Below are positions 1-64,000 of a stretch of DNA of 64,000 nt, in pieces. Every line of letters starts with the position of its first letter. Positions within the stretch are counted from its first letter, which is position 1. The notes under the pieces are model-generated. The model had not been told where the DNA came from. It worked only from the letters and a program-made list of their open reading frames with translations, and made no database searches. The DNA is from Tachypleus tridentatus (Eukaryota > Arthropoda > Merostomata > Xiphosura > Limulidae), in the NCBI RefSeq assembly GCF_004210375.1, contig NC_134834.1:158429290-158493289 (forward strand), read 5' to 3'. Both the position numbers and the translations under genes were made by a program.

Positions 1-7
1 TTCTCAG
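1..7 (+). CDS. Usp20-33: possible end of an upstream exon of the USP gene
   Basis: Bases 1-7 end in AG followed by GTTAGT, a good donor. The next exon begins with a G that needs AG or CG before it to make the conserved Arg of RKSSEE. The phase fits, but the residue before that Arg would be Leu where vertebrate relatives have Tyr. Too little sequence is present to be sure. Confidence 0.35.
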
Positions 8-3000
8 GTTAGTTTACTTTATTTTTAATGAAATTATTTGTAAAAACTAAAAAATAGAAAATAAATAACATTATTTTGCAGTGATTTTGGTTTGTTTGCA
101 TATTTTTTTATGCACCAAGTATTTTTATTACCATAAGCTTAAAAGGCAAAAAAACAAAAAACACATCCTTTGCTTCAGCTTATGCACATAATTTGTTTCA
201 GTTGTTAGAGGTACATAACATAAAGTGTCTCAGAATAAATTATAATCCTACTAAATTAAAAAAATTTCATAGTGTATTTGTAGCCTTTAGGCTGTAATGT
301 TTTTTAACAGAATCTAAATAAGATGTTCCCTTATATTTTGGAAAACAGGTAAGACAAAAATCTTTCAGTTGAACATCAGTTATGTATATGCAACTCATAA
401 ATTAGTATCAAGCAAAAATTTGTATTGCATATTTTGTTAAGTTATAAATTAATAATGTTATTTTTTGTTCACACTTCACAGGAAATCTTCGGAAGAAATA
501 GTCAAAAAGCGTCAGCGAGCTGTAGAATTAATGGAAAGGAGCAAAAATGAGGTGTGTGTTGTAGAGTTAATAAATTTATCTTTATTTTTTTTATATGTAT
601 TTGTGAATTATTTGTACATGAATTATAATTTTCTAAATTAAACATATTTTGTATGTAAGTGTAAAAATCATTTACTTTCAAGCCATTTGTTACAAAAACA
701 ATTTAACTCTACATTATTCTCATATACAAAACTACACTTTCTTTATAGCCTGGGCTGCTGCACTTCTACATTTCTAAACAGTGGATTAACAAGTTCAACA
801 CCTTTGCAAATCCCGGACCAATCAGCAACTCTAATTTTCTCTGTCCCCATGGAGGTAACAACTAAATTTCAGTTTGAAAGTAGTTTTTTGTTCAAATACT
901 TATTTTAAAAAAGCACAGAAATAAATCACCAAAGTTTCTTATAATTTGTTACTTATAATTAGCAAATAAAACTTACAAAACTTTTTGTCATTCTTATTAC
1001 AGGTGTACATCCAAGCAAAGCTTCTTTTGTGGAAGACCTGTGTACAGTCTTGTCTCAGTCAGTATGGGAATATTTGCATGATACGTAAGTTTAATCAATG
1101 AATATGAAATTATTACTTGCATATATGTAGCATAACTACTTCAACTCCTGAAGGACCATGTGTCCAAGATCGGCCATTTATTAGTGTGTAATATTCAGGC
1201 ATTTGTGTATCATACACTGTATTCACTTTAACTAGTAACTTAACAACCAAGACTATATTATTTTTCAATCCTTGAGTGGAGCAAAGTAAGATTTCTCGAT
1301 ATTCTGAGCACAGCTGATGTTTAATTATTTTTAAAACAATTAATTGTAATCAAAACACGTGCCAGTAGTTTGAGTTTTCTAGTAATATCTTACACATTTC
1401 ATGTTTTGAGAAATACAAATACAACTTAAAGAAAAGTATTTCACTCTTTATATCTGTCTTTACCTAAATTTAACATATTAGTGACTTAACATTGGATCCT
1501 TTAAAGGCACTATCTTTTTTAATTTTAGAACACTGCTTTGTAAAATTACTTTCTTCAGAGCCACATAGAATCACAAATATACAATGAAATACACTCTCTT
1601 TCTTTACTAATTTATCAGATTTTTTATAAATGTAACAAATATTTTAACCCACATTGAATTGCAATCTCTGTCACTGCATCAGTCAGTGTGATTTTGAATG
1701 TATCAGCAATACTTTTTCATTATAATAAGCAGTGATAATGATGAGCATTCCTCTTGCATTAAAGACTATTGTGGTTCATCAGGAATAATGTAAATATAAC
1801 AAGGATCAGACTGCTTTCTTCTAAAAGGATACATACTAGAATTTATTTCTGTTGTTTTATAGTTTTGGTGGGGGACCAGCCTGCACCCATCTGTATGTAT
1901 GTCCTTGTTGTTTAGCAGATCAAGAAAATCTTGACCGCCGACGTACACAGGAACATGACACCTTTGTAACTGTGAGTAAATATATTACTACTGGTCAAGA
2001 GAAGTTTGTTCAAATGTTTCAGTATGCAATTCATTCTTTAAAATAAATCCAGTGTTTCAGTTGTTAAATAAAATTTGGGAAAAACATTTGTCACATGGAA
2101 GATGAATGGGTTTAATGCCCTTCATTTCCATCACATTGTCCCCATCTGGTACAGCAGTAAGTCTATGAATTTACAATGCTAAAATCAGGGGTTCAATGCC
2201 TCTCAGTGGACTCACCAGATAGCCCAATCTGGCTTTGCTATAAGAAAACACACACACTCCATCATGTTAATATAACTAGAAAAAAGGTAATTTTTGCAGT
2301 ATTTTGGAGATTAACTTGAGCAATTGAAAATAATGTGTTTGTAAAATATACAGTGGAGAATGTTGATGAATCTTTTTGTTATGTAGGATTCTATCAACAA
2401 TATACAGTGGTACCATAATCTATTCCAAAAACCGAATTAATTTTTCCCATAAGAAATACTATAAATTAATCCATTACATACCTCCAAAAATTATGCATTA
2501 TGAAGCATTTTAAGTAAAAATATTGCCTATTTATACCTGTATAATAATACTTACATGCATAAAGTCAACCACAAAAACTATAAACACAATAAAAAAACAA
2601 TAAATGAAAATTTAACTGCACTTTACCTGTGCTGAGGAGAGCTGATGGCATAAGTGAAAGGAAGTGAGGCATATGGAGAGTAGGAGGGTTATTATTGTTT
2701 GGAAGGGGAGTCACCTTCCACAAAAACGTCAGTTAACTCTCCTTCTGGGGTTCTTTCTTTTTTTTTTGTCTCTTTGCACTGCTACAACCTGCTTGAGACT
2801 CAGTGGATCTATTTCTCACTAAAAACTTGTCTGATGGGGTTTGTTTCTGCCTGCATTTTAAAATGTTTCTGAAGTAAGACATGGCATTGTCATTGAAAAG
2901 GTTTATGCTGCAGTTTGCTACAGCTTTGTCAGGGTGAAATTTTTCCACAAAACTTTGTAACTCTCCCCATTTTCCACACATTTCGTTGATTAGTGAACTA

Positions 3001-6000
3001 TGAACATCTTCCTCATCTGAAGACACTTCCTCTGTTTCCTTCTGTTGCTGCTCCTTCTGTAGGTCTTGGAGTTCTTCCATGGTGAGCTCAGTGTTGTGGC
3101 CTTCCACCAACTCCTTCACATCATCTCCACTCACATTCAAGCCCATATACTTGCCTAGTGAGACAATACCCTCGACAACAGGCTCAAAGTCTCTATCTGC
3201 TACTGAGTCTGGCCACAATTTCTTCCATGCTAAGTTCATGGTCTTCAAAGACTCTTCCCTCCAGGCTTTGTCTATGATCCTCAAGCAATGGAGGATATTA
3301 AAGTGATTTTTCCAGAACTCTCTGAGGGTTAACTCTGTGTCAGAGGTCACTTCAAAGCACCTTTTAAACAGTGCTTTGGTGTAGAGTTTCTTAAAGTTCG
3401 ATATGACCTACTGGTCCATGGGCTGAATGAGAGGAGTTGTGTTAGGGGGAAGAGCTTCACCGTAATGAAATTGTACTCCTCCACCAACCCGTCCTCCAAG
3501 CCTGATGGGTGAGCAGGTGCATTATCCATTACAATAAGGGCCTTGAGTGGCAACTGTTTTTCCATGAGGTAATTCTTTACACTTGGGGCAAACACTTCAT
3601 GGACCCACTCCATAAAAAATTGCCTGGTTACCCATGCTTTACTATTAGCCCTCCACATAACATTTAGTTTACTTTTCAGGACATTATTTTTTAAAAACCC
3701 TTTGGTTCTCAGAATGGTACACAAGTAAAGGCTTAAGTTTTAAGTCCCCACTTGCATTATTACATAACAATAAAGTTAGCCTGTCCTTCATTGGCTTGTG
3801 TCCTAGCAGTGACTTCTCCTCCTTGGTGATATAGGTCCTCTTTGGCATTTTCTTCCAAAAGAGGCCTGTCTCATCACAGTTGAACACTTGTTGGGGAATA
3901 CAACCCTCAGCTTCTACATAGTCCTTAACTTCCCTAACAAATTTATCAGCAGTGTCTTTGTTATAACTGGCACCCTCCCCATGTCTCACCACACTATGTA
4001 TGCCACTTCTCTTCCTAAATTTTTCAAACCACCCCCCTACTAGCCTTAAAGGCATCACTTGTATCAACACTCATTCCAGGGGTGTTTTTCAGGAGGTCAG
4101 CATGCAGCTGCTTTGCTTTCTCATAAATGATGGTCTCAGAAATGCTATCACCAGCTTACTGTTTTTTGTTTACTCAAATCAACAACAGTTTTTCTACCTC
4201 TTCCATTGTTTGTGATCTTTGTTTCATAAGCACTGTCACTCCTTTTGCAACATCAGCTCCTTTCATGACCTCTTTATTTTTCAGTATGGTGCAGACTGTA
4301 GACTTCGCCGCACCAAACTGTAGAGCAAGGTTAGACATGTGAACACAACACTCATACTTCGCTACGAGATATTTTTTTCACTTCTATTATGGCTCTAACA
4401 ATGTTTCTTTTTGGTTTGCTGCTTTCATTATCCTTCTTTGACCCCATGGTGGCTTATTTAATCAGAATATTTAGAAAAACAAGAACGTTCACAGCAGGTT
4501 TTAGCGGGGGTGTGGATTGAGCGATATATGTGTGGGTAAAATGTTTTGGGCAAGCTTGGCATGGGCTAAAAATGGTCGAAGGGTCATTTCGGTCATCAGT
4601 CGGGTTATTTTGTGTGTTCGGGCCACAATAGCTTGGTTCGGAAACCGAGTTTATATTTGACAACTGACACATTTTTTTCTCAAACAATATGTTCGAGAAG
4701 GGAGTTGTTCGAAAACCGAGGTACCACTGTATTATCAACTTATGCATTGCATACTTTGAGAAAAAACACCTTTATACTTAAACATACTTTTTCTTTGAAA
4801 GTTCTATGAATTACTACAGGTATAGTTCCCAAAAAGTTCATTTTTGAGATTGAACAGATCCAAAGAGAGCATATAGTAGGATAGGAGTTTATTTGTCTAT
4901 CAAGTCCTGACCATGACTGGTAGCAGAGACTGGTTTTACATTTATTACACTTAAACCAGAGCATCAGCTTCCCATCTTTACTGTTCTTGTAGCATAAGTC
5001 ACATGCACATGCAAGCCTATAGAGTACAGGCAATAAATCAGTTATCCCACTTCAAAGATACTTAACCAGTAGAAGAAAAACACGAGTCTTCCTTTGCAGT
5101 GAGTAGGATCCCCAAATCTTTTGCAATTGTTTTGAAAAGCAGTTTTATCCAACAAATAGTGTGCTTAATGTAATATATATGTATTGCATTATGCAGTAAT
5201 GTAATTGATGTTAAACTCATATTGTGAGTTTTGACTATGCAAAAGTCACCAAAATTCATTGGAATTGTGATTTTTCTTTCATTAAAAATATAAAATTAGC
5301 TTCTCACTAAACATGTATTTAAGTTGTTTTTTTTCTTTCTTGAGAATAGCAAAATTAATGACATACAGTAACACTGAAAAAACAAAATCATACAACAAAA
5401 TCTAAAGTAGAAATAAGCATGAGTGATAACAAAAGTTGACACAAACCTAGACAACAGAAACATAAACTTCCAGTGATCATGTTTTGTGTTTATTAGATGT
5501 AGGAAAATTATACAAAAATATTTGACGTGGATCAGTCACGTTAATCAGGTATAGTAAAGAAGTTTAATTTGACTTTGGTAATTTATCTCAGAATGATATG
5601 CAGCATATTTCAGATTTTATATATGCACACATACATACATACACACACACACATTGTATATTTGATAGAATTCTGTCTTTTAACAAGACAGTTTGTCCAG
5701 CTCTTTGTAGCACTGCTTAAATAAAAAATATATAACAGATTAAATGCCTAAAACTGGTAAAGCAATGAAACCAGTAGTTGTAGTAAGAATGACACTATAT
5801 TGCCACTTTGCAAACTTGACAAAATAGCTTAGTAGGAACTTTCTACAAAAGTATAACTAAAACTAAGCTGATTACCAATTAATATTGTCACACATTGTGT
5901 TTATAGCTGAACAAGGAGTTCCAATCTCTAGAATCTCCGACTGTGGTATACGCCATCAGTATGAGTTGGTTTAAACAGTGGGAAAGTTTTGTTCGAGCTA

Positions 6001-8891
6001 AAGAAAGTGGTATGTACCTTGGAATTAAAGCTTCTGGTTAACTTAAGAACTTTCAAATCTGTATTTAGATATCTTTGTACTAATCCTCAAACATTTACGT
6101 GTAGATTTACAAATTTATAGATAGCCATGTGTGCAATCACTTTGTTTTTTCCCTATGTTCCCAATGTAAATTTTGAAAAGTATCTACTTGTTTTGTTGTT
6201 TATAGTTCTCTACTTTAATTTATGAGCTAGAACCGAAATAATTTTTGAAATATGTTTTATTCAGAACCACCTGGTCCAATTGATAACTCTCCAATTTGTG
6301 TGATGAGGAATAACCAACCCACCCTTAAAGCAGGTAAGATGTGCTTACTGTTGTTGATATTTCATAATAAACTACTTAAGTTGTGGATGCATTTATTTTG
6401 TAAATATTTATTTAACTGTTCTTACTGTTTTTTAACATAATTCAAGAGGGAGAATTTTTAAACTTAAAATACTGAGTTCTCAAAGTTAACCTCACATGTT
6501 TATTGCTTCTCTTTTTATAAGTGTTAATCATTTCAAAACCTGTATAATTGTAAATATGACACTAAATCCTATCCGAATAAATGTTCCTGAACTTTTGTAA
6601 CCCAGATGTTTGATAACTAAAATGTTATTAACATTAATCTCACACTTTACAAACTGATATGTTTTCAGGTTCAGACTATGGTTCCCTGTCAGAAGAGATG
6701 TGGAGGTTTCTTTTGAGTACGTATGGTGGAGGACCTGAGATCATCCTTCAACAGAATATTCTCACCATGCCAACAGCAGCAACTCATGCTGTTTCCCGAT
6801 CTGTAGGTTCAGGCTCATTGACAGGAGTATATAGTTCCCCCTCCATTTCGACCAAAGTAACCCTATCTAGTCAAGTGGCTTATACAGGGTCATATTCCTC
6901 CTTGAATACAATAGCCACTGCCCAGCCTTCAGGTAAATATTTTTTGTTCTTCTTGTGTGAAGTGGTCTCATATAAAAGATTCATTTATATACCACCTGCT
7001 CAGTAATTCATCAGAATCTTAAGTGATTTGTGAGATTTATTTTCTAGCTATGAAAACTTTCTGACCACTGTTAAAACTTGTCATCTTTGTTTTAACTAAG
7101 GCTATAACATCTACGATGAAAATGAAGTGGTGACTTTAAAACATAGCTTGTATTTCAAATAGAGAGTATGGCCTTAAGATAAACCTTGAATGTGATATTT
7201 GGGTGAAATTTCTGTACCTTTTTTGAGTCATTCCAGAGATTCCAACTAAGGACATAACAGAGGTATATTAGTTTGTTTGTTTTTTCCTTTCAACACTGAA
7301 TTGTTAATTTTGGTGCAAAAGAAATCTTAAATTCAATCTATCATTTGATTTGCTGCTGTAACTAAATTGTTCCACTTCTAAAGAATTTCAAACATCATTA
7401 GAGATTTTGAACAGAGACAAACTGAAAAACAAAATAGATTTTTGTAGCAGTAGTTATGTAAATGGGAAGACTAAAACATCGTTGTTTGAAATAAATAAAC
7501 CTATTAGGGTTTGTAGCGTTATTGTAAGATAATTTAGTTTTATATAATTCTTTTTATAATAGCAGAGATTGGGAGTTTCACATAGTAGAAATTTTAGGAT
7601 GGTTTCATTTCTGCTTTAGGGACTATAAGAACTCTTTAGGGTAACTGCCTTCCAATAACTTGTTGCAGGCAGTGAAGGGCAGTAGGAGTTCAGACATTGT
7701 AGATGTAAGGAATCAACTCCTTATTATTAATTGATTTTCCATGCTTGCTGGATAGTTTTGAGATCAGTATTTGTATTTTGTCTGATAGATGGGATATCAC
7801 CATTACACTTGGGAGCTATTACCACATGAATTATCTGCTATGGCTCTAAAGTAATAACTAGGACTGACAATGAGAACTCCACCAAAATCTCTTTAGTGCA
7901 TATTTTATATATATATATAGACATGCACACACATACATATATTAGTTACCATGATATTAGACTTCAAGTTCAGTATCTAAGTGTCTCATCTGCTTCATTA
8001 TCATATTTAACATTTTCCTGGTTGAATAAAATATTTTATAGAACAAAAAAATGATCTATAATGTGCATATTAATATATGTATGTCCCCCTCTAGTACAGC
8101 AGTAAGTCTTCAGATGGACTCAGCAGATAGCTGAATGAGGCTTTACTATAAGAAAACACACACACACATATATAAATATATATATATTGATGAGAAGGTG
8201 ATTAGAAAGGGTTAATCTACAAGAGAGCAGTTTTTGAGGTTAATCAGATGTCAGATTATATATTAGTTGAATAACCAAATTCATATTTCAGTATTGTGTG
8301 TACTGAATTATGTTTATCCTAGCTTTTTTGTTCATGTCTGCTTAGATTTGTGTCTAAAATCTTTAAAAGACATTATTTTACACAGAGTATAATACAGTGT
8401 TTGGTTATAACTCTTGATGACACACAATAAATCAGTAATTAATTTCAAATTAAAATAATTGTTTTTTCAACAAACCCTAAATAAGATTTGTCTTCAGTCA
8501 GCCTTTAACCTTGTCGTTTCACCTGTCTGTAAGCACATTTGTTTAGTAATTAACTAGTAAAATTCCTAAGGAATCATTTGATAGTGAAAAGATTTTTAAA
8601 ATTTATACTTCAGAAATAATACAGTAAAACCATGTTTCTGTTGTGTGTGTTTTTCATATATTGTCACTGTTTAATTGAAATTACATGTTTGAGTATATAG
8701 GTTTTTTAAAATAACCTTTTAGTTCTTTAAAGATTTAAATTAGGTACACAGTTTTAACTTACTTTACGTAACAAAATTTTGCCATTTCCTTTATAACAGG
8801 CAAAAGGAAAACAACAAGTAATGTTTCACTTGTTACACAAGATGGTGTTGATACAGAAACAGAAAAAGTTGAAGAAACTGAAAATGTTTAA
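1..8891 (+). CDS. Usp20-33: USP20/USP33-type ubiquitin carboxyl-terminal hydrolase, 3' part (partial gene)
   Basis: Eight exons join without a frame break: 482-551, 749-854, 1003-1084, 1863-1971, 5907-6009, 6265-6333, 6669-6932 and 8800-8891, giving about 297 residues and a TAA stop. All junctions are AG/GT. The protein opens with [12 protein letters not shown], the segment that ends the catalytic domain of vertebrate USP20/USP33. Two DUSP domains follow. The first has [18 protein letters not shown] and [13 protein letters not shown]. The second has [21 protein letters not shown] and YGGGPEI. A Ser/Thr-rich tail and a charged C-terminus ([11 protein letters not shown]) end it. In the family this enzyme removes ubiquitin from substrates, and the DUSP domains act in substrate or partner contact. 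The Cys/His catalytic boxes and the ZnF-UBP domain must lie upstream of the window. The 3.9-kb intron 1972-5906 holds a SINE and a Tigger element. USP20 and USP33 are vertebrate paralogues, so one arthropod gene represents both. Confidence 0.93.
482..551 (+). CDS. Usp20-33: USP exon: end of catalytic domain
   Basis: Acceptor CACTTCACAG, donor GTGTGT. It encodes [18 protein letters not shown] and a few more residues, and ends in phase 0. The match to the USP20/33 segment just before the first DUSP is clear. Confidence 0.88.
749..854 (+). CDS. Usp20-33: USP exon: start of DUSP 1
   Basis: Acceptor TTCTTTATAG, donor GTAACA. It encodes [20 protein letters not shown] and on to NFLCPHG; the WINKF and NPGPISN motifs mark the start of a DUSP fold. 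The exon ends after one base of a Gly codon. Confidence 0.93.
1003..1084 (+). CDS. Usp20-33: USP exon: middle of DUSP 1
   Basis: Acceptor TTCTTATTACAG, donor GTAAGT. It encodes [20 protein letters not shown] followed by WEYLHD. The W-x-x-L helix is the usual one before the GGGP motif. Confidence 0.92.
1863..1971 (+). CDS. Usp20-33: USP exon: end of DUSP 1 and linker
   Basis: Acceptor GTTGTTTTATAG, donor GTGAGT. It encodes [20 protein letters not shown], then a charged linker with [14 protein letters not shown] Cys-rich VC-x-C segment and a charged RRR linker also follow GGGP in vertebrate USP20/33. Confidence 0.95.
2139..2262 (+). mobile_element. tRNA-derived SINE, family B (CA-tailed)
   Basis: The order is a tRNA-like head (GGTACAGCAGTAAGTC, an anticodon-like loop TTTACAA that would read TAC, and a B-box-like GGGGTTCAATGCC), then GTGGACTCACCAGATAGCCC, then GGCTTTGCTATAAGAAAAC and a CA repeat. 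The same order recurs at 8082 and, reversed, at 18654. It lies in a USP intron. Confidence 0.75.
2405..4729 (-). mobile_element. Tigger/pogo-type DNA transposon, full length but inactive
   Basis: The ends are inverted: CAGTGGTACC opens the element at 2405, and its complement GGTACCACTG closes it at 4729. TA dinucleotides flank both ends (2403-2404 and 4730-4731), the expected Tc1/mariner-pogo target duplication. The left end has drifted after the first 10 bp. The right end continues as a complement of CTCGGTTTTCGAAC. The length of about 2.3 kb is typical. The transposase inside runs on the minus strand and is broken. The element sits in the 1972-5906 intron of the USP gene, opposite to the gene's direction. 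Confidence 0.9.
2733..4449 (-). pseudogene. Tigger (TIGD1-like) transposase, frameshifted
   Basis: The likely start is the ATG at 4447-4449 ([10 protein letters not shown]), followed by remains of a CENP-B-type DNA-binding region with at least one in-frame stop. The middle (4070-3684) carries [15 protein letters not shown]-like sequence broken at a C6 run near 4035. [20 protein letters not shown], with the first catalytic Asp, follows. The part at 3724-3347 carries [10 protein letters not shown], the second Asp, and then shifts frame just before the PMDQ motif of the third Asp. The C-terminal part (3350-2733) is open and has [19 protein letters not shown], as in TIGD proteins. At least three lesions make it non-functional. 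Confidence 0.9.
5907..6009 (+). CDS. Usp20-33: USP exon: start of DUSP 2
   Basis: Acceptor GTGTTTATAG, donor GTATGT. It encodes [20 protein letters not shown] followed by [13 protein letters not shown]. The SMxWFxxWExFV motif is diagnostic for the second DUSP of USP20/33. Confidence 0.95.
6265..6333 (+). CDS. Usp20-33: USP exon: middle of DUSP 2
   Basis: Acceptor GTTTTATTCAG, donor GTAAGA. It encodes [27 protein letters not shown] is the second copy of the DUSP PGPIxN motif. Confidence 0.95.
6669..6932 (+). CDS. Usp20-33: USP exon: end of DUSP 2 and Ser/Thr-rich tail
   Basis: Acceptor GTTTTCAG, donor [26 protein letters not shown] closes DUSP 2. About 55 residues rich in Ser, Thr, Gly and Ala follow, with no motif I recognise, and look disordered. 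Confidence 0.93.
8082..8172 (+). mobile_element. SINE family B, internally deleted copy
   Basis: It starts like the copy at 2139 (CTAGTACAGCAGTAAGTC), then jumps to GATGGACTCAGCAGATAGC and ends in CTATAAGAAAACACACAC. About 40 bp between the anticodon stem and the core are missing. It lies in the last USP intron. Confidence 0.6.
8800..8891 (+). CDS. Usp20-33: USP last coding exon
   Basis: Acceptor CTTTATAACAG. It encodes [20 protein letters not shown] and an acidic end, then TAA at 8889-8891. The phase agrees with the preceding exon, which leaves one base of a Gly codon. Confidence 0.88.
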
Positions 8892-9157
8892 TGAAGAAAT
8901 AGTATAAAAATTTCACTTCAAATTTTTAATTAAATTATTCCTTAGTTAATTTATTTATTTTAAATCCGAAAAGCCTGGGGGGATGTTGATCTGTCAAACT
9001 AATATTGTAAGTTGTAATACAGAGACAAAACTAATTTTCAAAATGCTTATTACACATACTGGTTGAAGTAAACCATTCAAATATAACCCTTCATCTAAAC
9101 AGGTACAGATTGTTTTGAAAATGTAAGGGACTATCACATTTTTGTGGTTACAAGTCA

Positions 9158-9163
9158 AATAAA
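9158..9163 (+). terminator. possible poly(A) signal of the USP gene
   Basis: An AATAAA hexamer lies 267 bp after the stop codon. It is the first good signal I see on this strand. In such AT-rich DNA the hexamer is common, and a longer 3' UTR cannot be excluded. Confidence 0.35.
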
Positions 9164-12100
9164 TTATTAATTTGGTTTAGGTTGTATGACATTATTAATT
9201 ATCATGAGATGAGTCTCCAAATTAATTAATTAAACCTTTTTAAATGTCTAATTTGTTACTCGTTGAATTAGTCATTATTATACTGAACATTTTTCTTAAT
9301 GTTTCTTTTAAGTTTAGAAATCACTGCACCAACTTATTAAAACTGTTTTACAGAAAAATTTCCTACAGAAATGTTATTCTATTTCTGTTGTTTTTTATTG
9401 TTGCTATGTTTATAACATTTAATATTATCCACTAAACAGGACTTCCTTACAGTAAAGATCTTAATGAGAATTGTTAGAATTTTTATGTGGGTCACTACAA
9501 AATGAAGGATATTTTTAATTACATTCAAGTATTCTGTTAACTTGTTGGTACATTTCTGATCATAATGTGTGTTTTTTATATAGCTATGAACTCTTCTACC
9601 ATAAATAGACTTACTTTTCAGACAAAATATGTTTTCCTTTTATTCTCAACTTGATGACTGCTAGCTCTCCATTAGAGCTGATTATTAATCAGTGTAATGT
9701 GTAACACACTATAAGTCACATAAGTTCATGTGAATGTGATAAGAATTGTATCTAAGATTATAAATCTATCAGTAGATTTTTGGAATGTTTGTTAATATCA
9801 TAAAAGTGTGATCATTAATGTTTAACATTGGGAATTGTCATATGAAACCATATATACAATTGTAGAGTATGAATACATCTCAGCTTGTTGCTGATCCAGT
9901 TGTAATTGGTATTAGTAGATAAGGATGAATTTGTTCCTTGTTAAATTTGAGTTAAGATTATATATTCTTATGGCCTTCAAACCTTTTTCATTACAATTAA
10001 AGACGTTTTTTTGCCATGAAGTATATTTGAATTAGCAAATATGCCTTTATATGGAAATCTTAATATACCAGAACTGCTAAAATAATTTAAGCTACAGAAA
10101 TAGCATACTGTGTGTGCTGTTAGTAAAAAAAGAAACATTGATAACAGGATAACAGACACACACATTCAACTGACCTCCAAGCTGTTTTGATTACAATCAG
10201 AAACTTTCCTTTTGGTATCAATTGTCTGTTTATTAATAGCTAAGGTTTCATGCTTATAAATGTTAATATAATTTAACCTGCAATTATGGGATATTAGATT
10301 CCATAGAAACTAAAAGCTCATTTAATTGTAACCAAGAAATAAACTGAACTTCTTAAATGTATTTTTCACACTAAATTATTATAGCATGTGTTCATCGTTA
10401 ATATCTTTCATCAGAATTGGCATTCTGTTATAGGTTTTTGTTGTTTTTTTCTGCCTGTTACAGTAGCATTCATTTCTTGGATATGTCCTTACTGCTTCTG
10501 AAAATAATTTAAAAATATTTACTTTTGTGTTGTATCTAATTATTAATTTGTTTCTGTTGACCAATATCAGTTTACCATTGTAATTAACGTATATTCAGGA
10601 TGTTGTACTAGATGGCTAAAAAAGTACAATTTAATATTCTACCTGCCATTCAACATTTGCATCACAACTCAGTGCACTTATTCATTTCTTATTTTCAGAC
10701 TTAATACAGTGGAATTATTTCACATTAGATTTTATCATTTGGAACAAACTTATGAAAGTGTTGAAGGCCTCTGAATAGTGTTTGTTCACATGTAAAGATC
10801 ACCTTTGCTCAATTTCTATTAAATAACTTAAAAATTTGAAAGTTGTAGTTTTGCAACTACTAATATATATGTGTCACTTAGCTCCCATTATTAACAAAGT
10901 TCATAATGTTATTGTGATATGGCTCTTTACTGTTTTCAAAATAGTAAACTAATAACATATTCTCTTGGTTAATCCAACTATTAAAGAACATTAGTTACAG
11001 ATAATAATGCCTTTTGCTTGCCTGTAACAGTAGAACATACCTATTTTTCCAAGTTGTTTTAACAGTATCTAAGCTATAATGTAGAACAACAATAATTATA
11101 AATTGTAATTCCTTTTTTGTGAATAACTACATTAATTTATAATTATGTACTGAACTAAACAAGTACAAAATTAACAGATTAATACTAGTTATTTTTATGT
11201 ACCAAAATAACTGCAAGGGAAAAAATTATGTAGGTTTTTTTTCAGAAGTACTTGTTACAATATTTATAATATAGTACTCCTATCTGAATACCTTTCCAGT
11301 TATGGAAAAGTGTAACTTGACCTATGTCACTGAATGATTAAATTTTGGTTTGTTTAATTGTTTAAAAGAATTAAAGCATCATAAGCCCATCTGTGTTTCT
11401 TATAAAATTTACAACTTGTTGTATGATAATCTATATAAGATTGATCCAAGACTTTACTAATTTGACAGATGTAAATGAAATAAGTTACGAACACCAAAAT
11501 GGTAGGGCATCCAAACTTATTGTGATGAAGTTGATATGATAAATAAAAATTGATAAGATTAGCTACATGTTTTTACTGATATTGATACATTAATAAACAG
11601 AACAGTTCATGTTGTATGTGGAAATAAAAATATAAATGGTGAAACAAAGTATCATTTATACCTGACCCTTCAGTATATATGATGCTAAAATACGTGAAGG
11701 GAAAAAAATGTCACAAAAGGTTTTGTTACAAATGATAGGAAAAGCAAAACTATTATTATATTAGTTGAATTTTTGTTGTTGAAGGTGATGTAAGAAACAA
11801 AATGTCAGATCATGTTTAGTCACAAGTGCTAAAACAAGAAATAGAGAAGAGAAAAAATTTAAACTAAAAATAGAAAAGCCAAAAATGTTTGACTTTAGTC
11901 TTGGGTTGTGTACATATGACAAACAACAGAATGTCAGTGCAACACTACTCATGGGTGCTTAAAAAAATGGTAATACAATAACTGTCATGCTTGTTTAAGT
12001 AACACATGATGCAGAAAACCTGTAAATTTGCTGAAACATTTGTAATATTGAAATTTATCTTGCAGTTGCAAGTGTTTTAAAACCATGTGTTGCATGCAGT

Positions 12101-12779
12101 GTTGCTTAAACCTTATTAAGTAGTTATGTAGCAATATGAAATAATACCAAGAAAACTTGATTCTATTTCAAAACAAAACTGTTTTTAAGTTATAATTAAT
12201 TGAAAGTATGAGGAATATGTAATCAACTGTAGCATACAAAAGCCTTCGATTATGTAAGTTAAGACTGTCAGATTGTAACCATTCTAACATTATGTGATAC
12301 AAATCTGGAATGAATAAAATAAATACTCAATACTTTCAGTCCACAAAGTTAGTAACTCATTAAATAGGTTGTAAATAAAGATTTACAACACTTCAAAAGA
12401 AACTGCTAAAATCTACCCTAAATTCTTAAGGTTTTGTTTAGTGATTTATATTACTGAAATCTTTGGTTAATTGAACTTGCATAAACAGTCCATTGGACCT
12501 ACCCCATACTGGAGAAGGAATGTTGATTATAATTCTGAACGTACTGTGTGTATCTACATAGAATATGGCAGCTTTAAGTAAAGTGTACCAATTTGTTGGA
12601 CACAAAAATTCAGATGGTTTACAACAGTATGTGTACTCAAGATATATCTGTGAAGTGATGGCATTACTCTGACTGAAAAGTTGGAGTGTCAGGTGAAGGG
12701 TAAAACTACTTTTGTCCACTGTATATTGTATTTACATAACCTCTAAAACCTTGCAAATGCATGTGTATAGTTTTTAAGT

Positions 12780-12905
12780 ATCCTTAGATATATCTGGTAT
12801 GTACTCTACCATGAACAGTCACTAAACCAGCAGTGTGTAGGGTAAAAGGAAGAGCTTACAAGTCTGACATCAAATACCATGTTGAATGGCATTCTGTAAC
12901 ATTAC
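12780..12905 (+). repeat. unclassified dispersed repeat, copy 1
   Basis: It shares the order CAATG/CATG...GGTAAAA...GA(C/T)ATCAAATAC...ATACCATGTTGAATGGCA with 42115-42245 and, more weakly, with 61740-61870. I could not assign it to a transposon class. Confidence 0.5.
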
Positions 12906-15377
12906 AATTACACTTTTTAAATCTCATCCATGCACATAAGATTAAATCTCTTGTTAATAAGTTTGCAACATTTTATCAGGAAATCTTGGCAACAAGAACT
13001 AAATATTCCTAGTCTTGGACAACACTAGTATTACAACTGGGGAAGAGGATATTGCAATCTGGTCTTGTGTGCCTGTATGTTTTTCTACACGTTTCTCAAA
13101 AACTAATTGACTCTTAATCATGAAAATGTTACACAAGATGTTAAGTCAGCAAGGGACAATCCTCCCCAAATTTGGATCACTTTGAAACATTTGTATAACA
13201 TGCATTAAGGTTCAGCTTCCTCGTCACATTACAAATATAAATTATCTGGATCATTGATCTAAATGGGATTGAGTTTTCGAAGGTGAAGTTGGACATTATC
13301 TAATATAAACATATGCAATCTCAAAAAGGAGCAGTGGGGCAAGGGTTTACAATCTCACTTTTGCTCTTGTTTAGTTGCAACTATTAAGTGTGTTGTGATC
13401 TGTAGGTAACTGCCTTGCAGAACTAATAGCAAAAAGATATCAACTCAGTTTATGTTAGTTTTAACACAGAAACCACATTTCTTGTAATAAACAAGTCTAA
13501 TAAATTATTTACATAGACACATTGATGTTTAAAATTACAAATAATTCACAAGAAATGTGGCTCTTCTCTAGCACCTAGTTTGTGAAAATACTATTATTCA
13601 CACACAAAGTAAAATCTGTAAAGATGTTTTGTTAAATTAAAACCACCCTTATTTGAAATATCACTGTAGATTTTTCTAGTTTTAATTATACAAGTAAATA
13701 AGATTTCTACAATTTATATAACGTTGTAAATGTCACCATTTAATTTTTCCACATTATCATGAGTCTCTTTAACTTCCTAACAACCCTATCTAATTTTTCA
13801 AGTATGAAAAACTGTAATATTTGACTTATTCTTCAATATCATACAAAATATAGAACAAATTAATATCTTCGAAATTTTTACAAAAAAAAAAAAAAAGATT
13901 TGTAGGGGGAGGGATGTACGTAACTAAGACATGTTTAATAGATCGGTATTTTTATCATGTAAGATTTTAACAAAAGTATTTATGATGCAGGTGGTTGATA
14001 TGAAAAGAAATGAGGTGTTTATTGAGCTTCCTGTACCGTTATAATTTTATTATTAATTGTGTAGGTTCGTTTCTTTATCTGTCAGTGCAAAACTGAAAAT
14101 AGAACTGTTTATAGTATACAATTATCTGAACTTGTGTGTGTGTGTATTTACTTGAAGAATCTATACTTTGGAAATCTCTTACATAACTTACAGTCAAGTA
14201 CGTGGCCAAATATGCGATAACAGAGCTCTCAATGTTTCACAGCCCTTCTTTACACAGTTACCGAGAAATACATTTTGGAGTAACGGTATCATAATTGTTT
14301 GAGATTGTAACAGTATTAAGTTTAACACTGATACGATGCAATGAAATTTTTTTATATAAATTATTCTCTTAATTCGGAACAAAAACGTTAACAGGCTGTT
14401 GTTTAACAAACCATAAATCGAAAAACGTAAATAATAAAACCCAACCACACAAAGCGTTTCTAATAATTGTAGGGAATTTGCTGTAACAATACTTGTCTCC
14501 CACAATGCACTGATCAGTAATTAATTACGATAGCGAGATGTACAAACTTCGGTAAATATAAGTGATTAATAAAAAGTGAGTGGAAGTACATGAAATAGCC
14601 TATTAACACTATGTTTGAAGTTTCCAATGGTAATAAATACGTAATAAACTAGTGAATAGTTGAGAAAGAAATAAAACGTATATACATGCATCAAACAAAT
14701 AGGCTTAAAACGCTTAACATTATTATAGATAATTTTAATTTAATGCTATTATTATTTAATTAATATTAGCACTATTTAAAAATAAGTTGACATAAATTTG
14801 TAAAGTATTTGCTGTGTTGCAACAACACTGTACGCGAAATTAGTAATAAAATGTTACTCACTGTTCCAATTTTTTTAAAAAAGAACTATTTGCTTGAGTC
14901 AACATTTTGCGTTTCTAAGACTATATTTCAAGTGATGAAGGCCCTTCGTTTTGCGCTCTCTGACCACGTAGATAGGTTTTCAACCTTTCAGTCTCCAAAT
15001 GGTTTATCCTGCGTATAATCGATGTGTTTTTCAAGAAGTGAAAGCTTAACACCTCCATTAAGATCGAGCCGCTACGATAGGGTAGAGGTTTTTCTACCCA
15101 TGGATCTCGACTACTTATGTTCACCATGAAATTCTACCCCTCCAGTAACTTTCACACCTTCCCATTCTAATAACCTTTTTTTTTAAAAAAAAAAAGAGCA
15201 TCAACCTCTCCACTACACCGATTGAAATACTTTCTACCCTAGTCAACCACAAACTACACTATCCACCTGACCAAATCCATCAAATTACCAACTCACTTCT
15301 TAAGAATGATTGCCCTTTCCGAAGCCACTGTCGAACATTTACTAACAAGTGGATAATTTTTTTTTTTTTTTTTCATT

Positions 15378-15765
15378 TTGGCCAGGTGGTCAGGGCACTT
15401 GACTTGCAATCTGAGAGTCTCAGGTTCGAATTTTCTCCCACTAAACATGCTAGCCTTTAAAGTCGCGAGTGTGTTATTATGTGAGGGTCAATCTCGCTAT
15501 TTGTTTGTAAAATAGAAGACCAATAATAGGCGATGGGTGATGATGACTAGCTGCATCTCAGAACGGCTGGTATGGGTATTAACATTTTCATTGATAAGGA
15601 GAGAACAACGTTTCGACCTTTCTATGTCATCTTCAGGTTAAGAAACTGTGGGTTTCTCGTCACCAAGATGACTAGCTGCCTTCTTTCTAGTCCTTCACTG
15701 ATAATTAGGGATGGCTAGCGCAGGTACCCCTCGTTTAGCTTTGCGCGAAATTCAAAACAAACCAA
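15378..15765 (+). mobile_element. tRNA-derived SINE, family A, interrupted by a 112-bp insertion
   Basis: The head GGCCAGGTGGTCAGGGCAC and CAGGTTCGAATT match the A and B boxes. The core with GATGACTAGCTGC and the tail TTTGCGCGAAATTCAAAAC follow. A foreign 112-bp segment at 15555-15666 splits the core and is flanked by a 13-bp duplication of SINE sequence. Confidence 0.85.
15555..15666 (+). mobile_element. short non-autonomous insertion with 13-bp target duplication
   Basis: GATGACTAGCTGC stands on both sides (15542-15554 and 15667-15679), so the 112 bp between them inserted into the SINE. The body has AGAACGGCTGGTATGGG, GAGAACAACGTTTCGACC and CATCTTCAGG. Related copies lie at about 50575-50697, 61632-61675 and 63548-63672. 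It has no coding capacity. The class is unknown to me. Confidence 0.75.
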
Positions 15766-16413
15766 ACTGTTTCATTTCATAGCCGAATGACCGAATCGTT
15801 GCCCAGCCTCTTCTACAATCCTTTCCAGTTTTTCAACCATCAAAGCACAAAACCACTATCCTTTCCAGTAGGCCCTTCAACCGTCAAGCACAAAGTAGCA
15901 GAGCACCGAAGAACCATCCTCCAACATGGCCTTACCACCATACAGAAAGGTTCATTCAGACCATATCAACCAAGAATAATTCGAAGATAGCCAAAGCTCA
16001 AACACCACAGATCAGCAAGTGTAAACCACTTTCATCTACAGATATCCCTCAGTATCTGAGCCAAGTAACCCAAACTCGAATCGCTGAGAAAAACGGAAGA
16101 CTTAAAGTCAATTATAACAAAAAATAACTCCTTCAACCAAGCATTCTCGAAAATAATTTTCACACAAAAGTCAGCCTTCAATTGTCCAGTTTCCTTCTTC
16201 AGAGACAACAACGATTTTGACTCGGACCTAGCCTTTCTTTGATGCTTCATCCCTCCAGCTTATTCTAAAATGTTGAAAATGTTAATTCCAGTACATCCTG
16301 TTATGTCTACTAGGCCTTGCTTTCTTTCCTTTTCAGTATCTCGGGCACAGTCTGAACATTCTTTTTAAGCGCTCTGGCCATGATATTGGGTTTTCTCAGA
16401 GTACTGAGAAAAG

Positions 16414-16560
16414 GCGTTATTATGTGACGATCAATCCCACTATTCGTTGGTAAAAGAGTAGCCTAAGAGTTGGCAGTGGGTGGTGATGACTAGCTGCCTT
16501 CCCTCTAGTCTTACACTACTAAATTAGGGACGGCTAGCGAACTAGTTCCCGTGAGTGGAG
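16414..16560 (+). mobile_element. SINE family A, 5'-truncated
   Basis: It starts at GGCGTTATTATGTGACG and keeps the core (CCCACTATTCGTTGGTAAAA, ACTAGCTGCCTTCCCTCTAG). It is lost shortly after AGGGACGGCTAGCGA. There is no tRNA-like head. Confidence 0.75.
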
Positions 16561-16584
16561 TGAAGAGTATTTTGTTTTTTATTT

Positions 16585-16859
16585 GTTTTTTTTTTATATA
16601 TTTAGCGCAAAGCGACACGAGGGATATCTGTGATAGCCGTCCCTAATTAAGCAGTGTAAGACTAAAGGGAAGGCAGCTAGTCACCACCATTCACCGCCAA
16701 CCCTTGGGCTACTCTTTTACCAACGAATAATGAGATTGACCGTAACATTATAACGCCCCCACGGCTGAAAGGGTGAGCATGTTTGGTGCGACGGGGATTC
16801 GAACCTGCAATTCTCAGATTACGAGTCGAACGCCTTAACCCACCTAGCCATGCCGGGTC
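16585..16859 (-). mobile_element. SINE family A, full length
   Basis: Read on the minus strand, it has a head with CTAGGTGGGTTAAGGCGTTC, a CTCGTAA anticodon-like loop (Thr-CGT type) and GGTTCGAATCCCCGTCGC, then the family core and an A-rich 3' end. It lies tail-to-tail with the SINE just upstream. Confidence 0.85.
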
Positions 16860-17180
16860 AGGGGTGAAGAAGAGAAACTTAAGCTTCTGACCACCCCTGC
16901 TTATCTTTAAGGTCCTGAGAGATCTTGAACCAAAATAACTACCAATAATGAATCCAACATTTCGCCATTAGGGGTTCACTAGGGCAGAAGGCAAAATCTG
17001 TAAATTCCATAAGACAAACTAAAATCTGATTTAATTAAACTAATATAATATGTGTGTATATATATGTTTTATTAGACGGGCTGTTCCAGACAAGTTAAGA
17101 ATTGTTTCTTAATTGTTAGTTCTTGTTTCTAGACGATTTGAATACTTATGTTTATAATTATTAGACTCCCCCCTCCATTT

Positions 17181-17645
17181 TTTTTTATTAGCGATATTTT
17201 TTATGCCAGCAGTACTAAGCATGGGGTGTGCGTATAGTTAAATTGATTACAAAGGCGAACGGTCCATGGAAGCTTTGTTTTGTTTTGGAATTTCGCACAA
17301 AGCTACTCGAGGGCTATCTGTGCTAGCCGTCCCTAATTTAGCAGTGTAAGACTAGAGGGAAAGCAGCTAGTCATCACCACCCACAGCCAACTCTTGGGCT
17401 ACTCTTTTACCAACGAATAGTGGGATTGACTGTCAATTTATACGCCCCCACGGCTGGGAGGGCGAGCATGTTTAGCGCGACGCGGGCGCGACCCTCGGAT
17501 TACGAGTCGCACGCCTTACGCGCTTGGCCATGCCAGGCCTACCATGGAAGCAAGGGAAGCACTAGTACCGCTTGTAGTGAATTTGACTATACGCACACCC
17601 CATGCTTAGTACTAGTGGCATAAAAAAATATCGCTAATAAAAAAA
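17181..17645. mobile_element. foldback (hairpin) element with 64-bp inverted arms
   Basis: The arms 17181-17244 and 17580-17645 are near-perfect inverted copies; both contain AAGCATGGGGTGTGCGTATA on one strand or the other. A family A SINE sits between them. Outside the arms are 33-bp direct repeats (17122-17154 and 17649-17681, CTAGACGATTTGAATACTT with two differences). No transposase is present. Confidence 0.7.
17285..17540 (-). mobile_element. SINE family A inside the foldback element
   Basis: On the minus strand: CCTGGCATGGCCAAGCGCG, TAAGGCGTGCGACTCGTAAT, then a B box shortened to CGAGGGTCGCGCCCGCG, then the core. It is nearly full length. Confidence 0.85.
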
Positions 17646-17970
17646 TGTCTTGTTTTTAGACGATTTGAATACTTGTGTTTAGAAGTACTTGTAATAGAAA
17701 AATTTGCGTTACACGATTACACATCGTTGGAAGTTCAGTAGCTTATTAAAGCCATAAAAACTGGATCGTTCGTTTTTGAGGTTTAGTCATGCAAAGACAC
17801 GAACACATGTCGTTAAATTCTTCCGTGGTAACAATACGTAAGCGAATTTAATACATTAATAATAATAATAGATGTTTCTGTACTTAAAAATAAATGAGCT
17901 TTCACTTTTTTAGATAGGGTTAAAGGCACATGAAAGAAATTACAATAATCCATGTTTCATGCTATATACA

Positions 17971-18222
17971 CGAGATGGCCTGGCACTCGACTTATAATCT
18001 GAGAGTCCCGATCGCACCAAACATGCTCGCCCTTTCAGCTGTGGGGACGTTATTATGTGACGATAAATCCCACTATTCGTTGGTAAAAGAGTAGCCTAAG
18101 AGTTGGCAGTGGGTGATGATGACTAGCTCCCTTCCCTCTAGTCTTACACTACTAAATTAGAGACGGCTAGCGAAGATAGCCCTCGAGTAGCTTTGCGCGA
18201 AATTCAAAACAAACAAACAAAT
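17971..18222 (+). mobile_element. SINE family A
   Basis: It starts at GGCCTGGCACTCGACTTATA with a deletion in the A-box region. The B box has lost GGTTCG. The core and CGCGAAATTCAAAACAAAC tail are complete. Confidence 0.82.
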
Positions 18223-18653
18223 ACTTACCCATAAATTTAGGCCTAAGCTAAAAGATGCATCTATAGTTAGATTTTTTTCGGTCTAAATGCATGTTTTGTT
18301 TTTAATCGAAATTGTTTTGTAGTCAATTAAAAGAGAAATATCGTTTTAATTTACTGTTCCTTCGTCATCAAAAATAAATTTAAATAACAAGTAATTTGAA
18401 ACCGAAATTTAGCATAGACACTTGAACCTCAGTTGAGAATTAGTTTACCAACAGAAGTAAAGTTCTGTGTGTAGTCGATTTCTCCGCACAAGTTAATCCT
18501 CAAATACATTATTTTTGGGTAGTAAAATTTATAAGATAATACGTATGTTACTAGTGGTTCGAAAACAACGGTAGTTACAATAAGACAAGAGTTGGAATCA
18601 TGCAGTGTGATAGTTTTCTTTAAATGTAAGAGATAGGGATATATTTGAAGGTT

Positions 18654-18780
18654 CGTGTGTGTGTGTGTGTTTTCTTATAGCAAAGCCACACTGGGCTATA
18701 TGCTGAGTCCACCGAAGGGTATCGAACCCCGTATTTTAGCGTTGTAAATCCGTAAGCTTACCGCTGTACCAGTGGGGGAT
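18654..18780 (-). mobile_element. SINE family B with 12-bp target duplication
   Basis: The element is bounded by TATTTGAAGGTT on both sides (18642-18653 and 18781-18792). On the minus strand it has CCCCCACTGGTACAGCGG, a TTTACAA loop, GGGGTTCGATACCC, GGACTCAGCATATAGCCC, TTTGCTATAAGAAAAC and a CA tail. This copy gives the best view of the family's ends. Confidence 0.88.
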
Positions 18781-18974
18781 TATTTGAAGGTTTTGGCGAC
18801 AAAAAGGTTAATTTTGATCCAAAAATCGGTAAAAATGGGAGGTTTTTCACTCTGAAGAATTCACATATTTACCTCCTGACTTCAGGAAACATTGGAACTT
18901 TGTTAAGACGTACACTGCATAAATCTATGGTTATTGTCATTTATTTAAACTGTCACGTTTTTGTATTTAACTTA

Positions 18975-19226
18975 AGGCACTCGACTCGTAATCTGAGAGT
19001 AGCAGGTTCAAATCCTTGACAAACATGCTCGCCTTTTCAGCCGTGGGGGCGTTATAAAGTTACGGTCAATCCCACTATTCGTTGGTAAAAGAGTGGCCCA
19101 AGAGTTGGCGGGGGGTGGTAATGACTAGCTGCTTTCCCTCTAGTCTTACACTGCTAAGTTAGAGACGGCTAACGCTGATAGCCTGCAGTTTTGCACGAAA
19201 TTCAAAACAAATCAAACCAAACTGTA
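18975..19226 (+). mobile_element. SINE family A
   Basis: GGCACTCGACTCGTAATCTG and GGTTCAAATCC mark the tRNA-like half. The core (GGTCAATCCCACTATTCG) and CACGAAATTCAAAACAAA tail follow. The first part of the A box is missing. Confidence 0.82.
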
Positions 19227-19667
19227 TTTAACTGCTTTTTATTTATAGAACAGTTTGTACCACATTACATTAAGCTTGATACCGGCTGTTGTAACTGTTT
19301 ACTTGCACTTTATTATTTTTAAGCCACAAATGCCTATCATTTTTTATATATTTTAGTAATTGAGAAGGTGATTAGAGGTTATAACTTTTTCCATTTTTAC
19401 GTCTTTTGTGTGCAAAACAGGCAAGACATCTTACTTCTACCATCAGTCCAAAATCTGGCGTTCCAACGTAAGCGACGCGTATCATCAGCGATTCATGTTT
19501 CAGTATCTCCGTAAGAACATCATTAGCAAGTAAATTATAATATAGTGCAACCAAGCACTGTTGTTGGTTTAGCTCAAGAAGAACATATTTCATTTCTGTA
19601 ATCCGATGTACTTTTCACTCATGACGTCATTCGCGTCTTTGAAAAGAACAAAATCGCCCCGTTATTG

Positions 19668-19932
19668 CTTGTTTTTTGAATTTCACGCAAAGCTACACGA
19701 GGGCTTTCTGCGCTAGCCATCCCTAATTTAGCAGTGCAAGACTAGAGGGAAGGCAGTTAGTCATCACCACCCACCGCCAACTCTTGGGCTACTCTTTTAC
19801 CAACGAGTAATGGGATTGGTCACACATTATAACGCCCCCACGGCTAAGAGGGCGAGCATGTTTGGTGCGATGGGGATTTGAACTCACGACCCTCGGATTA
19901 CGAGTCGAACGCCTTAACCCACCTGGCCCTTT
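19668..19932 (-). mobile_element. SINE family A with 10-bp target duplication
   Basis: CCCGTTATTG occurs at 19658-19667 and 19933-19942, framing the copy. On the minus strand it has GGCCAGGTGGGTTAAGGCG, a CTCGTAA loop, GAGTTCAAATCCCC, then the core and a GAAATTCAAAAAACAAG end. Confidence 0.87.
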
Positions 19933-19984
19933 CCCGTTATTGTAGTGATTGTTTATGTTTCCGTATGTTGAACTAATGGAAATA

Positions 19985-20125
19985 CGGCTGTCCCAAATTT
20001 TGAAGTGGCAGACTAGAGAAAAGCAGCTAGTCAGCAACACCCACTATCAAATCATGGTCTACTTTAACAGTGGGAATTGACCGACACTCTTAGAACACAA
20101 CCACGGCCCCAAAGTGTCAATAGAA
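19985..20125 (-). repeat. heavily decayed SINE family A
   Basis: GGCAGACTAGAGAAAAGCAG, CTAGTCAGCAACACCCAC and GTGGGAATTGACCGAC are diverged core pieces. No tRNA-like head is left. Confidence 0.5.
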
Positions 20126-20139
20126 TCCACTACATGGAA

Positions 20140-22000
20140 CTATTTCAAGTCAAAAAATATTATTGCTTCATTAGAAGAATGTAAACTGCGCAGAAAATGT
20201 TAAATACCATAAGCAATTGCACTATAATTATACAAGTTGTTTTGTTTTTTTTTCATCACAAAAAAGGGGGTTTCCTGGAACCCTCCTGCATACGTGCATA
20301 AAATTACAGATTCTAAATGGTAAATGATGAATGATCCCAAACGTGTGAGAAAATAATTGAAAAGTAATAGAGTTTTACAAACTATAAAATTAAAACAGCT
20401 AGTTGCGCAAAAAAATTGTATTCTTTTCTAGAAAACGAAAATTTTGGTTTGACTTTTAGTAAATGTGAGCCAAAAAATGAACATCAAAACAAAATAAAAC
20501 CAAATTAGTTTATGTAAACACACAATAAGATTTAAACATTTATATACCAAAACTTCAAGAAAACTGGTTAAGTGAAGCATACTTAGTTAAATTATAAAAA
20601 CAAATTATCTGTCAAATTTCATTACCTAACTACAGCAAAAAAAGCCATAAACTGGATTTTTCATTGTGAAAATATTCAGAACTACTTATTTAGTGTTTCA
20701 TATGATAAGTGTATATATACATACCATTAGGCATGCATATTGATTTAATAACCACAATCTGCACATCTTGTCAAATAACTGCACTTTAACGAACTAAAGT
20801 TTTGTGAATCTGATTTCTTTCAATAATTGCATTTTTTATTTTTTATTATACAGTGTCTTTTTTAAACTGCAAACCGTCGTTTATTTAAACCTTTCTTTAA
20901 ACAGTGAAGTTTTCTCTCAAAAATTAGTTAATTCTCCTCAGAGATAGAAGTATACACCTTAACTACAATTTTAAATGCCATATCATCAAATTTAGAGAAA
21001 AATATACACACACATTGTTTTGCTGAAGTTAACTCAGGATTATCAACTTAAGAGTTACCTAATTATATTTATATATATATATATATCAATTAATAGACTT
21101 GTAAAAGAAAATACATGGTTTAAAAAAAAAAAAAGTCTTTTTTTTTTTTTTGTACATGCTTGCTCCATGTAGTTACATCCAGCACATTACTATTTTGAAG
21201 CTGTCCAACTTACCATTTACAGGAGTTCTGAGGTCTTTTGTGCATGCATTTACAAGAAAAGGTCACTGGAGGTATATGTAGTTTCTACAGTATGTCATTA
21301 AACCCATGAATACTATCACATACAAAACGTTTATTTATACAGCTTTGATGCAGTGGAGTAGAAGAAACTGGCGTGTGTGAATGTATGTTTTTACATGTGT
21401 GTTACTAAAATTACATGTTCCATTTTAGTGACTTAACATAAACCTGGGTGATTAGTGGAACTTGCTGATTAATTTCTGGGCTCAATAATCAATTACATTC
21501 AACTAATTGACTATTCTCACAGGATTTAGATAATCAAAAACATTAATAATCAAACACTAATTTCAACTGGTTCATTATGTCCATGAGTTATGACACTACA
21601 TGATTAAGCTGGCAGACTTTAAATTGAATAAATAAACAAGTAATTTTTAAAATTTTGTACCAATCTGTTTAGGCTATAATTAGGAGATGACTTTTACACA
21701 AGTAATACTTTAACAGGTTGCTCATAAAAGGTTGCTTTGATATAAAAGACAAACAACAAAAAAGAAATTTTATTTTTTTTGTTTACAAAAGAAGGTAAAC
21801 ATCAAAACCGATGTTTAGAACAGAATAACCATTTTTTGTTTCAAGTAAACTTTACATATCTATCTACCAGTTATATTAACACCCATACCTTATGAGTATA
21901 TTAATTTCTCTAAAATTGTAATATATTTATATTATGGTTGCAGTCAAGATACATTACAAAAAAATGTTATCTTTGGCTAAGACAGCTCATAAAGTTATTA
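20140..22000. other. intergenic AT-rich stretch
   Basis: I see no coding frame with family resemblance. There is a (TA)n run at about 21068-21086 and an A/T-rich poly tract at 21122-21152. Confidence 0.45.
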
Positions 22001-22019
22001 ATTACAATTTAATTATTGT

Positions 22020-22520
22020 AAAAACAGATAATTAGCTTCCAGTTCAACTTTTATTCCGATAGGAAACATATTAACAAGCTTAGCTAAATTTTGTGACTTG
22101 TCACATAGTTAGAAAGCAAGAAAATTATGATACTGTTCTGTGTTCTTTAGAACATTATTTAATTAAATATCTTTAATATCTTGTTTTCAAGTGTATTCTT
22201 TATTCATTATTTGAAAAGTAATTAAAATAAAAAATAGGAACTTTTACGGTTATTTAAGGTTAGATTAGGTAAACAAAATAATGTAATAGAAACTCTGCAT
22301 GAGATAAATTGGAGAGTAGGGCAATAATTTAAGAGCATAACACATGTATCATTTATAATGGGGTGAATAGTGGTCAGACATGGTTCAAAGTGCAATAAAA
22401 CGATAATATAGAAGTATAAATAGATGTGTATTATTATTAATTTAAATCTATTTAGGATAAACAAATGTAGTTTCATATTATAATTTGAAGTTATTCTGTA
22501 AAGTATTAACTGTATGAAAG
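22020..22520. repeat. unclassified ~500-bp dispersed repeat, copy 1
   Basis: Several blocks recur in the same order and direction at 29770-30345: CACATAGTTAGAAAGCA, a TTTAATTAAAT block, ACATGGTTCAAAGTGCAAT and TAGGATAAACAAATGTAGTT with TTTCATATTA. The copies differ by many substitutions and indels. Confidence 0.6.
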
Positions 22521-23608
22521 TAAAAACTGTCACATGGTAGGTCCTGAGACCAAGTTTGTGTTGGTATAGTTGTGTGTTTCCGTTTGTTTTCATAGGTTTT
22601 TGGTATAAAGTGCGACTTAGCCTTTGGTGGGCAATTGCCTTTTCAGATTGCCAGAAAAAAATCAGATGTCAACTATTACACAAATATATATGATACTCAG
22701 AGAGAATAATCAAATACATTAATTACTTGAAACAGTAATTTCAGCTACGCAATTATTTTCATGACATTAATTAATCCTCATAGGTAGTTGATTACATCAG
22801 ATTAATTGGCCAGTTCTAATTTAACGATCAATACGTGTAGATTTTTCATGGCATAATACCATGCAAGTGTAAGTGTTTCTTTTAATAAAATATAAATTTA
22901 ATTATAAAATTATGCTTATTTATGATGTATCAAATGTGTAACAGGTAATAATTACACATACATGTGTGTGTTTATATACACTTGTACTTCAAACAATCAC
23001 TTCTAGTGAGTTTTTTAATCTTTATGATCTAGCTCAAAATTTCTAAATTTCTTTATAATGATTTTTCACATACTAAAAAATATTAAAATGGGTGATCTGA
23101 TTATAATGCCATTTAGCATGAAAAAAACAAAATACTTAACTGCTACTCAGCTATGTAGATACAAGTAACTGTTATAAAAACAAGTCAAGTGCAGATTTTG
23201 TTTCACTCAATCTGTTCACTGCAGCTGAAAATCAAGAGTGTGTAACAAAAGTTATTTCAGATCTATCCTTTATTTTCCACAAGTCATTGTTCAGCAATTT
23301 TATTCATTCATTACAAAAACTCATCACTCAGGCTGGAAAATGAGGGACAAATGATTCTCTGAAATGATATTTATATAAGCAGTATAATTATATAAAATTT
23401 ATGGCTGAAATACTGAAAGCTGGTGAAATAATGAAAAACTAACAGGCCTAACATTGTTATAAAAACAAATGAAATGCAGATGTTCATTTCACTTTCTTTC
23501 TAATAATCAGAGGTGTTTAATGATTTGCATTTTAATAAACAAAAATCTAGTTTTAACTTGTACTGGATTAAAAGCTTATTGGGCAATAGTTTGTGGGAAA
23601 CAAAAGAT

Positions 23609-23797
23609 CTGAAATGCTATTCATTACACACTTCTGCTTTCAAGCCACACTGGACAAATTATGAAAAATGTGGAAGAGAAACAAACATAACCAGTTAACT
23701 CTCTTCATAAAACCCTGAGGCCTGTTTGTTTTCCACATTTTTCATAATTTGTTCATTGTGGCTTGAAAGCAGAAGTGTGTAATGAATAGTATTTCAG
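23609..23797. repeat. palindrome with ~75-bp arms
   Basis: The arms 23609-23686 and 23724-23797 are inverted copies; both carry CTTCTGCTTTCAAGCCACA or its complement and a GAAAAATGTGG block. The spacer is 37 bp. Weaker relatives of the arm lie at about 23165-23260, so this is part of a local repeat cluster. Confidence 0.8.
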
Positions 23798-24118
23798 TAT
23801 ACATGTGTGAGACTTGCATGGGAGTGTTGGTTGGTATGTTATTTATGGCTAAGTGCCACATGAAGTTGTTACATTGTATACTCAAGTATCACTTGACCTA
23901 ATATAAACTTTATCACAGCAGTCATCACTGTACTTTCATACCTATCAACTTTGAACTAAACACTTCTGTATCGTTACCATATATATTAACAATTAAATAT
24001 ATATATATGTTTGTGTGTATATTTAGAAAGATGTAGAAATAAATACCATTTCAATATAAATACTTTTAATAAAAATACACTTTAAATATATAACTAACAT
24101 TTTATAATGAACACATTT

Positions 24119-24695
24119 TAGTCAAAAGATAAACTGAGATTTAAGTATTCTTTGATAGATTGTTTAGGCAGAGTATTCATGATGAAACTTTGTAGAATGG
24201 ACAGCAACTGTCTGTTGTGGAGACACAAGTGTTGAGGATGACGTTTTGAAAGTCTTCTGCCTTTTATCTTTAAGTCAGTGTGTGTGTGTGTGTGTGTGTT
24301 GTGTGTGTGTGTTGTCAATCTTTTATAGTATCCTGATGGATTGTGGAGGGTGTGTTATGATTGGTTGGATTATCACTGTTTCTGATTGGAGGAAAGATTT
24401 CCTGTAGATTCAACCAATGGCAGCCACAGGTTACTCACTTCTAATCTGGAATCTCTGTTTAGTAAAGATTTAATAGTGTTAATATAAAATGATTCTTTGA
24501 TTTTTGAGAAAACTGGGAGAAAAATCAGTTTGATTTTTGAGATTCTCTTTGGTAAGTCACTATTTGTTTGGTTTTTTGTTTTTTTTACCAGAATGGACCT
24601 TAAGGTACTGTAAGATTTCCACTGGACTTCTATGTTGAATTTTTTGGCTATGCGTTTGAGTTTTTCACTGAAATGTTGTAGATATGGTAGTTAAA
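24119..24695 (-). mobile_element. Penelope-like element fragment, inverted arm
   Basis: Its complement matches 25048-25700 of the plus-strand copy, starting with CAACATTTCAGTGAAAAAC and ending with CCATTCTACAAAG. It lacks about 190 bp present in the other copy, the part that encodes the GIY-YIG-like segment. A (GT)n run at 24275-24312 matches the (CA)n at 25588-25606. Confidence 0.7.
24275..24312. repeat. (GT)n microsatellite
   Basis: A GT run interrupted once by TTGTG. It belongs to the 3' part of the inverted Penelope-like arm. Confidence 0.9.
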
Positions 24696-25710
24696 AAAGA
24701 ATCCACTTTACGATGGAAATAAAGGAACAAAACAGTCTATCTTGACATACTCATCAGCAAACATGCAAGACAAATAACCACAATTGTATACAGAAAACCC
24801 ACCCATGCAGACAGATACATACACTTTCAGTCCTGTCATCCAACTTCAATAAAACGTGGCATAATCCAATGCCTAAACAAGAGAGCGGAAAACATTTGTG
24901 ATAAAACATCCATCAAAGCAGAATGCCAAAAGATCATAGAGAATTTTAAACAGAATAGTCACATCTCCTCCTCCATCAAAAACTCCTTGAAGAAGACCAC
25001 AACACAAAGAAAAGATCAGAAAATCACTACCACTACCACCATTTACCTACCATACCTGCAACATGTCAGTGAAAAACTCAAATGCATAGTCAAACAATTC
25101 AACATAGAAGTCTGGTGGAAATCCTACAGTACCTCAAGGTCCATTCTGGTAAAAAACAAATAGCGACCTATCAAAGAGAATCTCAAAAACGTCATATATG
25201 AAATTCCATGTTCCTGTATTGCATTGGAGAAATGGGAAGAAAACTCATGACAAGAATAAAAGAACAAAGATAGTACAAAACTCATGAAAACACAAACTTC
25301 AGCCATTGAAGAGCACACCACATCAACTGCACACAAAATAAACTGGGAGAAAACTAGAATCATCGGCACAGACAAATTTTGAAAGACAAGAAAAATCAAA
25401 GAATCATTTTATATTAACACTATTAAACCTTCACTAAACAGATTCCATATTAGGAGATGAATAACCTGTGGCTGCCATTGGTTGAATCTACAAGAAATCT
25501 TTCCTCCAATCAGAAACGGTGACAACCCAACCAATCACAACACACCCTTCACAATCCACCAGGACACTATAAAAGACCAACAACACCTACACACACACAC
25601 ACACACTGACTTAAAGACAAAAGGCAGAAGATTTTCAAAATGTCATCCTCTACACTTATGTCTCCACAACAGGCAACTGTCATCCATTCTACAAAGATTT
25701 AAGTAATTTT
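24696..25710 (+). mobile_element. Penelope-like retroelement, 5'-truncated copy
   Basis: The frame is open from 24735 to the TAG at 25161. It reads LDILISKHARQITTIVYRKP, THADRYIHFQSCHP, KRGIIQCLNKRAENIC and, later, YLPYLQHVSEKLKCIVKQFN. These are the late reverse-transcriptase and linker motifs of Penelope-like elements (YRKPTxTDxY, HP..K.GII..L..RA). After the stop, NLKNVIYEIPCSC and TSTAHKINWEKTRIIG in other frames are what is left of the GIY-YIG endonuclease. Stops and frame changes make it dead. Confidence 0.8.
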
Positions 25711-26066
25711 CTGTCTTGTGTTACAGTAAAACAAACATTCAAATGATCAACTCAGCTGCCTGCAGCTTAGCAATCTTTTCACTTTACAGTTTCTTTTACA
25801 AATTTTCTTTCTGAACCTAAACAGATCAATAAAATAACACTACACTACTGAAAACTTTGTCTATTGTTGGAATGTACATGAAGTTGTAACACCTCCAGAG
25901 CATCCACAAGAAATTTACTTAATTTTTTTTACTGCAAGACAAAGAACATTTACTTTATATTGTTTGATCCAGTGGTTAAATATTTTCAAAGACACCAAGA
26001 TATTTCACTGAATTTTTTTTCTTTTTAAATTAAGAGTGTTTCAATATCACACAGAACTTATAACAA

Positions 26067-26298
26067 TCAAATAACCTCACTTTCAATGGCCACACCACCA
26101 CCATCTGAACTTAACACAGGATTTAATAAAGCTTTCTGGTCTGATACTTCAGTTTTCATGTTATCAGGTTGCTCATCACAGACTATTTTGGTCTGTTCAC
26201 CTAATACTGTAGTAGCACCTTCTGGCTTGTTTTCCACAATATTTACTGTTGAGAACATGGCTCGATGGTATGCAGTCAAGAAATTTAACCCGAGAAGC
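26067..26298 (-). CDS. RING-CH gene, last coding exon (n)
   Basis: Acceptor GTGTGCAG. It encodes LLGLNFLTAYHRAMFSTVNI, then an acidic, probably disordered tail ending GGGVAIESEVI and TGA. The first base completes an Arg codon begun in exon m. Confidence 0.88.
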
Positions 26299-29200
26299 CT
26301 GCACACGTATGTAAACAGTTAGAGATTTTGGTTAACCAGTAAAAAAACATACCATAAATACACAAATACGAGTATAATAAATGTATTTACAATGTTATCT
26401 ATGTGCATTTTAACCCATATTTTGCCTGTCAGGACTCAAGTTTGAAAAATTCTGATATAAGAACTTTATCAGTTAGGTTATTCAATGTGGCTTATTAAAA
26501 TGTTAATTTTTAATTTTTAAGCCATTTGTTATATGTTTGTTGTTTAGCACACATCTGTATAACGGGCCATCTGTGCTGTGCCCACCATGAAAATTGACCC
26601 CCATAAATTTAACACTTAGTCACTAAAAGACAAACTATATGCTATCAACCTGGAAGTGAACAAAGTTCTGAGAACCAGGATAAATTTAAACATAAGAAGG
26701 TACTTTGAATATACGTGGAAAAGGGTTAAGCAACTGGTTACAAGTTAAAAATCAGCTCCTCTATTAAAAATATAAACTTAGATTCTAAAATAATTTCTAT
26801 GTTGATACACATAAAGACTAAATGATTCTGCTAAAAAACAGATCAAAGTTACTAAGGAATTTAAGGATATATCAGTCTGAAGAAATTTTTACTAAATTTT
26901 TAAAAGTACAATATACTACAAGTTATTCAAAGCATTATGCTATGTAATCTTTTATAGATCCACAGACCTCAAAGAAACAGAAACTTTATTAAATTTCTCA
27001 GAAAATGTTTTCTGGCAGCAAGTAGCAATTCTTTGATTCATATATAATTAAAAAAACGAGTGAGGTTTTTAATTTTAATAATATAATAACTAACCTCATG
27101 CATACACACTGAACTAACAGTGTTACTCCTACTGTCGCTGTCCGTATGGCAACATTATCAAACATCGTAACCAAAAAATAGGCTCCACCAATAGTACTGC
27201 ACATGCATACGATTATAGCAGATGTCTGTAGCCACTGAGCTTTGGTGAGTCCTGTAGATACCCAGACAGTTCCTGTCTCAAGCTTGTACTGATTAAATTA
27301 AAATTTTTGTAATAACAAACAATAATAATTAGTTTGACTTACAAAAGCTTAGAACAATGACAGTGTCTTAATATACAAAATAAGTTAACTGTATAGAACC
27401 TAACTGAAAACTAATCTCAGAAGAAATTTACAAATGAATATATTATTATATAATACATTATGGATGTCAAACACATTCAAAACAAATAACAAATTTCCAA
27501 ACCTCCATCAGGTTGTTTTGTAATTTTTTGCATTTTAAATTGATAGAAATATGTATCTTCATGAGATTTGGTGTCCTTTTATCCAGTTTATGCAGTTTTT
27601 AAGATGACAGCTGTCCATGATTTCATAACCTAACTCATGAAGTCTAAACCCCGTCACACTATGATTTTACGTGGTGCCAAACAGTGGCATATATAATGTC
27701 AATGTAATGCACCAATGGGTCTCTCATATTTTGGGGCCCCAATATAATGGGAGAGGGAGCATAAATTTCTACACCTATTGCTGATCAGTATGAATGGGCT
27801 TCATAATAAAATTGCACCGAGTTGTTTGAAGTGTTAAAATGCCTCTGGTGTTGAATGCTCACATTATATTTAAACCCTCAGAAAAAGTGATGAGGAGAGA
27901 CGAACGAGAGATATAAAAAAATAACTTATTTAAAATATACTTTTGTAAAACATTAAAGTTTAAAAGCCATATATGATTACTCCTTTCCCAAGATAATATG
28001 CAAAAGTCCCCAAGAGGTATATGAAATGGCAAAGAAGCAGCTCAGTTTGAAAACTGACAATTAGATAAGAAAATGAAAGATACTTCACAGTATTCGAGCC
28101 GATTTGAATTACTTTGCAAAAAGATATGGCAGAAAGATAATAATGAAGTCTAAGGAAGGCCCAACTTTTTAACATAATAGCAACATGTACTCGGGCATGC
28201 CCTTACATGCACTAGCTAAACAGTTTGAAAGCCTACTGTGAGAAAAGAAGGGAGATTCCATAAAGCCAAACTAGGAGCTTTAAATTACATTTACCGAGTC
28301 TTCCATAACAGTTTAAGCTCACATTACAGAGTGCCTTAATTTCTCAAAACTATATACATGTATAGACAACAGCTTGGATTAGTTTGGTATTTTAGGTTGA
28401 CTCAAACAGACAAATATTTAAGACAATGAAAGCACAGAAAATTTGGCCACTATTACAAATAACATTTCTAAATTTAACACCTTGCCATATCCTATACACA
28501 TGTAACATCAATAACACCTCTTAAGAGAAAGGATCACTTAAAGTCATAGCTCTGATATTCATATTTGAGAGAAAAGGCCCTAAGTTATATAAATATACTT
28601 CCATCACAGGAAGCCACTTAAGCAGCAAACCAACAGACAGCTTCCACAGGTTCAGCCACAAGCTCAAATATTTTACTCACAGTACAATTTTTTTTTTATT
28701 ATAGAGTGATGCATAAATAAAAAATATACAAATCCTTTAGAAATTCAATTTATATGTGAATTTAATGAGCCCTATATTATTAACTGAGTGCAAGTATAAA
28801 GTTTAAAATATTCCTAGTCACATTTATCTTCCACACAATGGGAAATAAAAATAATTATTATTGATGAATAACACATATTTTAATGATACCATTCACGTGT
28901 ATCTTAATATAATATGTTATTACAGATAAACATCATACAAATACTTGAATAATTTCTGCTGCATTAGTACAATAAATACAGTATAATATTTATTATCTTT
29001 AACTATGCAATAAGACAGAAAAATATTTACCTCTATTTTACAGACTTTGCATCTTATGTTGTCTGGATTTTCTGATGTCTGAAAATATTTTTTGATTCAA
29101 AATCTTTAAAATGTACATACAGCATTCTGCATTATTTTATAAATCCATACAATAATTTATAGATTTAAAAACAGAAAATTCATACTTAAATAATATTTGA

Positions 29201-32200
29201 TTTTCACTCAAACATTAAAATAATTATGAAAAATGGATAAGAAAAAATCATTGTTACCAAGAAAACTGATACCTGTCTATTGAATAAAATAGTTTGCAAC
29301 AAGTTAACCCTCTCACCACAGATATCCATTTACTGTGCATGATAGAATTCTAGTCTTACATTTAAACCTTTATTATGCTACTTTCTGTTTTATGTATGAA
29401 TTAGTATATCATAAAATTTCTGCTAATAATCCCTATTTTAATAGTATATAAGTTTTAAATTCTTAATTCTATGAGGTAATATAATAAAAAAATCCTGAAT
29501 TTCCCCTATTGTAACACACATGGAACATTTTGTCTCTGCATCTTTTCTATTTTATCCATCACACCATGAACATTAAATGTAAATTACTCACTAAAAATCA
29601 GCATTCTTCAGACAAACTATAAATTTTATATTATAGCCTTTAATTTTGTTTGATTACAAAGCCATGAAATAGAAAATCAGACCTCTCCTTCCACCCTCAC
29701 CCATTATTTTCAACTATTATGTGACATAATGTATAACATTGTTTTCTGAACAGATAATAGCCACTTTCACCATGCTTAATTCTCATGAGAAAGTTAGCAA
29801 CTAGCTTGTATAAATTTGCAACAGTTCTTGTCACATAATTAGAAAGCAGAAAAAAATTTGAGTCAGAAAGAATTATTAGTTGTCAGTCTATCTTCTTAGG
29901 TACATTGTTTAATTAAATAAAATTTATTTAGCGCATTACTACCATTAGTATGAAAAAAAGTAGGGTAAAATGTGTTTGACAATTAACAGAAGTAACAATG
30001 AGGATTGGGTATGTATTTTATTTCCTGTTGTTCATGTTTATTCTTTACTTACTATTATAAATGTAACTAAAATGTAAAAATAGGGATCTTTGTAGGTTAG
30101 CTAACAGCAATTATGTAAAATAAATAATGATAAAAATGTTTTTGAGGCACAAGTCGCACATGTGCACATGCCCTGCATGATTTACAACTCACAATAGTGC
30201 AGATAGCAGTTCGACACAGTTCAAAGGGCAATCAAACAATAACTTTTAGTTATAAATAGATATATAGCTTAAAGTTACTTAGGATAAACAAATATAGTTT
30301 CATATTACAATCTGAAGACATTATAGAAGGAATAAAAGGGTAATTTGTATTTGTTTTGTATTTACTTACAAGGTCAGTCGTATTTACCAACCTTGTACAG
30401 GGTTAGGGTAGAGAAAATAATGGATGAAATATAACGTTTTACTGAAAACAAACATACAAAATTTATTTAAGGGTTTTTATAGAGATTATGCAAATGAAAC
30501 TGGAGATTTTTGAAATGAAGAAAAGTATTTTTGACTTTAACATGAAAATCACTTTGCACAGGAACTAGTCAAAACAAGTACTTGATATATTGATAGAAAT
30601 ATCTTTTTCTATGTTTATTTAAATTTCTTTCTTTTCTTGTTTTTGGTGGTTACAAGATTGAGGAGATTTACAATTCCCATTTAGAGTTAGGTTAGAGAAA
30701 TTAACCCATGAACTATTAAGTTTTATTGAATAAAAACAAACAAAAATGTTAGAAATGTATTTAGGAGGTGTTAAGGATTTTACAACACAAAGGATATTTG
30801 AGATGAGGAAAAGTATTTTGAATCTTAACGTGAAAATTACTTTTGACACAGACTATTCACAACAAATACTTGATATATTCATGGACAAATCTTTATTTTA
30901 ATGTATTAAAGATATTTCACTAAAATAGGTATTTTCTGTATAAGAAAGAATTACAATGTCAACTGAAAGACTATCAAATTTTGTGAAGATATACACACTG
31001 TATTGAAAGTTAGAAGTATTAAATCTATAGAGACTAAGTAAGTACAAAGAGATCACATGGTTGGTCAGACTCACTGAGATCATGTTGAGAGAGTTAAAGC
31101 ACAAAGCATTCTGCTAAAACTTCATCTCAAATTCACATTTTATCTCCAAAAAAACATAAAATTTACTAATTAAGATAGTATTAATGAACATTACTATTAC
31201 TTGAACAAGCCATTTTCTTAAACAATCATGATGAACTACAGACATATCCCCTTTACACAGACATGGCTGAATCAGAGGCCCTACATCCTGTCTCTCAGAA
31301 TCATAACAGATCCAACATTCAGGTAGATTCTCCAGTGTCAGATCTAAGTACAACAACAAAAATACAGTATAAGAAATATGTATTTATGAAAAATTTGCTT
31401 CAACAATAATTAAACTGTAATAAAATTTTTAAAATTTAATGTCTAACTTTTAGGAATAACTTACTTGCCAAACAACCTAGTTTCCTGCTCTGACATTAAA
31501 AGTTACACTTTAATGGTGTAACTTCGTAAAATACTTTTTTATATTTAGTGTATAGAAATATATTAATTCTAATATATCGTGCCATTTGTTAAAGCATAAC
31601 ACAGAAATAAAAAATTAAAACATTAAAAATGTAAAATATCTTTCTTGAACATCCCATTCAGTAAGAGGTATAAAGGTATAACATAAGATTTAGGCAGAGT
31701 GCACATAATAATAAATAAATAAAAAAAAAAATTGTAAAATGGGAAGCAACTGTTTAGTTGAGAGTGATATTCGTAAAGGAAATACTGGAAGACTATTATA
31801 CAAAAGTAGCCTAGATTGAAAGTGTGACATTTCAAAGGCCTTCCATCTTTGGTCTTCTAGTCAACTTGCACTGATTTTTAAACACTCGCTATGCCATCAC
31901 CTAGCTGCTTTTTTTGTCATTTAAAGGGCACTTAACATTTATGATTTAAACTATTTCAACCATCACATGATATTAGTAGCATTTTTTTTTTTTTTATGAG
32001 AGTGCTGTGTTTACTTTAGTAAGGCAACAGCAGTATTTAAGAAATGCAGTGTAGAATGTATTTAACTAATATTATCTCACATCAAATAGTTTCTTCATAA
32101 TCAGTTAAGAGTCCCTAGACATAATTAGAATCAAATCAATGACAGTTACGAATACTTGAAAATAAGGTGAAGGTTTAATATAAGTTTTTTCTTTCACTCA

Positions 32201-35200
32201 GACTCTATATCTACTGTTCTTGAGACAGTTTTGGGGTCATGTATTTTTTTTTCTTTGATGACCATGACTTAACAGATACTGAAAACATTGTAAACAAAAA
32301 AAAAAAAAAACTCCACAAGTGCATTTTCAGCTATCAGAAACTCACAAAGAAACACTAATAAATTCCCTGATCACAGTTTTACAAAAAATGAAAATATTTC
32401 TTTATGAGAGACTGGGATTGTTAAAAAAACAGATTACTACTTAAACAAAAAAATTAACACATCCTATACTTATACAAAGTCTAAACGTGTAGGCTTTAAC
32501 AACTTAAATACACAGTATTTTGTGACCTTGAAAATTTGGATTAACAGTTACCACATATTGTGCTCTGTTCAGTGGCATATCCATGGTCTCTCTATCAAGA
32601 TCACTTGAATACATTTTAATATTGATAAAGTGTTGGATATGAGCAATAATAAATATTTTACAGTTACTGAACACTTACTTCATCTGGGAATATTACATAA
32701 TACATTCTCTCTAACATTTTTTAGACATAATCCTAAGAATACAACAGAAAATAACAGTATCTTAAACAGATGAAGTAATTAACTATGCACTGGTTACATT
32801 TTGCTATGCTGTATAAACTTCTGCCTAAACTTTATACAATTTACTATTGCAGACAGATCTCATAACCATGTTTTCATATAAAATTCTCATGAAAATCACC
32901 TTACACTCAAATTATTAAGAGTTTGAATGCAAATAATTACAACAAATGAGATAGTTTCAGTAGAAATACTTAATTAAAATAATGTCATTCTCTGTACTTA
33001 CAATGTTTAACAAACTCTTACTAGTTTTTGTGATGAAACAGTAAGAAATCTCACAATTACAGTATTGTTGGTCAAGTGAAAATCTCATACCCCCCAGCAA
33101 ATTGCAGACATCTGTACCAAATGGACTAAAGGTTTTGTAGAAATATGCTCAAAAGCAACCCATAAGTTGCAATCCCACTTTTATGTCAGTAAAGAAGTAA
33201 CTAACCTTTTACCATCTCCACCTACACATTTACACCAAATATGGTAAAGGTAAAAAACCCTTCCATGGATGGTAAGAGGTAACATAAAAAAAAAAAGAGT
33301 GTCAGAGGAAATGTTTATTCCATTATTTTTCAATGTAAGACCACTTTTTTCAGCTCACCCGTTCTGAGTACCACTTCTTTAGACACGAGGGCAACTCACC
33401 CGTTCTGAGTACCACTTCTTTAGACACCAGGACAACTCACCCGTTCTGAGTACCACTTCTTTGAGTACCACTTCTTTAGACACCAGGACAACTCACCCGT
33501 TCTGAGTACCACTTCTTTAGACACCAGGGCAACTCACCCGTTCTGAGTACCACTTCTTTGAACACCAGGGCAACTCACCCGTTCTGAGTACCACTTCTTT
33601 GACACCAGGGCAACTCACCCGGGCAACTCACCCGTTCTGAGTACCACTTCTTTAGACACGAGGGCAACTCACCCGTTCTGAGTACCACTTCTTTAGACAC
33701 GAGGGCAACTCACCCGTTCTGAGTACCACTTCTTTAGACACCAGGGCAACTCACCCGTTCTGAGTACCACTTCTTTAGACACCAGGGCAACTCACCCGTT
33801 CTGAGTACCACTTCTTTAGACACCAGGGCAACTCACCCGTTCTGAGTACCACTTCTTTAGATGAAGACACCAAGGCTTCTTCTTCAGTTGACAAAATATG
33901 TTTGTCCTGCTCTAGTCTCTTTAAAATCTTTTTTGGATTCAAAATCCACAGCTGCTCTGGACTGTGAATGAAGAAAAAACTTACTCTTCAATTAGCAAAT
34001 CCTTGCCCCACTATATTTGAAAATATTTAACTTAAAAACAAATTAATCAAACAAAGGTTTGTCAACAATTCTCTTAAAATAGTAATTTCATCTGAAAAAA
34101 CTATACAACTAGTTCATGTCAAATATATAAAATAAGAGTTCTGTTTTGATATAAATGTTAGAACAATATTTCAAAATGATAAACTAGTTCAGTTCATCAA
34201 AATAATAATCTGTTGTTTGTTCAGTTGCAAAGACTTCTCAAAATATTTGTTCATAGAACCATTTCCAAAGAAAGCTAAAAGCACATTATAAATTCTTTTA
34301 CTGTGTTGTATATTTTCCCCATCTAATATCAATACAATTTAGATAGTGTAATATATTCTGCTTAAGCCCAGATTACTGTTGAATATGAAATTTTGTTAAG
34401 TATGATGTATTATACTACTTTTAAATCTCTCAGTTATTTACCAACTTGCATCAGAAGTTTTGCATCATGTTCTTTCTCAACTTCAACTTATTATATCATC
34501 ACATGCATCATATGTTTGACATTGTTTAGTCATATCTATATAATAAGACTCAAGATGGGTAAGTGTATGTATGTTGCATAACTCTTAATAAACTGCTGGT
34601 CACATTGACTTCTAAGTGGTACCAAATGAATTGTTTGGTACTAAGGTTTGCTCAAAGATAAACTTTTCACTCCACCCCTTGGGGAACCAAGTGATTTCTA
34701 AAAGTACCTTTCTTTTAAACTGCTGGACTTACCACCTTTTAAATATGCCAAATGGATCATCTCAGTCTCAAGGCCTGCACAAAGTTTAATATTTTTCACT
34801 TGACTCCTTAGGGAACCCGGGTTTATCACAAAAACACTTTTATAGGGATTCCCCAAAACAAAACCCAAATTTGGCATATATTTGCATTTTAGCACATAAA
34901 TAAGTAGGCTTACTAATTACTATTTGTAGCTTGGTTAAAGAAACTGAGTTTGCATTATAGCAGCAATGATCATTAAACAAAAAAGTGCAAAACTATAAGT
35001 TAAGTATTAAATTTGCATTATAGTGGCCCTCAAAATGTAGGCTATAGACCCACAGGTTCACTAAAGACATAACTTGATGTTTTCAAAACTGTTAATTATT
35101 ACTTACCTAATACAGTTCCACAAGACACAAGGAAACCACAAAGCCACTCCCAATTCCACAATTCGAAACATCACATCGTGACAGTTACGACTCAAGACAG

Positions 35201-38200
35201 GGACCCTATTTTGATTTATCAAAAAATAATTAAATGTATATCTTAATTAATCTTGTCTGTAAAAAAATAATATTTATACAAGAAAAATTCAGTATAGTAT
35301 ATTTTTATATAAGCTTTAATAATCTTCTTTAAGTTTAATCTTGAAATTACTTACTTATCTCTCCAAGAACTTCCAAAGGTATCGGAGATGATAAAAGCTA
35401 CAGTGATGAGAAGTAATAATCCTTGAGAAACAAGTCCTAGTCTGGATTGATGAAGCTGAGAAGTATTTATAGTTGTTGTGGAATTCTGGATGAACCCTCC
35501 TTGAAGCTGTAACAAAAAATTATGATGATTTACTTTTTAAAATTGTTTTTTGCAATTATTTTCATTAATTATCTTCAGAAATTCAAATGGTTAATCCAAT
35601 GAAAAGTACTATATTTCAGATTTTATGAAATTATCTTTAATCACCCAAAAAATGTTTCACAGTTTTTAATTCTTTGAGTTGAGTAGAAAGGTTTCCAATA
35701 TTTACATCTCCATAACCATCACTACTCCTTAAAAACAAGCTGCATTTATTGTTTATATACTTCCATACACTGAATGTGTGTATGGAAAATTCAATAATAA
35801 CAAGACATTAATAACCAAGGAAACATATGGAGGTTGTAAAAGTGGAAATATTGTCAAAATATATAATGACAAATTTTATTGTATAATAGAAATAAATCAT
35901 TATGCTGTCATTTTTAAGATTGCCCCTGGAAACCAGACATTATTCTTCATTCTGTTTTAGCAACCAAGTAAACAATAGAAACTAAGGAACTAGCATTTAT
36001 TAATATCAAGACTGAGAAACTTAAAACAGTACAACATAACAATAAGCACCATATGTCACAAAACCAGAGGTACAAAGCAAACTTTGACCTTTCTTGAAAT
36101 TCATAAAATATATAAAAACCTTGTTTATCCTAAGTTCATTATAATCATCTTTAGTATTATTTGCTGCATCTCCTAATTTCTCTTCATTAGAGCTTAAATA
36201 TGCCTTGGAATACAAAACCAATAAACAATAGGAACTTATTTCATAAATAATTCTTGTATTAATTTAAATATTTTTTTGCAGAACAGAGAAACAAATAGAT
36301 TATTTATCTACATAATTAGTATTAGTATTTAGTATTAAAAAACACTAAAGTCAGAGTTTTCATTGTTATATTCAGCTCTGGTGACACAAAGAAAATTCAA
36401 TATAAATGTGTTTTGTTCTGTTTTTAATTATTGACCTAAGTTTATGTATTTTGAATCTTCTATCTTTAAAGGTAAGTTGTCACTTCTCACTACCCACTTT
36501 AGAATCCCTAATTTTTAACAACATAAAAAATAATTTATATCCTACCTTAAAGTACATAAGTGTTCCATAAACAAGAAAAAAAATTAGTACGATGAGCATA
36601 AGAGCAGCATAGAGTCCATTGAACACACTGGTAAAGAAATTCTGCAATAAAAAACTTAACATTATTGCAACTGATATATATATGCTTAGTTAGACTAACA
36701 TTTTACAGTAATACCTTACCTAATCTAAAAATGAGCAGTGTTTTAATGTTTAACAAAGATATGGATTTCAGTTGTGCAGAATTAATGGGAAACCCTTTTA
36801 ATGTGTGTTTTATTATGTAAAGAATATATCATAACTTTAGATTTTAGCATTCTTTTTCACTTTGATTACCCACCTCAAATAAATTAACTTTAACACAGTT
36901 TTGATGTGGCAATGTCAAATTCAGTTTCTTCATTATTTCTTCTACCTCCTAACTGAAACAAAGTAAATTCAGTATAAACTAATAACAATGTGAAAATGTT
37001 AGATATTACCTTTTCATTATTACTTCTGTTTCCCAGCTGGAGTAAAAGCAGTTCAGCGAGAAGTAATGAATATGTAATTATGTTAAAGGCCAGAAAACCA
37101 AAAAATGATTTGTCAAGGAAAGAAGATTTATCCAGAGTTTTGTCTTGCAAGTGGAATATCTGTACATGAGAAAGAAAAAAGACAATTTTAATAATGATTT
37201 CGTTCATAAGTTATGTTTATATCAGATAATAGTTGTTTTTATCAATGTATTTGCAAATTTATTAAAACAAGGAAACAAACATATATCCACTTTACACTAT
37301 TTATAATTATGCAACAAATGATTCTACATTGTTCAGAATCTCATAAAAGATAGTTACAATAACTTGATTTCAAAGAGTTGCCAGTGGACCAAATGATACA
37401 AGAGCTATTAACATGCCTTTCAAACACAGCAGCATGTATCAAACACACATATATTTGCTTTACCATAAAATAAATTATTAAAAATTATTTAATTGGTTGA
37501 AAAAATTAATTTTAATCATTAAATTATTTTCAGAGGAAATAACTGAATACTCCACAAGAAAAATTTAGTACCAAGTAATGAAAACTGATTTGGTTAGCAC
37601 ATATACTTAGATACATACCATCAGCAAACATAAATAAATATTTTTTTATTTAAATAATTTAAGAAATTCATGATATGACATAACCCATCGATTATTTATA
37701 ACTAAAATTGCATGAGAGAGAAGTCAAACTAAAACAGTTTTTAAAATAATGTTCCAAGAGACAGAATAAAAAGTATTATGGTGTAGGTGTAACTTGGTTC
37801 TTGGATGGAGAGAACGCATTTCCTTCATAACATCTGTATGCTTATCACAATTTATGTACTGCACTTCACTTTTCTTAAACAAAGTACAAAGCATTTCAAA
37901 CAAAGCCCGAAATACAAATGAGTTTAAAGTTTTCCTGTTTACTATGTTTTACTTACCTCTGCCCAAAAACAGACAATGAGAGAGGAACCTGTAAGGAGAA
38001 GTGGATAATAAGCACTTAATAAACTAGATGTCCATTGAAGTGTTGCATTCTCCTGTGAAAGAAAGAAAAAGGTGTTAAATATTTAACTTCGTACCTGAAA
38101 ATGCATTTACAATATATAATCACCTCTTTACTCAGAACAGCTTGATCTTTTGAGCACCTATCAATGAGATCTGCATGCAAATAGCCTTAAACTAATTTAC

Positions 38201-41200
38201 ACCTAAAAATCATGTTTAACATGAATTGCACTAGTATGTGATGACACCATCATGCAACAACACCTTTCCATCAATAGAAAGGATACACAAGCTCCTTGTG
38301 CAGCAACTCACCTTACATACTTCCACTTAGAATAACTTTTCATAGACAAAGACAGAAAAAAAATGCACTAAGTGGGGAGGATGAGTAGAAAGGTGTAAAG
38401 AGGTGAGAATGTATCCGAAATATATTTCCAGGTAAGGAAAATGTCAACTATTGAGACAATATCTCCCTTCCACGTGTAGAATAGCTAGAATCCCACACAA
38501 AAATGGTAATGGGACTGGTATAACCATTCAACCTAGAGGAGTTCCCTTCTAAAAGCACCCAAAAGGAAAACCCATAGGATTTGACATCCAACGGCAATGA
38601 CACTTCATATGGACACACCTTTGGAATACCACATCTTGTCTCCACCAAGGTATACTATAGTCTTTGACCAGAAGGAAACTGAGGGAAAGGAAAAAGAGCC
38701 CACAAGCATTGCAGGGATGGATAGAATTTGATCATCATTGATCTATCACTCACACACATGGTAAGCCAAGAGGCATAGTGTACTTAGGCCAGTCAGACTG
38801 TGTAGTATCTCATACTGACTCAACTAGACACTTGCTGCAGAAGTAGATCCCGTTAACTGACTGAAAGGTGACCCACACTACAAAGACAGTGCAACAACCA
38901 CCCTACTTCCCATCGATGCTTGCTGTAGAGTATCAGTAAGGAACCCTCCAAAATTGAACACCCCAGTGGTTAGAAACTGATAAGTGACAAGGGTCTCTAT
39001 AATGATTCACTTGATCAGGAGAGAAAGAGAATTCATTGTGGGAAAACCCAGAAAAGTGCCTGGATCCCCTTTTAACACCTACCAGAAAAGTCTTTTACTA
39101 GAAACAGTGCTATGAGTAAGAGTAAAACTATTTTTTAAAACAAGCAGATGCAAACCAAAAAAGTGGGCAAACTATTCCCTGGTGCTGACTTTTTCCATGA
39201 TTTTCCACAGAGTGGTATGGTCTGGATCAGACAATTGAGTAAATTTCAATAGCAAATGGATTCCTCCAGTGGCCTTGCAAAATACCTCAACTTAACAGTA
39301 GGCACAGGTAGAGCCAGGACAAATGGGTTGATTGCTTTCTGTTACCTCTGGCCTGATGTGGATTTTTGGAAATAAGCATACTCTAGAAGAATACACCAGC
39401 CACCTAGCAAGATCCTATAAAAGAGAAAAGTGCTGAAAAAAATAAAGTACTTACCCTTCTCAAAGATGGTAACCAGTTTTACTGAAGAACAGAGCCTAGA
39501 AGGAGTTGATATCCCACAGAAAAGAAAACAACCTTCCCAAGCAGCCAGACTTAGGAAGAAAGGCATAGTTGCAAGTAGTAAAGCAGAGGAGAAATCAAAA
39601 GACAAAAGGGAAAGAGAAAGAACATACCTGAAAAATCATGTCAAATGAGAGATGAAAAGAGTGAGGAGTTTCCTCCATAAATAAAGGTGTGATTAGAGAA
39701 AAATCAGGGTAGATCCTGTCAAAATCATCACCATCCTAATCAAACTGCAGAGAAAGAACATCAGCTGAATGAAGAGGAAGAGGAGGCCATATGCACAAAA
39801 GAACCCACATGTTGAACAATGATGGTTATGATGTCCTTTACAAACAACGAGCACTCCAGTAGCTGCAAAAGTCACAGGCCCAGTGTTAGAAACATCATCA
39901 CTAACAGACAAGCAGAAACTACACCATCATTTGAAAATTCATAATGGGCAAGGAAGAAAAAAAGATTATCTTGTTCAGTTATGAAAGAAATCAATGAATC
40001 TTAAATGAAAGTTTTGTTTCATAACTTATTGCAAATCTGAATTGATTAATAATACTAAAAATATGTCCATTTTAAACAATGCTGAGAAAATAAATAACGT
40101 TATTTTGACCACAAGTGCAAGAATATTGTGTCATCCACCTAATGGTGAAACTCTGCTACTGCATTATGATATCTAGCACAGTTCACGTTAAATGTGCTTT
40201 TGAGGTGAACATTAGCCATCACACATGAAGGATCGAGCTTTTCTGTGTGTAAAGTATCACATCAGAATTACCATTTTCTCTTCATCTATTAAAAAGAAAA
40301 AAAAAAGATCTTTGTTTACAAGTTTGACTGACAGCTTATTTGCTATAATAATTTATTGTTGTTGCTATCTGAGTATAAACTGTTACATTGTAAACCAATG
40401 CAAGATTACTTTACTGGATCTAATAGCATTCTTTAGTAATTTTTTTCTTATAAAAGTGAATCAGCATCCATATTCAGTACATATGTCAACAAGAAGTATT
40501 GTTATTCTCTGGGTTTTATGAAAGGAAATTTGTTTCTAAACAAAACTAACTGCTAAATCATTTTTTCTCAAACAATTAGGATGTCATGGTAATTACAATA
40601 TTACTTAACTAATTCTAGTTTCTGTGAAAGAATCACTATTTTCAGATAATTAATAATAATAATCAAGATAAATCATTCAAATACATGACAGAAGATTTAT
40701 GTTTTCATGTGTCTTACCAGTGGATGAGCTTAGCATCCAGCAGAAGTTAAACCATTCAAAACAATAAAATATATAGCTTCACACCATATATAGGTTTGTC
40801 ATCCTCACAGTTTTGTACAAAATGCAAATAACTGACCTTCTTTTACCCATGTCAGCTTATATCTGAATCATACATAACAGAAGCTGTTTTATTTGTTAGT
40901 AGTTAATCACAAAGTTACACAGTGTGCTAACAGTTGTATTAAACAAATCACCTTTACATCTCTTAAAATAACACAAACCCTTTTTTGTGAAAAAACATTA
41001 CAGTAAAAAAGCTGATGTTTATTATGATAAAAACCTAACAAATACTTTATAACTACTTACTGGGGATGAGAACCAAGATCCTCTGATAGATGTAGCAATA
41101 CAGATTAAAATATACAGTGCCTTCTGTGTTGTGATTCTACACGCTTTTAACACAGATGGAGATTTTCTTCTTCGGTATTCTGATTTCACACAGAGCAGCT

Positions 41201-44200
41201 AAAAAGAAATCCAGAATGTAGCAAATATGATTATAAACCTAACAAAAACAGAAGGAAGAGAACATCCAGATTGGATTACGTGTAAATTTATGAGAGGTGG
41301 TGCAACATACAGCATACATAAAATTTGTAAGAAACAGAATTTTGGTAGCTAAATAGAAACAAATTTTCCAAACAATGTTGGTGCAGTTGTTGAGAAAAAT
41401 AAATTAATGTAATATTGTGACATAACTATCAACAAAGTTGATGCATTCACGTGTACAGCAAATGTAGAATATTCTCAACTGTATGTATGTATAGCAGAAA
41501 AACTGACTGAAAAATATGCTTTTAAACTAAATCCTTAATATACTCACCAGCTGTATGAAAGATACAACACTTATGATGTAAAATACACTGGAAAATGTAA
41601 TGAAGTATCCAAGGTTTGGATCAGTGCAACTTCCCCCACTGTACTGCACCTAGAAAATAACTGTCTTTTTATAGCTAATATAAGAAAATACTTTATTTTC
41701 ACTCAAAATACATATTAAATTTTTGCAACAAATTACTTAACTTTCAAACTATATGAAAATGAAAATCTCCTCATTTTTAAATATCATAGAACTACTTACT
41801 TATCAAATGTGTACAGGGTTTGTCCATTTACTTAGTGTATCTACATGAAATGTATTAATTATTTAGTAGTATGTACAAGTGAAGTTTATTATAAACAAAA
41901 AATAAGATATGTTACAAAAGTATCTGTGTGCAAGACATGTTGGTGAACCCATGAACTCAATCTGACTGAGACACTAACATGTCAAAGTTCAAGGTAATAT
42001 TTGTTTAAATAGTAAATATAATTTTATGGATCATGCAGGTTGCATAACCTCTAGAATCTTCAAAATGTACATCTACATTTTTTTAAAGTATCACTGTATA
42101 TTGTATTTGTTATTTACCTTTCTATACAATGAACTGTCTCTAAGACAGCAATGTAAGGTAAAATGAATAGTTGATAACCTACATCAAATACATAATACCA
42201 TGTTGAATGGCACTTGACAGAAGATAGTGACAAGTGCAATTTGACCCCTACCCATCACATGCAAAGTTAAGCAGGAAAACAAAAGAAATAAAAAATAATA
42301 ATTAATTACAAAAAAACAAAGTCAATTTCTGACAAATCAACTCACTAATTTGTTAGTACATATACCACAAAACTACTTATTCATATTCTTTTAAATTTAA
42401 TTTTCTGCACATTTTCTTTCAAAAGGGAATTCATAAATAATATTAATTTGTTTGAAAATTAAAAGAAAACTGCTTAACACTTTTGAAAAAATATTAAAAA
42501 AAAGTATTTATTACTGGATAAAACCACAACATAATCCAAGAACTTTTTCTAAACAATAGGAAAATGTATATTTTGTGTTTAAACATGGATTTATTAATTA
42601 AATAAAGCAAAACTTAAAAATAGAATAATATGCCATAAGCTTAACCAAAAAAAAAAAAAAATCAGAAACTAAATCATTAAAAATAAACATAAAGGTAAAA
42701 CATAAAAATTATTCTGAACATATAGCAGAACAGTAACTGCAATGTTTTTCTTTTGACAAAAAAGTCTCCTTAATTCATTAGTAATACAGAAAGCGAATTT
42801 TTTATTTTCACAATACCAAACATCATCATCCCATAAGTCTTTTATTCTACATAAAGAACAATAAATGTTAACACCAGGATTCTTAAAAAATAAGATGGAG
42901 TATTTATTTCAACTTTCACATGCAAAACAAAATATACTCACAATACAATAATTACAGGTTAAAACAACATATTTTAACAACAAAGAACTTCTAAGTAATA
43001 TAATTCTGACACAAAACTTCTAATTCAGCAACATAACCTTGGCACAGCTTCAATAATATAACCTTAACTTTGAAAATTAATCACAAATCTCCATTTGATA
43101 ATACACTTACAAACTCTGTAATTAAATATAGCTCATAACAGTTCTAATCAAGTTCCAAGCAATATCCAATCTATTCTCTAGATTCTCAAGCATCTGGCAT
43201 ATGACTTCAGTTCTACTCAACTTTCTACTTCATTTGCTACAATAAGATACAATTACAATTCCATATAATACAGTTACTGGCTATTACCAAAACCTCAATT
43301 CCACCCAGTGTCTGTCATTTTGCCTCATAATCCTTCGATAGATTATGCCCCAGAAATAATTTTGTTACAAATTTTGAGAATATTGTAAATATTGCTTAAA
43401 ACAACCAAAAGTGTTAAGAGTTTAATACAAACATACATACACACACACACAAATGAAACTTTATACCTCACAAAAACAAACTCCTTCATAGCAATCACCA
43501 TGTCCTGAACAATTGTTCACACATTTGTCTTCCATCAAATCCAAAAGTGTCAGTCTATTTAAAGGAGAAAGTTGAGTGACCATGCTAGGAGGTGGATCAT
43601 CAAAGTCCAACATACTTGATATCTCTAGATGAAACCACATGCAAGAGCATAAGTTCAGAAATGGGTCTCAGTAGTATTCTATGAAAAGAAATTAATAAAC
43701 ATGAATGTTTTTTATAAAAATTCTAAACCTACAAATATTTTTCACAAAACTTTTCTCTATAATTGTTACAATATGCATATGGATAACCTCTTGAATAGTT
43801 GCAAACAATAATTCTTAAGAACTAATTCATAATACAGCATTATCTTTCAGATATAACAACAACAAAAAATATTATAAATAGTTTCTTAACTAGAAATAAT
43901 ATAATAATTAGCACCATGATGAGAAAATAGTTTATCATAAACCCATGCCATAAGATCTGACAAGTGAGTATTAAGTAACCTAACAGCAGATATCCATATC
44001 ATTAAAGAAAATGTTTCTCATTCTCCAATTGATTCACAACATATTTCTGAAGAAATTACTCCTTTCCAAACATGTACTAATTAGCAGATTTCCTGAACCT
44101 GATTTACCTGCTTTTTTAAATTCTACATTTTTAGTATCATACTTAAGTATGTCATCAAAATTTACTAATAATACTAAAATGTTAGTTAAAGCTAAAATAA

Positions 44201-47200
44201 TTGAGAATGTTTAATTAATAAGAACCACCCTATCTCAATGAATAAGAAGGAACTTAGAACAGGAGTATATATAATGATGAGGAAAAATGATGTACTTAGA
44301 TCATAACTTGTTTTTCACAAGAGAGACACTGGCACTGCGTAGAAAGAGAAAATTGTTTGTTTCGAGTTTCGCGCAAAGCTACTCGAGGGCTATCTGCACT
44401 AGCCATCCCTAATTTAGCAGTGTAAGACTAGAGGGAAGGTAGCTAGTCATCACCACCCACTGCCAACTCTTGGGCTACTCTTTTACAAATGAATAATGGA
44501 ATTGACCATCACATTATAATGCCCCAAGCGCTGAAAGAGCAAGCATGTTTGGTACGACCGGGATTCGAACCCGCAACCCTCGGATTATGAGTCAAATTCC
44601 TTAACACACTTGACCATGCCAGAAACAGAAGAGCTCGCAATTATTAATACATCATTATGTGAAAAAGTCCTAGACTATTTACAAAAAGCCCTTAATAGAA
44701 AGAAACTATTTTTACAATATAAATTTGCTTCAGTTTATTCCTCTTCCTGAAGAAAAAAAAATTTAACATTATTAACACAATGAAACAATAAAAAAGATAG
44801 ATGCATGTACAAGCTACAAACAAACAATTTGATTTAAATAATTAAAACAAAACAGAAACCTTTGTTTTTTAGAATTTTCATTCAAAGCTAGAGAAGTTAT
44901 CTCTGTTCATATTGTCCCTGATTTTGAGCTGATAAACTATAGAGAAGGTAGCTAATCAACAGAAGCTACTACCCACTCTTGGGCAACTCATATCTATCCA
45001 AACACTAGTAATTAACTCGTGTGGCTTCCCCTTATTATTCAACACTTACTATTAAACCTTGCTCTTCTATTTATCCTTTCTTATAATTTGTTTGCTTTGT
45101 ACATCTATACATGTGTTTTTACTTGTTTACCTGTTTATGTAATTTTTTGTCTTTTCTTGTTTATCTTTAGTACAACTACTGATGAAAAATAAGAGATTAT
45201 TGTTATAGATTATTACTTTAGTAAGGCAAGTGAATAAGATAAGTTTGTGGAGTAAACAGGGAGGAAAGAAAGAATTAGATTATGCAATCCAGGGTCAGAG
45301 ATAAAGGTGGTAACCAACAGAGCAAGTGATATAGTAAAAGGTGTTACCACTGAAGTAATCCTTGTAATGCATGTAAGGGCTAATGATGTACAAAAGTGTA
45401 GGTCAGAAAAACTAATCCTTAAGTATAAGGCAATGTTAAAGGCATTCAAAGAATTACCATAACAACTTATTTCTGACAGGGATACTGCTAAAATCTGGTT
45501 GTGAAGATGAAATTATAAATAGTTCACTAGAACTGAATACTAGGCTTAGGTTAATATGCAAGGAACAGGCAAATTAGCCGTTAGGATATGTGTGATCAGT
45601 TCAACAGGAAAAGGGAGCATTTTGAAAGGATAGCTTACATTTATATAGAGTAGAGGCTGGCTTGTTTTCAAGAGCTATTAACTCAAGTGTAAGAACAACT
45701 TCAAATGAGAACTAAACAGTGATGATGGCAAGAATAATGAGAAACAAAAAATGTAGAGAAACATATACTGCAAAACAAACTAAAAACAATTTGAATTATG
45801 AGAATAATTTTCTTGGGGTGATAACCTTAACAGTGTCATGGGAAAAAGAAATCTTGGTGTTCTGGCTGATCAATCTCTTTAGCCATTCAAGTAATGTGCT
45901 GTTGCTAAAACAAATAGGATTTTAGGTTGTAGTATCAGAAATATTTTAAGTACAAGATTAAAGAGGCCATAACGTCATCATACAGGTCATTTGTTAGACC
46001 ACGTTGTTTAGCATGGCTTTCTTACCTTGAAAAAGGCATTGAATTATTTGAGAGAATTCAAAGGAGGGTTAGCAGGATGATAACTGGAAATTTTAAGATC
46101 TCTGAAATTATTTCTCTGAAAAAGAAGTTAGAGGGAACCTGACTGAGATGTTGAAGATTGTTTAAGGAACTGATAATGTTGATGATTGATTTCTTTTCTT
46201 TTGTATTAAATGGTAAGACTAGGAAATAAAAATATAAATTCTGACAGAGTAGGAGTCATCTTCAGTTAAAATAACTATTTTTCTAACAAGATAGTTCATC
46301 TTTGGAATGACTTGTCTTCAAAAGTGGTACTTTAATAGAATCCTTAATAAATACTTGAAAGATAATGGTTGGTTTTGAGTGTTTTATTTTTATATCAGCT
46401 TATGGATGGGATGGCCTTACATGTTCATGTATACATAATATATATAAGACTGGTGTGTCTAGTCTCGAGAGAAAATACACTAATGCAAATTTACCATTGC
46501 TTACTATTATTTCTACAGGTTTTCTCCTTATCAGTTGCAGCTTAGTTTTCCAAGTTGAAGTTTTAAAGATTGGCTTCAATGTATCATTGATAAATGTATT
46601 GCTTGTTTGCTCAACCACAATTTATAAACTTTTAACATAGTACTTATATATGGCATAATCTACAGATGCAGTGACGTATCCATTCCTTGCTTCAGTCACT
46701 TTTTCAAAATAAAAATACCCTTTTCACTCTCTAATTACTAGTCTCTTGGTGGCCCTTTGAAATTCATTAAATAACATTTAATTTTAACATTAAAAGTAAA
46801 TTTACAGAAAAGTTTACAGTATAACTAATTAAACTATAAATGTAATATGATAACTGTTAATTAATATAATACTATAGCTTCCACTTTCTATTAACAACTA
46901 AAACATATTAAGATTTTTGTTGAGTGAAATATTTAATAATGACGTTAAACAGATAGTAAGGATCCAAACAAATAAATCACTCTGGCATTGTGTAGCGCGA
47001 CATCAGAAAAGCTGGTTCGAACTTTCTTTTGTCACTGCAAAATTAGATAACCAAGATAATAACAATCGTAAATTCGTGTCGATTAAATACCACCGTGTGC
47101 CGAAAGAAATGTCAATTGATATTACAGTAAACGAGTGGATCGTTCTGATTCATGTTTGTGTTACGTAATGTTAATCTTGTAAAATAACCCAGTTAAAACA

Positions 47201-47935
47201 TCGCTGTTAAACGTTTAAAAGAATAAACATGTTTTATCAAATATTTAAATACATTGTAAAACACAAAAAAAGAGTGAGAGATGATAGTAAAATACGGTAT
47301 TTATCTGGCTGAAATTTCAAATAATGCAGTTTTAATTAGGCGATTTTATTGTTTTAGTTCATCCATGCCACTAAGTTATTGGTGGTTACATATATTTCCC
47401 ATTGTATAATATTCTCATTTTATTTAAAAACTCTCCTACATTAGTTTTACTTATAGATATAAATTATGAACATTATTAAAATATTACAAGTTTGCAGGGG
47501 TCTAATACGCAGTTGAAAACTTGTCTGTTGATAGAATTAGTACAAAGTTTGATTAAATACTTTAAAACTTAAACAAAGTTAGGTAAATAAACTTTTTTAC
47601 GTGATAACATGTTCTAAATGACAATAAAACATCATAACACCAAAACTTTACAAGTAAAAACCATGTAATATTTTACATTGTTTAATATTGACTATTAACA
47701 GGAAACAACGACCAGTTTTATTATTCAATAGACTTTAACCTTGTTAAAAAACATATAAATATGTGATATTTAAGTACAGAAAAACAAATACTTACCCATT
47801 CCGAGATCATACAAAAAGTTGCACATACAAAGAAAGCGTAACCTGTAGGATTATTACTAACTAAACTCACGCAAAGGTTGATGGGATAGAATGTACTGAA
47901 TTTCGTTGACCTAGTACGTACTAAAAATAATTTGT
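26067..47935 (-). CDS. multi-pass membrane RING-CH (MARCH-type) E3 ubiquitin ligase with an EGF-like module
   Basis: Twelve coding exons (given separately) join in frame to about 582 residues, from the ATG at 43638-43640 to the TGA at 26067-26069. Residues about 40-67 form an EGF-like unit, C-x3-C-x5-C-x4-C-x-C-x8-C. Seven hydrophobic segments follow (exons c to i, about residues 73-335). A charged cytosolic-type stretch comes next. The RING-CH finger (about 387-437) is split over two exons: CWIC, PCLCKG, VHHDC with the first His as ligand, RKWL, then RCKVC, the C4HC3 pattern. Two more hydrophobic segments and an acidic tail end it. RING-CH proteins transfer ubiquitin to membrane cargo. I do not know a named orthologue with this architecture. 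A 5' non-coding exon near 47.8-47.9 kb is inferred. Confidence 0.85.
26535..26625 (-). repeat. decayed SINE, family B variant
   Basis: TTTGTTGTTTAGCACACATC, GGGCCATCTGTGCTGTGCCC and ACCATGAAAATTGACCC follow the order of a variant whose 3' end reads (minus) GGGCAGAGCACAGATAGCCC. A second copy is at 59612-59735. Confidence 0.5.
27095..27288 (-). CDS. RING-CH gene exon m: last two membrane segments
   Basis: Acceptor TTTAATCAG, donor GTTAGT. YKLETGTVWVSTGLTKAQWL leaves the zinc finger. Two hydrophobic stretches follow: AIIVCMCSTIGGAYFLVTMF, and TATVGVTLLVQCVCM running into the next exon. Confidence 0.9.
29031..29078 (-). CDS. RING-CH gene exon l: last zinc ligands
   Basis: A 48-bp exon with acceptor AATATTTTCAG and donor GTAAAT. 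It encodes TSENPDNIRCKVCKIE, whose C-x2-C completes the C4HC3 finger. Both borders are in phase 0, so skipping it would remove two zinc ligands without shifting the frame. Confidence 0.9.
29770..30345. repeat. unclassified ~500-bp dispersed repeat, copy 2
   Basis: Blocks shared in order with 22020-22520: CACATAATTAGAAAGCA, ACACAGTTCAAAGGGCAAT, TAGGATAAACAAATATAGTT. It lies in the RING-CH gene intron between exons l and k. Confidence 0.6.
30360..30905. repeat. tandem duplication, unit about 280 bp
   Basis: The blocks 30380-30610 and 30665-30900 run in parallel: AGGGTTAGGGTAGAGAAA against GAGTTAGGTTAGAGAAA, ATGAAGAAAAGTATTTTTGA against ATGAGGAAAAGTATTTTGAA, and a shared TACTTGATATATT. The two units differ at many sites, so the duplication is old. 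Confidence 0.65.
31201..31343 (-). CDS. RING-CH gene exon k: main part of the finger
   Basis: Acceptor GTTGTACTTAG, donor GTAATA. It encodes LENLPECWICYDSERQDVGP, LIQPCLCKGDMSVVHHDC and LRKWLVQ. All ligands C1-C4, His and C5 are present, as is the conserved Trp of the RING-CH signature. Confidence 0.95.
33354..33860 (-). repeat. 41-bp minisatellite made of an exon end plus its splice donor
   Basis: The motif CTCACCCGTTCTGAGTACC (plus strand) starts at 33354, 33395, 33436, 33492, 33533, 33574, 33627, 33668, 33709, 33750, 33791 and 33832, with a short extra piece at 33614. The usual step is 41 bp. The copy at 33832 is the true 3' end of exon j with its donor. On the minus strand every unit reads AAGAAGTGGTACTCAGAACG followed by G|GTGAGT. 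The 26 bp from CTCACC through CACTTCTT are identical in all twelve copies; the other part of the unit varies (CGAGG, CCAGG, CCAGGA and a 15-bp internal duplication near 33461). Confidence 0.95.
33837..33961 (-). CDS. RING-CH gene exon j: linker exon ending in a minisatellite
   Basis: Acceptor TTCTTCATTCACAG, donor GTGAGT at 33836. It encodes SPEQLWILNPKKILKRLEQD, KHILSTEEEALVSSS and KEVVLRT, a charged segment between the last of the seven membrane helices and the RING-CH finger. The end phase (1) fits exon k exactly. The last 24 bp of the exon and its donor are repeated downstream at 33354-33836. Confidence 0.9.
35107..35205 (-). CDS. RING-CH gene exon i: seventh membrane segment
   Basis: Acceptor AAATCAAAATAG, donor GTAAGT. 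VPVLSRNCHDVMFRIVELGV is followed by ALWFPCVLWNCI. The second half is hydrophobic enough to span the membrane. Confidence 0.9.
35355..35506 (-). CDS. RING-CH gene exon h: sixth membrane segment
   Basis: Acceptor TTTTTTGTTACAG, donor GTAAGT. A polar loop (GGFIQNSTTTINTSQLHQS, with an N-S-T sequon) precedes VSQGLLLLITVAFIISDTFG. Confidence 0.9.
36546..36641 (-). CDS. RING-CH gene exon g: fifth membrane segment
   Basis: Acceptor TTTTTTATTGCAG, donor GTAGGA. NFFTSVFNGLYAALMLIVLI and FFLVYGTLMYFK form one long hydrophobic segment. Phase 0 at both ends. Confidence 0.9.
36920..36962 (-). other. diverged copy of the 3' end of exon f
   Basis: Minus-strand reading TTTGTTTCAGTTAGGAGG encodes QLGGRRNNEE, next to QLGNRSNNEK of exon f. 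The DNA differs mostly by transitions. It begins with an acceptor-like TTTCAG. Splicing it in after exon f would give a stop 21 codons later. Confidence 0.4.
37010..37159 (-). CDS. RING-CH gene exon f: fourth membrane segment
   Basis: Acceptor CTCATGTACAG, donor GTAATA. A polar start (IFHLQDKTLDKSSFLDKS) leads into FFGFLAFNIITYSLLLAELL, then QLGNRSNNEK. A diverged copy of its 3' end lies about 85 bp downstream in the intron. Confidence 0.9.
37957..38052 (-). CDS. RING-CH gene exon e: third membrane segment
   Basis: Acceptor CTTTCTTTCACAG, donor GTAAGT. ENATLQWTSSLLSAYYPLLL continues TGSSLIVCFWAE. An N-A-T sequon stands before the hydrophobic run. Confidence 0.9.
38270..39960. other. unclassified intronic segment, less AT-rich than its surroundings
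   Basis: Base use changes from AT-rich intron to a balanced, purine-leaning sequence. An open frame at 39430-39648 (plus) reads FTEEQSLEGVDIPQKRKQPS and on to KAEEKSKDKRERE, highly charged and without a known family. The minus strand has short open frames at 39342-39605 and 38448-38648. It looks like an old insertion in the intron between exons e and d, class unknown. Confidence 0.35.
41061..41198 (-). CDS. RING-CH gene exon d: second membrane segment
   Basis: Acceptor GATTTCTTTTTAG, donor GTAAGT. A strongly basic loop (VKSEYRRRKSPSVLKACR) precedes KALYILICIATSIRGSWF. The basic loop suggests the cytosolic side. Confidence 0.9.
41548..41649 (-). CDS. RING-CH gene exon c: end of EGF-like unit, first membrane segment
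   Basis: Acceptor GTTATTTTCTAG, donor GTGAGT. VQYSGGSCTDPNLG supplies the sixth Cys of the EGF-like unit, then YFITFSSVFYIISVVSFIQL spans the membrane. Confidence 0.9.
42115..42245 (+). repeat. unclassified dispersed repeat, copy 2
   Basis: GACAGCAATGTAAGGTAAAA and TACCATGTTGAATGGCACT match copy 1 at 12780. It lies in the intron between exons c and b. Confidence 0.55.
43467..43678 (-). CDS. RING-CH gene exon b: predicted start and EGF-like unit
   Basis: Acceptor TTTCTTTTCATAG, donor GTATAA. The frame is closed by a TGA 7-15 bp into the exon, so the first usable ATG is at 43638-43640 (MWFHLEISSMLDFDDPPPSM). DKCVNNCSGHGDCYEGVCFC holds five of the six EGF-like Cys. There is no obvious signal peptide. 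An alternative first exon, or an internal acceptor at TTTCATCTAG, could change the N-terminus. Confidence 0.75.
44355..44622 (-). mobile_element. SINE family A, full length
   Basis: On the minus strand: CATGGTCAAGTGTGTTAAGG, a CTCATAA loop, GGGTTCGAATCCCGGTCG, the core and CGCGAAACTCGAAACAAAC. It lies upstream of coding exon b. Confidence 0.85.
44935..45015 (-). repeat. decayed SINE family A fragment
   Basis: GAGAAGGTAGCTAATCA and CTACTACCCACTCTTGGGCA are diverged core pieces. Confidence 0.4.
45190..46360 (+). mobile_element. CR1/L2-like LINE, internally deleted and decayed
   Basis: The first part (45270-45480) matches the ORF1 esterase-like block of the larger copy at 55870-56080: both keep a VHVxxNDV motif (GTAAGGGCTAATGATGTA here). 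The last part (45845-46110) carries LGVLADQSL, VRPRC-like and FERIQRRVSRMITG-like remains typical of the end of a CR1/L2 reverse-transcriptase ORF. The endonuclease and most of the RT are missing. Confidence 0.6.
47796..47935 (-). other. candidate 5' non-coding exon of the RING-CH gene
   Basis: A strong donor (ATGG|GTAAGTATTT) ends a stretch that joins exon b only as leader: both ATGs in it (MCNFLYDLGMG and MISEW) run into stops in exon b. The 5' end is a guess. I see no clear TATA box or initiator. Confidence 0.35.
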
Positions 47936-48299
47936 TAAGGAAATCGTATGCTTTTTTATACTATAATAAATTACTATAAACGTTTCCGAAAATATGTATC
48001 ATGTAAATCAAATTTTGATTCGAAATGTCATAGTTTAGTGAAAATAAGCACGTCATAACAGTTTTATTTTTATTCATATAACTACTCTGTCAGGTTTTAT
48101 GAAATACGCTTTACATAAAGGGTAGCCCGTAAGTCCCTACCCATCCATATGTTATGTCATATTTAATTACGCATGTATTATAAATACATGGCTGATGTAA
48201 GCCCATGTTGAGGAAAATGTCTCACAGAACATGGCGTCGCATAAAATTATGCAGCGAAAATGAGGGACAGCACACAGATACACTGGATACATAAGATAT

Positions 48300-48373
48300 A
48301 TAGTTCGTTTCACCTCGGTGGACTCAGCAGTTAGCCGGATGTGGTTTTGCTATAAGAAAACAGACATACAAGT
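48300..48373 (+). mobile_element. SINE family B, 3' fragment
   Basis: CACCTCGGTGGACTCAGCAG, TTAGCCGGATGTGG and TTTGCTATAAGAAAACAG match the second half of the family. The head is missing. Confidence 0.6.
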
Positions 48374-48484
48374 AATTAAATAGGTTTAATAAAGTAAAAC
48401 TCTTTGATAGTATTTTGACTAATAAAACTAAAAGTGATGTAGAATTTAATGCAGTGTCATTATGGAATTTTGTTTCTAATTTAT

Positions 48485-48582
48485 CCATTGCATATGAGAC
48501 CCAAGTGGCTCAACAATAAATCTGGAAGTACAGTTAGCCAGTCGTGTGGCTTTGCATTTAACAACAAACAAACACATAAAAA
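48485..48582 (+). repeat. decayed SINE, family B variant
   Basis: GACCCAAGTGGCTCAACAAT, then CAGTTAGCCAGTCGTGTGGC, TTTGCATTTAACAACAAAC. The tail type is that of the 26535 and 59612 copies. Confidence 0.45.
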
Positions 48583-48815
48583 CAACCTGTCTTACTGTGG
48601 CAACCTTTAAAAGATATATTACTGATCTACCAAAGAAAATGAAATTTTAAATTTATGCTGTTTTCATGGTTTCCAGATAAAGAATAATGTGTTATTTTAC
48701 TGTAAGAGTTTTAAAAGTATCATCAAATGAATTACTAAGCCCAGAAATAAGAAATTTCTCTCTTAATACTACCAGTTGTGATGAACTTAATCCATGTATT
48801 TCTCGAAGAAAGTTT

Positions 48816-48868
48816 ACGGCTAGCACAGATAGCCCTCGAGTAGCTTTGTGCGAAATTCCAAAACAAAG
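48816..48868 (+). mobile_element. SINE family A, 3' end only
   Basis: ACGGCTAGCACAGATAGCCC, TCGAGTAGCTTTGTGCGAAA and TTCCAAAACAAA equal the last 50 bp of the family. Confidence 0.75.
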
Positions 48869-49504
48869 CACAAGTTTATTTTTACTTTAACATAATATAC
48901 GAGTAATTCCCGTGGCTTACAACTTACCACAATATTCAAGTTTGTAGAAATTTTAAAGAGAAAATAAACAAATATGTTATCATGTGGACTAGATCTTGAA
49001 TTATTTTCTCCAAACATTTAAAAAGAACCCTAAAACTAAAGAACAAAGTTATAACATTATGAATTGTTGAGATATAAACACTGTCTGTACATAAACTTTT
49101 AGCATGTTCTATTTTTGGTATATCCAGATAAATACGAAGTATTGTTATATAACTGCATAATTCAATCGTAAGAATGATTGAAATAAAGAATCTGGTCACA
49201 GAGTGATGCATAAAATGAATATTTATTTATATCACTTGTAAAATATAAACATGATGTGTATATCTACTTTTTACATTAGACGATCACTTTTGCTAAATCT
49301 TCTATGTTAAATTACTCAAGATGAATTTATGTACTGCTTAGCTCTATTGTGCCTTACCGTTCACGAAATATAGCACTTACCCAATATCAATATGAGTAGT
49401 CATTCGAGCATAAGAAAAGCCATAACCTTAAAATAATACCTAAACTATAATTGAAGGGCACTACTGTCAAAATCCTTGCACATTATGCAGCGTTTCAGCC
49501 ATAT

Positions 49505-49768
49505 CTCTCATGGCACTCGATTCGTAATCTGAAAGTCGCGGGTTCGAATCCCCGTCGCACCAAACATACTCTCTCTTTCAGCCGTGGGGTCATTATATGT
49601 GATGGTCAATCCCACTATTTGTTGGTAAAAGAGTAGCCCAAGAATTAGCGGTGGGTGGTGAGGACTAGCTGCCTTCCTTCTAGTCTGACACTGCTAAATT
49701 AGGGACGGCTAGCACAGATAGCCCCCGTGTAGCTTTGCGCGAAATTAAAAAAATAAAACAAACAAAAC
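49505..49768 (+). mobile_element. SINE family A
   Basis: GGCACTCGATTCGTAATCTG, GCGGGTTCGAATCCCCGTCG (an intact B box), then the full core and GCGCGAAATTAAAAAAAT-like tail. The A box is truncated. Confidence 0.85.
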
Positions 49769-50574
49769 TAAATAAACGATTAAAAAATCCTAGGTAACAA
49801 AAACAAGTAGAAAACATACAGTTTTACAAACTGATGATGTTCTAGGTATTGTATCTATTAACACTAGCCATTTTAACTGCGATAATCAGGTAGCTGTTAT
49901 CCCACATTTGGTAAACGTCTCCAATGGTAAAACTGTGCTTGATAACTCGGATAGTAAGGGTTTTAAAACCGTTGTGATAAATAAATCACTAGTAGAATTG
50001 TAACCACTCTGTATCAGGTTAGGAAGAGAGTCGGCCTGTACTGGGAACTTATTTTTTGAGGAGGTACGAGTGCGGACTTATTTAAACTGTTTTTTATCGG
50101 ATGCGCGTGTTTCATTGTTCCGTCAAAAAGCATTTATTCATTGATACTCAAATTGTCATTTTTTATGGTTACGCATATATATTTTTTTCTTTTTCATAAA
50201 CCTACTTCATTCAGCTGAGTAGTTGTATTTTTTGTGAGAATTTTACCCCGGGTGTTTCTTAGCTCGGAAGAGTTGAAACACCCTTTTAGTTTAATTTTTT
50301 AACTCCCAGTTATCGTTCTGTTTTACAGCCAGATTAATACTTTCAGCTCTTTCCTCGTCACTGTGTTGATCAATATGACATTAGATAATGTCCTCTTTGA
50401 CTTATTTCTCTCAATCTCTAACTCCAGTTCGAGCCTATGTACTAGAGATTCCTCTGCGAGGTATAAACTAATTTATTGACGTAGGTAACTTCAAGCATAA
50501 TGGAGTTTAAAACAGATAACACAGTACACAAAGAAACACAAAAGACTAACACTTCTCGTATAATCGCCCTGTTT

Positions 50575-50697
50575 TTTTCTTCACCTGAAGATGACATAGG
50601 AAGGTCGAAACGTTGTTCTCTTCTTAAAAAGTGTTAATACCCATAACAGCCGTTCTGAGATACATTTTTATTTCAAGTGGGTTTCTCGTCATCGAGA
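50575..50697 (-). mobile_element. short non-autonomous element, second copy
   Basis: CACCTGAAGATGACATAGG, GGTCGAAACGTTGTTCTC, GTTAATACCCATAACAGCCG and GTGGGTTTCTCGTCATCGAG. In reverse it parallels 15555-15666, with an extra block (GAGAAACCCACTTGAAAT) before ATCTCAGAACGG. Confidence 0.7.
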
Positions 50698-50984
50698 GTT
50701 TATTGATGTGTTCCACGTAGACTTGCGTGCCTGACATATACTCTAGCTTATATGTTAATGGACAGTTACCACAACACCAGATGCAATTCTATCTAGTCTT
50801 ATCCGAGTTGTTTTTGTGCGAACTGTACACACTAAAAATGGACAATCTTCACACTGGTACACCCATTCCTTAACTATTTTGTAGCACTTAATGTTAGATA
50901 GCGTTTTCTACCTATTGATGTGTAAACTCTGCACATCAGATAACGAAGATAAACCATTCAACGCACTTTTGCAGAGATTTTGTG

Positions 50985-51470
50985 ATGTACGTTCTCGTGG
51001 GAAAAATATATATTAAAACAGCGGGAAACAGGATTTCCCGTCTAAATATGATTGTTTATTGAGCAACCTGTAGACACTTTTTATTTGCATGATAGTTTGT
51101 GTTAAACGTTCTGCTAAACTATCAGACTGGATGTTATAAAGAAGTAGATTGTTGAATTTAGCTCCTGAGCCATGTAGATTTCTTCATGTGTTCCAAACTA
51201 TGCTAGAGACTGTGCTGAAGTATTGGCCAATCAATAGGACTCGACCCATTTTATGATGCCATTGATAGGAATAAGTATGTAGTGATAACCTCGTTTGGTC
51301 TCAAAGAGCGTAATAGGCCTATCCTCTGTATAGGAGATCCAACAATTCTCTGCTGGTTGTTAACACTGAACATCCCAAATAGAATGTAGCAAGCAGAAAT
51401 ACCATTGAATTTTAGCATACATCTGAGGAAATCTCGATGCCTTTCAGTTTCTATTTTAAGCAAAGTCTGA
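50985..51470 (-). pseudogene. Gypsy-type retrotransposon integrase relic
   Basis: On the minus strand one frame reads FGTHEEIYMAQELNS (like the FGxPEEIHSDQG motif of Gypsy integrases). Another frame shortly after reads NIQSDSLAERLTQTIMQIKS (like HPQSDGLVERFNRTL). Order and spacing fit, but several frameshifts and stops separate the pieces. I see no LTRs. Confidence 0.5.
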
Positions 51471-51644
51471 AAAATATTTTGTCTTAAGAGATGCGGGTAC
51501 TACTAGCTGCAGCACAGTCCGAAAACCATAGCTAATGGCCGATAATAATTATATATATGTCACAGGTAACATGTATTCATGCTACATTGCCCCATTTGTG
51601 TTGAGCAAGGTTTATCTTACTTTGTTGTTGCTGCAACAGAAGTG

Positions 51645-51904
51645 GCCTGGCATGGCCAAGCGCGTAAGGCGTGCGACTCGTAATCCGAAGGTCGCGGGTT
51701 CTCGCTAAACATGCTTGCCCTCCCAGCCGTGGAGCGTATAATGTGACGGTCAATCCCACTATTCGTTGGTAAAATAGTAGCCCAAGAGTTGGCGGTGGGT
51801 GGTGATGACTAGCTGCCTTCCCTCTAGTCTTACACTGCTAAATTAGGGACGGCTAGCACAGATAGCCCTCGAGTAGCTTTGTGCGAAATTCCAAAACAAA
51901 CAAA
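51645..51904 (+). mobile_element. SINE family A, full length, 14-bp target duplication
   Basis: CTGCAACAGAAGTG flanks the copy (51631-51644 and 51905-51918), fixing both ends of the family. The head is GCCTGGCATGGCCAAGCGCG, TAAGGCGTGCGACTCGTAAT; part of the B box is lost. The tail is GCGAAATTCCAAAACAAACA. It looks like a recent insertion. Confidence 0.92.
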
Positions 51905-51929
51905 CTGCAACAGAAGTGCTTTCAACTCC

Positions 51930-53360
51930 CATATGGTGTCCAACATCAGGATATTCAGTGAATGGACAGGGCCTATGTGACAATCCACTTGCACTGTGCT
52001 ATGACAGTCATATTCTTACAGTGTTGTTAATCAACACCCTAATGCCATCAGATTTTTAAAGTATAAAAGTGGACCATTTCAGCAGAACATAATTCACTGA
52101 TGTGTGGAACTTTAGGTTGAAAAGTTTGTTTAGGTAAAGTTTACCAAGAAATATTTATCCTGTAATACTGTTGTATTACACTGCTCATACACAGCAACAT
52201 ATTTATAAAGTATAATTATAACAGTTAAGTTTACAGAAGTAGCCTGTATACCATTATTATCATAAAGGCACACATACTTGAAATAATCTGTAAAAAGCTA
52301 TTCCTGTATGTGATTGTGTATAGATGTTTTGGTATTGAGTGTTTTCGATTATGTTTACTGAAGTAAAAGAGCAACTCATGCTGAATAGAAATTTGAAAAC
52401 ACTTCTTTCAGATCAGACAGCCAGGTGGACAAATCCTGGAGATTTTACTATGGAAAATAATTCTATTAAAACATAAACATTCATCAACAAAACCTGAAAA
52501 AAAAATGTGTAAGCTCTGGCACACACACTCTTGAAAGAGCTACAAGTTGTTTTTCAGACTACCAGAAAGCTTCATTGGAAGATTTGCTGTCAGTGCTCCT
52601 TTAGGTAACTTAAACTTCTTACCTTAATTGTAAAGAAGGATTGATTAATTGTATATATTTATTTAAGGTTAGTTTTTAATTATTGTCATATGTATATCCC
52701 ATTATGATTAGGTTTAAGGAATCACTTGTTTCTTGCATATTGAATATATGTATTTAGATTAAATTCTACCAACAGTGTTCTGAACCATAAGTACTTATTA
52801 TTTACTATGATTGTTTCATTTTTCTGTAACTAACTTCTGAGCAGGAAAACTGTTTAACCAAGAATACCACAACAATAACTATGGGTTTTATTTTCATTTT
52901 TAGTTTAGCTTAGAAGGGTTGAAATACCAAATTGTTAAGAACTGTTGAATAAAGCCTTCATCTTACACTTACCAACTCAACATGCACCATTGGCTTGCCC
53001 TTGTTTCATTTTTGTAAATAATGATTTTTGTACTTGTGTATCTTTTGGTTTCAATTCTTTCTTTCTTCTACTTGAACTCAGTTGGAAATCAGAAGAATAT
53101 TTAGTCACACTCAACAATCCAGTATTTTATAAACTACAACTTAGAGGGACTAACTGCTATACTGGAAGGAAAAAAAAAACATTGGATAAAATGCAACAAA
53201 TGACATAAAAACAAACAGACAATAAAGTGTACTTTTTAGTAAATGTTCAGTTATTAGGATGTTTGGCTCTGGATTTATAAACTAATGAGCTAGATGTAAA
53301 TCCAAGTAACACCACAATATTCCACACATTTCAAGATGAGGTGCATTATAATATTTACAG
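51930..53360. other. intergenic AT-rich stretch
   Basis: No recognisable genes. The open frame 52945-53208 has no family resemblance and AT-driven composition. Confidence 0.4.
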
Positions 53361-53369
53361 TCAATCCTT

Positions 53370-53470
53370 CACGCATAATAAGGTACAGCTGACTGAGTGC
53401 ATTCCCTTTGATCTGTAATTCAAAATTAGGGACATGGCAGATAGCTTTTGTAGCTTTGTCATAAAATCAT
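53370..53470 (+). repeat. decayed SINE family A, 3' half
   Basis: GCATTCCCTTTGATCTGTAA, AAATTAGGGACATGGCAGAT and AGCTTTTGTAGCTTTG follow the family's core and tail order with many changes. Confidence 0.45.
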
Positions 53471-53479
53471 AAATGCAAG

Positions 53480-55430
53480 GTGTTACTTTGTTATTTATAT
53501 AAGTATATTAATCAAGCTTCAATATTGTTGTATCATGTCATCCTAACTTTAAAAAAAATGTGCATTTTAGAATTCTAATAACAGTCAGTTTTATTTGTTT
53601 AAATGTTTTTTTGCCTGCAAACAAAGTTGAGAGTGATTAGATTATTTATAAAATTCAGATTTCAATTCCCACAACACAGCAGAAACATCTTACTGGGCAG
53701 AATTGCATTAAAAACAAAACAAAAAAAAATTCATATATTAATGTATAAATTATGTATAATTTACAACTGCTAATAATTTCTTATACCTGAGCTAGATTAG
53801 ATGCAGTATCTCAAATGTTTGCACTGAAGCTTACCAATGGGAGTACTCTTATTGAAACAAGATTTTTAACAGCTATAAACAAAACAAAATTTAACACATG
53901 TTGATTCTGAGTTGGTTACAAACAATGGTAAATCATTTTCTTTAGAACAAAAAATTTCAATTTGCAAAAACTTGTTACAGTGGAAAAGTGTGATGCCATG
54001 TAATATTTCACAATCATGACCATCAGGCTGAACAGAATTTATAACAGGGGAAGTAGTTTTAAAGGCAAATCAGTACTCATGAGCTCATTACAAAGGTGAT
54101 TATTTGCTAAGAAAGTACCACCCCTTGAGAACTGTCAAAGTTTTGTTTGTCACATGATTTTCCTTCCGTTTGTGATTTTATTAGTACATCCTTTGGGTCA
54201 CACCCATTTATGATGTCACAGCATGTGCAATAAACAACTACTAATGAAGATCATCTTTGATAATAGCTAGAAACAAAGTTTAAATACAGTGGTTGTGATT
54301 GGGAAAGTGATTTGATGGAATTTTTCCACAGAAGAACAGTGGTATTTAGTAGAATGTTTATAAGTATTAGAAACAAACTCCAGATCTGATCATGGCCATC
54401 AGTAACTTAAAATCTTTGTCAATTTTCTATTTATTGTTTATGGCTGTGACCACTGCAATTGGCAAAAAAAAGAAGTATCGAAAGAAATGTATTAATATCA
54501 ATCAACTGATTGGATATATGAAGTTCTCTGACCAACAGCATATAACTTATATTCTAAGATGAAGAGGAAGTTTTTAACATTCTTTCAAGAAAAAGTGTCC
54601 TGCAACAAAACTTTGGAAATTTCAGTGCAAACACTAAGATAAAATAAAATTAAAGTTTATGGCTTTTTTAAGGAAATGCTAGGCTGAGGTATGTGCAAGC
54701 TCAACTATACTATAGGGCAGAATGTCACCTGCATCATTTTTGTGCAAATTATTTGTGTCTATCTTTACAATGTACATATGATTAGAATTTGATGAATGTC
54801 CATATATTTGCTTGTTTGAAAAAGCTTAATTTGAACATATTACAGCAAACTTGATTTTATTCAAAATTATCATTTAAAATCACACCACTGAAAAAAATAA
54901 ACTACATTTAACAGCAGTGGTTTTGCACAAAAACAGTTTTTTCTAAAAGTTTTATAATGTCTGTAAATACTGGGTTGATCATTTTTTAATCTTTTTAACT
55001 TTATTCCATATAATAGTTCAATTTACATTTTGTTTTCTGCAAACCCATCCAAATAGCAATAACCAAATACATATAAATGAAAGACTTTTATAAAATATAT
55101 TTATAAATAATGGCACTTGAGAGGTAAAATTAAAAACAGCCAAACAATTTTTATATATACCTTTTATATTAAACCCTTCCAATTACTATACTACAAAAAG
55201 CTCTACAGTCATGCACTTCAATCTAAGCAAAAAATGAAACATGACAAACAATAACAAGTTAACATCAAGCAAGCATTTAGATGTCCCTTAATACATGCAA
55301 CAAACAAGTTTAACTTAGTTACTTTATGGAAGGTTTTTGTCATTGTGGTCATTATTACAATAGGTGATAAGTTTAATAGTAAGAGAATCAAAGTAAAACA
55401 CAAGGACTGTGTAAATAAAGTTTGCTCAAC
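53480..55430. other. intergenic AT-rich stretch
   Basis: I see nothing that I can assign in it. Confidence 0.4.
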
Positions 55431-56286
55431 AACAAAAGTGATTTATTTATAAACTCTAGGTGAAAATGTCCTTTTAGGAAGGCTAGTAAGCCAGGATATA
55501 CAGGTTAATGGAGATGTTAGAGGATTCTTCAGAGGGAGTTGCAAAGGTGGAAAAAGAGAAATGCAAATTGCTTGAAGTGGTGGCAGGGACATGTGAAGAG
55601 TAAACTTCTACACATATTGGGTACATTTGGCAAACAAACTTTCAAGGGAGCTAAGAAAGGAAATAAGGCTAAAAGCTTGGAAAATAAAGAATTTAGGGGC
55701 AAGGATGGGCTTAATATAAGGTTAAGCAACTGATTCCAAGCACTTGCCAGTGATAACAGGCAGCAGGTAAGGGAAGCAGATGGGTTCACAATGGATGACA
55801 GTGTAAAGGATATGGATATTATATAAGTGTAGAGTAAATTGGACTAAAAAAATGTACTTATGCTATCCAGGAGCAGTGGTACAGGATATAGCTGATAGCA
55901 CCAGAGAGATATTTAAGAGTGCTAGTAGCAGTGCAATTTTTCTTGTACATGTCAGGGTTAATGATGTAAGGAAATAAAGATCTGAGAAACTCATAAGTAC
56001 AAAATACTGATAAAGGCATTTAAGGAAAGGAGACATAGCATCATTTTCCCAGGGATATTTCCAAGAATAAACTGTGGGGCCGAGATATTAAGTACATCAC
56101 TAAGATTGAATGCCAGATTGAGATCAATATATAGGGAGGACCAAGCAGACTGGTTAGATCCGTGTGATAATTTTAAGGTTAATCTTTCTGGAATGGTTGG
56201 CTTATACTTAAACAAGGCAGGAGATAGCATGTTAACAAGGGCTATTAACTCAATTGTAGTGGTAGATTTAAACTCAGACTAGAGCT

Positions 56287-56469
56287 ATGATACAAGTTAA
56301 TTGTTGCTATTGTAATGCTAGGAGTATTAGAAATAAAGTTGATGAGTTTAAAGAAGTTGTGGAAACTGAAGATTTTGATACTATGGGTATCACTGAGGTT
56401 TGGTTGGAAATGAACAATTTTGATGACAGAATTTTGTATGAAATACCAAGGCTACAGATTATTTACTAG
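56287..56469 (+). pseudogene. LINE endonuclease, N-terminal remnant
   Basis: The open frame reads VNCCYCNARSIRNKVDEFKE, TEDFDTMGITEVWLEMN. The N-x-R-S-I-R-N-K and GITE-x-W-L motifs are those of the apurinic-type endonuclease of CR1/L2-like LINEs; the Glu of GITE is catalytic in the family. It is cut by a stop after 60 codons. Confidence 0.75.
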
Positions 56470-57362
56470 CAATAGAGTATTGAAAATTGGGAGAGTAGAT
56501 TTGTGTGTTAAGTTGAGATAAAACATATTAAAGGGAATATTATTAGAGGAAACATATCATGTATCAACATACGTTGGCTGAAGATTAGTCAGATTGGGTT
56601 AGAGTTACTGGATATAAAGGAAAAAAGTCTTACAACTGGGATTTGTTAAATACCACTGGATCAGAATGTAGAAATTCATGAACTGTTATACGAGATCAGA
56701 GAGGAAGATGAAAAAGATATTGTTCTGGGATATTTTAAATTCAAGGGTATTGATTGGGAAAAAATTGAATCTGATTTTTAAGAGAGATAGGTTTTTGAAA
56801 ATTGTTTAGGATACTTCTGTACACCAACTGGTGATGGAACCTACAAGAGAAAAAGTTAAATTTAATATTAGCAACCCATGTGAATATGATAAACAGTTAT
56901 GGTTGGTGAGCATTCAAGTACAAAATTAAATAACAGGTTAAGTAACCACATCTTTATTTAAACAGTGTTAATGTTTTGAGCTAGCTCTCTTTGTCAGATC
57001 ATGCATTTATAAACTGTACAATGTGATGAAGAGCTCCAGCTTGATACATCATCCTTCTTTAAATAAAAACTTGGTGATTGCTGAACCTATTTAATTCTGA
57101 TATTTTTCATTACCTATACAGTTTTAACTATACTTGCCTTGATCATTTAAATAGAAACAACCATTTTACTATTAGGTTTGGGATTTTACCACATATAGAA
57201 ATGAGAATTCCAAATTTCAGGAAAGCCAATTTTGACACAAAAAGACATTGTTTGACTTCCGAGAGAAGATCTTGAACAAATGTGGGAAGTATTTAGGAAA
57301 CAACTGATATACACACAAAACACTCATATTTCCTACAGAAAAAAAAGGGAGTAATAGTTTTT

Positions 57363-57637
57363 TTGTTGTTTTTTTTAATTTTGCACAAAGCTACTCGAGG
57401 GCTATCTGCACTAGCTGTCCCTAATTTAGCAGTGTAAGACTAGAGGGAAGGCAGCTAGTCCTCATCACCTACTGCCGGCCCGTGGGCTACTCTTTTACCA
57501 ACGAATAGTGGAATTGACCATCACTTATAATGCCCCCACGGGTGAAAGAGCAAGCATGTTTGGTGCAACCAGGATTCAAACCCGCAATTCTCGGATTACG
57601 AGTCAAACACCTTAACACGCTTGGCCATGTCCGGCCT
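57363..57637 (-). mobile_element. SINE family A inserted in the LINE
   Basis: On the minus strand: GGCCGGACATGGCCAAGCGT, GTTAAGGTGTTTGACTCGTA, GGGTTTGAATCCTGGTTG, the core, then TTTGTGCAAAATTAAAAAAA. Similar GGAGTAATAG and GGGGGAATAG stand on either side and may be the target duplication. The SINE is younger than the LINE. Confidence 0.85.
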
Positions 57638-59611
57638 GGAGGGGGAATAGAGTGGAACAAACTAGTATGGTTTAATAAAGGTTTAAGAGATCATATGAGG
57701 GATAAACATAATTTAAAAAATTTAAACTTACTGGAAATAATGACTTGGAGGGCTGTAGGAAGTCAAAAAAGCTGGTTAAAAAGAAAGTTAAAATAAAAAA
57801 AACTGTATATGAAAGAGGATTGGCTGAGACAGTTGAATCAAACAATAATGAATTCTTTGAATATATGATAGATAAGAAAATGTCAGAATTGGAATGGAGG
57901 CTCTTAAAATGATAGTGAGGATCTGTTTTCAGAAGATTATGAGATGGTAAACTTATTAAATGATATATTTTTTTATATGCAGGAAGATACAAGTATTTTG
58001 CCTCAAAGCACTTAATGTATGGGGAAAATACTGATGTCAAAAATTTTTGAAATTATAAGAGAAATGTTCGGAAACTGAATAACTGCTGAGTCCCCTGAAC
58101 CAGAAAACTTTTATACTAGAGTTTTAAAGGAACTTAAAGATTTTATTTATGAACTGCTAGCTAATATATTTCATAGATCTTTGAGTAGTGGAAGAGTATT
58201 AGGAGACTGGAAACTGATTAATGGTAGTCCAATAAATTAAAGTACGTTATAAATATTGTTCAGGCAATTACAAGCCAGTTAGTGTTGGCATCAGTAGTTG
58301 GAAAAGTTTTGGATAGTAGGGTTAAAAATGCACTGCAGAATCACTTAAAGTAATTTGATATAGTGTCAAATAGCCAACACAGTTTCACTGAGAAAAAATC
58401 TTATTTAACAAATCATCTTTGAGAATATTAATGCACGAGTTAAAGAAAATACTGTGGATTTGGTTTATCTTGTTCTTCCAAAAGCATTCAGAAAGGTGCA
58501 TCATAAAAGACTTGTTACAACAATCTGTGGATGTTGGGAGAAATGTTAAATTAAATAGAAAATTTGCGAGAGAATGAAAAGCAGAGTAGTAATAAATGGT
58601 ATTAGATCTGAATGGATCACAGTTGCAAGTGGTGTACTTCAGGGATCTGTGCTGAGTCCTCTGCTGTTTGTGATTTATAATAACTCTGGACTAACAAAAT
58701 ATTGAAGTTTGCCAATAACATTTAGACTTTTGGGGTAGCTAACTGTATCAAAGACGACATGGACTCGCAGGGAAATTTAGATCACTTGATGCATTGAGAA
58801 AATATGCATCAAATGACATTCAACTATCCAAGACAAAGTAATGCATGCAGGTTTTTACAATTCAAATCATTATGATTTAAATAGAAATATATTAAATACT
58901 GAAAAAAAATATTGGAGTTGTGATCGAAATATCACTTAAGTCATCGGAGGAATGTTTTACAGCTAACAATATGGATGTTAGTATGCTGGGTAGCATCTAG
59001 AGAAGTACTGAATAAAAGACAAGGTCTCATTTAAAGTATTATGTACAGTCTTAGGCACCCTTACTCAAGAAAGACAGTAAATGTTAAGAAAGTCTAGAGA
59101 AGAGCCACTTGGAATGATGTGGTATGGTGGGATTGTCCCATGAGACTAAAGTCTCTAAGCATTAACTTAGTTTAAGAAGAGTCGATGAATACGTTAATAG
59201 TAAAGGGTGGTTATAGTTGAGGGCTGGAAGGGACATCATTGCAAACTACTGCAAATATTGTTTAAAGTAGCAACAATGTTTAGTTCACCAATAAAACAAT
59301 TAAAAAAACTAGTGAAAATGATAAATCAGGTCTCAGTGATAATACCTCTATACTAATGATACTGTTTATAACTGCATCATTTATTTCAATGAGTAGAATA
59401 CCAATGTATTACACATTAAGCTAATGGAACTTTTGTATTTAAGTGCCTTGAAAACTGAAATTATTCAAAGAAAAGAAATTAAAAAATATCCTTGGTTACA
59501 ATAGTCAGTTAAAGTTTAAAATACTATATTTAAATAAAAGTTATATACTTTTAATAAATGTTTATGTTGTGGTAATTAGAAATTTCTTAAAACAGCCATA
59601 ATTAAAATGTT

Positions 59612-59735
59612 TTTTTGTTAAGCAAAAAGCCACACAATTGGGTATCTGTGCTTTGCCCACATGTACCAAAACTTGACTTGTATGTCTTTTAGTGTTTTAA
59701 GCTTTCAGACTTACCACTGAGGAATTATGGTTTTC
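59612..59735 (-). repeat. SINE, family B variant
   Basis: TTTGTTAAGCAAAAAGCCAC, GGGTATCTGTGCTTTGCCCA, then TTTTAAGCTTTCAGACTTACC. Read on the minus strand this is the tRNA-like head and core in family B order, with the alternative tail. Confidence 0.5.
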
Positions 59736-60119
59736 ATAACACTATTACAAATAGGAAGGGATTATAACAAATCATAATTAATGTTGTGCTTTGTGTTCAG
59801 GTCAGGTAGAAAATTGTATTTTATAGTTATAAAATCAATTTCAAAGTTGTGAAAGTGAACAATTTACATAAATAATATGAAGATTTAATTGCACATTCAT
59901 CTAATAATTTTTCTGCAATAAGTAAAAAAATACAAATTTAAAAAACAAATGGACAGATATCTCATAAAAAAAACACTTTTGTTTGGCAATACATACTTTC
60001 CTATATTGCAACCCATTACATTTCTAATGATAAAAAATATCTTAATTTCTCAATGCTTAAACAAACTGCAAATTGCATAGCACTTGCACGTGAGTAAAGA
60101 TCAATACAAAGCCCACAGG

Positions 60120-60242
60120 TCATATAAAAGCAGTATAATCCACTTCTTGGTGATACTGAGTCTTTGCTTGAAAGAGTTCTCTGATGAGGGATGATTTTTC
60201 CCTTTCTAGTCGGGTAATGTGTTCAGATCTTTTACTCACCTC
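60120..60242 (-). CDS. Sapcd2: SAPCD2-like gene, last exon
   Basis: Acceptor TTTTTATAG. It encodes EVSKRSEHITRLEREKSSLI, RELFQAKTQYHQEVDYTAFI and TGA. The coiled coil is the best conserved part of the family. Confidence 0.9.
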   Translation of the reverse strand, partial: EVSKRSEHITRLEREKSSLIRELFQAKTQYHQEVDYTAFI

Positions 60243-60745
60243 CTATAAAAATTACAGTAAAATACAAATAACTTAAGCCCAACACAGTTTCAAGGTCAAA
60301 AGTCGTATCATGAAATGGGTATTCATATTGTTTCAAAAAACATGTTCAAATGCATAGCAAGAAAATATTACTTGCATTTTATTAAATTAACAATATAAAA
60401 TATAATGAAAGAAATGCTACCTGTGTTAGCATTTTGTTTTGTTCTTTCAATTTTTGAATTGTTGATTGTGTCGAATCTTGCTGCATTCTTCTGAATGTCG
60501 CAGGCTGACAAAGAGCAACATGCATATGCAAAGGAATTTCCTAAATTTAAATGAAAAATTACCAAATTAAACAACTTAATTTTCAATAATTGAAAATGAC
60601 ACATTTACTTAAATCTACACTTTCTTTTTCCAAGTGCAATAGCCTGTATTACAAAGAAGTCTAAGAAATATAAACCAAAAGAAAAATGTTAAATTTTCAA
60701 CTATGAACATTTTAAAACAAGTAATAACTTGGAAATATATATGTG

Positions 60746-60777
<32 letters not shown>

Positions 60778-63102
60778 GTTTCAAAATATTCTAAAGTTGT
60801 GCAGATTATTTTCATTTATGTAATGATAATAAATTATATATTTGATAATGTTTACTACAGGGTACATTCAAGTTTACACAAGTTGAAAGCCTAACTTAAC
60901 AAACATTTCAACTGAACCTCCTCCTTAATAGTGCCTATATCTAGCTTACTTGGCTTTAATCAATAAATGAATAAACATGTAACCAACTGACTACCTTAAT
61001 AAAAGAAGAGATGCAATAACTTCCACTGTCTAACACTGAACTGACAAGCACAATGCTTAATTTTCTTACTCATTACTTCTATTTATAAAGTATCCTTGTG
61101 TCTAGACATTCTATAAAGATAACTGGTCCTAACCATTCATACACATTCTTCATCACAATGGTTAGCAGTGCTCTCTAGCAAAAGAACATGTTCATTAAAA
61201 TATTAAAAATACAGATATGCAGCATTATATTTTGTAACTTAAATGAATTTATATTATTAAACTCAAGGCATTTGTAGAATCCTTAAAAAATACAGAAGCA
61301 ATTTATAATTTCAATTCTAATCTTCTTGAGATGAGGTTATAACTACTATTTAAAATCTGAATTGCCTTAAACAGTATGAATTTTTTTAAAATAAACTAAT
61401 GAGATTCAATAAAACTGATTTTAAGAATTGAGGTTTCATAATATAATTAGCTCTATCAAAATAAACCAATATAAAGGAATGCCTTTATACCTATATTAAA
61501 TATAATAAAATAAATAATATAAAATTATATATTCAAACATCTAACACCACCCTCTACATTCCGACACTCAGTTACATAACCCCTTCCAAACATGTGGTTA
61601 GCTTCCGGTCAGTTACCTCTTTCTTTCTTTGTAAACCTGACGATGGCTGAAGAAGGTTGAAACGTTGTTCGCTCTTCTACGTAAAATATTTTCTCAATGA
61701 GCCTTTTTTGCATATATAATTATGACTATGGTAAGGAAAAATGGTATAAAAGGCAAAATGCTTTGTAAAGTAATACAAAAAATTGATAACTTATATCAAA
61801 TGCATGATACTAACTTGAATAGCATTTCATACAAGATATAGGCATGAACACTTTGCCCCTACTTTTGCACAGTGAATTAAAGTCCCACAATAATAAAGGC
61901 TTTAAAGTACAATGTGATAATTTATTGATGATCAGGATCTTTTAAAGTAAGCACAAATGAATTATGTCTAACTATATATATATATCTCAAATAACTGAAA
62001 CAATAAATTTATTATATATATGTATGGATATAGTAAATTTGTTATTTCAATTCTCTGAGAATTTTTATATTTACTTTCAACCAAAAATTGAGACACAAAA
62101 ATGGTATAAATTCTAAAAATAATTTCTACAAAGTTGATTAATATGTTTCATTCTGACCACAACTTTTTCTTTCTTTTTTTTTTCCTTTAAATTATCAGAA
62201 AAGAAGTTAAAATCCAGAAACAAAGAATATTAACACTTAAACCTTTTCAGTGCTCTCAGTAAGTGCTGCAATGTGCTGGTTTACTTCAAATATTCTACTC
62301 ATTTGGAAATTTTGTCTTTCTTGGTAAGCATCAGTTGAATACTCCTGAAATTTGTAAAAAGAGAGAAATAATAATAATTTAAATCTAATAATCCATATTA
62401 ATACAAGATAGACCTAAAAAGTAAAGGTATTTTTATATGTTCTTTAAATTAGATATTCACAAATAAATATGTATGTATCAACTGTAGCCACAACCTACAT
62501 CAACTACACTGTATAACTCACTGAATAGTCAAAATACACTTTAAAATGCTAAATCTGTAGCATGTCTAGGTGAACGATAAAGAAAGGAAAAAACGTTTCT
62601 GCTTCAATACTTCCTTCTCTACTAGTAATAGTATATGAAGTAAGACTAAATAGAAACACCAAACCAGATTTAAATGTAAAACTTGAGGGAAAACAAACAC
62701 CTACTTCATTACAGTATTTCAGAATTTCTAGTTTACACAATTTACCAAGGTATTAACTTTGACTTCTGTTTTGATTCGAAAAAATGTAATAAACTAATGT
62801 ATATAAATTGTTTTTAATGTTTACTTCTCCTGAAATTATATATTTGTATTATTTATTTATGTGGAATGACAAAGAATATTGAGGCAAGAAAAAATTCAAC
62901 AGTTTAAGATGTTGAAAGTTAAAGAAAAAAAAGGGGTTAACTCAATACTAACAAAGTTTGCACTGCTAGTTTGACTGAAATATGGCATTTTCTTCATGAC
63001 ACACTCGATTTCCTGCTGGTACCAGTCTCGTGCTCGTTCAATAGCTTCCAAACCCTGGTACAATACATCTCGTTCCTGCTCCAACTGTTTCATTCGTTTT
63101 AA
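60120..63102 (-). CDS. Sapcd2: SAPCD2-like (suppressor APC domain-containing) protein, 3' part
   Basis: Four exons (62953-63102, 62243-62344, 60421-60540, 60120-60242), all in phase 0, encode 164 residues and a TGA. RMKQLEQERDVLYQGLEAIE, RARDWYQQEIECV, LKEQNKMLTQEVSKRSEHIT and RLEREKSSLIRELFQAK match the C-terminal coiled-coil parts of vertebrate SAPCD2, in the same order, and the end (DYTAFI) resembles the vertebrate DSTFI. In vertebrates SAPCD2 is a cortical regulator of spindle orientation and planar division. The N-terminal suppressor-APC domain should be upstream, beyond position 64000 or in the last kilobase where I see no exon. Confidence 0.85.
60421..60540 (-). CDS. Sapcd2: SAPCD2-like gene exon
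   Basis: Acceptor TTAAATTTAG, donor GTAGCA. A poorly conserved linker (EIPLHMHVALCQPATFRRMQ) is followed by TIQKLKEQNKMLTQ, the start of the C-terminal coiled coil. Confidence 0.87.
60744..60777. repeat. (TA)n microsatellite in a SAPCD2-like intron
   Basis: An uninterrupted AT/TA dinucleotide run after TACATACA. Confidence 0.9.
61632..61675 (-). repeat. short element fragment (AACGTTGTTC type)
   Basis: ACCTGACGATGGCTGAAG and AAGGTTGAAACGTTGTTCG follow the middle block of the 112-bp element at 15555, in the orientation of the 50575 copy. It lies in a SAPCD2-like intron. Confidence 0.55.
61740..61870 (+). repeat. unclassified dispersed repeat, copy 3
   Basis: GATAACTTATATCAAATGCA, GATACTAACTTGAATAGCA and TTTGCCCCTACTTTTGCAC follow copies at 42115 and 12780 at lower similarity. 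Confidence 0.45.
62243..62344 (-). CDS. Sapcd2: SAPCD2-like gene exon
   Basis: Acceptor ACAAATTTCAG, donor GTTTAA (weak at positions 5-6). It encodes EYSTDAYQERQNFQMSRIFE and VNQHIAALTESTEK. EVNQ-x-I-x-x-L fits the EVNRCLGDL segment of the vertebrate protein. Confidence 0.82.
62953..63102 (-). CDS. Sapcd2: SAPCD2-like gene exon, first one in the window
   Basis: Acceptor ATTAATAG, donor GTTAGT. It encodes LKRMKQLEQERDVLYQGLEA, IERARDWYQQEIECVMKKMP and YFSQTSSANF. RDWYxQQ is highly characteristic of SAPCD proteins. Confidence 0.9.
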
Positions 63103-63547
63103 CTATTAATATTAGGTGGAAAATAAAAAATAAAATGATAATATATTATATCACTGACTGCAAACATTTTACGCACAAACCGAAATACTCTCGAACAAAG
63201 TATTTAGCCTTGAAACATAATATTAAATCTTAATATTTTAGTTTCAGAAAACGAGCACTTCATATTATAATATATATATATACATATAAGTTAATTTTTA
63301 CCATATTCTAACATATTCCATTTTCTAACGTACTATAACTATCGTTTTACTTCCCGCCTTCTATTCAACTTCAAGCATCATATTGCCAAATGTCCACTGT
63401 CAGTTTATTAAACGTAGCGCCCTCTGAAACCCTCATATAATGTTAAACCCGTGACTTGCTTGTTGGTTCACTGGTTCTTGTAAATGAAATTAAAGTCATT
63501 TTAACTTATTAATAAACAACCAGGGTTAAAAATAAAATGAATAATAA

Positions 63548-63672
63548 TCAGTGATGACAAGAAAACCCACTTGTAGAGAAATATATATGTAAAAACGGAT
63601 GATTTGGGTTGGGAAAATTTTTATGTAGAGGAGCGAACAACGTTTTGCCCTTCTTCCGTCTTCGTCATGTTC
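63548..63672 (+). mobile_element. short non-autonomous element, third long copy
   Basis: GATGACAAGAAAACCCACTT, then AAAACGGATGATTTGGGTTG and GAGCGAACAACGTTTTGCCC, CGTCTTCGTCATG. It is in the same order as the reverse of 50575-50697, more diverged. It lies just before a family A SINE. Confidence 0.6.
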
Positions 63673-63744
63673 ACAAAGTATGTCACTGTCATATACAAGC
63701 TGGCCTGTTGAATCCTAGTATTTATGATAGACCTCGTCGGCTTG

Positions 63745-64000
63745 TTTCTTTGTTTTGAATTTCACTCAAAGCTACATGAGGGTTATCTGCGTCATTCTTC
63801 CTAATTTAGCAATATCATACCAGAGTAAAGGCAGCTAGTCATCACCATCCACCGCCAACTCTTGGGCTACTCTTTTACCAACAAATATTGAGATTGGTCA
63901 AAATATTATGACACCCTCACGGTTAAAAGGCTAACATGTTTGATTTAACGGAATTTGAAAATCGTGGGATCGGAAGGCGACGAAGTCGGACCGGCATGGC
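63745..64000 (-). mobile_element. SINE family A, runs off the window
   Basis: TTGAATTTCACTCAAAGCTA, CTTGGGCTACTCTTTTACCA, and a diverged head ending CGGACCGGCATGGC at the last base. Many substitutions indicate an older copy. Confidence 0.8.

Follow-up and report, generated by a model that had tools for sequence, protein, structure and literature searches.

A minisatellite repeats the 5' splice site of one exon in a RING-CH gene of the horseshoe crab Tachypleus tridentatus, and similar ladders occur at other exon-intron junctions

In the human gene IFI6 (6-16, G1P3), a minisatellite with a 12-bp unit begins in a coding exon and extends into the intron; its copy number is polymorphic, and its later donors keep the frame and yield longer proteins. 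Turri et al. are reported to have described this minisatellite with multiple splice donors in Nucleic Acids Res 23:1854, in 1995. Two downstream repeat units are described as acting as donor sites, giving three mRNA species (PMC4526556). Among the matches listed in our searches of the literature on splicing and minisatellites and on horseshoe crabs, IFI6 was the sole true precedent; the accessible parts of PMC12783039 and PMC2883569, which we also considered, do not describe a case of this kind. Minisatellites of variable copy number also lie inside the hTERT gene, within introns, and the accessible part of that report makes no mention of an exon's own splice site (PMC2915984). In intron 4 of DOK7, two 5' splice sites 11 nt apart, said to be well conserved in mammals, compete with each other; one product is frame-shifted, and the intron-proximal site is preferred (PMC5585400).

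Here we describe an array of 5' splice sites at exon j of a gene in Tachypleus tridentatus. The window is the whole stretch of 64,000 nucleotides that was analyzed, and copies of the gene on other chromosome-sized contigs are named by their contig (C1, C2, C3 and C6). Fourteen exons, a to n, were assembled by eye and then checked by script; all 13 introns between the found exons have GT-AG ends and the frame is open through to the stop. The RING-variant domain by which RING-CH (MARCH-like) genes are recognized is present in the product (PF12906, 49.8 bits, Pfam cut-off 21.6), as is a THH1/TOM1/TOM3 domain (PF06454, 29.3 bits, Pfam cut-off 25). To our knowledge, the latter match is an extra feature and not one that defines MARCH genes. 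The EGF-like region of the product matches EGF_TEN under the Pfam cut-off; taken with this sub-threshold stretch, the product has an uncommon domain set of EGF-like, THH1/TOM1/TOM3, and RING-CH parts. Elsewhere in the window there is a transposase-like run of open frames at 2733-4377 (minus strand), which we take to be of the pogo/Tigger type, and a Suppressor_APC match of 69.2 bits in an exon at 62896-63102 (minus strand). The features of the gene and its array, in window positions, are these:

26067..43624, minus strand: host gene, 14 exons (a to n) found by GT-AG exon assembly in one frame
31201..31343, minus strand: exon k with the RING-CH finger (PF12906), from exon assembly and domain match
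33837..33961, minus strand: exon j, 125 nt, ending at donor 1, from exon assembly; the C6 and C3 paralogues agree in length and phase
33829..33875, minus strand: putative ancestral seed, the last 39 nt of exon j and the first 8 nt of the intron, from comparison of the exon end with the units
33351..33828, minus strand: derived array of 11 further copies (478 nt in all), its units 41 bp long except for one of 53 bp and one of 56 bp
33831..33836, minus strand: donor 1, productive, GTGAGT
33790..33795, minus strand: donor 2, adds 41 nt, exon k then starts ATC TGA
33749..33754, minus strand: donor 3, adds 82 nt, TAA within the repeat
33708..33713, minus strand: donor 4
33667..33672, minus strand: donor 5
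33626..33631, minus strand: donor 6
33613..33618, minus strand: extra donor CCCGG/GTGAGT in the 53-bp unit, leads to TAA
33573..33578, minus strand: donor 7
33532..33537, minus strand: donor 8
33491..33496, minus strand: donor 9
33435..33440, minus strand: donor 10, after the 56-bp unit
33394..33399, minus strand: donor 11
33353..33358, minus strand: donor 12, GTGAGC, then probably original intron

All 12 copies carry an identical core, AAAGAAGTGGTACTCAGAACGGGTGAG (minus strand), so that the donor array which a preliminary description placed after exon j is real; the invariance it noted also stands, over 27 nt and not the 26 it gave. On its minus strand the window contains the sequence CGGGTGAGT 12 times, always within the array, and on its plus strand not once, which excludes a chance origin. 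Eleven donors read AACGG/GTGAGT (GT at 33836, 33795, 33754, 33713, 33672, 33631, 33578, 33537, 33496, 33440, and 33399). The twelfth (GT at 33358) is AACGG/GTGAGC, so the twelve are not all equal, and a thirteenth donor-like site, CCCGG/GTGAGT at 33618, is a partial copy within the 53-bp unit; what had been counted as about twelve identical donors is thus eleven, with one variant and one extra site. Units follow each other at 41 bp apart from the two of other length, and single changes set some of them apart. G+C content is 51% in the array versus 32% in the window. When the array was searched against the 2.17-Gb assembly, by a method that skips very common words, only the window itself was found.

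Like the IFI6 minisatellite, this one offers several splice donors and runs in tandem from a coding exon into the intron, with the exon end here fixed by paralogues and a donor in 12 of 12 units (11 GTGAGT, 1 GTGAGC). In contrast, its unit is 41 bp long and not 12 bp, the 11 later donors all give a stop where those of IFI6 stay in frame, the gene is unrelated, and within one genome the pattern affects several exons and two genes. Because the anatomy is shared and the in-frame feature is not, we regard the exon j array as a variant of the IFI6 arrangement, not as the same thing. With the hTERT repeats it has in common a minisatellite inside a gene, perhaps also one of variable copy number, and with DOK7 competing 5' splice sites of which a product is frame-shifted; unlike the conserved pair in DOK7, there are twelve near-identical sites here, spread over 478 nt and confined to a single copy of the gene.

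When donor 1 is used, exon j reads into exon k in an open frame, whereas all 11 later donors lead to a stop before the RING-CH domain: exon k starts ATC TGA when spliced from donor 2, donors 3 to 12 run into a TAA inside the array, and the extra site at 33618 likewise meets the array's TAA. This frame check confirms what had been claimed of donor 2 and of donors 3 to 12, and with it that donor 1 is the sole productive one; the RING-CH finger is indeed encoded just downstream, exon k being the next exon after the array. Stop codons with further exons downstream expose an RNA to nonsense decay. Since exons l, m, and n lie downstream, RNAs spliced from the late donors should be targets of this pathway.

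The repeats can be traced to the junction itself. The 41-bp unit comprises 33 nt of exon, CCTTGGTGTC and TAAAGAAGTGGTACTCAGAACGG with TTCATC lost between them, and 8 nt of intron, GTGAGYTG; its exon share is the last 39 nt of exon j minus 6 nt. The unit had been described as the last 24 bp of exon j plus the donor: the exon end and the donor are there, and the 24-bp extent is too short, the whole unit being derived from the junction. Exon j and the C6 paralogue exon both contain TCTTCATCTAAAGAAG where the array units read TCTAAAGAAG; since TTCATC is present in both, it is the array units that carry a 6-nt deletion. We propose that a 47-bp tandem duplication arose at the junction of exon j and its intron, was probably trimmed by 6 bp, and would then have been amplified to 12 copies, giving a minisatellite with a 5' splice site in each unit. 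The new copies all lie on the intron side, so the coding exon and its own donor are intact. For the tail AAAAAAGTGGT after donor 12 we prefer an origin as original intron sequence; given its resemblance to AAAGAAGTGGT, it is possibly a decayed thirteenth unit. We also asked how long a change-free run is expected on a 41-nt circle, with the position of the core chosen post hoc; a run of 27 nt has a P of 0.14, 0.06, or 0.02 for 4, 5, or 6 independent changes, of which 5 or 6 were counted by eye. The unchanged core in 12 of 12 copies is thus a weak hint of constraint or gene conversion.

When the exon j peptide was searched against the same genome, seven places matched: the window, two with good scores (C6, 73% identity, E 1e-10; C3, 66%, E 2e-10), and another four that are weak (E between 0.1 and 9). 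Fuller gene copies surround the C6 and C3 places as well as weak places on C2 and C1 (one of two there). In the C6 and C3 paralogues, exon j is also 125 nt long and in the same phase, with a single donor each (CAG/GTTGGT and CAG/GTGAGT, respectively), from which it follows that exon j ends at donor 1, as had been proposed. Neither of these two close paralogues has an array at exon j, indicating that the array arose in the window copy after the gene copies parted. Similarly, in the C1, C2a, and C2b copies the last 12 nt of exon j are not repeated within 1.5 kb downstream; no tandem array with a unit of at least 12 bp was found in 30 kb around the C6 copy, and none above a score of 55 around the C1 copy. 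The conservation between relatives that would mark a poison exon is therefore absent in this comparison of exon j with its C6 and C3 paralogues. Over 404 codons from 9 of the 14 exons, dN/dS of the window gene is 0.18 versus C6 and 0.17 versus C3, at dS of 0.93 and 1.15; for exon j alone it is 0.22 versus C6, dS being saturated versus C3. Judged by these ratios, the host gene is under purifying selection relative to both, although the array may be younger than most of the period they cover. For horseshoe crabs, three rounds of genome duplication are reported (PMC7815833), and gene copies on five chromosome-sized contigs would fit them.

Arrays of the same kind appear at other junctions. In the C2 gene copy, exon m has the 194 nt that it has in the window, and after it come 23 donors in a 62-bp unit (L015:1633-3057, minus strand); about 250 kb away, a second C2 segment has the exon m ladder in 6 units, with 5 of the donors exact (L055:7792-8164, minus strand). 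The two segments, C2a and C2b, are near-identical (about 97% in stretches 4 to 6 kb long), and the ladder nevertheless differs between them, 23 versus 6 units. Reading past the first donor of the C2 exon m ladder meets AGG TAA immediately, and stops also follow from the second donor in the C2a ladder and, in the C2b ladder, from the 4 later exact donors. Within the 30 kb covered, the 23-unit copy showed no exon further upstream than j, and the gene there may be partial. Other arrays differ between the C2 segments too (C2:144542001-144824970), a 36-bp unit with 122 versus 53 copies and a 34-bp unit with 37 versus 145. In the C3 paralogue, it is the acceptor of exon n that is present three times, through a 45-46-bp minisatellite (L012:2972-3107) whose extra acceptor copies sit on the intron side. 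The C6 and C1 gene regions showed no ladder.

An unrelated gene shows the same arrangement. When the whole genome was searched for three consecutive GGTGAGT, the place listed first was an L-type calcium-channel exon (Ion_trans, 31 bits, cut-off 25; best solved chain Cav1.3, E 1.3e-16) that ends in FIKSIQ and is followed by 14 GGTGAGT over 1.1 kb, changed copies among them, in 43-bp and related units (L025:1379-2650). Donors two and three of this ladder shift the frame, and donors four to six meet a stop. Taken together, the exon m donors, the exon n acceptor, and this unrelated gene suggest that such mutation is a habit of this genome.

Genome-wide counts lean the same way: triple GGTGAGT gave 9204 matches versus 4700 in the reversed control, the triple-donor pattern CAGGTGAGT 263 versus 97, and AGGTAAGT 3409 versus 1419, where matches overlap within arrays and are not independent arrays, so that the ratios can serve as a pointer but not as a test. 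Judging by the reversed controls, tandem arrays containing any word of this sort are common in this genome. Apart from the first, the GGTGAGT matches listed are all members of a single 32-bp repeat family; this family has GGTGAGT in every unit and lies at C1:6388030-6389582 and from C1:6610294 onwards. Among the CAGGTGAGT matches listed, we distinguished at least 14 array families by eye; the one of these 14 that was looked at, in the calcium-channel gene, is a donor ladder. In the C3 and C2 paralogue regions, 2 of 11 arrays (TRF score above 150, period at least 20) span a coding junction versus 0.28 expected, a rough and post hoc comparison on few arrays with a P of 0.03. The C6 and C1 regions have no such arrays; the C2a and C2b versions were counted once, and the window's own array was excluded since it had prompted the search.

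We consider it likely that the exon j array is a by-product of recurrent junction-spanning minisatellites, at what would be mild or no cost, with donor 1 mostly used and no conserved regulatory role. Donor 1 would probably be chosen in most transcripts because it defines the normal 125-nt exon (exon definition). A 2010 paper by Hicks et al. is said to concern, by its title, competing upstream donors. Some transcripts may use later donors, meet a stop codon, and be lost to nonsense decay; junction minisatellites would be tolerated because the original splice site still works. RNA structure was rejected as a cause of donor choice, since the array folds no better than its shuffles (z 0.33; 60 of 100 shuffles as good or better) and the costs of opening the donors overlap: 3.4-8.1 for the 12 array donors, 1.6-7.0 for the 12 other donors of the gene, and 2.8 and 8.6 for the paralogue donors. 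By analogy, a preference for the intron-proximal site as in DOK7 (PMC5585400) would speak against this reading, favoring the late, nonproductive donors here.

The preliminary description had proposed that copy number could tune how much transcript goes to nonsense decay; allele length would then set the share of nonproductive, destroyed transcripts and with it the dose of RING-CH protein. Stops from all 11 later donors and the extra site, those met in the C2a and C2b ladders, and the wide difference between 23 and 6 units speak for such tuning; still, a frame-shifting extension into any intron tends to meet stops. The array is missing from exon j in both close paralogues and in the three more distant copies, special RNA structure is lacking (z 0.33), and the invariance of the core reaches P <0.05 only with at least 6 independent changes. 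The ladders at the exon m donor, the exon n acceptor, and the calcium-channel exon speak for mutational habit. Tuning of this gene by copy number is, on this evidence, rather unlikely. We give a similarly low probability to the idea that downstream U1 sites help to define exon j or back up donor 1, offsetting a weakened donor. The -2 base does differ (CGG/GTGAGT in the window, CAG/GTGAGT and CAG/GTTGGT in the paralogues), and the window donor scores 6.0 where the gene's 12 other donors span 5.7 to 13.3, on a tiny matrix built from those 12 with no published standard behind it; moreover, engineered U1 at downstream cryptic donors is reported to raise SMN2 exon inclusion (PMC11289892). A backup donor here, however, would yield stop-bearing RNA only, and the weaker -2 base, present in every copy, may simply predate the array.

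If late donors were instead the most used, as the intron-proximal preference in DOK7 might lead one to expect (PMC5585400), this gene copy would have partly lost its function and be tolerated since paralogues remain, at least two of which are fairly complete. This seems quite improbable: late donors would give exons of up to 603 nt, against 48-232 nt for the other exons of the gene, and the 14 found exons are intact. An assembly artefact is very improbable. The assembly has one array copy and no second haplotype was found in it, but single changes distinguish some units, two units differ in length, the assembly consists of 205 contigs for 2.17 Gb, and similar ladders stand at other places in the genome. 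A wider proposal goes beyond the by-product reading: this genome might seed junction-spanning duplications above chance and amplify them on the intron side into ladders of donors, and of at least one acceptor, at many genes, where fast-changing copy number would be a heritable dial on the share lost to nonsense decay. We hold this to be unlikely, though worth stating.

Ladders of 6 to 23 near-identical donors with a single productive one are a natural experiment on the choice among equal 5' splice sites, a choice usually studied with two-donor minigenes. Because the pattern returns at exon m, at the exon n acceptor, and in the calcium-channel gene, there is a small set of such experiments that differ in copy number. 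This recurrence also suggests that exon-intron junctions may be favored birthplaces of minisatellites in this lineage.
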